NCBI RefSeq assembly: GCF_000787575.1
Contig: NW_012236518.1
Coordinates: 186,001 to 250,000 of the forward strand
Reading direction: 5' to 3'
DNA from: Acytostelium subglobosum LB1
Taxonomy: Eukaryota; Evosea; Eumycetozoa; Acytosteliales; Acytosteliaceae
Length of the DNA: 64,000 nt
The notes beneath the pieces were generated by a model. It ran no database searches and was not told where the DNA came from. It worked only from the letters and a program-made list of their open reading frames with translations. A program made the translations under genes and the position numbers. Shown here piece by piece: positions 1 through 64,000 of this stretch (positions are counted from its first letter, which is position 1; every line of letters starts with the position of its first letter).

Positions 1-1317
1 GAATGACAAGAAGTTCTCGTGAAGGAATGATATAAACATGCTGCCATCCACATGAGAGTGTTCAAACACCTCCTCAGGTATGTTCTCCAAAGGTGCTCGA
101 TTGTACTTTTCCTTGTACCATAGGTTTTTGTTGTTGTTTCCTGTGGCAACTACATTGACAAGGTGTCAGTAAGGTCGGACGTTCAGGCCAGAGTAAGTTA
201 ACTTACTTCGCTTGTTGTAGAGTATTTTGCCTAGTGAGTGGAACAGGGATAGAGAGTGCTCCCTGTTCTTGGACTTGTCGGCTGCTGACTTGGAATCGGA
301 GGCACTCTTCTTTGTGGCCTTCTTTGGCTTGACAATGACCTCTCTATTCTTTCCAACACAGTGAAACTCGAGAGAGTTGATCGCGGCACGAATATCACCT
401 CCACTCTCCAATCGAATCGATTCCACAATGTCGTCCTCCACCTTGTATCCCTCTTTGATTGTCATTTCCTTCAAGTACTTAAACATTGTAACAGGGGCAA
501 CAGCGTTGAATCTAGATTCGGAATCATATGAGTGAGTGTGAGATAAGATGAGATTGAATAGGATTGAATAGCTTCGTGATACTTACGCAATCTGCTTTGT
601 ATGTACATTGTTTTGCAGTTGATAATCAAGTAGTTGATTGAGTCCAGAGTTGCCAGCAAAGCTGTCAGAGTAGATAAAGATAAGTGGATAGATGGTACGT
701 TTGAGAAACATTCGGAATGATTGTCTAAACTCATCGAGAACATGTGGCTGGATATTCGGTAACTCCTCAATTAAGAGTAGCTTCTTCTTGCCTGTTGTCG
801 CTCCAAACAAATCGCATCTAATTGTTAAGGAGTTAGGATATATGTATATATACTTGTGCAAATCCGAGATATCAAATTACCTTTCGTTTGACTTTAGCCA
901 GTTCTTAAAGGTCTCAAACTGTGGCGTGTAGTTACTCCTGACCTTGTCGTCTTGGTTCTTGATCACATCCATCACGGGATTGATCCACTCTTCAATCTGA
1001 AAAGAGAAGATGTTGGCCATTACCTTGATCAGGGCTGTCTTACCTGCTCCGGTCGGTCCTGTCATTATCAACATCTTTTGAGTCTACGTTGGCATGTCAC
1101 AGTGTCGTGAGTGAGTAAATGAGTGATGGATGGTGGAATGGGGACCACTTACGATGAGTGTGCTGTTCGATATCTCTTTGCAACGATCTTGGAACCAGTT
1201 CTTGACCTCATCCACTTTGTTGCGATGGATGACCAATCTGATATCCTCCTCAGTCTTGGGCTCGTGCTTTTCGATCCAAGGTCGGACGTCCTTTGTCTTG
1301 GCTGACCTGTTGTTGTT

Positions 1318-1352
<35 letters not shown>

Positions 1353-2625
1353 CCGTTGTCTTGGTGGTCGAATAACTGTCAACGTTGAATATATCGTCAA
1401 TGAAGTCGTTTCCATGTTGAATCTTTATCGTGGATGTTGTTGTTGTAGATGGGGATTGATCACGTGATTGGTGTCCGCCAACACCAATACTACTACTACT
1501 TGAGTGACCATTGATAACAATTGGTTTGCCATGTGTCGAAAGTGATGACAAGGAGACTGTGGATGCAGAGATACCAGTGATGACTGACTTGCCAATTGAT
1601 GTGTCGTTGTCTTTCCTTGCAAACTTGGACCGCGGTAGTTGCTTTTTGATCACCAATGGATCATCCTCTTCGATATCTTCTGGCTGTTGCTGTGGTGTCA
1701 GTGTTGGTGTTGGTGTCAATGGCGGTGTTGTTGGCGTTGGTTGTGACTCATCGCCTGGCTGCTTCCTCTTTCTGAACTCTGGTAGTTTGGTCAACACCAC
1801 TTCCACCTCAGGCAACGACGAAGGTGTTGGCTGTGATGGAGGGGTTGAAGATATTGGCGTGCTTTGTTGTGTCTTTCTTCTTGTTGTTGGTGTACTACTG
1901 CTGATGCTGCTGACTATGTCGATCTTCTTAATACTACTGCTGCTCGTGCTGTTGATACTGCTGTTGCTACTTGTGACGCTGATGCTAGACAACTTGAAGT
2001 CATCCTTGTGTGAGTACTCGCTGAGATGGCTCTCAGAGTGTCGTTCGGGACAGTCCTCTAGGGTGGCATAGATGCACTCAAACTTGGTATCCTCTGATGA
2101 TGTTGACAGGGCTGGTGCAACAAACTTTGTTGCTGTTTTTGACGCATTGGATGATGATGATAATGAAGCGCTATTGTTGAGGACAGGAGATACAGGTGGT
2201 GACTTATTGTCACGTGACAATCCTCCCCTCAGTGATGTTGAACCACCTGTCTTGTTGCTACTACTACTGCTACTGCTACTGCTACTGCTACCGCTACTGC
2301 TACTGCTGCTGAACATCATCTTCTTCTTGTTGCTACTACTGCGATCATCTGCTAACAATGAACTCTTTGATGACGACGATGATGAAGATGATGAAGACGA
2401 AGACGAGCCTTTTACTGAGCCTGAAGATGATGACTTCTTGGAGGATGATGAGGAGGATGATGAAGCGAAGCTTACAAAGTCTGGGTCTTCAATCTCCTCC
2501 TCCTCATCATCTCTATTCTTTGATGATTGAGTTCTAAAGAAGTTGCTTATCGGTACTGTTGTAGCATTGTCACTCTTGTGCTTTGTCTTCTTTGAACTTG
2601 AGAATGATTTATAGCTCATTATCAT
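1..2625 (-). CDS. rad17: Rad17-like checkpoint clamp loader (5' part, runs off the window start)
   Basis: AAA+ ATPase that loads the 9-1-1 clamp onto damaged DNA in the nucleus. Exons on the minus strand: 2625-1153, 1083-881, 817-587, 511-207 and 149 to beyond base 1; all junctions are GT-AG and keep frame. A 490-residue exon 1 is mostly Ser-rich low complexity and ends in RPWIEKHEPKTEEDI, the start of the conserved core. Exon 2 has the Walker A motif GPTGAGKTA and exon 3 the Walker B-like LLLIEELPN. Exon 4 has FNAVAPVTMFKYL and FHSLGKILYNKR, and the last visible exon has ENIPEEVFEHSHVDG, all typical of Rad17 and not of RFC subunits. The Ser/Asn-rich leader is far longer than in animals. A second ATG lies two codons downstream at 2619. 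The 3' end is outside the window. Confidence 0.93.
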
Positions 2626-2955
2626 TTGGCTACCAAGTATCTAAAGTAACTGTAATACTTTGCTACTACTTTTTGTCGTCAATGACTATGAACAAGCAGC
2701 ATCTGAGTCTTAGTGCTGCACAAGTAAGTATCTGTGAATATAGTTGTTGTTGTAATAGTTGTGTATATGTACATAAAGTCAATGAATGACAAATGAATGA
2801 ATGAGTGAACATGTATTGCCTCAATGAAAAACGCGTTTTTGCAAATTCACAAAAAAGTTGAATAATTCTTCAAAATTGCAATTTTGAGACCAATCGTCTG
2901 ATTGACTTTTCTTTTGGAATACAGTCAATCAAATGATTGACCAACCGAATGATGT
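2626..2955. promoter_or_regulatory. Spacer upstream of rad17, with an ACGCGT palindrome
   Basis: This 330-bp AT-rich stretch lies upstream of rad17 and downstream of the chalcone-isomerase-like gene, both on the minus strand. It should hold the rad17 promoter and the neighbour's polyadenylation site. At 2827-2840 there is a perfect 14-bp palindrome, AAAAACGCGTTTTT, centred on ACGCGT, about 200 bp upstream of the rad17 ATG. No open frame here looks real. Confidence 0.5.
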
Positions 2956-3976
2956 TTAGTGGATACCTATTGTAGATATGTCCACTGATTCGCTTTTATT
3001 CCTGAGGATGGTCCACAGCTTGCTGTAGAACTCTTGTCGCACCTCGGGCACCTTGGACGAAGAGCCAAGATAGAACTCAAAGAGTGTGTCACCAAGTCGT
3101 ACGTCTTGGATCTCGCGCAACAACTGCTTGTCCAGCAGCACGAGTAGTTTGCCATCCTTGTTGCGGACAAAGTCCAGCTCGGACTGTGTCGATATCTCTT
3201 GGTTGGGCGGCATCACTGTGCGCAGGTCCGTCAGCCACTCCTCAATCTCGACCAGCTCCAGCTTTTGATTCTTGCGCCACACCAGATTGGTCATACTCGT
3301 TTCGAGTCCACTATAAATGTGATTCCAGGTGACCTTCTTTGTTGGGCGTATCTTCAACGACATGCCCACGCACTTATCAATCAACATGTCCAGCACCTCC
3401 TTGCTTGACTTTGTAAACTCCTCCACTTGCATATTGTTGGCTCGCTCCTTCAACTCATTCTTGTTGGTCAACTCCATATCATCAATATAAATGGCCATTG
3501 AATATACATTGATCTCTGTCGTGTATCTTGTGTCAATCATTCAATCATTCATTCAATCAATCAGACATGATGTACATACTTAGGAATGACATAACTCTGT
3601 TGCCAATGGCTACAATGGCATGATCGATGTTCAGATCTTTGTTGACCATTCTCTTTGGATATTGATATCCAGTCTTGATTTGAATGATGTGATCTGGTGT
3701 CTCTTCAAAGCATTCCTTGCACATTGCCACTGCACCAGGTAGTAACATCAATGACAATGTAAATGCTGCCGCTGCATATGAACCATTAGATGATGATGAT
3801 GATGATGACTTATCATTGTTGTCATTCTTGTTATTGTTGCTGCTATAACATCTTTGAGTTGTTGTCAACGATGTCGATGTTGACAAGAATTGTGAGAATG
3901 AGTATGAAGGAAGTGTCTTGTTACTCGTATTGAGTATGCTTCCTGCACGCAAAAGACCTTTGAACTTGTTGCTCAT
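2956..3976 (-). CDS. Chalcone-isomerase-fold mitochondrial protein (Aim18/Aim46-like)
   Basis: Two exons, 3976-3580 and 3515-2956, joined in frame across a 64-bp GT-AG intron; about 318 residues. The N-terminus is basic and hydroxylated, followed by a Ser/Asn linker and a hydrophobic span (AAAAFTLSLMLLPGAVAM), which looks like a mitochondrial presequence and membrane anchor. The core after the splice reads MSFLKINVYSMAIYIDD and continues with LKIRPTKKVTWNHIYSGLE and LGDTLFEFYLGSSSKVPE. This matches the beta-sheet and helix order of the chalcone isomerase superfamily. Relatives in fungi (Aim18/Aim46) are mitochondrial, non-catalytic or fatty-acid-binding; a true flavonoid isomerase role is unlikely here. 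Family is fairly sure, function is not. Confidence 0.7.
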
Positions 3977-4315
3977 TGTTGTTGTTGTTATTATCTCTAT
4001 GATGATGATAAAGATGTTTGTGGAATGTAATGACGAGATTGAATGATGTTAGACTAAACTGAGATGGGTGAAAGGGGGATACACAAGAGGTATTCAGGCC
4101 GAACCTTCTTTTGCTTTTTTCGAAAAGTGGTTGATTGTTGTTTCGATCACTTTTTTATTCATTCTCCCAGCTCTCGACGACTACCAGCCCATTTGATTAA
4201 TCAATACTTAATCATATATATGTAATATACATATACAGATACATACATAGATATATACACACACATATATAATTATATAATTGTAATAACATATATTTAT
4301 TTATAAATTACAATA
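3977..4315. promoter_or_regulatory. Divergent promoter region
   Basis: A 339-bp spacer between the chalcone-isomerase-like gene (minus) and the Rab32-like gene (plus). The half next to the Rab gene is almost pure A/T, with TATATA-type runs at 4200-4310, as usual for dictyostelid promoters. No coding signal is visible. Confidence 0.5.
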
Positions 4316-5015
4316 ATGTCACAAGATGATGACCAACAGATGTTAAAGATTCTGGTTGTTGGTGGACCAAGGACTGGAAAGGTAAAGGATAGTTCGGCCG
4401 AACAATCAATCAACTTGATCACTAACATATAAACATACTTTAAAGACAAGTATAATCAATAAGTACGCCAATAATAGATGCCCAAAGAATTATAAAGTTA
4501 CAGTTGGTGTAGATTGCATTAGTAAAGAGACGGTGGTCAGTGGAAGAAAGGTGGAGTTGTACTTTTGGGATATATCTGGTCAAGAGAGATACGCTCATAT
4601 GACTAGACACTACTTTGAGAATGCTCAGGCGGCATTCATCGTGTTTGACGTCAGCGATGAGGAGGTGACGCTGGAGGCGGCCGCCGCGTGGAAGGCGAAC
4701 GTCGATCTGTGCTTCCCCGACGCACCCCTGCCCACCATACTGCTGGCCAACAAGAGCGACAAGATCCTCGACTTGAAGGACGTGCCCTACAAGCGCTACG
4801 ATCAGTTCTGCGAGCAAAACACAATCAACAAATGGTTCCTGACGTCGGCCACCAACGGATCGAATCTCGACGTGTCAGTCGACGAGCTGGTCAAGCTCAT
4901 CTTTGAGAGCGATCAGTCACTCGCACCAAAGCCACGCGAGGGCTTCAAGCTGACCGATCCCAGCGCTCAACCACCATCCTCTGCCACCAATGAGGTCAAG
5001 AAGACATGTTGCTAA
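4316..5015 (+). CDS. Rab32-like small GTPase
   Basis: Two exons, 4316-4381 and 4446-5015; 211 residues. The intron falls directly after the P-loop GGPRTGK, with exon 2 starting TSIINKYANN. G3 is WDISGQER (most Rabs have WDIAGQER), G4 is NKSD and G5 is TSATNGS. The stretch HMTRHYFENAQAAFIVFDVS, the long insert before PTILLANKSD and the following YDQFCEQNTINKWFLTSA resemble Rab32/38 more than other Rabs. The C-terminus KKTCC should be doubly geranylgeranylated. Rab32/38 act in biogenesis of lysosome-related organelles and phagosomes. Their exchange factor in animals is BLOC-3, whose HPS1 subunit is encoded at 27956-30411. Rab32 membership is an inference from these motifs. Confidence 0.85.
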
Positions 5016-5647
5016 ATGGTGACATCACTCAAGCTTCCCAACCCAACCGACTATATACATATAAGTGGCGACCAACCATTTGATTCTTGGCATTCCATGG
5101 CATGCATGGTATGGCTGGCTCATTCAAGCCAGCCTCTCGCGATTCACCACCACCCCTCCAGCGGTTGCTCCTCCTGGTCATTAACTTGGCGCGGTCGATT
5201 CGTCCGTCCCCAGACGACTGTCCGCCAGGCAGTAGCCGCTGAGATGGATGTAGTACTACACCTCCCCTGATACGAACATGTAAATACATATCACTGTTAA
5301 CCTCTCAATCAGGAGACTACATTATTTGATTGTGATGGATGGTTGGATGTATGGATGGATGGATGGAAGGAGAGGCAGTCTCCCTCGGGACAATCCTCAC
5401 TCGCGGAACTCCCCTTCCAGATGTCCTGGAAGGCGATGTTTATGTATGTTATAAATAATGATTGGTCGGACTTTGGGATTTGATTGATTGATTGAATGAT
5501 TGAGGTAAGCTATACAAACAAGGTGCACCTTGTGATCGGGTCGGGTCCGGGCGCGACTACTACCTGGGCCCATCTCTCTGTGGAACCAGGTGTCTGCGTC
5601 AACTACAATAAAGATAGAGTATGTACTTGTTGTGGCGCGCTCGCGCC
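5016..5647. other. Spacer between converging genes
   Basis: A 632-bp convergent spacer between the Rab32-like gene (plus) and the ComC-like gene (minus). It contains ATGGATGG-type simple repeats near 5340-5365 and no supported gene; the open frames on both strands lack family features. It should hold both 3' ends. Confidence 0.4.
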
Positions 5648-7282
5648 TTAGACAGCACCGCCACTTGGGGTAACCTTGGTGGACATCCTGTTGAGCGTCA
5701 CTCTGGTCTTGGCCTGCTTCACATAGATGTGTGCAGTAGTGCTCTTCCTGTAGATGATGATGGCGGCGGCAATGATCACGGCGCCACAGATAACTGGCAC
5801 GACCACTACCACGGGCAGGAACCATGTCGCCCGTCCACTGTCGCCGGTTTGGCGAATAGGACACGTGATGTTTGATCCGTCCTCACTGGCCGACGCTGAG
5901 TATGAACGCACCAGCACACTAAAGTCTGGGTCAATGTCGACATAGTCGGTGAAGTACGGCACTACCATGCCGCTCAGTAATGCGCCTGGCTGGTTGTTGA
6001 GCATGCGGTTCGTCAGCACAAAGGGGCGGCCGTCCAGCATGCCTCTGTTGGGGAAGGCGCCATATAGACCGTAGCCCATCATGGGCATCTGGTAGCTGTT
6101 GCCGTAGAAGCGGGTCGTCCTGTTAAGGAACATCGAGCAGTCGCCGTCCAGACCGCTGGTGACGTTGAATGTGATGAGCAGGTAGTTGAGGCTGGACTTG
6201 AACTTGTACTCGCTGAGACGAATGGCATACTTGACCGTGTTGTTGTGCATCGACACGCTCTCATTCATGTACTTGACGATGTTGTACGAGCTGGATATGT
6301 TCATCGTCATCAGCACCTTGGCGCCATCGGTCATTGTGCCCGACATGGTGAAGTCTGTTGCACTGCCCTCGGTCGTCATGTTGCCAAACTCTTCGTCGCG
6401 CACGTATTGGCCAGTCGAGTCGACCTCGATCACTGAGAAGAACTTGATGCTGAACTTCAGCTCCTCCTCTGGGTGCTCGAGGATGGAGCCGTTCTTGAGG
6501 TTGCCGTATATCGAGTAGTTGCACCAGGGTCGCACGCTGTCAAACTCAATCTCGGAGCGCATAGTGTAGTTGGAGGGGGATGCGCACGACCAGCCGGTGA
6601 AGCCCTCGTCACACACGCACATTGCCAGTGCCGAGCATGTTCCGTGGCCCGAGCACATCGGGTTACCTGAGCACAATTGCTTGGAGCACGTGGTGCCGGT
6701 GTAGCCGGGGAAGCACTCGCACAGGCCATCGACGTTGCATGTGCCGTTGTTGCACTTGCCTGCCTGGCACGCGGTGAATGTTATCTTGATGGGGTAGACG
6801 TCGCTCGCGTAGTACAAGGACATGTTGACGTTCAGTGGTATATTCCTCTCGAGAGTGATCACAGTGCTGTTGGTCGTCACCATCAAGTTGAGCAAGTACT
6901 GATGGCCATCAGTTGAGTTGATCGTCAACAAATTACGATCCATTCCACTCAGATCACCAATCACAGTGATCACATTTGTATTCACTGGAACTGATGGGAT
7001 TGATGTTATGTTTACTGGATTTCCATTTACTTGATCAGCTGTGATTGAGTGATTGATTGAGTGATGGGGGAGTGTGTGTGAGTTTGGCGAAGAGGACGAG
7101 GAGGATGGGAGTGGGTGACCTGGAATCATTCCAATCACATTCCAATCGATCTATCAATCTATCAAAGTATTACCTGCATAGTTGGCAGCTGATGATGTTT
7201 GGATACAACAACAACTGATGAGGAGGAGGATAGACGCTAGACTAGTCCAAAGGACATAACCGTTGGTAGGTTGTTTGGTCAT
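5648..7282 (-). CDS. ComC-like EGF-domain cell-surface protein
   Basis: Two exons, 7282-7174 and 7038-5648; 499 residues. Exon 1 encodes a signal peptide (MTKQPTNGYVLWTSLASILL..., cleavage near SSAANYA). The middle has two tandem EGF-like units, CQAGKCNNGTCNVDGLCECF and CSGHGTCSALAMCVCDEGF. The next 270 residues, starting SEIEFDSVRPWCNYSIYG, match the beta-rich domain that follows the EGF units in Dictyostelium ComC-type proteins (ComC supersandwich). A single membrane span (WFLPVVVVVPVICGAVIIAA) precedes a short basic tail, so this is a type I membrane protein. Family members take part in cell-cell signalling or adhesion during development; the ligand is unknown. Several N-x-S/T sites are present. 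Start chosen at the Met before the signal peptide. Confidence 0.85.
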
Positions 7283-8040
7283 TATGTATATATAAAGGTG
7301 TGTATGTGTATGTGTGTGTGTATGTGTGTCTAGATAGGGTAGGCAGATGGATGATGGATGATGGATGATGAACGAGAAGAGTGTCTTCTCTCTTGTGTAG
7401 GAGGTAGAGGAGGAAGAGGAGAAAGTATTGAATGAATGAATGAGGTCTGAATCGCTCACAACAGAGAAAACTAACAAACTCACTTAATCACTCATTCAAT
7501 CAATCAATCAATCATTCCTGAAATAGAGATGGCCTTCAGCAGTTGACCACCCCCCTCTCACACATACACTACCACTATCACGTAAACCGTTGACCATTCG
7601 GCCACGTCCCATCCATCACTCGAGGTATTAGACAAGAGACCTACACTGTGCAAGGTAGTAGTTGATCAAATGGCCAATCGAAGGCCAGTCGTCCCAGAGC
7701 ACCCACATCATAAATCCAACGAAAAACAGTCTAAATCCAAAGTTTGATCGCCAAACTAGGGTGTTTTGTGGTGGTAATGGACCCACACGCCAATCAATCA
7801 CTAACCACTCACCACACTTCGCCCCGGCCCAATGATGGCCCGCAATCGGCTACTTATTAATTGAAGAGGAACTCCCATGAGAACCTTCGAAGTGTGATTG
7901 ATTGGTGGAGGGTTCCAAGTGCTCAGTCTAATAGCACGAGTCAGTGTGGCGGCCCATCAACCAATGTGATCAAACAATCAAAGAGATATTACTTCATTTA
8001 TAGGTTCACCTTGGTCCAATCTCCTTGACCTTGTCATCCA
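7283..8040. other. Spacer with simple repeats
   Basis: A 758-bp intergenic stretch between two minus-strand genes. It holds a (GT)n-rich tract near 7298-7330, an ATGGATG run near 7348-7372 and an AATC run at 7496-7514. It should include the ComC-like promoter. I see no gene in it. Confidence 0.4.
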
Positions 8041-10647
8041 TCACTTGTGTGATTGTGTCGTTGGCTGATGTGGTGGTACTGCAGTAGAACCAACTTGCCC
8101 ATGCCCTGATGAAGATGATGATGATGTGTTGGTTCCAACAACATCTCCTATTGGCGCGATTGGTGTTGGTTGTGTTGGAGATGATGGCTTTGTTATCTTT
8201 GATCTGTCTTTCTTCTTGTTGGCTGTTGTCTTATTGGCACCCGCATTCCCACTTCCACCTTCTAGCTCGGGCTGATAGAGTGGTCTGCTGAATGAAAAGG
8301 TCTGAACACCGCATTTCTGGGTGATCCTTGCTGGAACATTCTTGTTCAGCTGCTTGCTGGACCTCGATCCGAACTGGATCGCCTTCTTGATTAAACAAGT
8401 CGATGCTGTAAGGCCCAATGTCTTTGCGAGCTAATGAAGATCAGGGTGGACGGTAACGAAGAGGTTAGTTCATCTGATGGTCAACACGTCACGAACTTGG
8501 GATGCACGAATATGTTATGAGGGCTGTAAGTGAAGTGCAGTGATTGATTGATGGATCGAGTGAGTGAGGGATCGAGTGATCGGTTGAGTGTGTGGGCGAT
8601 TGGAATGATTCCATATTGGTTGGTTTGGACGATTGATTGAATGAGCGAGTGATTGTTTGATTGGTTTGGACGATTGATTGAGTGTTTGATTGATTGATGA
8701 GTGATGGGTCACAGTGAACATGTTGTTTGTTGATTGATTGGAATGGTTCCATGACCGAATGTGATTGAGTGATGACTTACCTCTCGCAATATCCTTTTGT
8801 CGCCAGTGCCTTGTGCTAGACTGAGATCGCAAACGTAGGATAGGGGCACACTGTTGAGGTACTCGATGACATTCTCATCGAGATAGGGGAATCTTGGCTC
8901 GCGTCTATTGCTGCTGATCACTCTGTCATCACGACCAAGGTTGCGCTTCCATATTCTGTTGAAGTCTTTGTTCAACTCGCCTTGCAACACCTGCCAGGAA
9001 CCCCTGGCGAATGCACTGCGATGTCGTCCGTAGCCTGCCAGTTGCTCGTCTGCACCTGAACCCATCAGCAACACTTTGCATGTGGTCATTACGCGTCCAT
9101 ACTCTTGCTCGCGTCCATGCACCAGGCCCTCGCCACGCGCGGCAAACCACAGTGCCAAGGATATTGTCATGTCCATGATGGTGATGGCTGGGTAGGACAG
9201 CTGGTAGACGATGGGCTTGGCCCACTCCATCCACATGTCCGTCACATTGACCTTGATCAGCAGCCACTCACGTTGTGGCGCAATCGCCTGCAACTCGGCA
9301 AGGCCCGTGATGGCAGTCTTGCGGTCGGGCACCTTGTCAAACTCCTCGATCGATGAGCTGTCATTGCCAAAGGCCACGTTGATTAGATGTATTGGTTCTC
9401 CTGCGGGTATATGTTGATGTGTGATCGCTGCCAAAACAATGCTGTCCAGGCCCCCACTGAACATGATTCCGACGCGACTCGGCAGTGGCGTCGGCTGGTC
9501 GGCACAGAATGTCGGTCGTATCAGCTGAGGACATGATGTACTGAGTGGCGGCAGACTAATCACACGCGTCTCAATCGATTTGTTAAGTCTAACCAACAAT
9601 GTATCCCTATATCCATCAAACACCTTCTGGTCCCATTGCGGTTGGTCCGCGGGCGGTGTCATCACCGTCCTTCTTCCAAATGGATAAAAGTGTAGTTGGT
9701 CCACAAGTAGTGCTGCAGCTACTGTTGTTGCTGGGTCAGGTATATTCGTGTTCGCGCCAGTAGTCGTGGTAGTAGTTGTTGTAGTCGTAGATGTCGTGGT
9801 CGTGGTCGTGGTTGTGGTTGTGGAAACGTCGTTGTCATTATCATCATTGTCAGCGGCGTCATAGTCGAGTGTGGTAATGCCGATGTTGACTTGGTTGTTG
9901 CCATCCCATGAGTGTGACTCGAGTCGTACGACAGTGTCATCGTCCAGGATGTCTGGGAAGTGAATAGAGTACAATCCAAATGTGTTGACTTCGCACCAAT
10001 GAGGCAAGGTAGTTGGCTTGCTGTCATCGATACCAGCGGGGAATGAACCGATTGACGACAAGACAAATGTTTGTTTTGTCTTGTTGACCAATAGTGATCT
10101 ACGACCAAGCACATCGCGGGCCAAACCATAGTCGACGCGCTGATTCATTCCAATAAACAAAGGCGAATGGTCCTTTGATCTTGAGCATTATGTTGACAAA
10201 TGTGGATGGGTCGATGCCGCTGCCGCCACCGCCAATGTCGGCTTGATTGAACAGATGGAGAAGTAGACGTGTGTCATTGTCATGCACGCCAATGTCGTAT
10301 CCATCAAACAGCTCACCATTCCACATTAGTATGTTGCCGCGATCGTCTTGACAGGGTTGGACAGTGAGCTCGCCACGCATTCCCAGCACTGAAGCCACCA
10401 TTGTTATATGTATTGGTGGTCGTTGACCAGATTGACCAATAGTCTTTATAGTCTTTGATTGTTGGATAACAGAGTCTGGACCACGATTAGTGAGTCGAAC
10501 AATCAAGTCATCCAACAATGACTGTGTGTCTGACAACAACAATGTATCATCTTCTTCTTTGTCTCCAACATGTTGTTGATTAGATGATGCAGAGTTCAAA
10601 GGATCCAACACATTGACACCATTGATAATGAATGATATTCCACACAT
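8041..10647 (-). CDS. Asparagine synthetase domain protein (ASNSD1-like), with an apparent one-base shift
   Basis: Exons 10647-8781 and 8430-8041 on the minus strand, about 751 residues. It begins MCGISFIING, so the Cys2 nucleophile of class II amidotransferases is present. Glutaminase landmarks NRGPDS and MWNGELFDG follow, then the synthase ATP-pyrophosphatase loop FSGGLDS, then GADEQLAGYGRH. The C-terminus crosses the intron as GDKRILRE/LAKTLGLTAST with KKAIQFGSR, diagnostic of ASNSD1. The reading frame changes near 10118-10122, where WFG is followed by RDVLGRRSLL only if the GGG run has one base fewer; total length also fits a single extra base. This is either an assembly error or a recent mutation. 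The 350-bp intron is unusually long and rich in TGAT repeats. Confidence 0.85.
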
Positions 10648-12803
10648 TATAATAATACTAGTTATGTTATGTTGTGTTATGTGTTGCGATGTGCAGAGAC
10701 GCATTGACAAAAGACGAACGAACCCCATGAGTCCACAGTTCAATTTGAAACTTTCAAGTTGAACATGAGTACACACAAGAGATAACCAAAGAAATAGATT
10801 GGAATAGAGTACAACTACATCTTTATATATTTATGGTGAAAGTAATAACATTGGACTCATGTCCATGGAGTTGGAATTGGAGTAGTTTGATAGGAATGGA
10901 CATTAGTTCGTCTTTGTGAATGATATTGAAGTGTCAATCAATCAATCGATCAATCACATCAATCAGACTACTTTCCATTAGCAATGGTAAACTCAGTTGT
11001 TGACCTAATTAGGTTCAATCAAGTTCATTCAAGGACTTTGTCAAATAATAGAATATGAAGGATTAGTAATAGTAGGATGGGTTTGGTCGTGAAGCAACAA
11101 TCATTGAAATCCTTGATTGTTATTCAGCGAAAATATTTTGTTTCATGAGTTTTTGCAAAAGGATGTGTTGTGTGTATTGATGTAGTTGTTGACAAAAATA
11201 GATGTATCTGTGAACATGTCAACTTGTTTATTGTATAAAGGACAACAAGTCGACATCCAATTAACATTCATACAATCAATAATATAAGTAATATATATCT
11301 AACTAAATAGATCAATATATATCATTGTTTTGTATAAGCTCCAATCAATCATTCAATCAACAGCCAAGTCAATCTAGTCAATCAAGTCAATCAAATCAAT
11401 CAAGTTATTTAGTTAAAGTATGTTACTCAATCAAATTACCAAAACTCCACTTATACCAATGGACACATATATATAACATGTCTTGTTATGTCTGTTGGAC
11501 ATGTACCAATCCATCACCCGTCACTCGATATAGCGACCACACTCGGGTGATCTTGATTACCCACCCACCCACCCATCCAACCAATCCCCCACTACACGAC
11601 ACGAGACAAAGCACGACAATCAATCAAACACACATACATACACACAGATAATACATATTTATCTCTATTTAATTTAATCTGGTACCAAAGAAGGGAAAGA
11701 GATAGAGAATAAGTGTGTTGTTGATCGATGTGTGTGGCGTGAGTGCGACCAATACCCGTCCATCCGCCGTCAATTAATTGTTGTTGGACATTGACATAAT
11801 AACCAAGCCGACTTTATCTCACATCGATGTCTGTCTGCCAGCCAGCCAGCCAGCCATGGTCAATTATATTTCCACCACCACGACTTTCAATCCAAGGTGT
11901 CATGTCGTATTGTGTGTTGTTGTGTTTATGAGAGTTGTGTGACACAATTGACATCGTCCACCTCTCACTTTGAACTCGAGCTCAATATCCTTTACGACAA
12001 CAACAACAACAACAATCCAGCTAGCTACAAACTCGACTCGACAACATAGCATTCATTCTTTCTTCCTTTCCTTCTAAAGAACTTCATTCATTGCACACGT
12101 GTGTTCATCACATTGTAAGTGTTTGGACAATCAATCACCAATCATCAATCAATCAATCATATATATTATGTGTTGTTCCACAGATAATTCGTTATCTCTC
12201 CAAAGATGGATAGATGGATGGATGCGAAGATACACTCAACATCACATCACATCACTTACAGACATGGAGAGATACAACAGTAAACAGAGAGAGAGAGAGA
12301 GAGGTGATTGTTTGGATTGGTTGACCATTCCATTCAAGGGTGTCAATCAAACACTTGGACACTCAAACACAATGTGTGATCATCGAGCGCCCTCTTTGGA
12401 CCAAACCACAACAACTAAACAACACCCCCCTGACCCTCTCTCACCAACCCACCTTGTGTTCGTATGTTTGTGCTTGGGCTAGATGGCCCACCATCTTTGT
12501 GCGCATCCATCGCACTGCACTCATTCACCCCCACACTCTTTAAACGATTTTGATAAATGATTATTTTTTTTATGTTCTTTTCTTTTTTTGTGTTGTTTGT
12601 AGGTAGGAGGGTTTGATCCTCTCCCTCACACCCACCTGTCTCTGTCTCTGTGCACTCTCTCTCACTCTCACTCTAACCTCAGTCACACACTACCGCCCAC
12701 AAGAGCGCTAACTTCTAACTCATTATCTCTTCTTTCTTCACTACCCTATCTCTGTACTAAATAGTCATAATCAATCAAATCAAAGTAATAATAATATAAT
12801 ATA
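10648..12803. promoter_or_regulatory. Long divergent upstream region of the ASNSD1-like gene and rac1
   Basis: A 2.2-kb non-coding stretch between divergently transcribed genes. It includes a CCTAATTAGG palindrome at 11004-11013, pyrimidine-rich tracts (12040-12090, 12620-12740) and AG repeats at 12287-12303. A plausible 5'-UTR intron for rac1 has a donor GTAAGT at about 12116 and an acceptor TTGTAG just before 12601; this rests on splice-like signals only. Short open frames here look like chance. Confidence 0.4.
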
Positions 12804-13609
12804 ATGCAAGCAATTAAGTGTGTCGTTGTTGGTGATGGTGCCGTCGGAAAGACCTGTCTGCTCATCTCTTACACAACCAATGCCTTCCCAGGCGAGTACA
12901 TCCCAGTAGGTATCCAATCAATCTCTTCTAGATTAACCTTTATTCTTCATCTTTCATCATCGATCAATCAATCAATCAGTCGAATAGTTTGTTGGGATTA
13001 TGAAGAATGCGATATATAACAGCTCAGGTTTAATGATTGATTGATTGATAGAATGATTGAAGAATAAGGATTGAATGAATGATCGATAGATTACTAATAA
13101 TATATTTAATTAATTAATAATTATAGACCGTTTTCGATAACTATAGCGCCAATGTGATGGTTGACGGAAAGCCAATCAACTTGGGTCTCTGGGATACTGC
13201 CGGTCAGGAGGATTACGATCGTCTCCGCCCACTCTCATACCCACAGACTGACGTGTTCTTGATCTGTTTCTCCATCATCTCACCATCCTCCTTTGAGAAC
13301 GTCACTGCCAAGTGGCACCCAGAGATCTGCCACCACGCACCAAACGTCCCAATCATCCTGGTCGGCACCAAGCTCGATATGAGAGACGACAAGGAGACCC
13401 TCGACAGACTCAAGGAGAAGAAGCTCAACCCAATCTCCTACGAGCAGGGTATGGCCAAGATGAAGGAGATCAACGCCGTCAAGTACCTCGAGTGCTCGGC
13501 CCTGACCCAGAAGGGACTCAAGAACGTTTTCGACGAGGCCATCAGAGCCGTCATCAACCCACCAATCAAGAAGAAGACCTCCTCCAAGTCTGGATGTCTC
13601 ATTTTGTAA
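12804..13609 (+). CDS. rac1: Rac1 Rho-family GTPase
   Basis: Two exons, 12804-12905 and 13127-13609; exactly 194 residues, close to the usual Rac length. The intron lies between Pro34 and switch-I Thr35. Visible motifs are the P-loop GDGAVGKT (10-17), switch [25 protein letters not shown] and the prenylation box CLIL after a Lys/Ser-rich tail. The sequence is nearly identical to the Dictyostelium Rac1 A/B/C group; I cannot assign the paralogue. Rac1 drives actin assembly through Scar/WAVE, formins and IQGAPs in chemotaxis and cytokinesis. Strong C-ending codon bias in exon 2 suggests high expression. Confidence 0.97.
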
Positions 13610-14380
13610 ACAGACTGTCTGTCGTCGTCCCCTCCCAGTTAGTGAACTACTCATCCTCCCCTGTTTATCACTTTATCTTGTAATCAATCCCCCTTCCCTC
13701 TCCCCTCTCGCTACACCTACCCTCTCTCTCTCTCTCTCTCTCAACCTCATTGTAATGGACAACTATACAACTATACAACAACAACAACAACAATAACAAA
13801 CCAAACCAAACCAAACCCAACCAACATATATATATTGGCAGGTTAGCTTAGCCAGTTCATCTGTGTACAATAATAACCACAAGCGCGCATCAGTTTAAAC
13901 GGCAAACAGGCAACAACCAACAACTAATACAACCTAACTTCTACAACAACAACAACAACTAATAACAATAACAACAACAATACAATATGTTGGTTATGTG
14001 GAGATGAATGAGTCCGTCTGTCCAATCCATCCTCAATCACTCACACACAACTCTTTTTGATTTAATAATAAATACCAGTATAACCAAGCTTATATAGGAT
14101 ACAATCAATGGTCTACTTTGATTGACTTGATTGATTGATAGACTTGTCAATGAATGAATGGATGAGGGAGAATTAGTGAGTCAAAGACAAGGTCGGTGTC
14201 CTTGTGTGGATTCTCATAAATTTAAGTGTGTTGAGTGTTGAGTGAGTGTGTTTCATTCATTCAAGGGTTATTGCCTCATTGCAATCTCACTCACTTATTC
14301 ATTCAAGTTACAACAACATTACATATTACTTTACATTCATATATACACACAACTTAGTCATAGAAGAGATAGAGAAAGAG
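13610..14380. other. rac1 3' region and upstream region of the TPR-like gene
   Basis: A 771-bp spacer between two plus-strand genes. Its first half is pyrimidine- and CAA-rich (CTCTCT run at 13720-13742, several ACAACAACA runs) and is probably the rac1 3'-UTR. The second half is AT-rich with TGAATGAATG repeats and TATA-like sequence close to 14381. No gene is visible. Confidence 0.35.
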
Positions 14381-15627
14381 ATGGATACTTTTGTAGAGGC
14401 AGTACGTGATATGACATTGTATGAACAAAAGCCTGTGTTCCAAGAGGCCATCAACAATTTGAATATACCATCACATTATGCTGAGAGAATAACAGAGGCA
14501 ACATTCCTGTTGTTGAGGTCAAAGTAAGTAAGAATGAAAGAAACGGAAGGAGAGAAGACAGAGACTTCTCCACAATGGGATGACAAATCTGGACCATCTC
14601 ATCTCACTCAATCAATCAATCAATGAAGGGATGCAATGGAAATGGAACTCATTGAATTTGGCCTTCAAACATTGAAGCAGATTGAGGCTCAGACCAAGGA
14701 TGAATCAGAATACAATGTTGAGATATGTTACTGTCTTGGTGCTATCCTTTGTGAATATGTAGGTCCACCAGTCCAGCCCAATCCAATCCTCCAATCAGAA
14801 TAACTAACATTACCCATGGATGGATATTTATGACTCCAGTCCAAACTTATTAATATAGATTATAGACGCAAGAAGGATGACCTACTACAACTTGGAGGAG
14901 ACTTCTTTTCAAAGGCTCTTGGATATCGTCCACTACACATGCCTTCACTGGTGGGCATGAAGAACATGCATTTGGCCCAGGCAGACATTGCCGAGACAGA
15001 GACCCAGGTGGTCAACTTCACTGGCAGGGCCAAAGAGTACGAGAACTACATCGAAGCCGTCAACAGGGGCGAGAATGTCGGCAACTATCCAGCAGCAATT
15101 TATACAAAGATCAAGAAGGTGCTCAATCACAAGGACACTGGCGCCATCTTCTTCAAGGACAGGGCGTACGCCAAGGCAGTTAGCGAGTATTACAGCGCCA
15201 AGTTGAACTTGCATGGAGTGGAGTCTTCTCTCAATGGTGTTCACTATGAAGAGTTGAGGAGGTTAAAGTTCACAATCCAAAATAATATTGTAAGTTCAGT
15301 ACATCTGTCCTGGTCAATGATCATCACATCATCCTAACATTCATTCATTACTAGGCTATCTGCTTGATGTTCCAGAACAAGATATCTCCAAATGCCACGA
15401 GGATATTGGATGAAGTGCTGACTGAGGATTCAAACAATGTCAAGTCATTGTACTTGCGTGGAAAGTGCAACCTGGCGATTGGTAGCTACAGATCAGCCGA
15501 GCAGGACCTCAAGAGAGCGTTGTCCTTGGCACCCAACGATCAGACCATCATGAAGGAGTTGGCCTATCTGGAACAAGTTAATGATCGTGCAGGCGAGGCC
15601 AAAGGATTCTCAAAGAATCAGCAGTAG
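14381..15627 (+). CDS. TPR-like protein, family not recognised
   Basis: Four exons: 14381-14523, 14629-14758, about 14873-15289 and 15355-15627; about 320 residues. The start of exon 3 is 14873 or 14876 (AAG repeated at the acceptor). It is soluble, helical and acidic. The C-terminal 90 residues read ATRILDEVLTEDSNNVKSLY, LRGKCNLAIGSYRSAEQDLK and ALSLAPNDQTIMKEL, a clear pair of tetratricopeptide repeats like those of FKBP/HSP90 co-chaperones. An earlier segment, AIFFKDRAYAKAVSEYYSAK, looks like another TPR helix pair. I do not recognise the N-terminal half (MDTFVEAVRDMTLYEQKPVF...), and no PPIase or J-domain is visible. A scaffold or co-chaperone role is only an inference from the TPRs. Confidence 0.75.
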
Positions 15628-15896
15628 AAGTAGTCTGCTTCGTCTAATCGTCGACCTTCCGTCGTATCCATCAGTCCTTCCTTTAAACATGTTTGTCTGT
15701 TTTGTTCGTCTACCTGATGATCATCAGGTGGAATAAATACCTGATTGATCTTTTACAATTGTATCTCCACTTTACAAGTTGTTTCCATTTCCTAATTAGG
15801 CGACCATCACACAAAACGATTTGATGGTTGCCAAATCTGGCGATTGTTCAGACCACATCATTTACATTCGTTCACACATTCGTATACACATGTAAG

Positions 15897-17422
15897 ATGG
15901 ATTCATTACCTGTTATAATACTTCAACATATAGTTGAGTGCTTGGATAAGCCATTGGATGTGTGTTGCTATGTGATGACATGCAAGAGGATATACATCAT
16001 CCGAAATTCAATCGCTCAGACAACAATCACTTGCCACTGTGCCAAACAATATCGATGTTCAATCAACCTTAACAAACTTGCCAACTTCCATCAATGTCTT
16101 CCACAATGTATGTATCTCTCAAAGCCTTTAAGTCAATAGCTCATTCACCCAATAAATCAATTACACATACTTTAGTTGCAGACTTTGATCTTGACCTTGA
16201 ATCGCACAGTGATAAGCCATTCAGGCCGTGGCCCAGCGATAACAACGATGGCCATGGGTTGAGTGTGATGATGGAGAAGCCTTTCAATCAATCGTTGAGG
16301 ACTGTGACCTTCCCTGCAGAGGTTACTTCGATCAGGTTTAGCATTGAATCACGGTTTAATCAATTGATCGAGCCTGGTGATTTGCCAGAGGGCATAACAT
16401 CACTCTCTTTGAATTTCTGCTACAACCAACCTATTAAGCCAGGCTCACTCCCACGATCAATCACATACATCTATTTCGGCAACAAGTTCGATTACCCTCT
16501 TGAGCATGGCTTACTCCCACCACATCTGCGCGAGCTTCGGCTGGGCCTCCAATATGAACAGCAGATCTATCCTGGCCAGCTACCAAGCTCGCTCACTACA
16601 TTGTATTATAATGGTAACCTTCAACATCAGCTCATTCCTGGTGCACTTCCATCGTCGTTGATCTACCTGCGCTTGGACCAAATCAATGGCCACCCTCTGA
16701 TCCCCGACACACTCCCCAGATCATTGGTGGAGCTTGTGTTTGGATCATCCTTCAACAGCCACATCATGCCTGGTGCGCTCCCTTCTGGACTCTGCTCACT
16801 CAAATTCGGGTATCTATTCAACAGACCTATCCAACAAGGAGTCCTGCCCGAGTCCTTGACCAGGCTAAAGTTTGGACATCAATTTAATCAACCGTTGGTA
16901 CCGGGTACTTTGCCCAAGTCCCTTCAAACATTGGAGCTGGGCTCGATGTTTGATCGATCACTAGTCTTGCCACACTCACTCATTCACCTATCACTTGGAT
17001 CAGAGTTCCAACAAACACTTACCAGTAAGATGATACCATCATCATTGACATCACTTAGGTATGCCAACAACATATCAGAGTTGATCACAATGGACACGTT
17101 CAAGCATTGTCGCATCCAGAACTTGAGGATGGACCTTGATACTCCAGAGGCACCTGGAATGTTGGATAAATCAATGTTTGGTGGACATGTCCAGACATTG
17201 ACAATGAAGTGGCACCATGATCTTCAGGATGCCATTAGACAATATATGGACTGTAGTGGCGGCATAACAAACTGTTATTTGAAGAGTCTCAAATCTATGA
17301 TTCGTCGACTGGATGATCAACAACATTACATCGTGATCAACAATCAATATGGATTATATATTCTCGATCATGATACACTACTCAATAATGCAAGGACCAT
17401 ATTCAAGCCAATAGATGATTGA
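15897..17422 (+). CDS. FNIP-repeat protein with F-box-like start
   Basis: Two exons, 15897-16107 and 16182-17422; 483 residues. The N-terminus MDSLPVIILQHIVECLDKPL resembles the F-box-like start of many dictyostelid FNIP proteins. From residue ~105 there are about twelve units of 20-22 residues of the FNIP pattern FNxPIxPGxLPxSLxxLxxG, for example FNQLIEPGDLPEGITSLSL, FNRPIQQGVLPESLTRLKF and FNQPLVPGTLPKSLQTLEL. They form an LRR-like solenoid. This family is greatly expanded in dictyostelids and mostly of unknown function; substrate recognition for ubiquitin ligases is a guess from the F-box-like segment. The intron is needed to fuse the two frames and has GTATGT and TTGCAG ends. Confidence 0.9.
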
Positions 17423-17585
17423 AATGGTAATTGGATGATCGATTGATTGAGGGTTTGGTGGGAATGGTGGTTTGGGGCTGGAACCATTCCAACCCATAAA
17501 TAACAAGTTCAATTCCTAATTTGGTTTCCATTCCTTTCATCTGATGGATCATTCAATCCGCTCAATCACTCACTCTTCAAACAAC

Positions 17586-18044
17586 ATGTTGACAACAACA
17601 AGATCGCTCTTGAACATTAGAACAACAACACTTATCCTTTCAAGAGGAGTTTCATCGTCATCGGCGTCAAGTATGAACAAAGGAGTGATCAAACTCAATA
17701 TCAATGTACATCCCAATGCAAAGCAATCATCTGTTGTCAGTGTTGGAGATGATGGTTCAATCGACATTAGGATCTCACAACCTCCAATCGATGGAAGGGC
17801 TAATGATGAGGTCGTAGACTTCCTATCTGATGTAAGTGATGCCACGCCACGTCACTCATACATGATCAACCTTGACTGATCAATCAATCAATCCCAGGAG
17901 TTAGGCGTCAGACGAAGATTGATACAAGTGGAGAAGGGTCTAAAGAGTAGGAACAAGGTGGTGTCTATAGATGTCAGTGAGCACAAGGAGTTGATGACGA
18001 TGGAGACGATCATTGAGAAGCTTCGATCAAAGATTGAGCTATAG
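17586..18044 (+). CDS. UPF0235 (DUF167, YggU-type) protein
   Basis: Two exons, 17586-17831 and 17898-18044; 130 residues. The core INVHPNAKQSSVV, then ISQPPIDGRANDEVVDFLSD and ELGVRRRLIQVEKGLKSRNKVV is the standard DUF167 sequence, including the PPxDGxAN motif. A basic Ser/Thr-rich N-terminal extension (MLTTTRSLLNIRTTTLILSR) suggests mitochondrial targeting. An upstream in-frame ATG at 17544 would add 14 residues; I preferred 17586 because the presequence starts there. Biochemical function of the family is unknown. The gene converges on Nup43 with only 30 bp between stop codons. Confidence 0.88.
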
Positions 18045-18074
18045 ATAGACACTTGATCAGGTTGTGTTGGCAAG

Positions 18075-19529
18075 TTATGACAGTGACTTTATGACAAGAC
18101 TCTGCGTGGAGCTCGAGCAGATGAGTGTCTGCAGCGATGTGTTGATGTCGAACGAGTCGATTGATGATGCCGTCAGACCACTGGAGATCACTGGTTGCAC
18201 CACCTTGTTGTACACATCAAACATGTTGGCCGATGTCATCTTGTTGTCGCGGTTGTAATCGTACAGGTACACCGAGCCATCCTCTGAGCAAGAGTACACC
18301 TGGCTAGACTTTGCTCTACTGAATGATACCTCCCAGACTATTGATCGTGCCGCGTTTGGTCAGCGTGTTAGTAGACAGAGCGATCGAGCAAATTGAGTTG
18401 AATAAACGCAACCAAGACATACCATTGGATGTATGATTCCTGTTCTGATCGATTGAGAATGAGTTCCTAAAGTCAAAGATTGATACATATCCATCTGCAT
18501 TACCGGTGGCTATGATATGAGGTTGATCGTGATGCACGGCAATACAGTGCACTGTCGACATTTGTGATTGTACTCTGTTGATTGATCGATGTGATGTGAT
18601 GCGAATGAGCAAGTGAGTGAGTACTTTGATTGATTGTGATCGTCGCCGAGTCAGTCATACTGTTTGATTGTCTTGATTGGAGCACTGTTTGAGCCTGATC
18701 TGATGTCCCAGAACTTAAGAACAGAGTTGACGCCTGATGTTATAAGTTCATTATTGCTCATGTATCGCACTGCATTGATTGACAGTCCATCGATCTTCTC
18801 TGTTTGATTGTTTGATTGATTGACGGGGATGTGTCAGTCATGATAATGGTCCACTTACTCGCTCACTCACTCAATCATCAGACGCACAACGACGCTTACT
18901 GTTTGTGTAGATTGGTTGGTCGTATTCATGGCTAAATATGTTCATGGATCCATCGCTACCAACTGTTGCAATGTGTTCGTTGTCAAAGCTGTTGTCAATC
19001 GAGTTGATACCGCCACGATGTGCATGCTCCCAACGCTTCTGTTTGGTCAATCTTGTGTTGGCGGCGGCTGAATCAGAGTCCTCACCATTCTGTTGCTGTT
19101 TGTTATGCTTGTGATGTGCTGCAGCAGGTTGTATACACTTTGCCGGTAGATCTGATACTGATAACAGTGTAAGAGAGCCATCAGAGTCACCATATACAAT
19201 AGTTGGTACACCTCTAATATCAACGAATCTCATATCGGTAACATTATGATCCAGTCCACCTACTGGAAAGGCACACAATTGTTCAGGTTCCTCTGATTGT
19301 GATCTAGTATCTATTGACCATAATGCTATATTATTGCACTATACATATCAACATATCTTGTAAGTACCTTCATTCAATCAATCAATCATTATAACATTGA
19401 AGGACAACCTACCTTTTGATTTGAACCTGTTGCAAACAAAGCATAATCATTGTGAAATGGACGATTATAACATCTTAAACGTCCTGCACGTTGAGTTATA
19501 TAATGTACTCTTGTTGCACTATCTGTCAT
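18075..19529 (-). CDS. nup43: Nucleoporin Nup43-like WD-repeat protein
   Basis: Five exons: 19529-19413, 19338-18900, 18799-18661, 18574-18423 and 18337-18075; 369 residues with all phases consistent. WD-like blades include YALFATGSNQKCNNIALWSI, HIATVGSDGSMNIF, LITSGVNSVLKFWDIRSG, HIIATGNADGYVSIFDFRN and VYSCSEDGSVYLYDY. Order and flanking sequence (ATGS...N.I.LWSI near the start, VWEVSF before the CSEDGS blade, an Ile/Leu-rich C-terminus) follow animal Nup43 rather than Seh1 or Sec13. Nup43 is part of the Y (Nup107-160) complex of the nuclear pore. One blade-linking loop carries a His/Gln/Asn insert (HHKHNKQQQNGEDSD). The gene diverges from the G3BP-like gene. Confidence 0.85.
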
Positions 19530-20010
19530 TCTTATGTAAATATATATATGATTGAATGAAGTATGAATGATTGAATGAATGAGTTAAGAAAGGCGCCATT
19601 ATGATGTTCAAACAAGTCAAAGTTCATCTTTTTTCATTTTTTTTCAATGATTTGATTTGGACCTTGATTGATTGAATGATTGAATGAATCAGAGGAGTGT
19701 GTGGGGAGTTGTAGAGGTCCCACATCATGACTCCACAAGTCAGAACTTTGAACACCACTTTCTACTTATCTGTATCTCTAATCTTTTTATATCTTTGTTA
19801 TCCATATATATATCCAATTTGGGTTTATTTGTTGGTGCTCTCGCAAACTCGCTAGCATATTCAAAGTATGTTAACTCAATCAATCAATCAAAAAGATCAA
19901 TCACTTACTAATCCGTCAATCAATCAACCAAACATAGATCATACCTATTATCTATCTATCTCTTTTAATATATACATATATATATACATAGTAATAATAA
20001 TAATAATAAT
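19530..20010. promoter_or_regulatory. Divergent promoter of nup43 and the G3BP-like gene
   Basis: A 481-bp divergent spacer with (TGAATGAT)n at 19553-19590, a T-rich tract at 19630-19650, TATATATATC near 19806 and (TAA)n directly before the G3BP-like ATG. No coding signal. Confidence 0.4.
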
Positions 20011-21870
20011 ATGTCTGATCAACAACAGAATGATAAATCCAAGCATATTGGAGCCATCTTCTTGATGAGGTACTATACAGTGCTCTCTACCAATCCAGAG
20101 AATCTCAAGCACTTCTATCATGACAAGTCATCATTCACAAGAAGAACACAAGTAGATAGTGTATCATCAGTAGTTGGTATTGAGGTATGTAGTAGTGACC
20201 TGGGATCATTCCACTCAATCACTCAATCACTCACTCATTCAATCAAATATAGAGTATCCATAATCAGGTGATGGAGCTTGGATTACTTGGAAGCAAGGTG
20301 TCAATCAAGACTATTGATACTCAAGAGTCACTTAATGGTGGTCTGTTTGTATCTTGCACTGGTGTGATGATCAAGTCCATGGAGCATCACAAGTTCTTCC
20401 ATTCATTCTTCCTTGAGAAGTCAGAGTCCAGCTACTTTGTCTTGAATGACATCATGGTCTTTGATGGAAAGGAGGAGCAACAAGATGATATTCCAGATGA
20501 AGGTATGTGTATGAGTGTGATTGATTGATCGAGGCCTCAACTAATCAATCAATCACAAACAACAAAAAGCAGCCTCAGCAGCAAATGATGAACAACAGAC
20601 ACAAAGAGTTGATCAAGTATCTATTGAGGCCTCTGCAACTAATGAGTTCAATCAAGTGATTTCAGTGACTTCAGATGACTTTGTTCAATCAAATGATAGA
20701 TTGGTGGCTGTGGAGGACAATGAGGCTTCATCTGGAAGTGCTTCACCATCAAAGACCTCGGGACTCGATGCAGAGCCACAACATCAAGAGGCCTTGCCAT
20801 CTGTTGCTGCAGAGACTGCCGTGACGCCAAGTGAAGTAGCTCATCCGACTTCATCTCAGGCATCGTCACCATCACCTCCACCACCAACACCCGTCCAAAC
20901 ATCGACACCCGCTCAAGCCCCAGCCCCCGCCCAAGCCCAAGCCTCAGCCCCAGCCCAACCCAAGTCATTCTCCTATGCTGACATTGTGTTGAACGCTGCC
21001 AAGTCTGATGTTGCACCAGTACCTCACGTTCAAACAGTCCAACCAATAGTCGTGGCACCAGTAACAACATCAACATCGACATCAACTCATACAGCAGCAG
21101 GAGCAGCAACAGCAACAGCAACAGCACATGGAAAGGAGAATCACAAGGAGGGAAGCACATTGTTTGTTAGCTTCGTGCAACAGGGCAAGCATCTGATCGA
21201 GGAGGAGTCATTACGTGCGACATTCACGCCATTCGGATCGATTGCCAACATCCGTTGTTTGACCGACTATGCCTTTGTCGAGTTTGACAAGTCGGAGCAT
21301 GTCCACAAAGTGTTGGAGCACATCACCACCTCTGGTCCACTGTTCATTGGAGAGCATCAGCTAAAGGTTGAGGAGAAGAAGAAGAATGCCAAGAGTAACA
21401 ACAACAACAATGTAAAGGCATCATCAAACAACAACAACAACAACAACAATAACAACAATAGCAAGAAGGGTGGAAAGGATAGAAAGGCACAGGATAACAA
21501 CAACAACAACAATAACAACAAGCAAGATAGAGATAGACATGATAGACATGACAACAAACACGACAGACATGACAGACATGATAGACACGATAGACAATCA
21601 ATGTCGACAAGTGGGGAGAGACAACACCAACATCATTCAGACAACAAGGGTGCCAACAACAAGCCAAAGATACATCAAAAGTCGAACAGTAACAACAACT
21701 CTGCTGTTCCAGTGGTAGCAAGTGGAGCACAACCACCAGCAGCAGGAGGAGTAGTAGTACCAAGCAAGCCAGAAGGTGGCGGTGGCGGTAGACCAAGGAA
21801 GCAGCCAGCAACAGCAGCACCATCAACAGCAGCACCATCAACAGCAGCTGCAGCAACCAAACAACAATAA
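20011..21870 (+). CDS. G3BP-like RNA-binding protein (NTF2-like + RRM)
   Basis: Three exons: 20011-20184, 20253-20502 and 20570-21870; 574 residues. Residues ~10-135 form an NTF2-like domain (FLMRYYTVLSTNPENLKHFY, SSVVGIESIHNQVMELGL, FFHSFFLEKSESSYFVLNDI), the arrangement of G3BP. A Pro/Ala/Gln linker includes SFSYADIVLNAA. The RRM at about 335-405 has RNP2 TLFVSFVQQG and the RNP1-like TDYAFVEFD. The tail is Asn-rich, then RHD repeats (DRHDRHDNKHDRHD...), then Ala/Gln. G3BP proteins nucleate stress granules and bind mRNA. Low-complexity Asn and HDR tracts would favour condensation; that part is inference. Confidence 0.88.
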
Positions 21871-22001
21871 ATATTATATATATATAGGTGTAGAGTAACT
21901 GTGGACAGACTAGTCTCAGTTGTAATAGTATATCCACAAACAACAACCAACGATGGGTCGTCTCCATTCATTCAATCATTCAATCAATCATCCAATCTCG
22001 A

Positions 22002-23417
22002 TCAGTGATTTGAATCAACATCCATTGGAGCATTGCCATTGTTAGCATTGACACTGCCATTGACACTGCCATTGCCATTGCCATTCTGATGATGCTGATC
22101 CAATGATGTTGATGCATCAGAGTCGTCTGAGCTTGCCTTGATGTTGTTCTCACAGCCTGGACAGTTGTGTAGCGACTCGTGTATGAATTGATCACAATCG
22201 AAACAGTACAATTGCTTGCAACGTGGACATTTGTAAAAGAGTGATGTCGATGTCCTGGGAATGGTGAGACAGCTAAAGCACGATATCTCATTGACCATAT
22301 CGCGCCAGTTGATCTCGACAAAGAATGGCACCTGGAAGAGGTGATGGTATGAACGCGCCAGATGCGGCGACGACACCAGCGACAGACTGCATATCTGGCA
22401 GTCGGTGGGAAGCTCGCAGAACTTACTGGAGCATCGCGGACACGTGTAGCTGATGTACTTGAACTGCTCGTGACACACGCACAGCTGCGGCGTGGTGGAC
22501 GTGTGTTGCTGTGGGAAGCCCATCTCGACCAGCGCCGCCTCGGTCTTGCCAAACGTTGGCGGAGGCTGGCAATGCAGCATCAGACACTCGTTGAAGTGCT
22601 CCTCGTTCAGCGCCACCTTCATCGTGCCATGTGTCGATTCGGATATATGTCTACAAATGAAGAGTTCGGCGGCCATGTGAATGAATGACACCCTTATCGA
22701 CTCCTTCCTCAGTATCTCTATCGTCTTTGACAAGTCTCCTGGATCACAAGACGTCAGACTTGAGTATATAACAATGATCTCTCTACTTCCATACTTTGGT
22801 ACATGTCTAAAGATGGGAGTTTGATTGAATGATTGAGTGAGTCATTGATTGAGTGCACACAATGATGATGATGATGATGATGATGGCCAAACATACGACA
22901 ATGTTGATATTGCAACATCCATTGAGTTTTGAATGGATGGATCGCCTTCCATGGCGGCCGAGTTCTTGAGTGCTAGGATGTGCCGTGATGGGTTGCCATT
23001 CATCTCGCTGACCTTCTCAGCCTTTGAGTTCTTGGTGATGATGAGTGACACTTGTGAGATTGGATTCTGATCAAAGAACTCCTTGATGAAAGATTCGGTG
23101 GCATTGAGCAGACATTGATGACGCGATGGTTTCATGTCTTGTGATGCCAATGTCTTTGAGAGATCGACCACCAAGCAGACATGACGTTGCATTCCACGAC
23201 GAACACGCTGTGCATCTATTCTCTGACGTCTTGTCCTCATCGTACGCTCCTTCTGAACTGATGGCCTTAGACCAGCCTCATCCTCCTCCAGATCATCCCA
23301 TGTCTTTTTGAAGTTACCCTCCCAAATGTACATATCATTCTGTTTATGTACATGTTCAGATGAGTCTCCCTCATCATCAATCAAGAAATCATCATTCTTC
23401 TTTCTTCTACTTCCCAT
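22002..23417 (-). CDS. gtf2h2: TFIIH subunit p44/Ssl1
   Basis: Two exons, 23417-22897 and 22806-22002; 441 residues. The N-terminal half is a Ssl1-type von Willebrand A domain beginning MQRHVCLVVDLSKTLASQDM, with EFFDQNPISQVSLIITKNS and REIIVIYSSLTSCDPGD. The C-terminal half has the two zinc modules: CVCHEQF...CPRCSSKFCELPTDCQIC and CFSCLT...YKCPRCKQLYCFDCDQFIHESLHNCPGC. This subunit stimulates the XPD helicase in nucleotide excision repair and promoter opening. A poly-Asn/Gly/Ser tail follows the zinc region. The gene is divergent from the SRR1-like gene (204-bp shared promoter) and convergent with the G3BP-like gene. Confidence 0.95.
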
Positions 23418-23621
23418 CTTTCTCTATCTTTCTTATTATCTGTTATTATTTGTTGATCTTCAATGTAAATGATGAAAAGTGTGAAACCCTTCACATTATC
23501 AATTGATTCTTCTAAACAAAGGGAGGGTCTTCATTTCTTAACTTTCGTCTGTTTTTCAAACATTGTTGTATACGAACGAATCAAACAAACAGATAAAAGA
23601 TAATAGATAGATATAGATAGA

Positions 23622-24815
23622 ATGGATGATGATGGATTTATGTTGGTTGTAAAGGGCAAGAAGAATAAGTTGTTTAAGGGTGATGTAAATACATTGTCAG
23701 CAGATAAACAAAAGAAGTTGTTGCCCAACAACAAAGATACAAGTAATAACAAACAGTTGAGAGACAAGTATCTAAACAATCAACAACATCAACTTAATAA
23801 TCAGACAGCTTTTAGACAAGGCTGGGGACAGGATTGGGACAACCAACCAAAAGGACCATCACAATCACAAGGTCCAAAAGGACAAGTTCGAACAAAGAAA
23901 CCAAATGCATTATATGTAACAAAGACAAATGAAGAGGTATATAAGCATCTTCATGATAATGTAGTTAAGTTGATGTATGTACATTTTTGGATTAGAGTTG
24001 GCGTGGAGACTAGTACATCGAACTGACATTGCATGACATGACCATGAAGTGAACAAATGTCAACATTACAATTCTTTAAGGACATTGTAGAGGATGAGGC
24101 TATGAAGCCTTTGTTATCCAATGTCGCAGAGATAGTATGTTATGGTATTGGTAGTCTTGCATCATCCAAGAAGTGTCAAGAACAACTATCTCTAATCGTA
24201 GCACTGAGGCATCACTTCAAGGTATGTTTGGTCAACATCAAATTTGATTGATTGAATGATTGATCTAACATTGCGGCGATCATTTAGATTGATTCACCAA
24301 TGTATATATTCGATCCAGTGATGTCAGAGAATGATGTTAAGCTGGTGGCACAACTTGGATTCACAATGATCACAAACAATGAAGAGGCAAAGAGAAAGGT
24401 GGCGATGAAGGATGGACCAGCATCAGAAGCAGGAAGAGGCATTACAATATTTTACATGCCCTTCTGTTCAAGGAAGTTATACGATAACTTGTTATGGGCC
24501 AATTGGTCATTGGATGCACTTCAACGATGTTTCATCATGGGCAACAGCTTCAATCGATATAATGAGTTCCATCTGCCGCCACAAGAGTCGTATCGACCCT
24601 ACAGCTACACGTCCAAGGCGTATGGACACTATCAAGAGCAGATGTTCCCCACCAACTACCCGACCAACCTGTACACATTCCATGAACTATCATTCCACTG
24701 GTTCACACCATCCCATCTCCAATCACTGGACTCAAACTATTGGCTGTCATGTCCTGAGCCCCCATCAATCACTGATGATCCAGAGGTGGTCTCTGCCTCC
24801 TCTCAGACCCAATGA
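23622..24815 (+). CDS. SRR1-like protein
   Basis: Three exons: 23622-23974, 24050-24221 and 24288-24815; 350 residues. The SRR1 core is NVAEIVCYGIGSLASSKKCQ EQL..., then SPMYIFDPVMSENDVKLVAQ and FYMPFCSRKLYDNLLWANW, which match the conserved blocks of SRR1 domains (YGIG, DP...E, MPHC..LY.N.L..N). The basic, Gln/Asn-rich N-terminus (LVVKGKKNKLFKGD...) looks disordered. SRR1 proteins affect circadian and light responses in plants and haem or cell-cycle control elsewhere; no precise activity can be assigned. In this copy the MPHC motif is MPFC. Confidence 0.88.
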
Positions 24816-24984
24816 CTTTACTTCTCGTCAACTAAATCCAATGGATCATTAATTATTAATTGTAAATCAAACTTCATCTATTAACTGATAGATAAATAAT
24901 ATTTATTTTTAATTATTAATAATATTATAATATTTTTTTTTATTTTTTTTTTATTTTACAAGAAGTGACTCCTTCACAGGACTT
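24816..24984. other. Very AT-rich tract with T runs
   Basis: Bases 24840-24960 are nearly pure A/T, with TTTTTTTT runs at 24930-24955 and ATTATTAAT repeats. It is the most AT-biased piece of this part of the window and separates the SRR1-like gene from a degraded gene remnant. Confidence 0.5.
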
Positions 24985-25637
24985 GATTTGCTAGCAAACT
25001 TGGCACCTCATCCCATAGCAACTCTATTTGCGGCCGTCACTACGTTCCTCCTCAACAAGTTCAACAAGTGAACAAGTACCGATCGCTCATGAATTTGCCA
25101 GCATCAATATCACCAGTGAAGGTAGCAGCGACAGTACAGAGGGACCTGATCCCAAAGCACCAAACCAGTTCAACTATCAACTAATACAGGACATGAGGGA
25201 CACACCAATCGACAAGCGAGGTCTTGTGATGAAACAGATTATCGATGAGACAGACCAGGCAAGGTTGTTACAATCATTGCCATCATTAAAGTTCGTCTCA
25301 GTCAGCGGCAGCACAACCAACAGTATTGGCGTTTCTCAAGGAGTACTTTGATGACGGCCTAGGAACAGCACAACTACGTACACCTCTAAAGGAAGGGAAG
25401 AACAAGGACACTTTGTTTGATAGCATATACCACGAGGCACACCAGCTACACAAGCAGATGAAGACGGTGGCGGAGCACAGCGACCGTCTTTCGACGCTGA
25501 CAAAGGACTGTATGATTATGAGATTGAGAATCTGATGGAGTCATATCATAAGGATGGATTCGAGGGCGTCATTGCCAGTGACGAGTTGGACAAGTTGAAG
25601 GCCAAGCATCTACACTACATATCTATATTACAGTGAT
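24985..25637 (+). pseudogene. Unrecognised gene remnant, frame interrupted about two or three times
   Basis: Coding-like sequence runs through this stretch but moves between frames without good GT-AG introns. Pieces include LLANLAPHPIATLFAAVTTF, FNYQLIQDMRDTPIDKRGLV, AFLKEYFDDGLGTAQLRTPL and YDYEIENLMESYHKDGFEGV. They read like soluble acidic protein with normal local codon use. I do not recognise a family. Either this is a decaying gene copy, or the assembly has several small errors here. The AT-rich tract just upstream would then be its old promoter. Confidence 0.45.
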
Positions 25638-25866
25638 AACTTTGACAATCAATAAAACATTCATTCATTTATCTTTAAAAGTCTCTTCCACTTAACAAGA
25701 TATATCAGTTTGGACCCATGAAGATGTTAAGTCTTGATAAGCTTAATATGACTTAAATCGAAACATAACTTCAAACTACCCATCATCAATTATTCAGTGC
25801 ACTCATAAATCTTGATCATAGATCTTGATCATATATCTTGATCATAGATCTTGGACATTCAAAACG

Positions 25867-25908
<42 letters not shown>

Positions 25909-25925
25909 TGGATCACACAACAAGG
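25638..25925. promoter_or_regulatory. Upstream region with tandem ATCTTGATCATA units
   Basis: At 25808-25853 the 12-13 bp unit ATCTTGATCATAG is repeated about four times with small changes, giving regularly spaced palindromic TGATCA/AGATCT sites. It is followed at 25866-25910 by (CAAT)n. Both lie just upstream of the F-box/LRR-like gene, so a promoter or 5'-UTR role is likely. Confidence 0.5.
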
Positions 25926-27770
25926 ATGTCTCTTACATCACTACCTCATCACTTGTTGTTCAATATCATATTGAATTGTTGTGATCAGTATAGATGTTTG
26001 GATGTGCCTTTGGCATTTGGTCAGCAGACACTCAATCGAATGTCATCATTGTCCAAGTTTATCAATCACAACGTACTACTACGCTATGGTCTGCTCAACA
26101 CGACGTTTGCAATCAACATCCTACCACTGGTAACTCAACATCTCAATGTATACATCTCGTCCACCAACGAGTTGCAGCTTCTATTCAATGTGGCACGACG
26201 TGGCATCACCTCTACGCTGCTCACCGTCGCGCGACTACACTGCAAACCGATCCAATACCAATCGGTCACGGTCGACTTCTCGGTGGATCCCAAGGACGCG
26301 CCAGAGATCGTCGCGCACCCGCTGAACATACGCACGCTCAAGCTGACCAAGACGCAACAGCCCTACTTGGACATGCTGCTGAGCGCGTCGTGCGACTCAT
26401 TGGTCGAGCTGGTCGAGTCCTCAACGCTGGCCAATCAGCGCCTGCCATGCGACTTACCCAATCTCCAGACGCTCAATCTCAAGAACCAGCCTCCTCCAGC
26501 AATTGCTATACTCCTCCACTCCAGCCCCATGCTCCTCACCACCATCCGCGTGCTGGACATCAGCTTCTTCCATGGCGACGATCTGGTGGTGAACCTGCTC
26601 ACAAACAAGTTCCTCCAGCTCCAATCGCTGTCGGCCAGCGTGGCATTTGGCGCGATCGTCGACTACATTGTCGCACACAACACTTTGGAACATCTGCGAT
26701 ATAGTGGCCTGCCGAGCACCATCCCCACGAATGAGTTTGAGCGATTGATGCGATTAGATCGCTCGCGAATGAAGTCGCTGCACACATACCTGCCGACGGC
26801 GGCCACGATCACATTCACACCGACCCTGCTCGCACAACTAGAGTTGGTGCGCTTCCTCAATGCGCCCAAGCCCATGTTTGACGCGATGGTCTCGAGCTCG
26901 GTAGCATTCACTCGCATACGCACCATCTCTTTGAACTTTATCGCGGCTGACGAGCTGACGTCCGTGGCCAAGTTCCTTAAGCTCTGTCCAAACATCCACA
27001 AGCTGTCATTGTTCACCAACTCGTCACTGGCGGATCTTGGACAGGTCGCGCGGGCATTGACGCCACATCACACGCTGGAACACCTGGAGATCAATGACTT
27101 TGTGGAGCAAGAGGCGTTGTTGGATGATATTGTGTTGATGGCACGAGCATGTCCACGACTGACCTATCTCGGATGTGGTATCGAGCTACATCGCAATACA
27201 ATGGACTCATTGATCGAAGCCATTATCCAACATCCCAACACGATCAATGGCATGGTACTATCACGAGCATCCCCCTCCAACCTACTTCGCATCATCAATC
27301 ATCCCAATATCAACATCATCAATGTTCGAATGACCGATGACATTGATGAGAATGAGTTCAAACTAGTGTTGGATGCACTGTCTATCACAGAGTCAAACAC
27401 AATGTACATTAGCAAGCTGTGGTTGATGTTCAAGATTGATTCCGATGCGATGTTGGAGTACTTGATTGATAAGTTTAGCAATAGATCAATGACAAGAGTA
27501 CATCAAATGGATTTGAATATTGATATTGGTATCAATGTTAGTGGACCTGTTATAATAGAGTTGTTTAGGACAGTATTGACAACAACAGGATTATATCAAT
27601 TGACGAATATTAGATTGAATTTACCAAATGATCAACTACATCCAATATGTTATGGTGATCCTATACTCATGCCACTTGCCAGTGACACCATTACAATAAG
27701 TTCAACAAATGTCAATAGTGTCAGTATACATACAAGTTCAAATGGATATAAAGTGTATCTGTACAAATAA
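25926..27770 (+). CDS. F-box/leucine-rich-repeat-like protein
   Basis: Single exon, 614 residues. It starts MSLTSLPHHLLFNIILNCCD, which resembles the F-box-like heads of dictyostelid LRR/FNIP proteins, and continues as irregular leucine-rich repeats (LNIRTLKLTKTQQPYLDMLL, LPNLQTLNLKNQPPPAIAIL, HHTLEHLEINDFVEQEALLD, CPRLTYLGCGIELHRNTMD). An in-frame ATG at 25851 would add a QSINQSINQ leader translated from a (CAAT)n repeat; I take that as 5'-UTR. The lack of introns and the family style fit the lineage-expanded F-box/LRR genes of dictyostelids. The target is unknown. Confidence 0.75.
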   Translation: MSLTSLPHHLLFNIILNCCDQYRCLDVPLAFGQQTLNRMSSLSKFINHNVLLRYGLLNTTFAINILPLVTQHLNVYISSTNELQLLFNVARRGITSTLLTVARLHCKPIQYQSVTVDFSVDPKDAPEIVAHPLNIRTLKLTKTQQPYLDMLLSASCDSLVELVESSTLANQRLPCDLPNLQTLNLKNQPPPAIAILLHSSPMLLTTIRVLDISFFHGDDLVVNLLTNKFLQLQSLSASVAFGAIVDYIVAHNTLEHLRYSGLPSTIPTNEFERLMRLDRSRMKSLHTYLPTAATITFTPTLLAQLELVRFLNAPKPMFDAMVSSSVAFTRIRTISLNFIAADELTSVAKFLKLCPNIHKLSLFTNSSLADLGQVARALTPHHTLEHLEINDFVEQEALLDDIVLMARACPRLTYLGCGIELHRNTMDSLIEAIIQHPNTINGMVLSRASPSNLLRIINHPNINIINVRMTDDIDENEFKLVLDALSITESNTMYISKLWLMFKIDSDAMLEYLIDKFSNRSMTRVHQMDLNIDIGINVSGPVIIELFRTVLTTTGLYQLTNIRLNLPNDQLHPICYGDPILMPLASDTITISSTNVNSVSIHTSSNGYKVYLYK

Positions 27771-27955
27771 ACATCCAAGTTGTAGAATACCTTGGTTTGA
27801 GTGCAAAGGGGGGAATTTGAAGGTTCTGTTGCGGAATCCACCAAAAAGTTGAATCTCGAGGCAACACTGTTTTGTCAAACTAACAACATTCATTCATTCA
27901 TTCAATGATTGATTGACAGAGAGTGTAATAATAATAGAGATAGAGACAAGAGATA

Positions 27956-30411
27956 ATGAAGTGTCTTATAATACTTGATCCAGAGAATAGTGAATGCTTA
28001 TATGTCGAACATAAGAATGATAGTATAATAGCACCACAATTCCAGACCATCATCAACTTTATCAAACAGACCATCGGACAACGACCTCAATTCATCAATG
28101 CCGGCAAGATAAAGATTGTCTTCCAATATGTATGTATCCGGTGTTCACAATCATACCCCAAACACATACTCATACTCATATTCAATACATTAGAATGATA
28201 ATATACATATATCTTTAAAGAGTTCACCAAAGGTAGAGTTACTTTGGTTTGTGTTGGTGTCGGATGATGATGATTCCGAGAGTTTATTGAGAGCAAGGCT
28301 GAATCTACTCAATAATCTTTATTCGATGGTACTTGGCAATACATTGATAGACAGGAGGAATAAGAAACAGGTGGATATGCGAGCGCTCAGGAGAAAGATG
28401 TCACAGATATCCGCGACGGTCAATGCAATATTCGATGAGTCGCAGTCGGTGCTGTGTCAGGCCTACGAGACATTGGACCTCAATGAAAAGATCAGACAGC
28501 GTTGTATCAAGGACATCACCGACCTGATGGAACTATTCCCCAAGGCCGTCTATGCCATCGTCTACGTTGGTCAGAAGCTCGTCACCTTCCACTGCAAGAA
28601 GAAGCCACATCTCCAAAACATGGATCTATTCCTACTATCACTCTATGCTCAGATCCAACTCAAACCAAGAGGTATTTATATTGTTTGATTGAATATGGAA
28701 TCATCCCGATCACTTTCTCACTCACTCAATCAAATGATCAAACGAAACAGAGAGATTCGTGTTTAAGATGGAGGAGAGAGAGGTGAGCACACCATTATCG
28801 ATCGCCAATGAGATATCTCAGTTTGAGAATGTGTCACCGAGGAATGATCATGGTAGTGTAGATAGCATCAGTTCCCCGATACAGATTGGCGAAGATGGAT
28901 TGAGTGGCGAGGACGACTTTGAGACTGCTCCAGAGGACTTTGACGAGAATACCATATCCCTGGCCAAGTCCATCATCTCATTGTTGGATGACATTGGAGG
29001 TTCATCAATGAACAAGTCAATGGTATGTGATGCCGCCGCCAGCATCCTTCACTCAATCAATCAATCACTCACTCAATCTCTCAACTCAATCACTCCAAAT
29101 AGAAACAAAAGATATCATCAGAGTTCTTGAAGGATGGAGTCAAGCAGAGTAGCTCAAGTGATGTTGTTACATTGCTCAATCATTTCTTGTTGGCCGTTGG
29201 ATTCTTGGACGAGAGCGCGCCAAAGGACTTGTACACTACAATGACAGAGGACGCCGTCAAGAGATTCCAGCGCGACAATGAGCTGTCAGAGACTGGCGAG
29301 GCCGATCCCCAGACCACCAAGCAACTCGTCATCAAGACACCGGTAGGATATTCAGTACAAATGCATCATACCTTTGTAAGCAAGACAAAGTTAGGATAGC
29401 CCTAAATCATCACCTTTGCATTTCTAACCTGTCCCCTCCTTTTGTAGTATCTACATCGTAAGAAGTCCCAGCCACCTCCACCATCAATCGATCTCAGTCA
29501 ATCATTCAAGGACATTAGTTTGGGTGGTGGAAAGAGACCAGAGGACAGCCACAGCAGCAGCAGCACGAGCAGCAGTAGCACAGCCAACAATGCAAAGAAC
29601 AATATCAACAACAACAACAACAATGTTGAGGTCGACGACTACAAGCTATCTAAGTCAACCTTTGAGAAGATATACATCAGGAACACAACTGGCACTCCCT
29701 TGTTTGCCTACTGTGCCGAGGTCCAGAAGAACAGTTTCCTGATCCTGCTCAACAAAGAGATGGTAAGATCACTCCCAACCAATCAACGATATCCAATCAC
29801 TAATCCATCTTGGTACACACTTATAGCACAAGGAGGACGAGGAGAAGGAATTGGCATTCTTGGAGAAGTCCAAACAGATACTTTATGACAAGTTGTTCAA
29901 ACAGTTGGGAGGCTTCTTGTTGACAAAGGAACTGAGCAACTTGGTGATATCTCGATTCAATCATATTCCAGGCTTGGTGCACTTTATCTTGATCGACCGA
30001 TCATACCACCGCATCAAGGCTCCCAACATCACACCACTCAATGGCAACAAGTACCAGACGGCCAACGTCAACATGAAGGAGCTGATCCGCAAGAAGGTGT
30101 GGTCAATGTACAGTTACTGCTACCATCAGTTGGTCAAGAAGAACTTCACCTACCAGATTCTCAAGGACAAGGACTTCCAGTACAGCTACAAGCTGTGGAT
30201 GGATGACGACGAGAGCCAAGAGGTGGAGCGCGAGGCCACCTCGCCCACCTCCGAGAAGATCTACCTGGACAGCATCAAGAAGTACTATCCACAGCCGGTC
30301 AAGTGCATGGAGTTGCTGACACTGTATGTCGGCATGATCCCAATGTCCCTCATCTACAAGAATGATCGTGTGTTGTGGGCGCTACTATTTGACAAGGAGT
30401 CGGCAGAGTAA
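27956..30411 (+). CDS. hps1: HPS1-like subunit of BLOC-3
   Basis: Six exons: 27956-28129, 28221-28671, 28751-29022, 29103-29342, 29448-29762 and 29827-30411; 678 residues, near the animal length. It starts MKCLIILDPENSECLYVEHK, a longin-like strand pair as in HPS1, and ends with RFNHIPGLVHFILIDRSYHR and IRKKVWSMYSYCYHQLVKK, then YYPQPVKCMELLTLYVGMIP. The FPGLVHFIYVDR-type motif and the C-terminal VRCYELL-like motif identify HPS1. The middle is variable, with acidic and Ser/Asn-rich linkers. With HPS4 it forms BLOC-3, the exchange factor for Rab32/38. A Rab32-like GTPase lies at 4316-5015. It converges on lon with 56 bp between stops. Confidence 0.85.
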
Positions 30412-30467
30412 TGTTGCATACCTTGCAACAAACCATTCCAATCATTACACAAGAATTGTATTCAAAT

Positions 30468-33400
30468 TTAGTTGTCTGTTTCCTTCGTCGTTGACTGTTG
30501 CTGCTCCGACTGCCGTTGTGATTGATTGGTTGTGCTGTCCTGTCCTTTTGGTTGCAACATATGAGCCTTGTCTGGGAATGCAATCTCAAAGACATCGCGA
30601 TACTCTGATGCATACTTGATGTCGATGCCCTGTTTGATGTAGTCTGGCAACTCTTCAAAGTCGATCTTGTTGTTGAGTGGTATGATGATACCTTTGAGGC
30701 CTGATCGCTTGGCTGCGATGGTCTTCTCCTTTACACCACCAATAGTGTACACCTTGCCAGTGATTGTGATCTCACCAGTCATGCCCAGATTGTTCACAAC
30801 CGGTGTGTTCATTGCCAATGACAACAAAGAAGTGACCATCGTGACACCAGCCGATGGACCATCCTTTGGTATGCCTCCTTGAGGTGCATGCATATGTAAT
30901 GAGTTCTAAACATGCAACAGTGTTAGTCACATGATTGATAGATTGAATGAATGAATGGACAAACATACCTTCTCAAAGAACTCGTTGGTTGGGTCGATTT
31001 GGTAGAGGAAGTTCTTGGCATATGTGTAGGCAATGTTGGTGCTCTCGGTCATGACATCACCGAGCTTGCCTGTGGTCCTCAGACGAGGTGCACCACCGCT
31101 GTTCTTCTCTGCTATAGTTTCAATGTACAATGTCGATCCTCCTCTGGCCGACCACGCCAGGCCATTGACCACACCGATTGGCGTGACCTCGTAGTACCTA
31201 TCCGAGGCGTATGTTGGTATGCCTAGGTAGTCCACGAGGTTCTTCTCATCAATGACAATGTTTGGCGAGCCGTTGACCAGCTCCAGTGCAGACTTTCTCG
31301 CAATCTTCTCGACCAGACGCTCCAGCTCTCTGATACCAACCTCTCGACTGTAGAACTTGACCAACTGTTTGATCACGTCCTCGGTGATTGTCAACTGCTC
31401 CTTCCTGATGCCACAGTCCTCCAATGTCTTGGGAATAACGTAGTTCTTGACAATTTGTATCTGCTCTTCCTCTACGTAGCCAGAGAGATAGATCACCTCC
31501 ATACGATCAAACAGTGGACCAGGAATAGTCTGATCTGTGTTGGCTGTGCAAATGAACAACACTCTAGACAAATCATAAGGTACATCCAAGTAGTGATCCA
31601 TGAATGAATGATTCTGCTCAGGATCCAACACCTCCAACAATGCTGATGATGGATCACCATTTCTCTTTCCAATCTTGTCAATCTCTGATTGATACCAGTT
31701 GTTAGTTTAATTGAATGATCGTTTGATTGAGCCAACAATATAACATACCATCGATGACAATGACTGGGTTTGATGTTTGAACGGTCTTCATGCATTGGAT
31801 TAGTTTGCCAGGCATTGATCCGATGTAGGTCCTACGATGTCCTTTGATCTCACTCTCATCGAATAGACCACCGACAGAGAATCTGTAGAATTGTCGTTTC
31901 AGACATCTTGCAATGGACTTGCCAATGGAGGTCTTTCCAGTGCCTGGTGGACCGACAAAACATATGATCTTGCCCTGTACCGTGCCCTTTAGATGTCCAA
32001 CCGAGATGAACTCCAATATACGTTGCTTGATATCTGTCAAACCATAATGATCCTGATCCAAAGTCTCCCTTGAGTACTTCAAATCAAAGAACTCTGGTGA
32101 GTACACTCCCCAAGGGAGATTAGTCAACCAGTCCAAGTAATTCCTCGATGAGTTATACTCCATTGATGATGGATCGATAGTTGATAGCTTGCTCTAGAGT
32201 AATGTGATTGATTGATTGATTGAGTAAGTGAGATATGATCATGGGGACATGGACATTTAACTTACTATCTCATCCTCGATGATCTTCTTTGTCGTGTCGT
32301 TTAAAGTGAGCTTGGCTAGCCTCTTTGTGTACTTCTGGACGACCAACTCCTTCTCATCAAACTCGACTCCAAGTTGTTTCTTGATCGACTTCAATTGCTC
32401 ATTCAAGAACAACTTCTTCTGAGACACAACCTTGGCACTCTCAATATCTCTATAAGTATGATTGACCAGTCAGTCAGTGGAACTATCCCATCAATCGATG
32501 ACATGCAATGATACATACGAATAGATACCTTGTTGTATCTGTAATAGGTTCTCTTCACTCTTGAGCATGTTGTGGACTAGGTCTAGACGTTGGAGAATGG
32601 ATGGAGTCTCGAGTATCTCTTGACATCTCTTGGGATAGTTGAGTCCAAAGTAGTTGACGATCGATGAGATGAACACTTCGGCATCCTTGACCGGTGCAAT
32701 ATGTTTGTCATAATCAATTGAAAGATTACTCTTGTAGCTCTCTGGATATAATGAGTTGAACTTCTTCACTGTTGTGCCAATCTGTTGCATCTTGGCCTCG
32801 ATCTGAGCGGTGAGCGCATCACCCTCGACCACGGTGCCGGCGTTTGAACCTGCTACTGCACCTGCTGCACCTGACCCTGAGGTGGTGGCGGCGGCTGTCG
32901 TTGGACTGGGATGGAACTCCTCGATCTTGAAGAAGTACCTGACCCGGCGTGCGGCGCCCTCGGCCAGCAGCGACTCGGCCGTGTCGACGATGCGAATGCG
33001 CTGCTTCACTTCAAAGTAGTGATAGCCAAACACCGTGGAGGAGATCTGCGCCAGCACTCCAATGGGATGTACCTTGTCCAGTGTGTTGTGATCGAGTGGC
33101 ATATCGGCCGGGATATCAGAGCGATGCTCCTCCTTCACCAAGAACAATCCGACAAAGATCTTTCCCGATGCATTTGGTATCAGCATATTGGTATAATGGC
33201 TTGACAAATGAATCGGACCCTTTGATCCAATAAAGTGAATCGATTGCGATGGATACACCAACACTTCATTGTTGATTGGCATGTCCTTGTCTGTGTTCGC
33301 GCAAGAGAGCGAGCGAGGGAAGGGAGTATGTTAGACATGATGTGGCGTGACTTGAGTGTGTCCGCGTGCACGTTACCTTTCTTGATCTGCTTGTCTATCC

Positions 33401-33725
33401 TTGTCAAGGCTTCTACGGCTTCATTATTTATGGTTGTGATGTCATCGATCTTCATTGCCTGTGTTGCAGGCTTATCATTGTTGTTGTTGTTGTTGGCGCC
33501 ACCGCCACCTCCAGTTGGTGCACCACCGCCTCCCTTCTTTGTACTCAAGTATCTTGGCTGTCCAGTTATTGTCGATGCAACATTAACATTGAAGTTGTTA
33601 TTAACATTGTTGTTATTGAATGTGAATAATGATTGAGTGGCAGCTGACAAACAAGCATTATGATTGTTTGATGATAACAGTAATGAACATGTCCTCCTGC
33701 TGTTGATCAACAACAATCTGTTCAT
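30468..33725 (-). CDS. lonp1: Mitochondrial Lon protease
   Basis: Six exons: 33725-33377, 33290-32529, 32447-32266, 32193-31749, 31684-30969 and 30905-30468; 963 residues. A presequence ([20 protein letters not shown]) and Gly/Asn linker precede the substrate-binding N-domain, which carries an Ala/Gly-rich insert ([16 protein letters not shown]). The AAA+ module has Walker [10 protein letters not shown] and, across a splice junction, Walker B VIVIDEIDKIG. The protease domain has [10 protein letters not shown] with the catalytic Ser and VKEKTIAA with the catalytic Lys. It degrades oxidised and regulatory proteins in the matrix. The C-terminal tail is Gln/Ser-rich. It shares a 204-bp divergent promoter with the TMEM115-like gene. 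Confidence 0.96.
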
Positions 33726-33929
33726 TCTCTACTCTCTCTCTCTCTCTGTATCCAGTCTATCTATCTGTCTATCTGTTATGTGATTGAATGAAAGATTGAA
33801 CATCACCATTTGGTCTAACACGTGGCAACTTCTCGAAAATGAGTAAAAGTGAGGTGATTCACCACCTTTACTTCATTTCATTTATTACATTACTATTACA
33901 TTACACTTTACAAATAAACATATAAACAC

Positions 33930-35407
33930 ATGGAGCAGGAACCTGCATATGTATGTTCTTCAAAGCATGGTATTGTAATACATGAAGGCTAGGCTACTGA
34001 CCCATTGTACCCTTACCCTTACCCTTACCCTCACCCTCACTATCAACCAGGTTCACGGCAATCCATTTGCCAATCTACCTAGACTTAGCAAGACGATTGC
34101 AGGTGTACTAGGATTCTTTCTATTCATAGGTGTTGCATTCCCAGGTACTGTTGAGTACTTCTCAATCAATGCGTCATAGTAAGTCGTTGAATGAATGAAC
34201 CATGGTCCAATCACTCACTCACTCATTCATTCAATCTCTTTCAGTATTGCCCCTCCACGCTTCTTCCTTTGGACACTATTTACAGCAGGTCTATATGAGG
34301 AATACCTTATATCAGTATGGTCATCATCATTCACTCAATTCATTGACATGGGCAACTGACAAAGTTAACTCACTGACTCACTCGCTCATCATTCATTCAT
34401 TCATTCAATCATAGGGTCTTATCAATATAGCACTTCTACTTATGTTTGGAAAGTACTTGGAGCCAATATGGGGCTCAACAGAGTTCCTCAAGTTCATTGC
34501 AGTGGTCAACTTGGCATCAGGCGTCGCCACATTCTTCTTATTCATATTCCTCTATACCATATTCGGAAATGAGGTACTCTTGTAAATGTTAATGCTTCAA
34601 CTGCCCATGGTCATGTGACAACACATTGCTGACCATCATCTCTTCCCTCCTCTCTTAGGTTCAAAACAAACACATGTGGATTCTCCGGCATCATCCTTGC
34701 ATTCTCTGTAGCCTTCAAACAACTCTCACCTGATCTCCCAACACAACTACTCTTTGGTGGTACTGTTAGAGCAAAGGTATGAATGACCCATCACTCAATC
34801 AGTCGACTCACTTACTCATACTTGAATGTACCCATCCATCCAGTTCCTCCCTTCGATATTCATATTGGTCAATGTTGTGTTTGCACTGCTTGGATTACAA
34901 TCACGCACTCAATTGCCATTCATACTATTTGGTGCATTGTTTGGATGGATATACCTGCGATTCTATCAGATCAAGGGTGGTGTCAAAGGTGACCTCAGTG
35001 ATGCATTCTCATTCGCCACATTCTTCCCTGATGCACTACAGTAACTATCCATCATCCTCCATCTCCCCATCATCATTGCCATCACATGTTGTTCTAACTC
35101 CATTCCATCAATCACGTGTGATAGACCACCAATCAAGATTGTATCAAACATAGTGTATAAGGTATTGGTCAAGGTTAAGTTGTGTCCAAATGCAACTGGA
35201 AGGGATTCATCAGTGTTGCCAACTTATAATACTGGAGCTGGATTCCAATCTGGTTCATCTGGATTGGCTGCATCATCAGTTGACATTGACAGGAGAAGAG
35301 CATTGGCAATGAAGGCTTTGGAACAAAGAATGGATATCCAACAACAACAGAATCAACTACAACAACAGCAACAGCAACAGCAGCAACAACAGCAACTGGA
35401 GGAGTAA
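33930..35407 (+). CDS. TMEM115-like rhomboid-fold Golgi membrane protein
   Basis: Seven exons: 33930-33950, 34051-34178, 34245-34314, 34415-34581, 34659-34776, 34844-35040 and 35125-35407; 327 residues. Exon 1 holds only seven codons (MEQEPAY). Membrane spans include TIAGVLGFFLFIGVAF, LINIALLLMFG, VVNLASGVATFFLFIFLY and LPSIFILVNVVFALLG. The motif LEPIWGSTEFLKFIAVVNL and the CGFSGIILAFSVAFKQ block match TMEM115/PL6; catalytic GxSx/His rhomboid residues are absent (CGFSG takes their place). The tail ends in a Gln-rich coil. TMEM115 works in Golgi-to-ER retrograde traffic. Intron 1 carries a CCCTTA repeat. An alternative start at 33982 would translate that repeat as LTLTLTL. Confidence 0.82.
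34009..34040 (+). repeat. Telomere-like ACCCTT repeats in an intron
   Basis: Five units of ACCCTT/ACCCTC stand in tandem near the 3' end of intron 1 of the TMEM115-like gene. Written on the opposite strand they read AAGGGT. A similar tract lies at 38180-38226. Confidence 0.8.
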
Positions 35408-36016
35408 GACGAGACCGTCGAAAAAAGAATAAACGTGATTAAGTGAGTCGAGTCAAGTCAATATGCGATTGATTGATGATGATGTACAGCTAAATAAGAA
35501 TGCATTGCATGATGGGGAAAGGTTTATATATGTATAAAGAAGGTTAGGTTGGTTTGGTTTGGTTTGGTTGATGGGGAAAAGAGGTAAGAAGCAAAAGGTA
35601 GTTGTTGGTGACGGCTGGACACGCTTCAGGTTTGTCATCGTTGTCGTCATCATCGGTCGCAGGTGATGATTGATCGTTTGATTGTTTGATTGAATAAATG
35701 GATGGTTGATTGTTTGATTGTGATGTGATTAGTGTAAGTGATTGTTGTCATTGTCGTCGTCAACATGGTGAATAGGGGGGTTGTATGTGATTGAGTGATG
35801 GGATGGATGATCATGGGATGGAAGGGGGTGGAGTCGATAGTCCACCAATGTTAGAGTCCAATCCAATCCAATCCAATCCAATACACTTCAATTGCAATCC
35901 AATGGAATGATTCTAGGGGGTCCATGACCCAGAGTCCAGTCCAATGATTGAGTGAGTGAGTGCGAGGTATTACTTGGGATTGAACGAATGATCATCATCA
36001 TCGAATCCTTGATTAA
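35408..36016. other. Convergent spacer with simple repeats
   Basis: A 609-bp spacer between the TMEM115-like gene (plus) and the Arf-like gene (minus). It contains (GGTTT)n at 35548-35567, TTGATTGTT repeats at 35670-35730 and (CCAAT)n at 35859-35883. No gene seen. Confidence 0.4.
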
Positions 36017-36676
36017 CTATAGTCCAATGGGTACAGTTCGAGTCATAGCGTTCTCTAAAATCCACTTTATCGAGTCCTCTATGCCGACCTCAGTGTCGAA
36101 CGAGGTCGGAATGCACTTCCAGGGAATGTTGAGACGGTACAGCTCCAGGTAGTTCTCCAGCTGCACCGGCGCAATGCGTCGTTTCAGGTCCTGCTTGTTG
36201 GCCAGCACCAGGAACACGCTGCTCTCGATGACGTTCTCTGTGAGCAGCAGGTCGATCTGCTCCTTGGCCGACGAGATCTGCAGGAAATCCGACGAGTCCA
36301 CCACAAATATTACAACGTCGCATGCCATCAGGTAAGGCTTGTACGACTTGCGTATGTAATTGGGATATAATAGGTCGCCTGCAAACACCTCCCATCCCTT
36401 GTAATATATAGACTCCATATTCAATCCCATCGACACTATCACTGACTCTATACTCTTCTTTGATGATGAGTCTACAAACTTGTTCAACAGTGTAGTCTAC
36501 ATTCATTCATTGTTTGATTGAATGAGTATGTGAGTGAGTATGATGAGTATGATCAGCTGATCAATCAATCATGGTATACATACCTTTCCAGAGTTCTCTA
36601 GACCTATAATGCCAAGTTTGATCATTGATCCCTTTGGCAGTTCGGGTAGATATCCTTTTGAGAATATGCCACCCAT
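36017..36676 (-). CDS. Divergent Arf-like protein lacking a normal G3 motif
   Basis: Two exons, 36676-36584 and 36496-36017; 190 residues. It begins MGGIFSKG, so Gly2 could be myristoylated as in Arf proteins. G1 is GLENSGKT across the splice site, and G4 is intact in VFLVLANKQDL. The expected WDxGGQ is replaced by WEVFAGDLLYPNYIRKSYKP, so the Gln/Gly pair used for GTP hydrolysis is not there. The C-terminal part (WKCIPTSFDTEVGIEDSIKW) keeps the Arf shape, with TSF in place of the usual TSA of G5. It belongs with Arf/Arl proteins but may be slow at hydrolysis or bind nucleotide abnormally. Confidence 0.8.
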
Positions 36677-37480
36677 CCTCGCTCTGTCTCTGTCTTCTGT
36701 CTACTCTCTGCTCTCTCTCCTCTTTTGAAGTCTAGTCTAGTCCAGTCAAGAAGCTACAAAGGTGAGTTGAGTCTATCTGGATCGAATGAATGTTCTCTGT
36801 GTCTAGTAATCTTGTTGAATCTATATATTAAACGGGCCTCCAATATAGTCCGTTCCTCTCTTCTATCTTCTTATGTATGTTATAATATAATATTATATTA
36901 CAATGAGTTGTTGACCTCTATCTAATCTAATCTTGATGTTTCAGGAATGATCGCAATCATCAATCATTCAATCAAAGTAGTAGTAGTATAATATATATTA
37001 TAAGTTGTAATAGTATGTATGTTTGTATGTGTACAAGTAAGTAAGTATCTGTAGTTTAATGGTTTGTAAAGAGATGATTCACACTACTACCCTTCCCCAC
37101 CACATCATCAATAACCAACAACCATCCAAACAACCAACCAACAACAAACACATAAAGAAATCAAACGTTTTGGTTTTGATCCCTCAAGTTTGTTGGACTT
37201 GAGGTCATCACGATGACACTCACTAACACTCACACACACTTTGGAGTGAAATCCCAGTCGTTGGATATTTCCATCACTTTGTTGTCGACCTTATTCAACA
37301 TGACTGGGAAAGTTCAAAGGTTGTTGACTGACAATGAACACATTAATTGCCTAATTAGGCGATTATGATGTTATGTGAAATGATAATATTGATCTGATCA
37401 TCATACCGTATGATGACCCGACCCGGAGGATGTATTCATGATCATCGTCTTCGGAATGATGTAAAGTTTACTGTTCAATC
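36677..37480. other. Spacer upstream of the Arf-like gene
   Basis: An 804-bp spacer downstream of arv1 and upstream of the Arf-like gene, both on the minus strand. It holds TC-rich sequence near 36683-36725, AT-rich blocks (36885-36905, 36985-37010), CAACCAACAA runs at 37105-37155 and the palindrome-containing motif CCTAATTAGGCGA at 37350-37362. No gene is supported. Confidence 0.4.
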
Positions 37481-38627
37481 TCAAACAGTACACAATAACA
37501 TCGATGTGTCAAATAGATAGATGATGGCCTGGAACACAACCTTTACAACTAGACCAATGCCTACAAAGCATATAGCCTTGAATGTTGATGTATCCAGGAA
37601 TACTATAAATAGATTTGATTGGTTAGTCAGCCAGTCAGCCAGTTGATCAAGTTGTTGGACAATGTTGAATGACACGTTACCTTTGATGGAAACTACGTTG
37701 GAAGTAAGAACGAATATACTTAGTATGGTACTGAAACTGAATGGATAGTCCCATATCATCATCAATATCAGGAAGCCTTTTCCAAAGCTTGATAGTATGA
37801 TGGCCATCACTAAGTAGTTATATCTATGATTGATTGATTGATTGGTCGAGTGTTAGTTGGATGATTGAATGAGGTGGATGAGGTGGATGAATGAGTTGAA
37901 TGAACATACTTTATGATTGCATAGCGTGACCTATATATTAATTGTACGGACAGTCCAATGGCGGCAACATATAGACCAAACTCTGCTATTGCCGTTATTA
38001 AAATGAACCAGTATCGATCGTAGGGTACATCATCTTGCCAATCATAATAATAGAATGCACTCTTTGGTTGTGTATACTCGCAGTACTCCTTGATCCTAAG
38101 CCATTTGATATAAGATTCAAAGAAGATATACACAATCAATACCTTAATATATTGTATCTGATCATCATCATCGCGAATAGGGTAAGGGCAAGGGTAAGGG
38201 TTAGGGCAAGGGTAAGGGTAAGGGTTGAGTTAGAATGAATGATCATCATACTCATGATGTGTACGTAGTGTTTGGTATTACATACTGATATCCAGTTGTC
38301 AGTGTATGTTTGTCTGTTGAACAACAAGTGTCTGTATGCTTGTGGCTTATGCAAGAAGAGGTCAAGGAACACAATGATAAAGTCGTACTCTACATATTTA
38401 TCAGCTATTTGTTTACAATGTCCCTATATATCAAGTCATCAAGTAAGTATAATTGATTGATTGATTGATAGATTGATTGATTGACTCGCTCAATCATTCA
38501 TTCATTCATTCATCCATTCATTCAATCGATGACATACACATCTTGTCAGTCTAATGTTACCACTACCAGCCTTGCCAAACTCTTTATATACATCATTGAC
38601 TGGTCTTCCACACTCTATACATATCAT
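37481..38627 (-). CDS. arv1: ARV1 lipid/sterol homeostasis protein
   Basis: Five exons: 38627-38538, 38423-38286, 38142-37910, 37823-37681 and 37602-37481; 241 residues. It opens MICIECGRPVNDVYKEFGKA, the ARV1 homology domain, with zinc ligands C-x2-C in exon 1 and C-x2-C completed across the first intron (TRC/GHC). The signature EYDFIIVFLDLFLHKPQAYRHLL follows. Then come about four hydrophobic spans (YWFILITAIAEFGLYVAAIG and others). ARV1 sits in the ER and affects sterol and GPI-precursor transport. An upstream in-frame ATG at 38729 would add 34 charged residues; the family starts at the CIEC motif, so 38627 is preferred. The 143-bp intron 2 holds a telomere-like repeat. Confidence 0.92.
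38180..38226 (+). repeat. Telomere-like GGGTAA repeats in an arv1 intron
   Basis: About eight imperfect units of GGGTAA/GGGCAA/GGGTTA stand in tandem inside intron 2 of arv1. In the sense of the gene they read CCCTTA, the same as in the TMEM115-like intron 4 kb away. Confidence 0.8.
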
Positions 38628-38888
38628 TGTATGTTCTCTCTTGTCTCTGTCACTGTCACTGTCTCTGTTTGATCTTGAGTTGAGTCCAGTTGTCCAAGAG
38701 TTCAAGTCGACAAAGTGCGAGAGTGCCATTGAGTTTTTGTTTTTTTTTGTTTCAAACTTCCATCTTTGTGTTCATGGCATGAATGCTTGATTGCTCGGTC
38801 GGCTCAACTTATCACAATTACTCAACAAACACACTACACTACATCATCGAACACAGATACAGATATAGATATTGATAGCAAAGGAAGG

Positions 38889-40271
38889 ATGTCGATGTTA
38901 CAACAATTTATGTATAGTAGAACTAGTGTTATAACAGATTATGCATCTAGACTGGCAATGAGAGGTGCTGGAAAGGCAGGCAGCTTTTATATACCAAAGC
39001 CTGCTTTCGGTCAGAAGCCAGCTCCACCTCCATTCTTGCGCGATCCTGTCAATGGTTGGACGAGACTTACACATAGAGTCGGTGCCATTGGCAAGAAGCT
39101 GGGCATGACTAGCATTTGGGTCAACAGAGAGGCTATCCCTGTCACTGTCATTCAAGTAAGTTCATGTTCTGTTCATAACACAGCATGCCCTCTGAACGAT
39201 TTACAAGCGAGCCAGCGAGCGAGCCAGTCAATAGCATTCAATCATTCGATCATGAAGTGATCATTCAATGATGCTTGAACAATCACGATCACGATATGAT
39301 CAATCATCCGTGATCAATCAATGATCGTCATGCTTGCGACTCGCGAACAACATTCAATCACAGCGTCAATCAATCATTCATTATCAATCGATCGATCATA
39401 TGAACAATCAATCAATCATTCAAACATGATCAAGTACAAAGACGACTGACATCTCTCACTCAATCAATCAATCACAATGTGAATGAATGAATGAATCACA
39501 TAATATATATAGTTGCCAAACAATCAAGTAGTACAGGTTAAGCATTTGGTTAATGATGGTGTGGACTCGGTACAGATTGGAGCAGACGAGATCAGATTGA
39601 AGAATGTAAAGGGAACACTGCGAGGCCATTTTGCTAAAGCTGACGTGCCACCAAAGCGCATATTGATGGAGTTCCCAGTGACACGCAACGCCTTTGTGCC
39701 CGTCGGCACACAGATCACACCCAGACACTTTGTGCCCGGCCAGCTCGTGACGATCAAGGGTGTCTCCACCGGAAAGGGTTTCCAGGGAGGTATGAAGCGC
39801 TGGAACTTTAGAGGTCTGTCTGCGACGCACGGTGTGTCCGTGTCGCATCGTTCGATCGGTTCGACCGGTTGTCGCCAGACGCCCGGCCGTGTGTTCAAGG
39901 GCAAGAAGATGCCCGGTCGTCTGGGAGGCGAGAGCTGCACGGTGTTCAACCTGCAGGTGATTCAGATCAACACGGAGCTCGGCTACATCATGGTCAAGGG
40001 TGCCGTGCCCGGCAAGAAGGGCGGCTACCTGAGGATCATCGATTCGCGCTCCAACGTCTGGAAGAAGTCGCCACCCTTCCCCACGTACTTCAGACAGCCT
40101 GGCGAGCAGGACGTCGAGCTGACCATCGCCACCACCACCTCCGTCGACAGATATACAGCCATCGACGTTGTCAACAACCAGCTACCACCTCGCATCCAAC
40201 CAAGACTGATTACACTGGAAGATACTAATGCGAGCGAGTCCACTGGACAACAGCAACAATCAAACCAATAA
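38889..40271 (+). CDS. mrpl3: Mitochondrial ribosomal protein L3 (uL3m)
   Basis: Two exons, 38889-39155 and 39513-40271; 341 residues. After a presequence-like start (MSMLQQFMYSRTSVITDYAS) comes RVGAIGKKLGMTSIWVNREA IPVTVIQ, the uL3 beginning. The bacterial-type core is GVSTGKGFQGGMKRWNFRGL SATHGVSVSHRSIGSTGCRQ TPGRVFKGKKMPGRLG, including the conserved GGxxxxxHG-like stretch. It belongs to the large subunit of the mitochondrial ribosome; the cytosolic RPL3 is very different. A Gln/Ser tail is added. The single intron is 357 bp, long for this window, and rich in short palindromes. Another ATG two codons in (38895) is possible. Confidence 0.94.
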
Positions 40272-40499
40272 ATAACGAGCGAGATAGATTAATTAAAAGT
40301 ATATCGACTTTGGTTGATCGGTTTATTGTTTGATCTATTGATTGAGCGAATAGCAGAGTTCTACCTACTGCCATCACATCAATCCATCCAGGAATAGTCC
40401 CATGCCTTTGGTATTGTGCTCCATCGATTGGGCCACACACTCAGAAGCTTCGGTTTGGGCTCCATCCATCGATTCAAACTATCAATCCAATCCATCACT

Positions 40500-42638
40500 T
40501 TAGTTGACGGACAGTCTTGTTTCGATCGGTGCCTTGGCATCAAGCCAGCGGAGTACTAGTACGAGACCAAGTCCACAGATGCAGTTGCCAAAAAGTACGA
40601 ACCATGATACGTTGTAGGAACCAGTTGCTACCTTGAGACTACCCAACAGTACGGGATAGATCACCAGGCCTGTGTTGTAGGCCGTGCCCACAAGGCCATA
40701 TGATGTGCCCAGTACCGCTGGCGGAACAAAAACTGGCAGCGATGAGATGACTGTCGTGTTGAGCAGGGAAAAGCCTGTGCCGGCCAAGATCACCCATGGC
40801 AGCGGATGGATATCCGTGAGCACCAGCAGTAGGATACCGGCAGCCAGGAGCACAAAAGCCACGCCAAGTAGTAGTACGCGTCTGCCAATCCTTCGGATCA
40901 GGTAGCCAAAGACTGGTGAGAGTAGTGTGGAGCAAACTTGCTCGCTGGACAAGACCAGTGAGGCGACCTGCTCGTTGACGCCAAACTTGATCTCAAAGAA
41001 GTCTGGTCCAATGATTGCCAGGCCATACATTGAGCTGTAGCCAAAGAACACGATGCCAATCATTACCCATAGACGTGCGGGTAGCTGTACAACGATGCCC
41101 TTGACCCTTGAGGCCGAAGCAGTTATCGTCGACAGGATGCAAGATAATGATACCTGTGCCCGCCTCTGTGTCTTTATCCTCCTATCCTCTTCGTTATGAT
41201 CCACAAAGTATTCCTCCTCTTCCACATCCTCCACATTCTTATTCGTCATATCCTTCAACAATATATCAACTTCGGCATCCTTTGAAATGTCTGTCCATCC
41301 ACGTCCATTGATTGATTGATTAAGTGGTGTTAGTTGATTGATTGAGTGATGGGATCATTCCACAGACTACGACTTACCTTTAAACATTCGATGGATTAGG
41401 ATGTAGACGATGTTGAGTGTTAGGCCGGTGGCCGCCACGATGAATATTACCCAGAGACTCCAACGGAATCCGATTGACTTGTTGACGATGGGCAATAGTA
41501 TGAGTGATGCAACATTGCCAGCGTAGATCCAGCCGATTGATACACCGAGGAACGTCGACAGCTGCTTGTCCGAGAACCATTTGGTCATTAGGGCGTTGGA
41601 GCAGGCAAGCAACGACTCGCCGGCAAAGCCCAATATGAAGCGACTGAGTACCATCACGCCAAAGTAGGGAGGCGACAACGCGCCAATCAACGTTGATATC
41701 GTGACGATTGATGATAGGATCAAGCTCATTGGATGCGGGCCGACAATGTCCACCAGCACGCCCGTCAAGCACACCATGATCACGTTGGGGATGGCGTACA
41801 ATGTGAACAGACTTCCAAATTGACGCGAGTCCAGATTGAATGTTCGGTAGAATGTCGATGACATGGCCTCTGGTGAGGTGTATGAGAAGCATGTTCCAAA
41901 TCCAAGGTTGGCAATCAGTATCACAATGGTGGCAGTCTTCAAATTCCTCTTTGTGAACAATGATCCTCGAGGTTGTGTAGTCGTAGTTGTCGTCGTGAGT
42001 TTGACATCTTCCAATGATGTTGTTGATGTGAGTAATGCCTTGTCGTCGCTGTCGTATTCGTCCTTGTCACGTTTGTCGTATGATAATATTGCCGCTCCAT
42101 CCGCCGATGAATATGATGATGCTGATGACTCGCTAACAGCGGATGAACTTCTCTCTCTTATATCATTGATCAATCTTATATCATCCTTCATTTGTTCGGC
42201 CTCGACTTCCAAGCCACCGCCACCATCATCGTCGTCACTAACTGAACCAGATTGTCTCATTGTTGCAACTACTTCAACAACGTCATTAACATCTTGTTTT
42301 CGAAGTCTAAGTTGATCTCGATCATCATGCTCATGCTCAAAGTCAAGTTCATAATCATCGGTTGTTGTTGTAATATGTTGATATTGTTGATCCTCAATGT
42401 TGTTGTTATTGTTGAGAAGTTGTTGTAGTTGACCACCAATTGTTGTTGATGTTGTTGAAGTGGCCACGTCGTCTCCACTTGAAGTCTCGCCAGTGTCATC
42501 TGAAGGTCTACATGCATCATCATCCCAGTTTGTTACATCGGCCATCACCTCATCATCATGTATCTCTTCTCCATTATCAATATCATCTGTTGCCACATTC
42601 TCATAATGAGCATTATCTTCTGTTCTCTTCATATTCAC
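40500..42638 (-). CDS. MFSD1-like major facilitator transporter
   Basis: Two exons, 42638-41378 and 41290-40500; 683 residues. The first ~230 residues are acidic and Ser/Thr-rich, with Asn/Thr/Asp runs, and probably cytosolic. Twelve membrane spans follow: six in exon 1, starting TATIVILIANLGFGTCFSYT, and six in exon 2, separated by an acidic cytosolic loop. LYAIPNVIMVCLTGVLVDIVG and LSRFILGFAGESLLACSNALMT are typical of MFSD1 (GxGGES). MFSD1 relatives are lysosomal dipeptide or solute exporters; the substrate here is unknown. The start could also be Met3 (42632). Confidence 0.82.
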
Positions 42639-43522
42639 TCACACTAACTTTGTCTGACTTCTGTGTTGGGTAGTTGGCTGGCTCCCTACTGACTGTTTGG
42701 CTAATTATATAATTATGTCAGATAGAGATAGTAATAATAAAGATTGAATGAGTAAATATTTACTATTCTAAAAAATGTTATTTAAATGAAGGTAAGTGTA
42801 TATTACATTCAAATAATGATGATTGATTGATTGATTGGATTGCTGCAACATTGTATGTATGTATGTATTTGTCGGCACAATGAAATGGAGATTGATGTCG
42901 ATAATGTAGTACACACATTAACACAACATCAATCCGACCAACCACCATCGTCGTTATTTCAATCCAAAATCGGACGAATCTAACCCTTTAATATTCATAT
43001 CACCACGCTCACACTCCATATTGATTGTTTGACTGACAAGGTGAGGTTTTTCAATACATACCAATTAAATACATTCATTCATTCATGCATTCTTTGGGTC
43101 TGAAACAAGCTTCAACAACTTATTTCAATCCAATCAATGACAATCTACTAACACTTAATCAATCAACCTTTATCTGATTGTCCTTTCTTGGCGAAAAGAC
43201 CTTCTCCTCACCCAAGATTAATTCATTTCGAACTTCAAGTTTTTTATTTTTGATTTTACAGACTCTCTTTTCCGTTCTCTTAATCTATTCACTTGGCGCC
43301 ACCATCACAGATAACTCTCCAATGTCACACCAACATGTATGTGGTCAATATCATTCATGAATCAATGGCTAATGGCTAATGGCTACATACATTGGAATTG
43401 CGCCACTCTGTACAAGGACCAATGTTTGTTGAGTATTGCCAGAAGCGATCTAAATGAATGATAACAAGTTGCTGTTGGTTAGTCTCTGTTGTCCTTCTTA
43501 ACATTCGTACAGCTTTGTAGAG
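42639..43522. promoter_or_regulatory. Divergent spacer with a duplicated NSPMSHQHV-coding segment
   Basis: An 884-bp spacer between the MFSD1-like gene (minus) and a Gln-rich gene (plus). A 25-bp segment at about 43313-43338 (AACTCTCCAATGTCACACC...) is repeated with one change at about 43529-43554, in the first exon of the Gln-rich gene, and both copies can encode NSPMSHQHV. The first copy ends in a GTATGT donor-like site, so it might be an alternative first exon. A GGCTAAT triplet repeat lies at 43364-43384. Confidence 0.45.
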
Positions 43523-45471
43523 ATGCTCAACTCACCAATGTCACACCAACATGTTGTACAAGAGCAACAAGAGCAACAAGAGCAACAGCAACAACAAAAA
43601 TGGGCTGATCCGAATATCGAATCTCAAGTACAAGCAATAGACGACAAAAAGAACCTCACAGACGAACAAAAGTTAATAATCATCAGGACCATCCACCCTG
43701 ACGTTCGTTATATCCCAGACAGACTTTTACCATTGTACGCCGCCAGTTGCCGGCCCGCCACACCCACTCCAACGAGTAAGTACAAACAATAACGGCGCAA
43801 TGTCTTCATCCAATATACTAACATACGCACTCAATCCTAAGCTCCCGGACTACATCAATTGAGCGAAGGAGGCAATCGTAAGTACAAATTAGAGTGGTTT
43901 TCCTTATAACCATACTGACTCTTATCTAGTCAAACTGAAGAGACAAAGCAATGAGGACGATGTTTTTGAGTTACCGTTATCAAGAAAGCATCTGAAGCGA
44001 ATGCATGACGAAAGGCAAACTTTCATTGGGTTTGTGACCTTTAATCAGGATGCCTCCCCCGGGGGAGGCTATCATTTTCTATGTTCTGGATTCAACAACC
44101 TCCAAATCAGCAACCACTAGTGAATCAATTCCTCCACGCTCCCCAACACCTCCCCTGTATGAACCTGACCGGGGGCAGGTACAAAGAAAGAAGGCCACCA
44201 AGGGCGGTGATGCTGACATTGCCGCCCCTTATTTTCTATCATACTCAGCTCGTGCACCCACATCAACAACCGCAACAGCAACAGCAACAACAACAACCAC
44301 AACCACATCCACAAGATGCCATCAAGAAACATTACAAGCATTTGGCTATCGCGTATAAGCATCAAGATATTTCCAAAAAAGTGTTTATGGAGCATCTGAC
44401 CATTATCTTTGGTAACAACGCGGAGAAGTACTTCAATATGATCCACAATGACGAAGATATTCTGAACTCTCCCAGGCCTCCACCAGGATTCACCCAGACC
44501 TTGCTCGAGTCGACTCCCAAGATTCGCGGTCTTGTCGAACAAATTCTTTACCAACAGCAACAACAAAAACAACAACAACAACCACAACCCAAGGGCCAAC
44601 AACAACAACAACAACAACCTAAGAAACTTCAGATGACTCAACATAATGTTGAACAACAACAGCATCATCAGGACCATTATCAAACCGAGGCCTTTCGTTC
44701 ACTAGCTATTCAGAGAAATCGACATCAACAGCAACATACACTCTTGAAATCAATCAAATCTCCGATCACAAACTTCATTTTCAGTAGTGACACCTTTGAT
44801 AGACAATATTTTAAGGACGACCCTAAATGTTGTCATAAATGGTTCAAAGATCTTGCTGATGTCCTGGAGCATTTCCCTCATCAACAGACTGCCCCATCAC
44901 CTGGCTTCTATCACTGTACCATCTCTAAACGACAATTCTCAGATTTGAACACTTGTCAGCATCCCACGCCAAGGACAAATACTATGACAGGGTGCTCACT
45001 CACAAAGATGCTCCCCCAGTGATATTCTTTGGGGCAAGTGCCTTCATCATGCGCCCACCATCATTCCTTTCGGATATAACATGGTACCCAACCCCAAGCA
45101 ACAATCGTACCCTCGAACATATGTCAGATAGGTTACTTATTCAAGACCTCAAACAATTCACAACCTATCTTATTTATCACATTGGATCAATCTATTCAAG
45201 AAATAGCCGAACTACTATTCAGCATCTCTTTGCATTGGTTCCTCCTCAGCACCCACAATTATTGTTTTTCAAACAACACTGCCAACGGATCGATGGTAGT
45301 GTCGTCAATCCTCTTATTTACTTTGAGGATAACACCCTTCACACTTTATCATTCCCAAATCATTTGGTCAACATTGCTATTGCTTGCGACACGATCAAAA
45401 TCTCCGAAGCCTTGTGGGACAAGGTCACAAACAAATCATACAACAAACAGAAGGTAGGTCATCAAAATTGA
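43523..45471 (+). CDS. Unrecognised Gln-rich protein, five exons, one apparent extra base
   Basis: I do not recognise this gene. A consistent model is exons 43523-43775, 43842-43877, 43930-44178, 44249-44915 and 44960-45471. All junctions are GT-AG; the 44-bp last intron is short. Exon 3 is one base too long for an open frame, and the shift coincides with the CCCCCGGGGG run at 44056-44065; without it the protein reads ...QDASPGEAIIFYVLDSTTSK. An alternative is a weak GTTATC-donor intron at 43976-44047. The product (~570 residues) has two Gln-rich blocks and a non-repetitive C-terminus (RVLTHKDAPPVIFFGASAFI, HCQRIDGSVVNPLIYFEDNT). No membrane span or known catalytic motif is visible. Confidence 0.5.
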
Positions 45472-45883
45472 AGTAGGGATACTTCCAAATGATTGGACTC
45501 TTTTTTGATCATTGAATAATTTTCAAATAAATAATTAATAATATTTTTTAATGTAACCAATTAATTGGGTTATTTTATTTTTGTTTGTAATGATACATGT
45601 GGTGCAGAACTCACTACTTACTTCTCAAGCTCCTCAATCATCATCCTCATAATCATCATCATTCATCCAGTCAATTAATTTTTTCTGATCATAATCATGT
45701 TGTTATTTGATTAATACCAGAAATTTTAGGTTAAACCTTTGTCTTGGTTAACACCAAAACTAGAAAACCAAGACAGAGAAGACTTCTCTAAATCAGAATC
45801 TCCAAACTTTAATCCTGGATGACCAATAATGATTTCGATCAATAAATCTTTGATTATAAAAGTATTAATAATACAAGTCTGAT
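45472..45883. other. Convergent AT-rich spacer
   Basis: A 412-bp spacer between the Gln-rich gene and the antiporter gene, which converge. AT-rich, with TTTTTTGATC and ATAATAATATTTTTTAA motifs; no gene. It should carry both polyadenylation sites. Confidence 0.4.
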
Positions 45884-48872
45884 TTATGATGTCTTGTGAT
45901 GTTGTTGATCCTTGTCCAACACAACTCCAAGTTCTATATCATTGTTTGTTGTTGTTGGATTGATATTGTTAGAGTTGTTGTTGTTGTTGTTGTTAGAGTT
46001 GGTAGTATCAATGTTTTGTACAACTTCCTCCTCCATCTGAGGAAGATAATGTTGAGGCTCTTGTGTTGGTGGAATGTCAACTTGGATGACAGTGTCGGAC
46101 TCGGTGTCGGAATCCTTTGGATGCAGTGGTATGGTGTCCTTGTGATAGATGACCAAAGTGGAGATTGGACAACGGTTCCAGAATGGCTCATAGTCGCTGG
46201 ATTCATTCAAAGGACGATCGCCAACAAACTCCAGTTCGTCGGCTGACATCTGTCGCTCCAACACCGTGCCATCCTTGAGGTGACTGCCGCCACTGGACTG
46301 CGGCGAATTGGACTGCGACTCATCAGAGTCGGTTTGAACGATCGATGGATGGTCGGGCTGCGTGCCGCCCACGGCATGGGCCTGTGAGTCGATGTTTCCT
46401 GCGGCTTCGGCACCCTCGATCGCCTCCATCTCGCTCAAATGTTGATGATGTGACTGCTGAACCTCGTGCTTCCTCGAGCCCGACAGGTGGACCAGGGACA
46501 GGGAGCGCTTCATCATGCTCTGGATGCCCGGCACGTTGAACATTGACGAGCTCAGCGACGCGACCTTCTTCTCCTCGTAGGGCACGACCAACAGGTCGTA
46601 CTGCACGGCCAGCTCCAGCAAGTCGCGCTGTCTGTGATTGGCTGTCTTGTAGATCACGCTGAACCTGTCCTTGTTCTTGCCATTGAGCACGTCGTGCAAG
46701 TGTGAGTGGTCCTCGTCCACCAACTCAATCGTGTGATCCAGGTCTGTTGAGTCCTCCTTGAAGCCTACAGTGGGTTTGGTGACCACGCCATCATCGAGTT
46801 CTATCTCCTCCTTGTGGTCCTTGCTGTCCTTGTACTCCTGTGCCTGTTGTTTCTTGTGTTGTCTGTACAACAGGTTGTCAAAGACCACCACGGTGATGGT
46901 GACATTCTCTGTCTCGGACATGCGGTTGACCAACTCAAGGGCCTCGGCATCGTTGGGGTTCTTGCCGCCGAGGTACGCCAGCATGATGCGACGGAAACGA
47001 TGTGGCACCGACTTGAAGCCGGAGCGATCGGTGAAGATACCAACGTGTGATGTGGAGTTCTTGAAGATGGACCACTGGACGTCGGGGTTGATCATGCCAC
47101 CGCGGCCGTGGATCATGTTGTTGGTGTCCTCACCGACGATCAGCAGGTTGGCGTCCTTGTTGTGTGTGAAGTTGATGATCTCCTTGGACAGATGGTCATT
47201 GTCCGAGACGATCGAGTGGAAGGACAGCTTGAGGCGCATGAGCGCACCCTGCTGGATCAGATGGCTGTAGGTGGAGCGAGAGACATCGCGACGAATCTGG
47301 CTGATGAAATCGGATGGACGGTCGTTGACCTCGGAGATGGACAACATGTACAGCTTCTTGTACTTCTTGCGACGCAGTGGTGCCACCGTGGTGGGCTTGG
47401 CAGTCTTGTTGTTGCCAATTGTGAAGCCCAGGTCGACCATGGCCGATCCGATATTGATCGAAGGCGTGCAGAGCACGACCGTGTACTCGTCGTTGGCCTT
47501 TTGTTTCTCCTTCTTCATCACGAGCGAGATGAGCGGACTGGTCGTGACGGTCGTGAATACGGCCATCAGCACGAGGATGCCAAATACCTTTTGATTGATG
47601 ATACCAAAGTCCAGGCCGAGGTTGAGCACGATCAGCTCAACAAGTCCACGCGTGTTCATCAGGATGCCAATGGACAGCGCGTCACGCTTGTTGCTACCGG
47701 TGAACAAGGCCACGGTGCCCGAGCCCACGACCTTGCCAAAGCAAGCGCACGAGATAATGAGCAGCACGCCCAACCAGGCATCGCCCGAGTTGAGCTTGGT
47801 GAGGTCGGTCCTCAGTCCAGAGATGACAAAGTAGATTGGCAGCAAGAAGACCAAGATGAGGTCCTCGATCTTTTCTGTGATGGCTTGATTGAAGCCGCCT
47901 GTCTTGGGCGTGATGGCGCCCAGTGTGAATGCACCAAACATTGCGTGAATGCCAATGACCTCTGTGGCCCATGACGAGGCGAACAGGAGCACGACCACGC
48001 CACTCATGACCACGTGTGAGGGTGATGGTGGATGGCCATTGGATGCTGCGTGGGGGTCGACGTGCCACACGTATCCAATGAGCTTATGCAAGATTGGTCG
48101 CACCAGCAACAACATGACTGCGACGAATCCAATGGCGCCAAGTAATGTCCATAATGTAGCCAATGAATTTGAGCTTCCTGCCAAACTGACTGACAATCCC
48201 AGCAGTACCCATCCACAAATATCATTGATTGCTGCGCATGCTATTGTCAAGATACCAATCTAGAAGTAGTGATGTTCCATGTTTGATTGATTGATTGATT
48301 GATTGAGGAGTTGAGTGAGAGAGTGAGTGATGGTCCAGTCCTCGCGACATGGATTCACGCAATGTACTTACAGGGGTCGAGAGCAACTTCTTGGTTGCAA
48401 GGATTCTGGCCAACACTGGGAAGGCTGTGATACAGAGGGCGACACCAACAAAGATGCCGAGTGAGTAGGACCAGGCAGTCTCCTGGAGATGCGCCAAATA
48501 GAGTGATGCCACAAGGCCCAGTCCAAAGGGCAGCACAATGCTAGCGCCACTGATCATGACTGCGCGCTTAATCTGCGAGCGGAACAGCTTGGGGTCCAGC
48601 TCCAGTCCAATGATAAACATGAAGAACATCAGACCGACCTGGGCAAAGGCGCTCAGGATGCGCACCGACGTCGGGGGGAACAGCGTGCTGGAGAAGTGCG
48701 GGATTTTCCCCAGCGCCGTCGGCCCCAGTAATATACCTGCTATAATCTCTGCTATCACTGGTGGCTGTTGGATCTTGGCAAACAGCCAGGCCATGAATCT
48801 GGCCAAGATGATGATCAACAGTGCCTGCACGAGGAACAGTGATACATCTGATTCCAATGGTCCGTATACCAT
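45884..48872 (-). CDS. CPA2-type monovalent cation/H+ antiporter
   Basis: Two exons, 48872-48372 and 48259-45884; 958 residues. The first ~420 residues form the Na+/H+ exchanger fold with 11-12 spans. QQPPVIAEIIAGILLGPTAL, FMFIIGLELD, GVALCITAFPVLARIL and TIACAAINDICGWVLL match plant CHX and bacterial KefB-type CPA2 carriers. The LxxTxxGI and NTRGLVELIVLNLG motifs are also present. The large cytosolic half resembles the paired universal-stress-like domains of CHX proteins (RRIMLAYLGGKNPNDAEALE LVNRM, DLLVVPYEEKKVAS). It ends in an Asn/Thr tail. The likely role is K+ or Na+/H+ exchange on endomembranes; ion choice cannot be told. Confidence 0.92.
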
Positions 48873-51040
48873 AATTAATTACTATTATCTGTTTGTTGTA
48901 TATATTATATTATATGTATAAACTATGTATTATATATGTATATATGTATATATTATAGGTATAGGTAGGTATTGTTTGTAAGGAAGGGAAGCAAGCAATC
49001 GAATTATTCGCGATTGATTGATGGTGTGTGGTGAGTGAATGAGTGAGTGTGCGAATGACCGAGTCGTCGACGTGTGTCGTTGATTGGATTATTACTGTGT
49101 TGTGTGTGTGTGTGTGTTTGATGGTGAATGAATAAATGAATGAATGTGTCAATTATTGGTATATTGATAATGATTATGTGTAAATATATATATGAATGAT
49201 TGAATGAAAGAATGAATGTTAGTAACTAATGTTATGATAAAGATCGAATGAATGAATGAATGAATGAATGAATGAATGAAGTTAAGTGAGTAGTATCTTG
49301 AGAGGATATGTTTGTGATCTCCAGGCTTTTGAAACAAACTATTCTGCTTCAAAGCCCACCTTAGCCTCTTGGGCCGCCAATGAGAATCGCGTGTACTTGT
49401 CCAAAGACGGCATCGGGAAGCAAAGATGAGCTGTGTGTGTTTGAGCATTGGCGAGTGTGTGTGGGTGGGGGTGATCCTTACGCGAGGCTCGAAGGAAGGA
49501 AGTATCAACGGATAGTTCGGTTGTGAGCTGCAAGAAAGTTGCGAGCAAAGTAAGTAGTAAGCAATTAAATGAGCCAAGTGCAAAGTATGTAAGAATATCT
49601 AAAAAGGCTATTTATATATACACACATATATATAATGAATAGAGATATAGAGATAATGTTTAAAGAAATAATTATTAAGAGAGAGATGTCAAATGATTTG
49701 ACTGGTGCAGTTCAGGTGATAAGAGGAAGGAAGAGTGTGAGGAAGAGTTGTGTTGGGGGTGGACAAACAATCTGCGCAGAAGCCTCAGGCTGTGTTTTGC
49801 TCTGGTGCAAATGGTTATGAAGTGAGAAGAGCAGCGATCGTTTCTGTATTGTTATGTCGATTCGGTGTGAATGAGTGAAGGGTTGGTGGAGTTGTGGGAG
49901 GTTGTCAGTCATACCCATATGGTGCACTCGAGTGGAGATAGATGTGGCGATGGATAATGAGTGAGCCCAATCGCTTCCATGGACTTTCAGACCACGATGC
50001 GTTTTGCAAGACCTAAGTCAACATCAACGAAGATGTGCTTGTGTGTTTGTTTTTTTGGGGTGGGAACATGCATCACTCGACTTTTTTATTAAACATGTTG
50101 GATGGAAGACTATGCTAAAGACCAGAGTTATACAACAAACCCCTATGTGTTTGCAATAAATGATGCCAATGTAAATCGACCCAACCCATAAGGTCGTTGA
50201 AGAAAGTAAAGGTTGTGGGAACAAACACATAATAATAAGAGATGACGAACGAGTGTGAGTGATCCATATTCAAGGAATGTGTATCATATCATATCATATA
50301 ATAATAATTGTTTAATGGATTAAAAGTGATTGATTGTTTATCCTTTAATTTTAGATTAATCACATTTAAATAAATTGAACATCATTATTATTAGGATTGA
50401 GGAAAACTCAAGAACATATTATTTTAATAATAATAATATTATAATATATATTAAATAATTTGTTGTTGGAGTTAACCGGAAAGTAAGAAAATGTATTTGT
50501 AAATAGGTCATCATTATTTATCTCTGTATCACTCCATTTGACTCCTGTTCAACTCTCATTAAATATTAACTATGATGTTTGAAATTGAAAGTGTGACCAA
50601 ACATCTCGTTTGGTAGGTATGATAGTTCGTTCAGTTCAGTCTGTTCAGTTCAACAACAACTCATATGGAGCCAAGTAGTTGATAATGATCAATCACTACA
50701 GGAGTGTGGTCGTGGTGGTCGGCAACTTCCAAACACACGTATATAAATATATGTGTGAATGAGTGAGAGAATGAGTGAGTTGGTGTTTGTTAAGGGTGTT
50801 TGAATGAGTGAGAGAGAGAGTGTGAGTTAGTGAAGGTGTGACTCCTTCTCTTTGATTCATCCTCAGTTGATCACATGTAATCTATTATTGAAGTGATCCA
50901 ATCCACATTCACAATCTAATACATTAACTACTACTACTACTACTACTACAACCTCTACTACTACGACTACTACTGCTACTACTACATCATCATACTACAA
51001 GAATAATAATATTTCTCAAAAGACTTTTAGAATAATAATA
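48873..51040. other. 2.2-kb sparse spacer with simple repeats and one weak small-gene candidate
   Basis: Divergent spacer between the antiporter and the five-span protein. It holds TATATGTATA runs (48900-48960), (TG)n at 49095-49115, (AATG)n at 49246-49280, long AT-rich blocks (50280-50450) and ACTACTACT repeats at 50925-50990. On the minus strand a two-exon model between about 49550 and 49345 (donor GTAAGG, acceptor CACAG, 51-bp intron) would give a ~50-residue protein ending LDKYTRFSLAAQEAKVGFEAE, without a clear ATG. I rate that as weak. No RNA gene was recognised. Confidence 0.35.
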
Positions 51041-52888
51041 ATGTTTAGATATTGTAAATATAGTCCTCCATTTCTTCGGAGTAGTTGGATATTATTATAT
51101 TCTATAATATTATTATTAGGTATACCAAGTAAACATGGTACATCATCATTATTAGTCCAAGCAGAAATATATAACAATAATAATAATAATAATGATTTAT
51201 TAGATTATAATAATACTGGAATGTTTGCCAATATTAATAACTTCACACTTTATGGATCGAATCCATTTATTAAATCGGTGTCTTCGGAAAAGATGAGTGA
51301 ATATGCCGGATCATTCTATAACAAACTACCAAGATACGATATCTACGCTAGATCAATCAACAACACATTCAATCCAAATAATTCCAGTTATGTAGAGGTA
51401 TGTTTGATCAGAGCCTATTCCAAAGGAATCATCATTATTAATATATTTATTATTATGTAGTCTGTACTACTCACTGGTGCACCATTCGCTTTGGTATCAT
51501 TATTGGCAGTATTGACAATTGTATTTACATCAATTGGAATGATTATATATTGTATTTGTATCAGACCAAAGTCAAAGATGCATTACCAAATGTACAAGAC
51601 CAAATCATTGCCAAAGTGGAAGGATCATTGTTGGTCCGTGATGACAATAGTATTCCTTCTAATCATATTGTAGGTACAATATATGTTTGATCAATCCTCT
51701 GGAACTATTCCTAACATACTTTTTTTAGTTGTTTCTTACTTGTTGGAATGTTTACCAACTATGATTTGGACAATGCCATCAATGTTTCAATTGATAATCT
51801 ACAGGCCAATATCCAGGATCGATCAAATATCGAGTCGAGAGTGGTGGATGAGGCAGTGAAGCTATCCATCTATCATCATCTACCTTATGATGCATTCCAG
51901 GTGATATCCATGACACAAGATGTATTGGAGTGGACAAACAAATCGCAAGAGTACATTCATCACTATGAACAGATCAGATATGACTTTGTCGGCTCGTCCA
52001 TCATGGCACTGTTGGCAGCGGTCGCGCTCGGACTCCTGGCCGTGCTGTTTAGGAGCCGAACGGTTATGATCATCTTTGTCACGTTCGGTGTGATATTGAG
52101 CACCGTCCTATGGGTCGTGCCAGCGGCCCATGTACCAATGGGTGTGGTCATCAGCGATATATGTCCACAACTACAGACGATCGTTCAAGAGAATGTTCCA
52201 GAGGATGTCCAACCATATGTTAACTTCTTCCTAACATGCAATGACTCGACCAGTTTCCAATTCGTCGATGACATGCTTGCCAGTGCAATCCGTGACGAGG
52301 AGACCAAGCTCAACTATGCAATCAGACATCACTATCCCAATGATACCATTGACCAGCTTCAATTCAAGATCGCAGAGCTCAAGAACTTGACCATTGACTC
52401 CAAAGACATCCTCAACTGCAATATTACATCCATAGCCTATCTCTCAATCCAGAACATTGTTTGCATTGAGATACTGTATGTATACCATCCGTTCACTCGC
52501 TCATACATACTTACTAATTCGTTCATTCATTCAATCAAATAGTAATGCATCATCTCTTTTATCGACTCTGTTCATTGGCATTGGAGTGTTGTTCTTGTTG
52601 TCGATGGTCACTGCGATCAAGTTGTATGGATCATCAGAGAGAAGTGATGAGAGTGCATCACTTATCGATCGTGGTGAATATGATGATAGTGAATGCAGTG
52701 ATGATGACGATGATGAAGATTCCATTCAAAGACGACCATTAATAATACCATACAATATCCAAGACAATGACGATGATGACAATGACAATGACCACAACAA
52801 CGAATTAGATCAAGAACGACCAAGCATCGAGCGTGTCATCAAAGATATAGTTGGTATTGATTCAGATGAAGATCTGTCCCTAATCTAA
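51041..52888 (+). CDS. Five-span membrane protein with prominin/tweety-like topology
   Basis: Four exons: 51041-51397, 51461-51669, 51729-52475 and 52543-52888; 552 residues. A signal peptide (SWILLYSIILLLGIPSKHGT) is followed by an Asn-rich lumenal segment with several N-x-S/T sites. Spans: GAPFALVSLLAVLTIVFTSIG, HCWSVMTIVFLLIIL with its continuation, SSIMALLAAVALGLLAVLF, VMIIFVTFGVILSTVLWVV and LLSTLFIGIGVLFLLSMVTA. Two lumenal loops of ~100 residues lie after spans 2 and 4, and the C-terminal tail is cytosolic and very acidic (DDSECSDDDDDEDS). This layout is shared by prominins and tweety-type proteins. Sequence similarity is too thin to choose, so the assignment is by topology only. Confidence 0.7.
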
Positions 52889-53204
52889 TATATTACTTCT
52901 ATCGAACATATATGTGTATGTAATTTATCTCTTTGTTGTCAGTGCAGTTAATTAATGCGAGGGTATCTTGACTTTGTTGTTTGTGAAGAGGGTAACGTTT
53001 TGATGGATAACGTATCCCAAACAAACTTTAAATTGAATTAAAATGATTTTTCAAAACAGAACCCTAGGGTTGTCTCACTCGCCCACCTTCCAGCTGGCGA
53101 CTTGCACTCACTCCCACGACACACAGCATGCCTTGAATTGGATACTCACCAATAAACATTGACTTCTTCTTCTTTATCCACATAATAGTTTCAGGGACAA
53201 CAAG
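52889..53204. promoter_or_regulatory. Upstream region of rpl23
   Basis: A 316-bp spacer between two plus-strand genes. It contains AAACCCTAGGG-like sequence at 53061-53071 (AACCCTAGGGTT, palindromic) and TTCTTCTTCTTT just before the rpl23 start, consistent with a pyrimidine-rich ribosomal-protein leader. Confidence 0.4.
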
Positions 53205-53918
53205 ATGAGCAAGCGTAGGTTATCGAGATGATGAACAAGATAGATAGGCGAATCCATCGATAGTCAATCACGTCAATCAATCACATGATGAATGATGATT
53301 GGAATGCAGGATACACGAACGAAGGATAGGATAGGATTGGAACTTGGATGGATCGACGATGGACATCGACAGACATATTCAGAACAGATAGATTAATACG
53401 TTTTCTTTGATATTACGACATTATAGCACAAGCTATTGGAAGCAACTACAGAGTCGCCCTTGGTCTCCCAGTCGGTGCTGTCATGAACAGTGCTGATAAC
53501 TCTGGTGCCAAGAACTTGTACGTCATCGCCGTCAAGGGCATCAAGGGTCGTTTGAACAGACTCCCAGCCGCCGGCGTCGGAGACATGGTCATGGCCACCG
53601 TCAAGAAGGGAAAGCCAGAGCTCAGAAAGAAGGTCTGCACTGGTTTGGTCGTTCGTCAGAGAAAGCAATGGAGACGCAAGGACGGCACCGTCCTCTACTT
53701 TGAGGATAACGCCGGTGTCACCTGCAACCCAAAGGGTGAGGTTAAGGGTAACATTCTTGGACCAGTTGCCAAGGAGTGCTCCGACCTTTGGCCAAAGGTT
53801 GCCACCAACGCTGGTAAGTGTTATCAAATAACGACAATCATTCATTCAAAGTGTAATAACTAATCATTCAATCATTCATTCAATCATTCAATCAATCATT
53901 ATAGGTACCATCGTCTAA
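53205..53918 (+). CDS. rpl23: 60S ribosomal protein L23 (uL14)
   Basis: Three exons: 53205-53214, about 53427-53813 and 53905-53918; 136 residues. The first exon has only ten coding bases (Met-Ser-Lys plus one) and the last only fourteen (ending GTIV). The body [58 protein letters not shown] is unmistakable. The exact start of exon 2 is 53427 or 53433, giving a slightly different N-terminus from the usual SKRGRGG...KFRIS; family Gly-rich residues are not evident there. C-ending codons dominate, as in rac1, fitting high expression. Confidence 0.95.
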
Positions 53919-54485
53919 ACCATTGTTTATTTGAATAAATTAGATGTCCACCTGAATCATTTAAATCCAACTCCATCCATCATCTTTGCCAGAACATTCA
54001 TTCGTTCATTCAATCAATCAATCAATCCAGGTCTGGTCATACAATGATCAAAGTGTAATAATTTGTCGAACTTGGAGATAACCATGTCCGACCTTCCGAC
54101 CGTCATTACCTTCTAGCTTGGTCCATGACTCATATATATGTTATCATTTATTATTACTATTCTATTAGATTGCAAACAATGAGATCGTTGTCGTCATCAC
54201 ATACACCCTTTCATTTGCACCGAGGACCACAAGGCACCATTTTGGGCGTCAAATGAATGAAGCCCCTTCAAAGATAATTCAGAGGTTGTTTGTGGGGCTG
54301 AGGCCTTCAGCCTTGTTTGACAACCTTGTTCAGTCCACTTCAGTTCAGTTCAGTCCTCCAAGTGAACTGACCTGACACTTACCTTACTGTCCCAGCCCTA
54401 CCCAACTCATTCATTCAAACTGTTTGAATGAACATAGATATATATTAATTACTTTTATCTCTTTAAAACTAACTAACAAATAATA
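53919..54485. other. Spacer between rpl23 and the EF-hand gene
   Basis: A 567-bp spacer. It contains (CAAT)n at 54013-54027, GTTCAGTCC/AGTTCAGTT repeats at 54329-54355 and an AT-rich block next to the EF-hand ATG. No gene seen. Confidence 0.35.
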
Positions 54486-55042
54486 ATGTCATACGGTTAT
54501 CCAGGAGGCTACCCACCAGGAGGTCCACCAGGCTACATGCCACAGCAACCTTACGCTGGAATGCCACCACCACCAGGCGTGGCAATCTGCCCCCCAGCAC
54601 CACCAGGTTATGGTCAAGCTGCACCATGGACCCAGTACGGATACACACGTCCTACCTACTCCTACCCCGACCCATACATGAGAACCAACCAATTCATCTT
54701 GCCCGTTGGCATCCCACCTCAATTGGCCGAGCGTATGATGCAGGCTTCAGCTGCCTTCCGTATGTTTGATACCAACTGGTCGGGTAGACTAAGCAAGAAG
54801 GAGTTCAAGAGGGTAAGTCAATCAACTAGATTATACATCATACATGCGTACTAATACCCTCGAATGATCAATTGATCTAATGAATGAATGATTAGGCACT
54901 TCTACATCTTGGCTACTACCTGGGCAAGGGTCAGTCTAGATTCCTGTTCTGTCAGATTGACACCAACTACTCTGGATCAGTCGATGAGAGAGAGTTCTGT
55001 GAGTGGTATGTCCATCACACTCCCGCCCCATACCCCTATTAA
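54486..55042 (+). CDS. Pro/Gly-rich EF-hand protein (penta-EF-hand-like)
   Basis: Two exons, 54486-54812 and 54896-55042; 157 residues. The N-terminal ~75 residues are PGYPP-type repeats (YPGGYPPGGPPGYMPQQPYA), as in ALG-2/sorcin-like PEF proteins and Dictyostelium Pef. Two EF loops follow, DTNWSGRLSKKEF and DTNYSGSVDEREF, spaced as EF1 and EF3-type hands, ending EWYVHHTPAPYPY. A full PEF domain would need three more hands, so this is a short version or the model misses exons after a possible GTATGT donor at about 55006. It should bind calcium through both loops. Confidence 0.78.
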
Positions 55043-55482
55043 GCATAATGGCTATATACCCAGGGTCGCTCGCGCACTACTCCACCTACCTTACTGTTGG
55101 CAGTACAATGCAATGAATGGCGCATGTGTTCGTGTCTGGCTGGACAAAGAGCACACGCACGCATGCACAATCTATCAATCAATCAATCAGTTAGACAACC
55201 GACCCCAATACATGTATAAACATAAAACAAGTATCTATAAACGTTTAGATACTACACATCATAAAAAGGTGTAAGAAGAATCATAATCCAGCTCATTCCA
55301 TTCATTGATCTAATCTGGTAATGGCGTGGACCAAGTCCCAAAAGAGATTTTTTGCATCTTGAGGTCCACCACAAAAACGAGTCCTTCAAAAGGACCATTG
55401 AGGTCCACCTTTTCATCATCACATAAGATAAATTGGTTCAATCAAATAACATAACATAACATACATATATACATAACATAAG
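55043..55482. promoter_or_regulatory. Promoter region of the sulfur transporter with repeated TTGAGGTCCACC
   Basis: A 440-bp spacer. TTGAGGTCCACC occurs at 55359-55370 and again at 55398-55409, flanking an inverted repeat GTCCTTCAAAAGGAC at 55381-55395. The set sits 75-125 bp upstream of the transporter ATG and looks like paired transcription-factor sites. Tandem CATAACATAA follows at 55446-55478. Confidence 0.5.
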
Positions 55483-56680
55483 ATGTCAGTGGCAGCATCA
55501 AAGAATAATGTAAAGAGTGTTGGTGGAGTAGACACAATGACGATGATAAAGTCATCAGTGGCAGGTGCCGCAGTTGGCTCTGTGTTTGGCTACGCCCTGC
55601 AGAGGTCTGGCGTGTACCTGCCCCGCATCATCCAGGCCCAGATGGACTTTTCCAACTTTACCATGCTCAAGATGTTCATGACGGCCGCACTCACAAGCTC
55701 ACTGTCAATCACCGTGCTCAGCCGCAACAAGACATTCACACTGACCAGTCTGCCTGTGATGTGGCGACGTAACCTGTTTGGTGGTCTGATAATGGGCGCA
55801 GGCATCTATCTCACTGGCTCATGTCCAGGCACCGTACTGGCACAGGTTGGCGCCGGCCTCACCAGCTCATACTTCACGCTTCTGGGTGGCCTTGCTGGTG
55901 CCGTGCTCTATGGCTACGTGAACAGCAAGGTGGAGAAGGCACTGTCAAAGGAAAGCGACGAGCAGTTCCTGCACAAGGGACTCAACGTGCCATTCTATAA
56001 AGTAACACTGCCATTCGCTGGCATACTCATGGCCTTCTTGGTCGTGCTGGAGCGCTTTGTCCCATGGCAAATTGACAGCGGTGTGTCAATGTCCGCGCCA
56101 ACCTTTGGAACCCTCGTCACCCCATGGTCGCCCTATGTCGCTGGTCTTGTCATTGGCCTGCTACAACTGCCATCCCATCTACTCACTGGCTCTGGACTAG
56201 GCACGAGCTCAGCCTACTGCACCGTGTCCTCAAGACTCTGTGGACTGCTTCCCTCATCCGATTCGATTACCGGTTACTTCAAGAAGTTCACCCAGGACGC
56301 CAAGAAATTCTCGGGACCTGCACTCAACGCTGGTATCGTCCTTGGAGCGTACCTGTCGTCCAGGACAGCATTGGTGTCTGCTGCTGACAGTGCAATGGCA
56401 CACTCACCACTCTACTATGTTGCTGGAGGTGCAATTCTTTTGTTTGGCGCTAGAATGGCCAATGGATGCACCAGTGGACATGGACTAACTGGTATGGCCA
56501 AGTTGGAGAGTATGTATAATCATAATAATCATTTGTCTCTAATTCTCAATCCAATGGAATGGATTATTTAACTAACTTATGACGCTTTCCTTTCCTTTTA
56601 CAATCAATGTAGTTGGATCATTGATTACAGTGGCGTCACTGTTTGCGGGAGGCATCATTACTTGCTTCTTGTTAAAGTAA
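55483..56680 (+). CDS. YeeE/YedE-family sulfur (thiosulfate) transporter
   Basis: Two exons, 55483-56509 and 56613-56680; 364 residues, hydrophobic throughout with about nine or ten spans. The two family motifs are present: GIYLTGSCPGTVLAQVGAGL and ARMANGCTSGHGLTGMAKLE, whose Cys residues carry thiosulfate relay in bacterial YeeE. A third related motif, GSGLGTSSAYCTVSS, lies between them. Family members import thiosulfate or other reduced sulfur. In eukaryotes the family is patchy, so an old transfer from bacteria is possible, but this copy has an intron and host-like codons. The last 22 residues come from exon 2. Confidence 0.88.
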
Positions 56681-57597
56681 TGTAATGTAAAGTTAACTTA
56701 AGTAAACGCAACAGTTGCAACAACAACAGACAACAGACAACAGCCAACAGTAGTAGTGAGTGGCAACAGTGGCAATAGTGTCGTGTTATTGTTATTGTTG
56801 TTGATGTTGATTGTTTGGATTCTTTGTAATTGTAATGGGTACGGTGAGCACCGTCAACTCGTTGGGTTCAAGGACTGACTGGATTGATTGGTTGGGATGT
56901 TAAGGTATGGCATTGACATCCATGGAGGGTGTGGAGTGAGGAATGGTAGATCATCAACCTGATCCAAACTTAAAGGTGGTCATTGTTCGTTCTTCATCCT
57001 CTTCCCTTCACTCTTCATTCGACCAACCTACCTACAACTACACCTACACATTTGATTGGATTTATTGTATGAATGTATGTATGTACATGTATGTCCAAAC
57101 AGATAATAACAATAACAACATCAACAACAACAACATGAATTATAATGTTTGTTCCACTCTACTACTAAATCATTGTGTTGTTTGGACGATGGTTTGGATG
57201 GATGGATGAGTTGATGGAGGGATGTAGGGAAATAGGTTAGTGATGTATTGAGAGAGTGAAGTGGGTTAGTGTGTTTGATTGATTGATTGATGTGATGGGT
57301 GAGTGAAGTTGTAGTAGTGAGTGTGTGTGTGTGAGGTGGTGGTGGATGGATAGAGGTGATGTGTGTTGTGGTGATGCTGTGGACAACGACACACACGACT
57401 ACAGATCATCATTCCTTAAATGTCATTTGGTCGTCATCACTCAACACAACACAACAAACACATAACACAACATAACTCTTCTCATCACTATAACTTCAAT
57501 ACAAGTGATGACACTCAAACACGCGAGTGTCTCAGACAAACATTGGCAATAACAGCTCATCACTGAACACACTCCCCAATGGTGACCTTAAATGGTC
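56681..57597. other. Spacer with simple repeats
   Basis: A 917-bp stretch with ACAACAGACAACAG repeats (56715-56750), TGTTATTG runs, ATGGATGG near 57195 and (GT)n at 57320-57335. Its minus strand has only low-complexity open frames. The 3' end may hold the promoter of the weak small gene that follows. Confidence 0.35.
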
Positions 57598-57790
57598 AAT
57601 GTCCGTCCACCCACAATCACAGTCCACATCTACACACTCACACCAGCTCACACAAGATGATGTCCACTCTGGCACCACCCTCTTTATTACTGCCGGCCTG
57701 GCTGCATATGTCATGCTGTCATCAGACTTGGACATGTCAGTCAGTCAGGTCAGAGGTGGGTGTGAGAGTGTGAATCAATCAAATCAATCA

Positions 57791-57822
<32 letters not shown>

Positions 57823-57960
57823 TACTCGCCAGTAGGTCGACTTGAGGAAGAGGAGATAGAAGGTGGAGAGGATGTGATGTGTTCCGCCATCTGCCACCAC
57901 CGGGACGCCGCACCATCTTTGTCCAGAGGGAGAGAGTGTATTCTCTCACTCTACATCACT
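57598..57960 (+). CDS. Weak candidate: small single-span protein
   Basis: An ATG at 57598 opens MSVHPQSQSTSTHSHQLTQD DVHSG followed by a hydrophobic span, TLFITAGLAAYVMLSS. The frame then enters sequence with (CAAT)n typical of introns here. A donor near 57756 and an acceptor CCAGTAG at 57828-57834 could join it to an acidic segment (RLEEEEIEGGEDV). The model has no homologue I recognise and the C-terminus is uncertain. Confidence 0.25.
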
Positions 57961-58436
57961 CATGATTATTCTACCTCTCTCTATCTCCCTTATCCCTATC
58001 CCTGTCCATATATTCCTTGTTTCATTCATTCATTCCTTCTCTTTTAAGAGAGTTAAGTATCCATCCATCCGCTTCCTCCTCAGCCCAATCACCTCCACAC
58101 CTCAACTCCACGCCACTCACTCTAAGTAGTAGGGTGTTGTTGTTGTTGTGTTTATTTATTATTACTTAAAGTTAGTTTAGTACTTAGTCCAGAGGTTGTT
58201 TGGCCAGTTTGGTTCATTTGTTACTTCGACTCTACTAACATCAACTTCCATGACTTGTAAATCTATCTAAACATACAATAACTTATTAATTATATTATAT
58301 TTTAAATATATTCTTATATATATATTATTTATTCAATCAAATTTCAATCCATCTTCAACCATCATCCAAACTATTAATCCAATCAATCAGTCAATTAAAT
58401 TGGAAACGATAATAATTATATAACAATCAATCAAGA
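57961..58436. promoter_or_regulatory. AT-rich upstream region of the SprB-like gene
   Basis: A 476-bp spacer with CTCTATCTCCC-rich sequence, TTGTTGTTGTTG at 58136-58150 and a long A/T block (58270-58335) before the next start codon. No gene seen. Confidence 0.4.
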
Positions 58437-61400
58437 ATGAGGCAATCCAAACAAATATTATATTTATTAATTACATTCAGTATACTATTTAATCATTATA
58501 TAGTTGGTAAGTATTAATTATTTAGTCAGATCGTTCAATCCCATAAATTAACATTCATTCCCACACTCAAACACACACAACCTGTGATCAATCAATGAAT
58601 GAAACATGATATGTAGCACATCAAAATGCAGGTAGTTCGATTATAATACCACCGACTGATCAGGCTTCATCGAGTGCACCACCACCCTCAGCATCATCGT
58701 CAGCTCCACCTCCTACGACGACACCGCCATCGACACCTCCACCGACTACTCCTGAGCCGACTACTCCTGAGCCAACTACTCCCGAGCCTACAACTCCTGA
58801 ACCTTCTACACCAGCACCGATTGGATCAAGTTCGGCGCCACCATCGACACCTCCACCATCGACCACTCCACCGTCAACTCCATCACCTCCACCATCGGCC
58901 ACTCCAGCGCCATCATCATCACAAACACTGACACCTCCACCCGAGGCCATTGATCCCAATCAACCACAAAGTTCAAACTCGCCGATCATTTCTGCATCAT
59001 CCCAGCCAGCACCAACTCCATCACCATCTCCATCATCATCAACTCCACCAACAACTGGCACTACAACATCTTCATCACCATCATCATCTTCACCAAGCGG
59101 CAACAGCAACAGCACTGTCCCACCAGGTAATCATACATCATCGAGCAATGATACATCGTCGGCAACACCAACACCATCTAAACAAGCATTGAACACCAAT
59201 GTCATACCAACGACATTCCCAATTGCAACAATCGTCAACACTGTCAAGGGCAATACCTCGACGCCCTACGTCATCAGTCAAATCCAAGACCGTGATGCCG
59301 TCTCCAACTGCAAGGCCAAGACCTACTGCACCCTAACAGGCAATGCCAAGTCCACAACAGCCTTCAATGTATCTAGTAAGTACACATTGATCATTTGAAT
59401 GATCACATGATCATCAGACTCACTCACTCATTCAATCATTAGTGGCAAGCGCCTTTGGAAAGTGTATTGTGATGTTGTCCAACTTGGTTAATAAGGATGG
59501 TACTGTGTCATGTAAGATATCAACATTCAACACTGACACTGGTACAGTATACTTCAAGACCTACAACAAGAACAAGAAGTGTACAACCATCTCCATCGAT
59601 GACAAGTACATCTGGTACACCTATGACAATGTCCTCGACGTCCTCACGCACGATCCAGACTGTGGTAACTGTATGTACTCACTTGGATACACAATCACTC
59701 GATCAATCACTAACCATTTACCCTCCATACTTAGTCGCCACAACTGGAAAGGCCAAGACATTTGTGAGTGATGTGTCACAGGTTATTTCTGATCCACTGG
59801 CTAAGCAAGGACGTTCACTGTATGTTTATCAAAAGACATCACAGGTGTTGACACAGTATGTCTATCCAGATAACTTGAGCGTGCTCAAGAATGTCAGTTG
59901 GGTCAACATTGGAAGTGCCTGTTACATATCACAATTTGGTGTTCCAGATAAAGTGTCCGTAAGCTACCCCGACGGCTTCCGTATCTTCAAGGTGCCCACC
60001 TCTCAAGCCCGTGACTACCTTGTCAAGAACGACGGTGACTCCTTCTGTGGACCATTCGTTCAAAATGGTTTGGATGTTGTATGTATCACTCATTCAATCA
60101 ATCATACAATCGTTCAATCACTAACTCGACTGATCTCGATGATGTAGTACTCATTGCCAAAGGTTGGTGGAAATAGTTTCTTGAAGATTGTGCCTGGATT
60201 GGAGTTCCAAGTTAGTAGACCATGTATAAACTCTACAAATGGACAGATTGTGATCAAGGGAAGTGTTGACCGTTATAACTTCTCATGGGCCGATACCAAC
60301 AACACCAACTCATCAAGATTCAATCTTACCAGTGGTCACTACACCGTCCAGATCACCGCCAAAGAGATTGATATCTCTGACTTCAAGACCTTGGACGTTG
60401 TTCCACCAAATGGTATGTACCTCAAATCAATCAATCAAACATGAAACCATTCCACTCACTCACTCACCTTCAATCAATCATATTAGATCCAACATTTGTG
60501 AACATTCAAAACACATGCCAGGGTAACTCAATGGGTGCACTCAACTTCTCATTGCCAAAGGATCCATCGATCAACTATACTTATGTGATAGCAGATGGGA
60601 ACTTCACGAGGAACTCAACTATTGGGTACTTTGATTTCCTCAAGTCCAAGAACTACACAGTCAAGATCAACACGACCGACGAGTATGGCTTCAAGTGTAC
60701 CTACACCAAGTTTGAGAATGTAGTTGAAGGATGTATGTATCTCCATGATCAATGAATGACACTCAATCAATCAAACTAACATATTTCCAAATAGTGCCAC
60801 ATAAACCACTTTATGAAGCTGATGGTGGAAGCTGTTTCAACAAGTCAGATGGTAGTATCACTATTACCAATTATAATCCGGCAGAGTATACATATCAGTT
60901 GTTACCGCCATCACCCAAAGCAATTGTGAATGGAACATTCATAGACCTTGTTGGATCAAACACTCAGTTCTACACACTGATAGTATCACAGAGTAACCTC
61001 ACTCTCAAATGTCCATCCTACACCAACATCATTGTGCCACAGCCACCCAGTATGTATCCATCCCGTCCATCAATCATTCATATACTAACATAATCAATCA
61101 AACAGAGTTTAGATTCCCCAACTATAATATTACCGCACCACCTTTATGTTATGGATATAACTCATCGATGGAGATTGAGTATATAAAGGGATTGGATTAT
61201 AGGTTGACACATCAGACTGGTATTGTGTACCATGCCTATCTATTGGCAAATGGATACAACCGTTACCGCAATCTACCACCTGGAAACTACTCCTTGGAGT
61301 GTGTAGTGAGCAGCCGTGATGGGGGCGTCTGCAAGAAGGCCACCAAGTACATCTTTATCGACCAGCCATCAATGATCCAGCTCAACACAACATTGGTGAC

Positions 61401-61899
61401 ACCAGAGTGCACAGAGGATGGCAAGGAGGACCAGCTGGTCTACGCACATGGCGGCTCGCCAATCAACGGCACATCGTACCTGTTTGTCGGACAATACGCC
61501 AATGCCACTGGACCCGCACTCAATGTATCGTACTGGATTGATGGCGTCTACTTGATCAACATCACAGATCAATATGGCTGCGTGTCCCAATACAAGAACT
61601 TCACAGTGCAGCGTCCTCCTGGATGTGCGATAGCCACATCGCACCCGACTGGAACTGGCAAGACAGTCAACCCAGACAGCACCAACGAGGGCCAGTTCGG
61701 ATTTGTCACGCCAGCTGATGATGCTGCCATTGGCATCGGTGTGGGACTTGGTATTGGTGTGCCAATGTTTGCCGCGGCCGTTGCCATGGGTGTACTCTGG
61801 TGGCGTGGACGATGGTTGGGCGTCAAGGTACCTGCCACTCCAGCCAACACCATACCGATATACATGGGTGGCAAGATACATAACATAGATAACTTCTAA
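58437..61899 (+). CDS. Mucin-like cell-surface protein with SprB-like repeats
   Basis: Eight exons: 58437-58506, 58617-59375, 59443-59670, 59735-60078, 60148-60412, 60487-60732, 60795-61049 and 61106-61899; 986 residues. Exon 1 is a signal peptide (MRQSKQILYLLITFSILFNH). Residues ~30-210 are a Pro/Ser/Thr stalk with TTPEP repeats, a likely O-glycosylation region. A Cys-containing globular domain follows. Next come about four units of ~85 residues, nearly one per exon, like PCINSTNGQIVIKGSVDRYN FSWAD...SGHYTVQITAKE and SCFNKSDGSITITNYNPAEY TYQL, which resemble SprB/Ig-like beta units. A span (AAIGIGVGLGIGVPMFAAAV) and short tail end the protein, making it type I. Adhesion is the likely role. 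Confidence 0.8.
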
Positions 61900-61935
61900 T
61901 TAAATATTAATTTTATTCAATTACTAAAATTACTG

Positions 61936-63814
61936 TTATTTCAAATCAAAGAGCAAGGCATATTGGGAGATCTTCTTGACCTGAGCTGTCAATTTGACGG
62001 CTTTGCTCTTTGTAGATGTGAGATAATGTTGTTCCTTGAAGGTATAAAACTGATCAGGGGGAAGAACGAAATATAGTTCCACGTTTGCCACAGTTCCTCC
62101 AAGTTGATCGACAATGCTGGACAGCTCCTTCATCAGAGGTGGATGATCTGGCGAAACTGTTACTTGAAACAACTGATTCGGTTTGATCAAGCTGTCGATG
62201 GCTGGAAAGTTGGAGAAGCTTGGGACAAGATAAACATTGCCAAGAGCTGGTCCAATATCAGAGATAGACTTGATAACCAATGATGATGATGGTTTGGGGA
62301 AGGTAATGGTGTCCATAATGTTGGTCTTGAGAGCTCTTCTTTGGAAAGTCCCTCCATGTTGTTTCAACTTTCGATGCACTGCTGCCTCAAGGAATGATCC
62401 ACCAAGTGGAGAGTGAAGGAACCTCGGCACTGCCAGGTTTGCAATGACTTGTTGCATGTTATTGGCCTCGATCGCTTGAACTGCGACATTGGCAACGTAC
62501 TTGGATGAGAATCGTAACTCCATGGCACCATATTTTGGAATGCCAACGACGTCGATTGGGATGATTTGAATAATCTTGTGGCTGCCTGGTGCTTGTGGGT
62601 CTTCTTCGCCGATACACTTCAAGCAATCGTCAAGGTTAAGTGTAGGAATAACCTGCTCAAGAGAGTGTTGGAAAGCTGGATTATCAGCCTTCTCCAAGAT
62701 GAATCGTGGAATACCTCCCCACTTTGACCAGAGATCGTCGAGGGTTGCCTAAAGAAGATCGATTAGTATGTGCATAAACATAATATCCATTAATATGGGT
62801 AAGTACCTGAGTCACCTGAGGATACAATAGGGGTCTGACATGGTCGACTTCATCCTTCTCCCATGGGGGCATATACATGCGAGCGGTGCGATCGTTCTTG
62901 AGGAATTCCTTATACTGGGTTGGATCGGGTGAAGATACAATGATGGTCTTGGCGGCGACATTGGACTCCTTCTTGCTGTCGACCAAAAAGTATGTAGACT
63001 TCTTGGTCAGGTAGGGGACAACCAGTGCCTTGGGACCGTGCTTGAGAATAGGAGAACCATTCAAATCGTAGCCGTATAGATAGTAGGAATGTTCATCGTT
63101 TGAATGAATGGAGTGGATGACCATTGTTTCCTTCTTCTTTGCGATCTCCGCCATCAGGTAGTAGAGGAAGCATGACTTTCCAATGCCGGGGTTGCCAATC
63201 ACAACGTACGAGCTGTAAAATGGTTGTTGTGGTGGCGCAGAGGCGGAGCTGTGTGTCGCGTTGGTTATGTTTATGCCTTCGTATCGATCAAATTGGGCAA
63301 AGATCAAACTCTTTATTTCCTCATAGCAATCTCTCACATAGAGGGATGATCTCTTGGAAGGATTGCCCAAGAAATGCAGATCACTCGGGAGTGTGAGAAC
63401 CTTTGATTTTGGATCAACAACACACGTCTGGAGTGCAACCCAAAATGACAAGTTCTCAGTCTCTACTGCGGCTGATGATTGGATAGAGTATGAGAATGAA
63501 TGTAAGATCAACAATGAAATGTGTGACTTACATAAATAAGGTCCAGTTTGTCCAGTGAAGTATCCATTTGGAAGAATTGAGTGAGGTCCAGTTGTACCTG
63601 TTTGTCCTATATTGTAAACTTGAGAGGTGTTAATGTTGATGAGGACATTGGCCTGATGTTGTTTGTACTTACGTGCTTGGGGAGGATTGGTTAGTTCATC
63701 GAGAATCTTCTTCTGGGCTTCGTCGAATTGCGTTTGATTTATGAGCTTCTTTTCAAGCAAATCCTTCAAGGTCTGCAAGCGCTTGGTTGGGCTATTGGTT
63801 GGGCTGACTGACAT
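61936..63814 (-). CDS. Crinkler/RHS-type protein: SHOCT-like + P-loop NTPase + nuclease-like C-terminus
   Basis: Four exons: 63814-63673, 63606-63532, 63471-62807 and 62748-61936; 564 residues, frames intact. Residues 10-40 (TKRLQTLKDLLEKKLINQTQ FDEAQKKIL) match the SHOCT pattern. A P-loop, VIGNPGIGKSCFLYYLM, lies at about 163-179, followed by STYFLVDSKK and IIVSSPDP, as in the NTPase domain of Crinkler/RHS proteins. The diagnostic WSKWGGIPRFIL comes next. The C-terminus has LFQVTVSPDHPPLMKELSSI and VELYFVLPPDQFYTF, the end of the restriction-endonuclease-like domain in this family. Known members include oomycete effectors and trypanosome RHS proteins; the role in amoebae is unknown. An upstream ATG at 63859 would add 15 residues. 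It converges on the SprB-like gene at 36 bp. Confidence 0.82.
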
Positions 63815-64000
63815 ACCTGTTGCTGTCTGAAAACTATTGAATGAAGCGGTGTAGATCACAAAACTATGAATTGAGGAAGTGCAGTATTTGTTTGTTTGTT
63901 TGTTTGTTGTGGTGTACTACATAGAATTAAATAAATGAATTTATTTATTCATTCAAATATTATTACTCTATCAGATTTGCAATCAATGAATCAATGTCTT

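Follow-up and report, generated by a model that had tools for sequence, protein, structure and literature searches.

Header exons and cores of Crinkler-RHS (CR) type genes in the genome of Acytostelium subglobosum LB1 occur in many combinations, joined at a recurrent phase-1 intron, and header and core are paired no more often than chance. One of these genes lies in the window, the 64,000-nucleotide stretch of DNA analysed here (C42:186001-250000 within the searched genome of 30.73 Mb and 56 contigs; C denotes contigs and L loci), and it shows both kinds of swap, a shared header on another core and a shared core under another header. With fair confidence, we read its product as a putative intracellular, NTP-controlled, nuclease-type effector of the CR kind, in which headers and cores would be interchangeable, new pairs would form by recombination at the joint and many copies of the shared backbone would belong to Polinton-like elements.

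The CR-type gene of the window

An exact start (63814) and stop (61936) on the minus strand delimit a single spliced gene, which is the interval noted in the preliminary description. Removal of the introns 63531-63472 and 62806-62749, both with clear GT-AG borders, gives an open frame of 586 aa. There is probably a further 5' intron of 54 nt (63672-63619), and the predicted protein then has 568 aa. The homologous intron contains in-frame stops at 34 of the 41 joints read; the window copy is one of the seven without a stop and stays open in frame, so that its splicing is inferred from the homologues. Gene models were built from genomic DNA alone. The features are as follows.

63673..63814, minus strand: exon 1, the header exon with the SHOCT-like helix pair; 47 codons plus one base, so phase 1
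63701..63781, minus strand: SHOCT-like segment, header residues 12-38 (PF09851, E 0.0089, 16.2 bits, cut-off 27)
63619..63672, minus strand: intron 1 (54 nt), which is the recurrent joint intron in diverged form (pattern match at C42:249646-249672; alignment; 79% identity to the L040 copy)
63532..63618, minus strand: linker exon, rich in Gly and Thr, exceeding in length those of the other aligned joints
63472..63531, minus strand: intron 2, 60 nt, GT-AG
62807..63471, minus strand: exon 3, RHS-type P-loop NTPase
63173..63196, minus strand: Walker A, GNPGIGKS (mostly invariant columns in alignment A4)
62749..62806, minus strand: intron 3, 58 nt, GT-AG
61936..62748, minus strand: exon 4, WGGIPR segment, C-terminal REase-like domain and stop codon
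62704..62718, minus strand: GGIPR motif (alignment)
62152..62205, minus strand: PAIDSLI...LFQVTVS, candidate nuclease motif (alignment; model strands 186-189 and 192-196)
43776..43802 (C42:229776-229802), plus strand: second joint intron in the window, at L054, belonging to a separate gene with a header ORF at about 43523-43774

The core is under purifying selection, with dN/dS of 0.13-0.26. Comparison with the C45 paralogue gave 0.20 and 0.16 (221 and 269 codons) and comparison with the C54 paralogue 0.26 and 0.13, with dS near saturation in the latter; for the header, dN/dS against the C33 paralogue was 0.24, over only 43 codons. Together with the exact start and stop and the open spliced frame, selection on the core bears out the description of the gene as intact. 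A membrane-protein-like frame (recognised by eye) lies tail to tail with the CR gene at window positions 61009-61899 on the plus strand and ends 36 bases from its stop. A scan for sigma-70 promoters returned nothing above chance.

The P-loop (VVIGNPGIGKS), GGIPRFIL and LFQVTVS...H (LFQVTVSPDHP) motifs named in the preliminary description are all present. Its assignment of the protein to the Crinkler/RHS type is upheld by the NTPase, which is related to trypanosome RHS: exon 3 matches the NCBIfam RHS model TIGR01631 at E 1.2e-6 (27.1 bits, below the cut-off of 89.75), and the NTPase matches PF07999 at E 0.0012 (18.8 bits, below the cut-off of 25). For the whole protein, Pfam ranks a generic P-loop family first, RNA_helicase, at E 0.00065, just under the cut-off, and the Pfam and PDB results include STAND- and AAA-type matches. 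A PDB search with the single protein gave weak matches alone (best E 0.12); one of two PDB profile searches gave five matches at E 0.12 or worse and the other none. PADLOC models matched weakly (best E 3.7e-5), the Crinkler N-terminal model was absent from the Pfam matches of the protein at E 1 or less, and an NTPase profile found no confirmed relatives in either viral contigs or prokaryote genomes. Exon 4 had no match in NCBIfam. As to the proposed REase-type C-terminus, a structure model of low confidence weakly resembles restriction endonucleases, and restriction-endonuclease-like nucleases rank top with weak Z. In the PAIDSLI...LFQVTVS motif, we take Asp, Gln and Thr to stand at the PD-(D/E)XK positions of Asp, Glu/Gln and Lys.

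Further, the header, which begins MSVSPTNSPTKRLQTL, has no signal peptide by eye, and this favours an intracellular role. It had been described as a SHOCT segment. The SHOCT-like character stands, and full membership does not, as its 16.2 bits lie under the Pfam cut-off of 27 bits. PF09851 matched the whole protein only weakly (E 0.43) and the header of the C33 paralogue alone at E 0.0011 (19.0 bits, again under 27), and a PF09851 profile search of the genome found four weak places, the C33 header among them, all under the cut-off. The suggestion that SHOCT acts as a tether to a membrane or an oligomer found no support; the part consulted of the paper that defined SHOCT reports that oligomerisation was tested and not seen (PMC3581485).

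A recurrent intron joint and the exchange of headers and cores

The junction between header and core is a phase-1 intron whose sequence recurs at at least 46 genomic sites on 25 contigs. Two pattern searches found 36 places each and BLAST found 40 (40 of 49 candidates scored), for a union of 46; reversed-pattern controls of both pattern searches gave none. The genome searches scored the best candidates only, and the site counts are therefore lower bounds. Of these joints, 41 were read (C19, C51:129121, C49, C37 and C53:210723 were left out), and the 3' ends of most cores lie outside the stretch read.

The length of intron 1 up to an acceptor-like string is 58 nt in 30 of the 41 joints, and its identity to the L040 copy has a median of 95% (range 74-100), against a median of 57% for the 58 nt of coding sequence that precede it. 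The acceptor was located by string search; two loci lack one, and the value for L071 (26) is an artefact. Because intron 1 contains an in-frame stop at 34 of the 41 loci, splicing is obligatory there. The longest upstream open frame ends in phase 1 in 38 of 41 (the exceptions being L020, L053 and L064), and certain headers are short or decayed, for example those of L042 and L043. Downstream of intron 1, the order at many loci is a small Gly-rich linker exon, an intron 2 that starts GTAAGTA, and the core; L031, L038, L046 and L065 are among those that continue without the linker exon.

Some joints have unusual surroundings. At L054 the header resembles that of L047, and the longest downstream frame is poly-Q rich with no Pfam match. 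At L062 a header-type exon and joint (at 1967) stand before a long frame that contains three SdrD_B repeats (E 3.8e-12); a surface-protein gene may have been captured here or have merged with the joint gene. L045 and L072 (C53:1433849-1438460) are joint genes lying tail to tail with the terminal repeat of one of them in between.

The modules on either side of the joint are diverse. When ten headers were scanned singly against Pfam, those of L046 and L060 matched ubiquitin-like families (best E 2.4e-8), that of L058 matched SAM_3 (E 2.6e-8) and that of L061 SAM_2 (E 0.0003); L018 and L041 gave weak SAM matches, two of the ten weak SHOCT matches, L036 one weak LRR cap match and L032 none. In a scan of 39 headers, every family matched at most five members. 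On the core side, a Walker A motif is present in the stretch read at 11 of 41 loci, the instance at L062 being probably due to chance, and the cores include several P-loop families. The core of L066 has a SAP domain and, after it, an FVELK segment (the latter by eye), that of L051 a DUF6826 match below the cut-off followed by a kinase-like HRDIRPSN segment (by eye), and that of L038 a possible peptidase-like segment (by eye).

The window gene illustrates how these modules are combined. A protein search of the genome found its header on a different core at C33 and its core under other headers at C45 and C54. The two headers share 87.5% DNA identity over 120 nt, and no relation between the C33 core and the window core was detected; the window core is 77.8% identical in DNA to the C45 core, whose header differs. 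The SHOCT fusion, which had appeared unusual, is thus accounted for as one of many header-core combinations in the genome. Distant relatives of the core at L022, L023, L024 and L025 have no recognised joint. At L025 the core alignment begins at a Met immediately ahead of the FW segment, which suggests that headerless forms may exist.

Among the 41 joints, related headers stand on unrelated cores and near-identical cores stand under unrelated headers. Header DNA is common to 14 pairs, 13 of them without core DNA similarity, and the core-side stretch shared by L046 and L060 is the terminal repeat. Six core pairs (L047/L052, L039/L057, L043/L055, L059/L061, L048/L059 and L048/L061) are 98.4-100% identical over 307-1372 nt without detected header similarity, with the caveats of a truncated header at L043 and a core read over no more than 439 nt at L048. 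Similarity in each of the six starts 5-8 nt upstream of the intron donor, and several also share the upstream element described below. Conversely, L036/L045, L045/L057, L032/L039 and L048/L049 have similar headers, and their similarity continues across the intron and linker as far as positions +109 to +132 before it is lost; 0% bins in the positional identity profile are partly free-end-gap artefacts and not measured identities. At the protein level, 17 locus pairs have related headers and 54 related cores, and two have both (L046/L060 and L048/L049), compared with 1.13 expected under random pairing (5000 shuffles, P 0.31). For this test the sequences were cut at the shared 3' terminal repeat; the uncut version gave two pairs against 1.15 expected and the same conclusion. 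These swaps probably arise from recombination at the joint.

Transposable elements beside the relatives

L047 has 1.08-1.21 kb of DNA upstream of the header in common with 11 other loci (88-92% identity), most of whose headers are unrelated, and shorter upstream pieces in common with further loci. The shared DNA holds a divergently oriented ORF, which is open over 649 aa at C45. Pieces of this polymerase-type ORF occur within 1.8 kb of 28 of the 46 joints, and in 27 the closest piece is on the opposite strand; at the joint C45:884842 the nearest piece is on the same strand and the main piece is divergent. The DNA_pol_B_2 family PF03175, which we take to be the protein-primed type of family-B DNA polymerase, matches at least nine genomic places, eight of the nine in the divergent ORF family, and the one on C40 adjoins a joint. 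Its cut-off is exceeded at three of the nine, at two of them only together with neighbours in frame. The polymerase-like ORF of L019 was named by none of PHROGs, NCBIfam and Pfam, its motifs being recognised by eye and its relatives marked by PF03175, and a search with the polymerase-like ORF confirmed no relatives among viral contigs. Small C2H2-like zinc-finger frames (by eye) flank the polymerase ORF on both sides (L047:1891-2169, L077 and L078).

A second shared stretch lies downstream of unrelated cores at 19 of the 46 joints, 17 of them with an end pattern 1.5-3.1 kb from the joint. This pattern occurs at at least 24 genomic places, and its reversed control at none. At C28 and C54 the terminal stretch recurs inverted beyond the polymerase ORF, with no difference between the two repeats in the 101-102 nt compared. 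These copies, the two that were read at both ends, are flanked by the 6-bp repeats CTATGT and AGGACA. The inverted repeats and flanking duplications identify them, at about 4.9 and 4.6 kb in length, as elements with terminal inverted repeats (TIRs) and 6-bp target duplications (TSDs). In two other copies the element continues past the polymerase ORF into a small segment that both share, indicating that larger forms exist. The transposon link that had been proposed for Crinkler-type proteins is seen among the relatives, many of which adjoin TIR elements that bear a family-B polymerase gene, two of them lying within such elements.

Element pieces and joints do not always coincide: 26 of 47 element loci adjoin a joint and 21 do not. 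Element loci without a recognised joint include C25, C40:129k, C46:939k, C47, C48:1.12-1.13 Mb, C49:734k, C50, C51:1.18 Mb, C52:1.37 Mb, C53 and C55, and a terminal repeat adjoins those at C46:938k and C51:1177k. They could represent older relatives, or else elements that carry different cargo. Within the 64-kb window the TIR end pattern has no match; a blastn search with the element found nothing at E 0.01 in the window or in the 8 kb around the gene, and tblastn gave one chance-level match (E 0.23). Overall, many of the relatives look like cargo of Polinton-like elements, a likeness that rests on the polymerase, the TIRs and the TSDs. The elements presumably carry the CR gene when they move, and the window copy may itself derive from one.

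Interpretation and relation to known systems

Judged from sequence, the short header, SHOCT-like here, would set the partner, place or regulation of the protein; the RHS-type NTPase would sense or switch, and the REase-like domain would act on nucleic acid. Header exons and cores would be interchangeable on a shared DNA backbone, many copies of which would consist of a TIR, a family-B DNA polymerase gene, a divergent CR gene and a second TIR. Re-pairing would take place by recombination within the conserved joint, made up of the phase-1 intron 1, the small linker exon and the start of intron 2; as the joint is in phase 1 on both sides, a new header-core pair still splices in frame. The window copy would have lost the element, or never had it, with purifying selection keeping the gene in the host genome. 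The nuclease activity of the window protein and its biological target are put forward as conjectures: most likely the protein would act on nucleic acid under NTP control, either against competing elements and viruses or as a trait of a selfish element, and the defence or anti-competitor use suggested earlier is plausible. We also lean, if only slightly, towards a wider reading, in which Polinton-like elements would serve as a combinatorial factory for Crinkler-type effectors. Each element would bear one effector gene with two slots that are shuffled by recombination inside the joint intron. The header slot would take SAM, ubiquitin-like, SHOCT-like and further exons, the core slot NTPase-nuclease, nuclease-kinase-like and further modules, and stranded combinations, such as the window gene, would be kept in the host.

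Could the pattern at the joints have arisen without exchange of modules? An introner, that is, an intron that inserted itself in many genes, would make the header/core pattern incidental. The median intron identity of 95% over 41 loci fits this idea, as does L062, where the joint precedes an SdrD_B-domain protein and not a CR-type core. However, an introner would carry none of what the joints share, namely the phase of the longest upstream frame in 38 of 41, a linker exon common to many joints and, at 28 of 46, upstream pieces of the same polymerase-type element with up to 1.2 kb of shared DNA. We therefore regard an introner as very improbable. Equally improbable are swaps produced by assembly chimeras at repeats. 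Short-read or paired-clone assemblies can misjoin repeats such as this backbone, which extends up to 1.2 kb at about 90% identity, and the compared stretches are 100% identical for the cores of L047/L052 and L043/L055 and for the headers of L048/L049. However, the 46 joints are spread over 25 contigs, and the A. subglobosum assembly, according to the part of its description consulted, was built from Sanger pairs with inserts of about 3 kb and fosmid ends (PMC4334915), compared with a joint of about 130 nt. Several swapped modules differ by 1-8% and are thus not the same reads, and the case of the window gene (87% for the header, 78% for the core) is too diverged.

The window protein could, alternatively, be an ordinary resident STAND/AAA+ signalling NTPase with no role in conflict and a C-terminus that serves as a scaffold. 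Strong purifying selection, the lack of a detected element around the window copy, the STAND- and AAA-type Pfam and PDB matches and the degenerate catalytic motif all agree with this possibility, which we consider unlikely, though less so than the other two. Against it stand the match to the RHS model, the REase-like structures that top the model comparison, and relatives that adjoin mobile elements and have SAP-, nuclease- and kinase-like cores (all but SAP by eye). The reading as a CR-type effector assembled from exchangeable modules is preferred.

How Crinkler-type proteins spread in eukaryotes and gained their N-termini is an open question, and a transposon origin has been proposed from sequence comparison. 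A single genome here offers recent swaps with mapped break points, a frame-keeping joint and a likely carrier with ends and target duplications. Origin, spread and module exchange thereby become directly testable in a free-living amoeba, and the data suggest that headers evolve as interchangeable parts and not together with their cores.

Among known systems, trypanosome RHS proteins (TIGR01631 and PF07999) have an NTPase like that of exon 3, with the curated cut-offs of both models not reached here. In the parts of a review of the CR superfamily that were available (PMC5289972), CR proteins are described as a header, a P-loop NTPase and an REase-like domain, with ubiquitin-like or small helical headers, kinase and other enzyme cores, and free-living hosts. 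The window gene is similar in layout: its P-loop NTPase is assigned to the RHS/Crinkler type by TIGR01631 and PF07999 (both below curated cut-offs) and by the GGIPR segment, a small exchangeable N-terminal header sits on the core, and the C-terminus is a candidate REase-like domain. The mix of headers and cores in this genome likewise resembles the repertoire reviewed there, whereas SHOCT-like and SAM headers, the recurrent phase-1 intron joint and carriage by polymerase-bearing TIR elements were not found in those parts of the review. In Phytophthora sojae, according to the sections consulted of PMC3726527, 32% of CRN genes have similar N-termini on unrelated C-termini and 35% near-identical C-termini under different N-termini, and the same source cites a break point at a fixed motif for P. 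infestans. The border in P. sojae is a coding HVLVVVP motif, and the text consulted is without the words intron and exon (PMC3726527), whereas here the border is an intron and a small linker exon. Oomycete CRN effectors are marked by an LFLAK/DWL header and a signal peptide. In the partly covered open-licence literature, which says nothing of absence from print, we found no Crinkler genes paired with dictyostelid Polintons or with an intron joint.

Polintons have TIRs and 6-bp TSDs, and the elements here share with them and with Polinton-like viruses a family-B polymerase of the PF03175 kind, TIRs and TSDs of 6 bp. Classical Polintons are much longer than the 4.6-4.9 kb, with one CR gene, spanned by the elements here (two copies read at both ends). 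In the part of PMC6431247 consulted, Polintons are defined by PolB together with a DDE integrase. Trees of pDNAP include A. subglobosum according to their figure legends (PMC4642659 and PMC4409740), possibly through the present ORF. In their manner of working, the genes also resemble the bacterial polymorphic toxins (Rhs/CDI). Those combine a constant backbone with an interchangeable terminal module at a fixed joint; the system described here, in contrast, is eukaryotic, has an intron-based joint and offers two variable slots.
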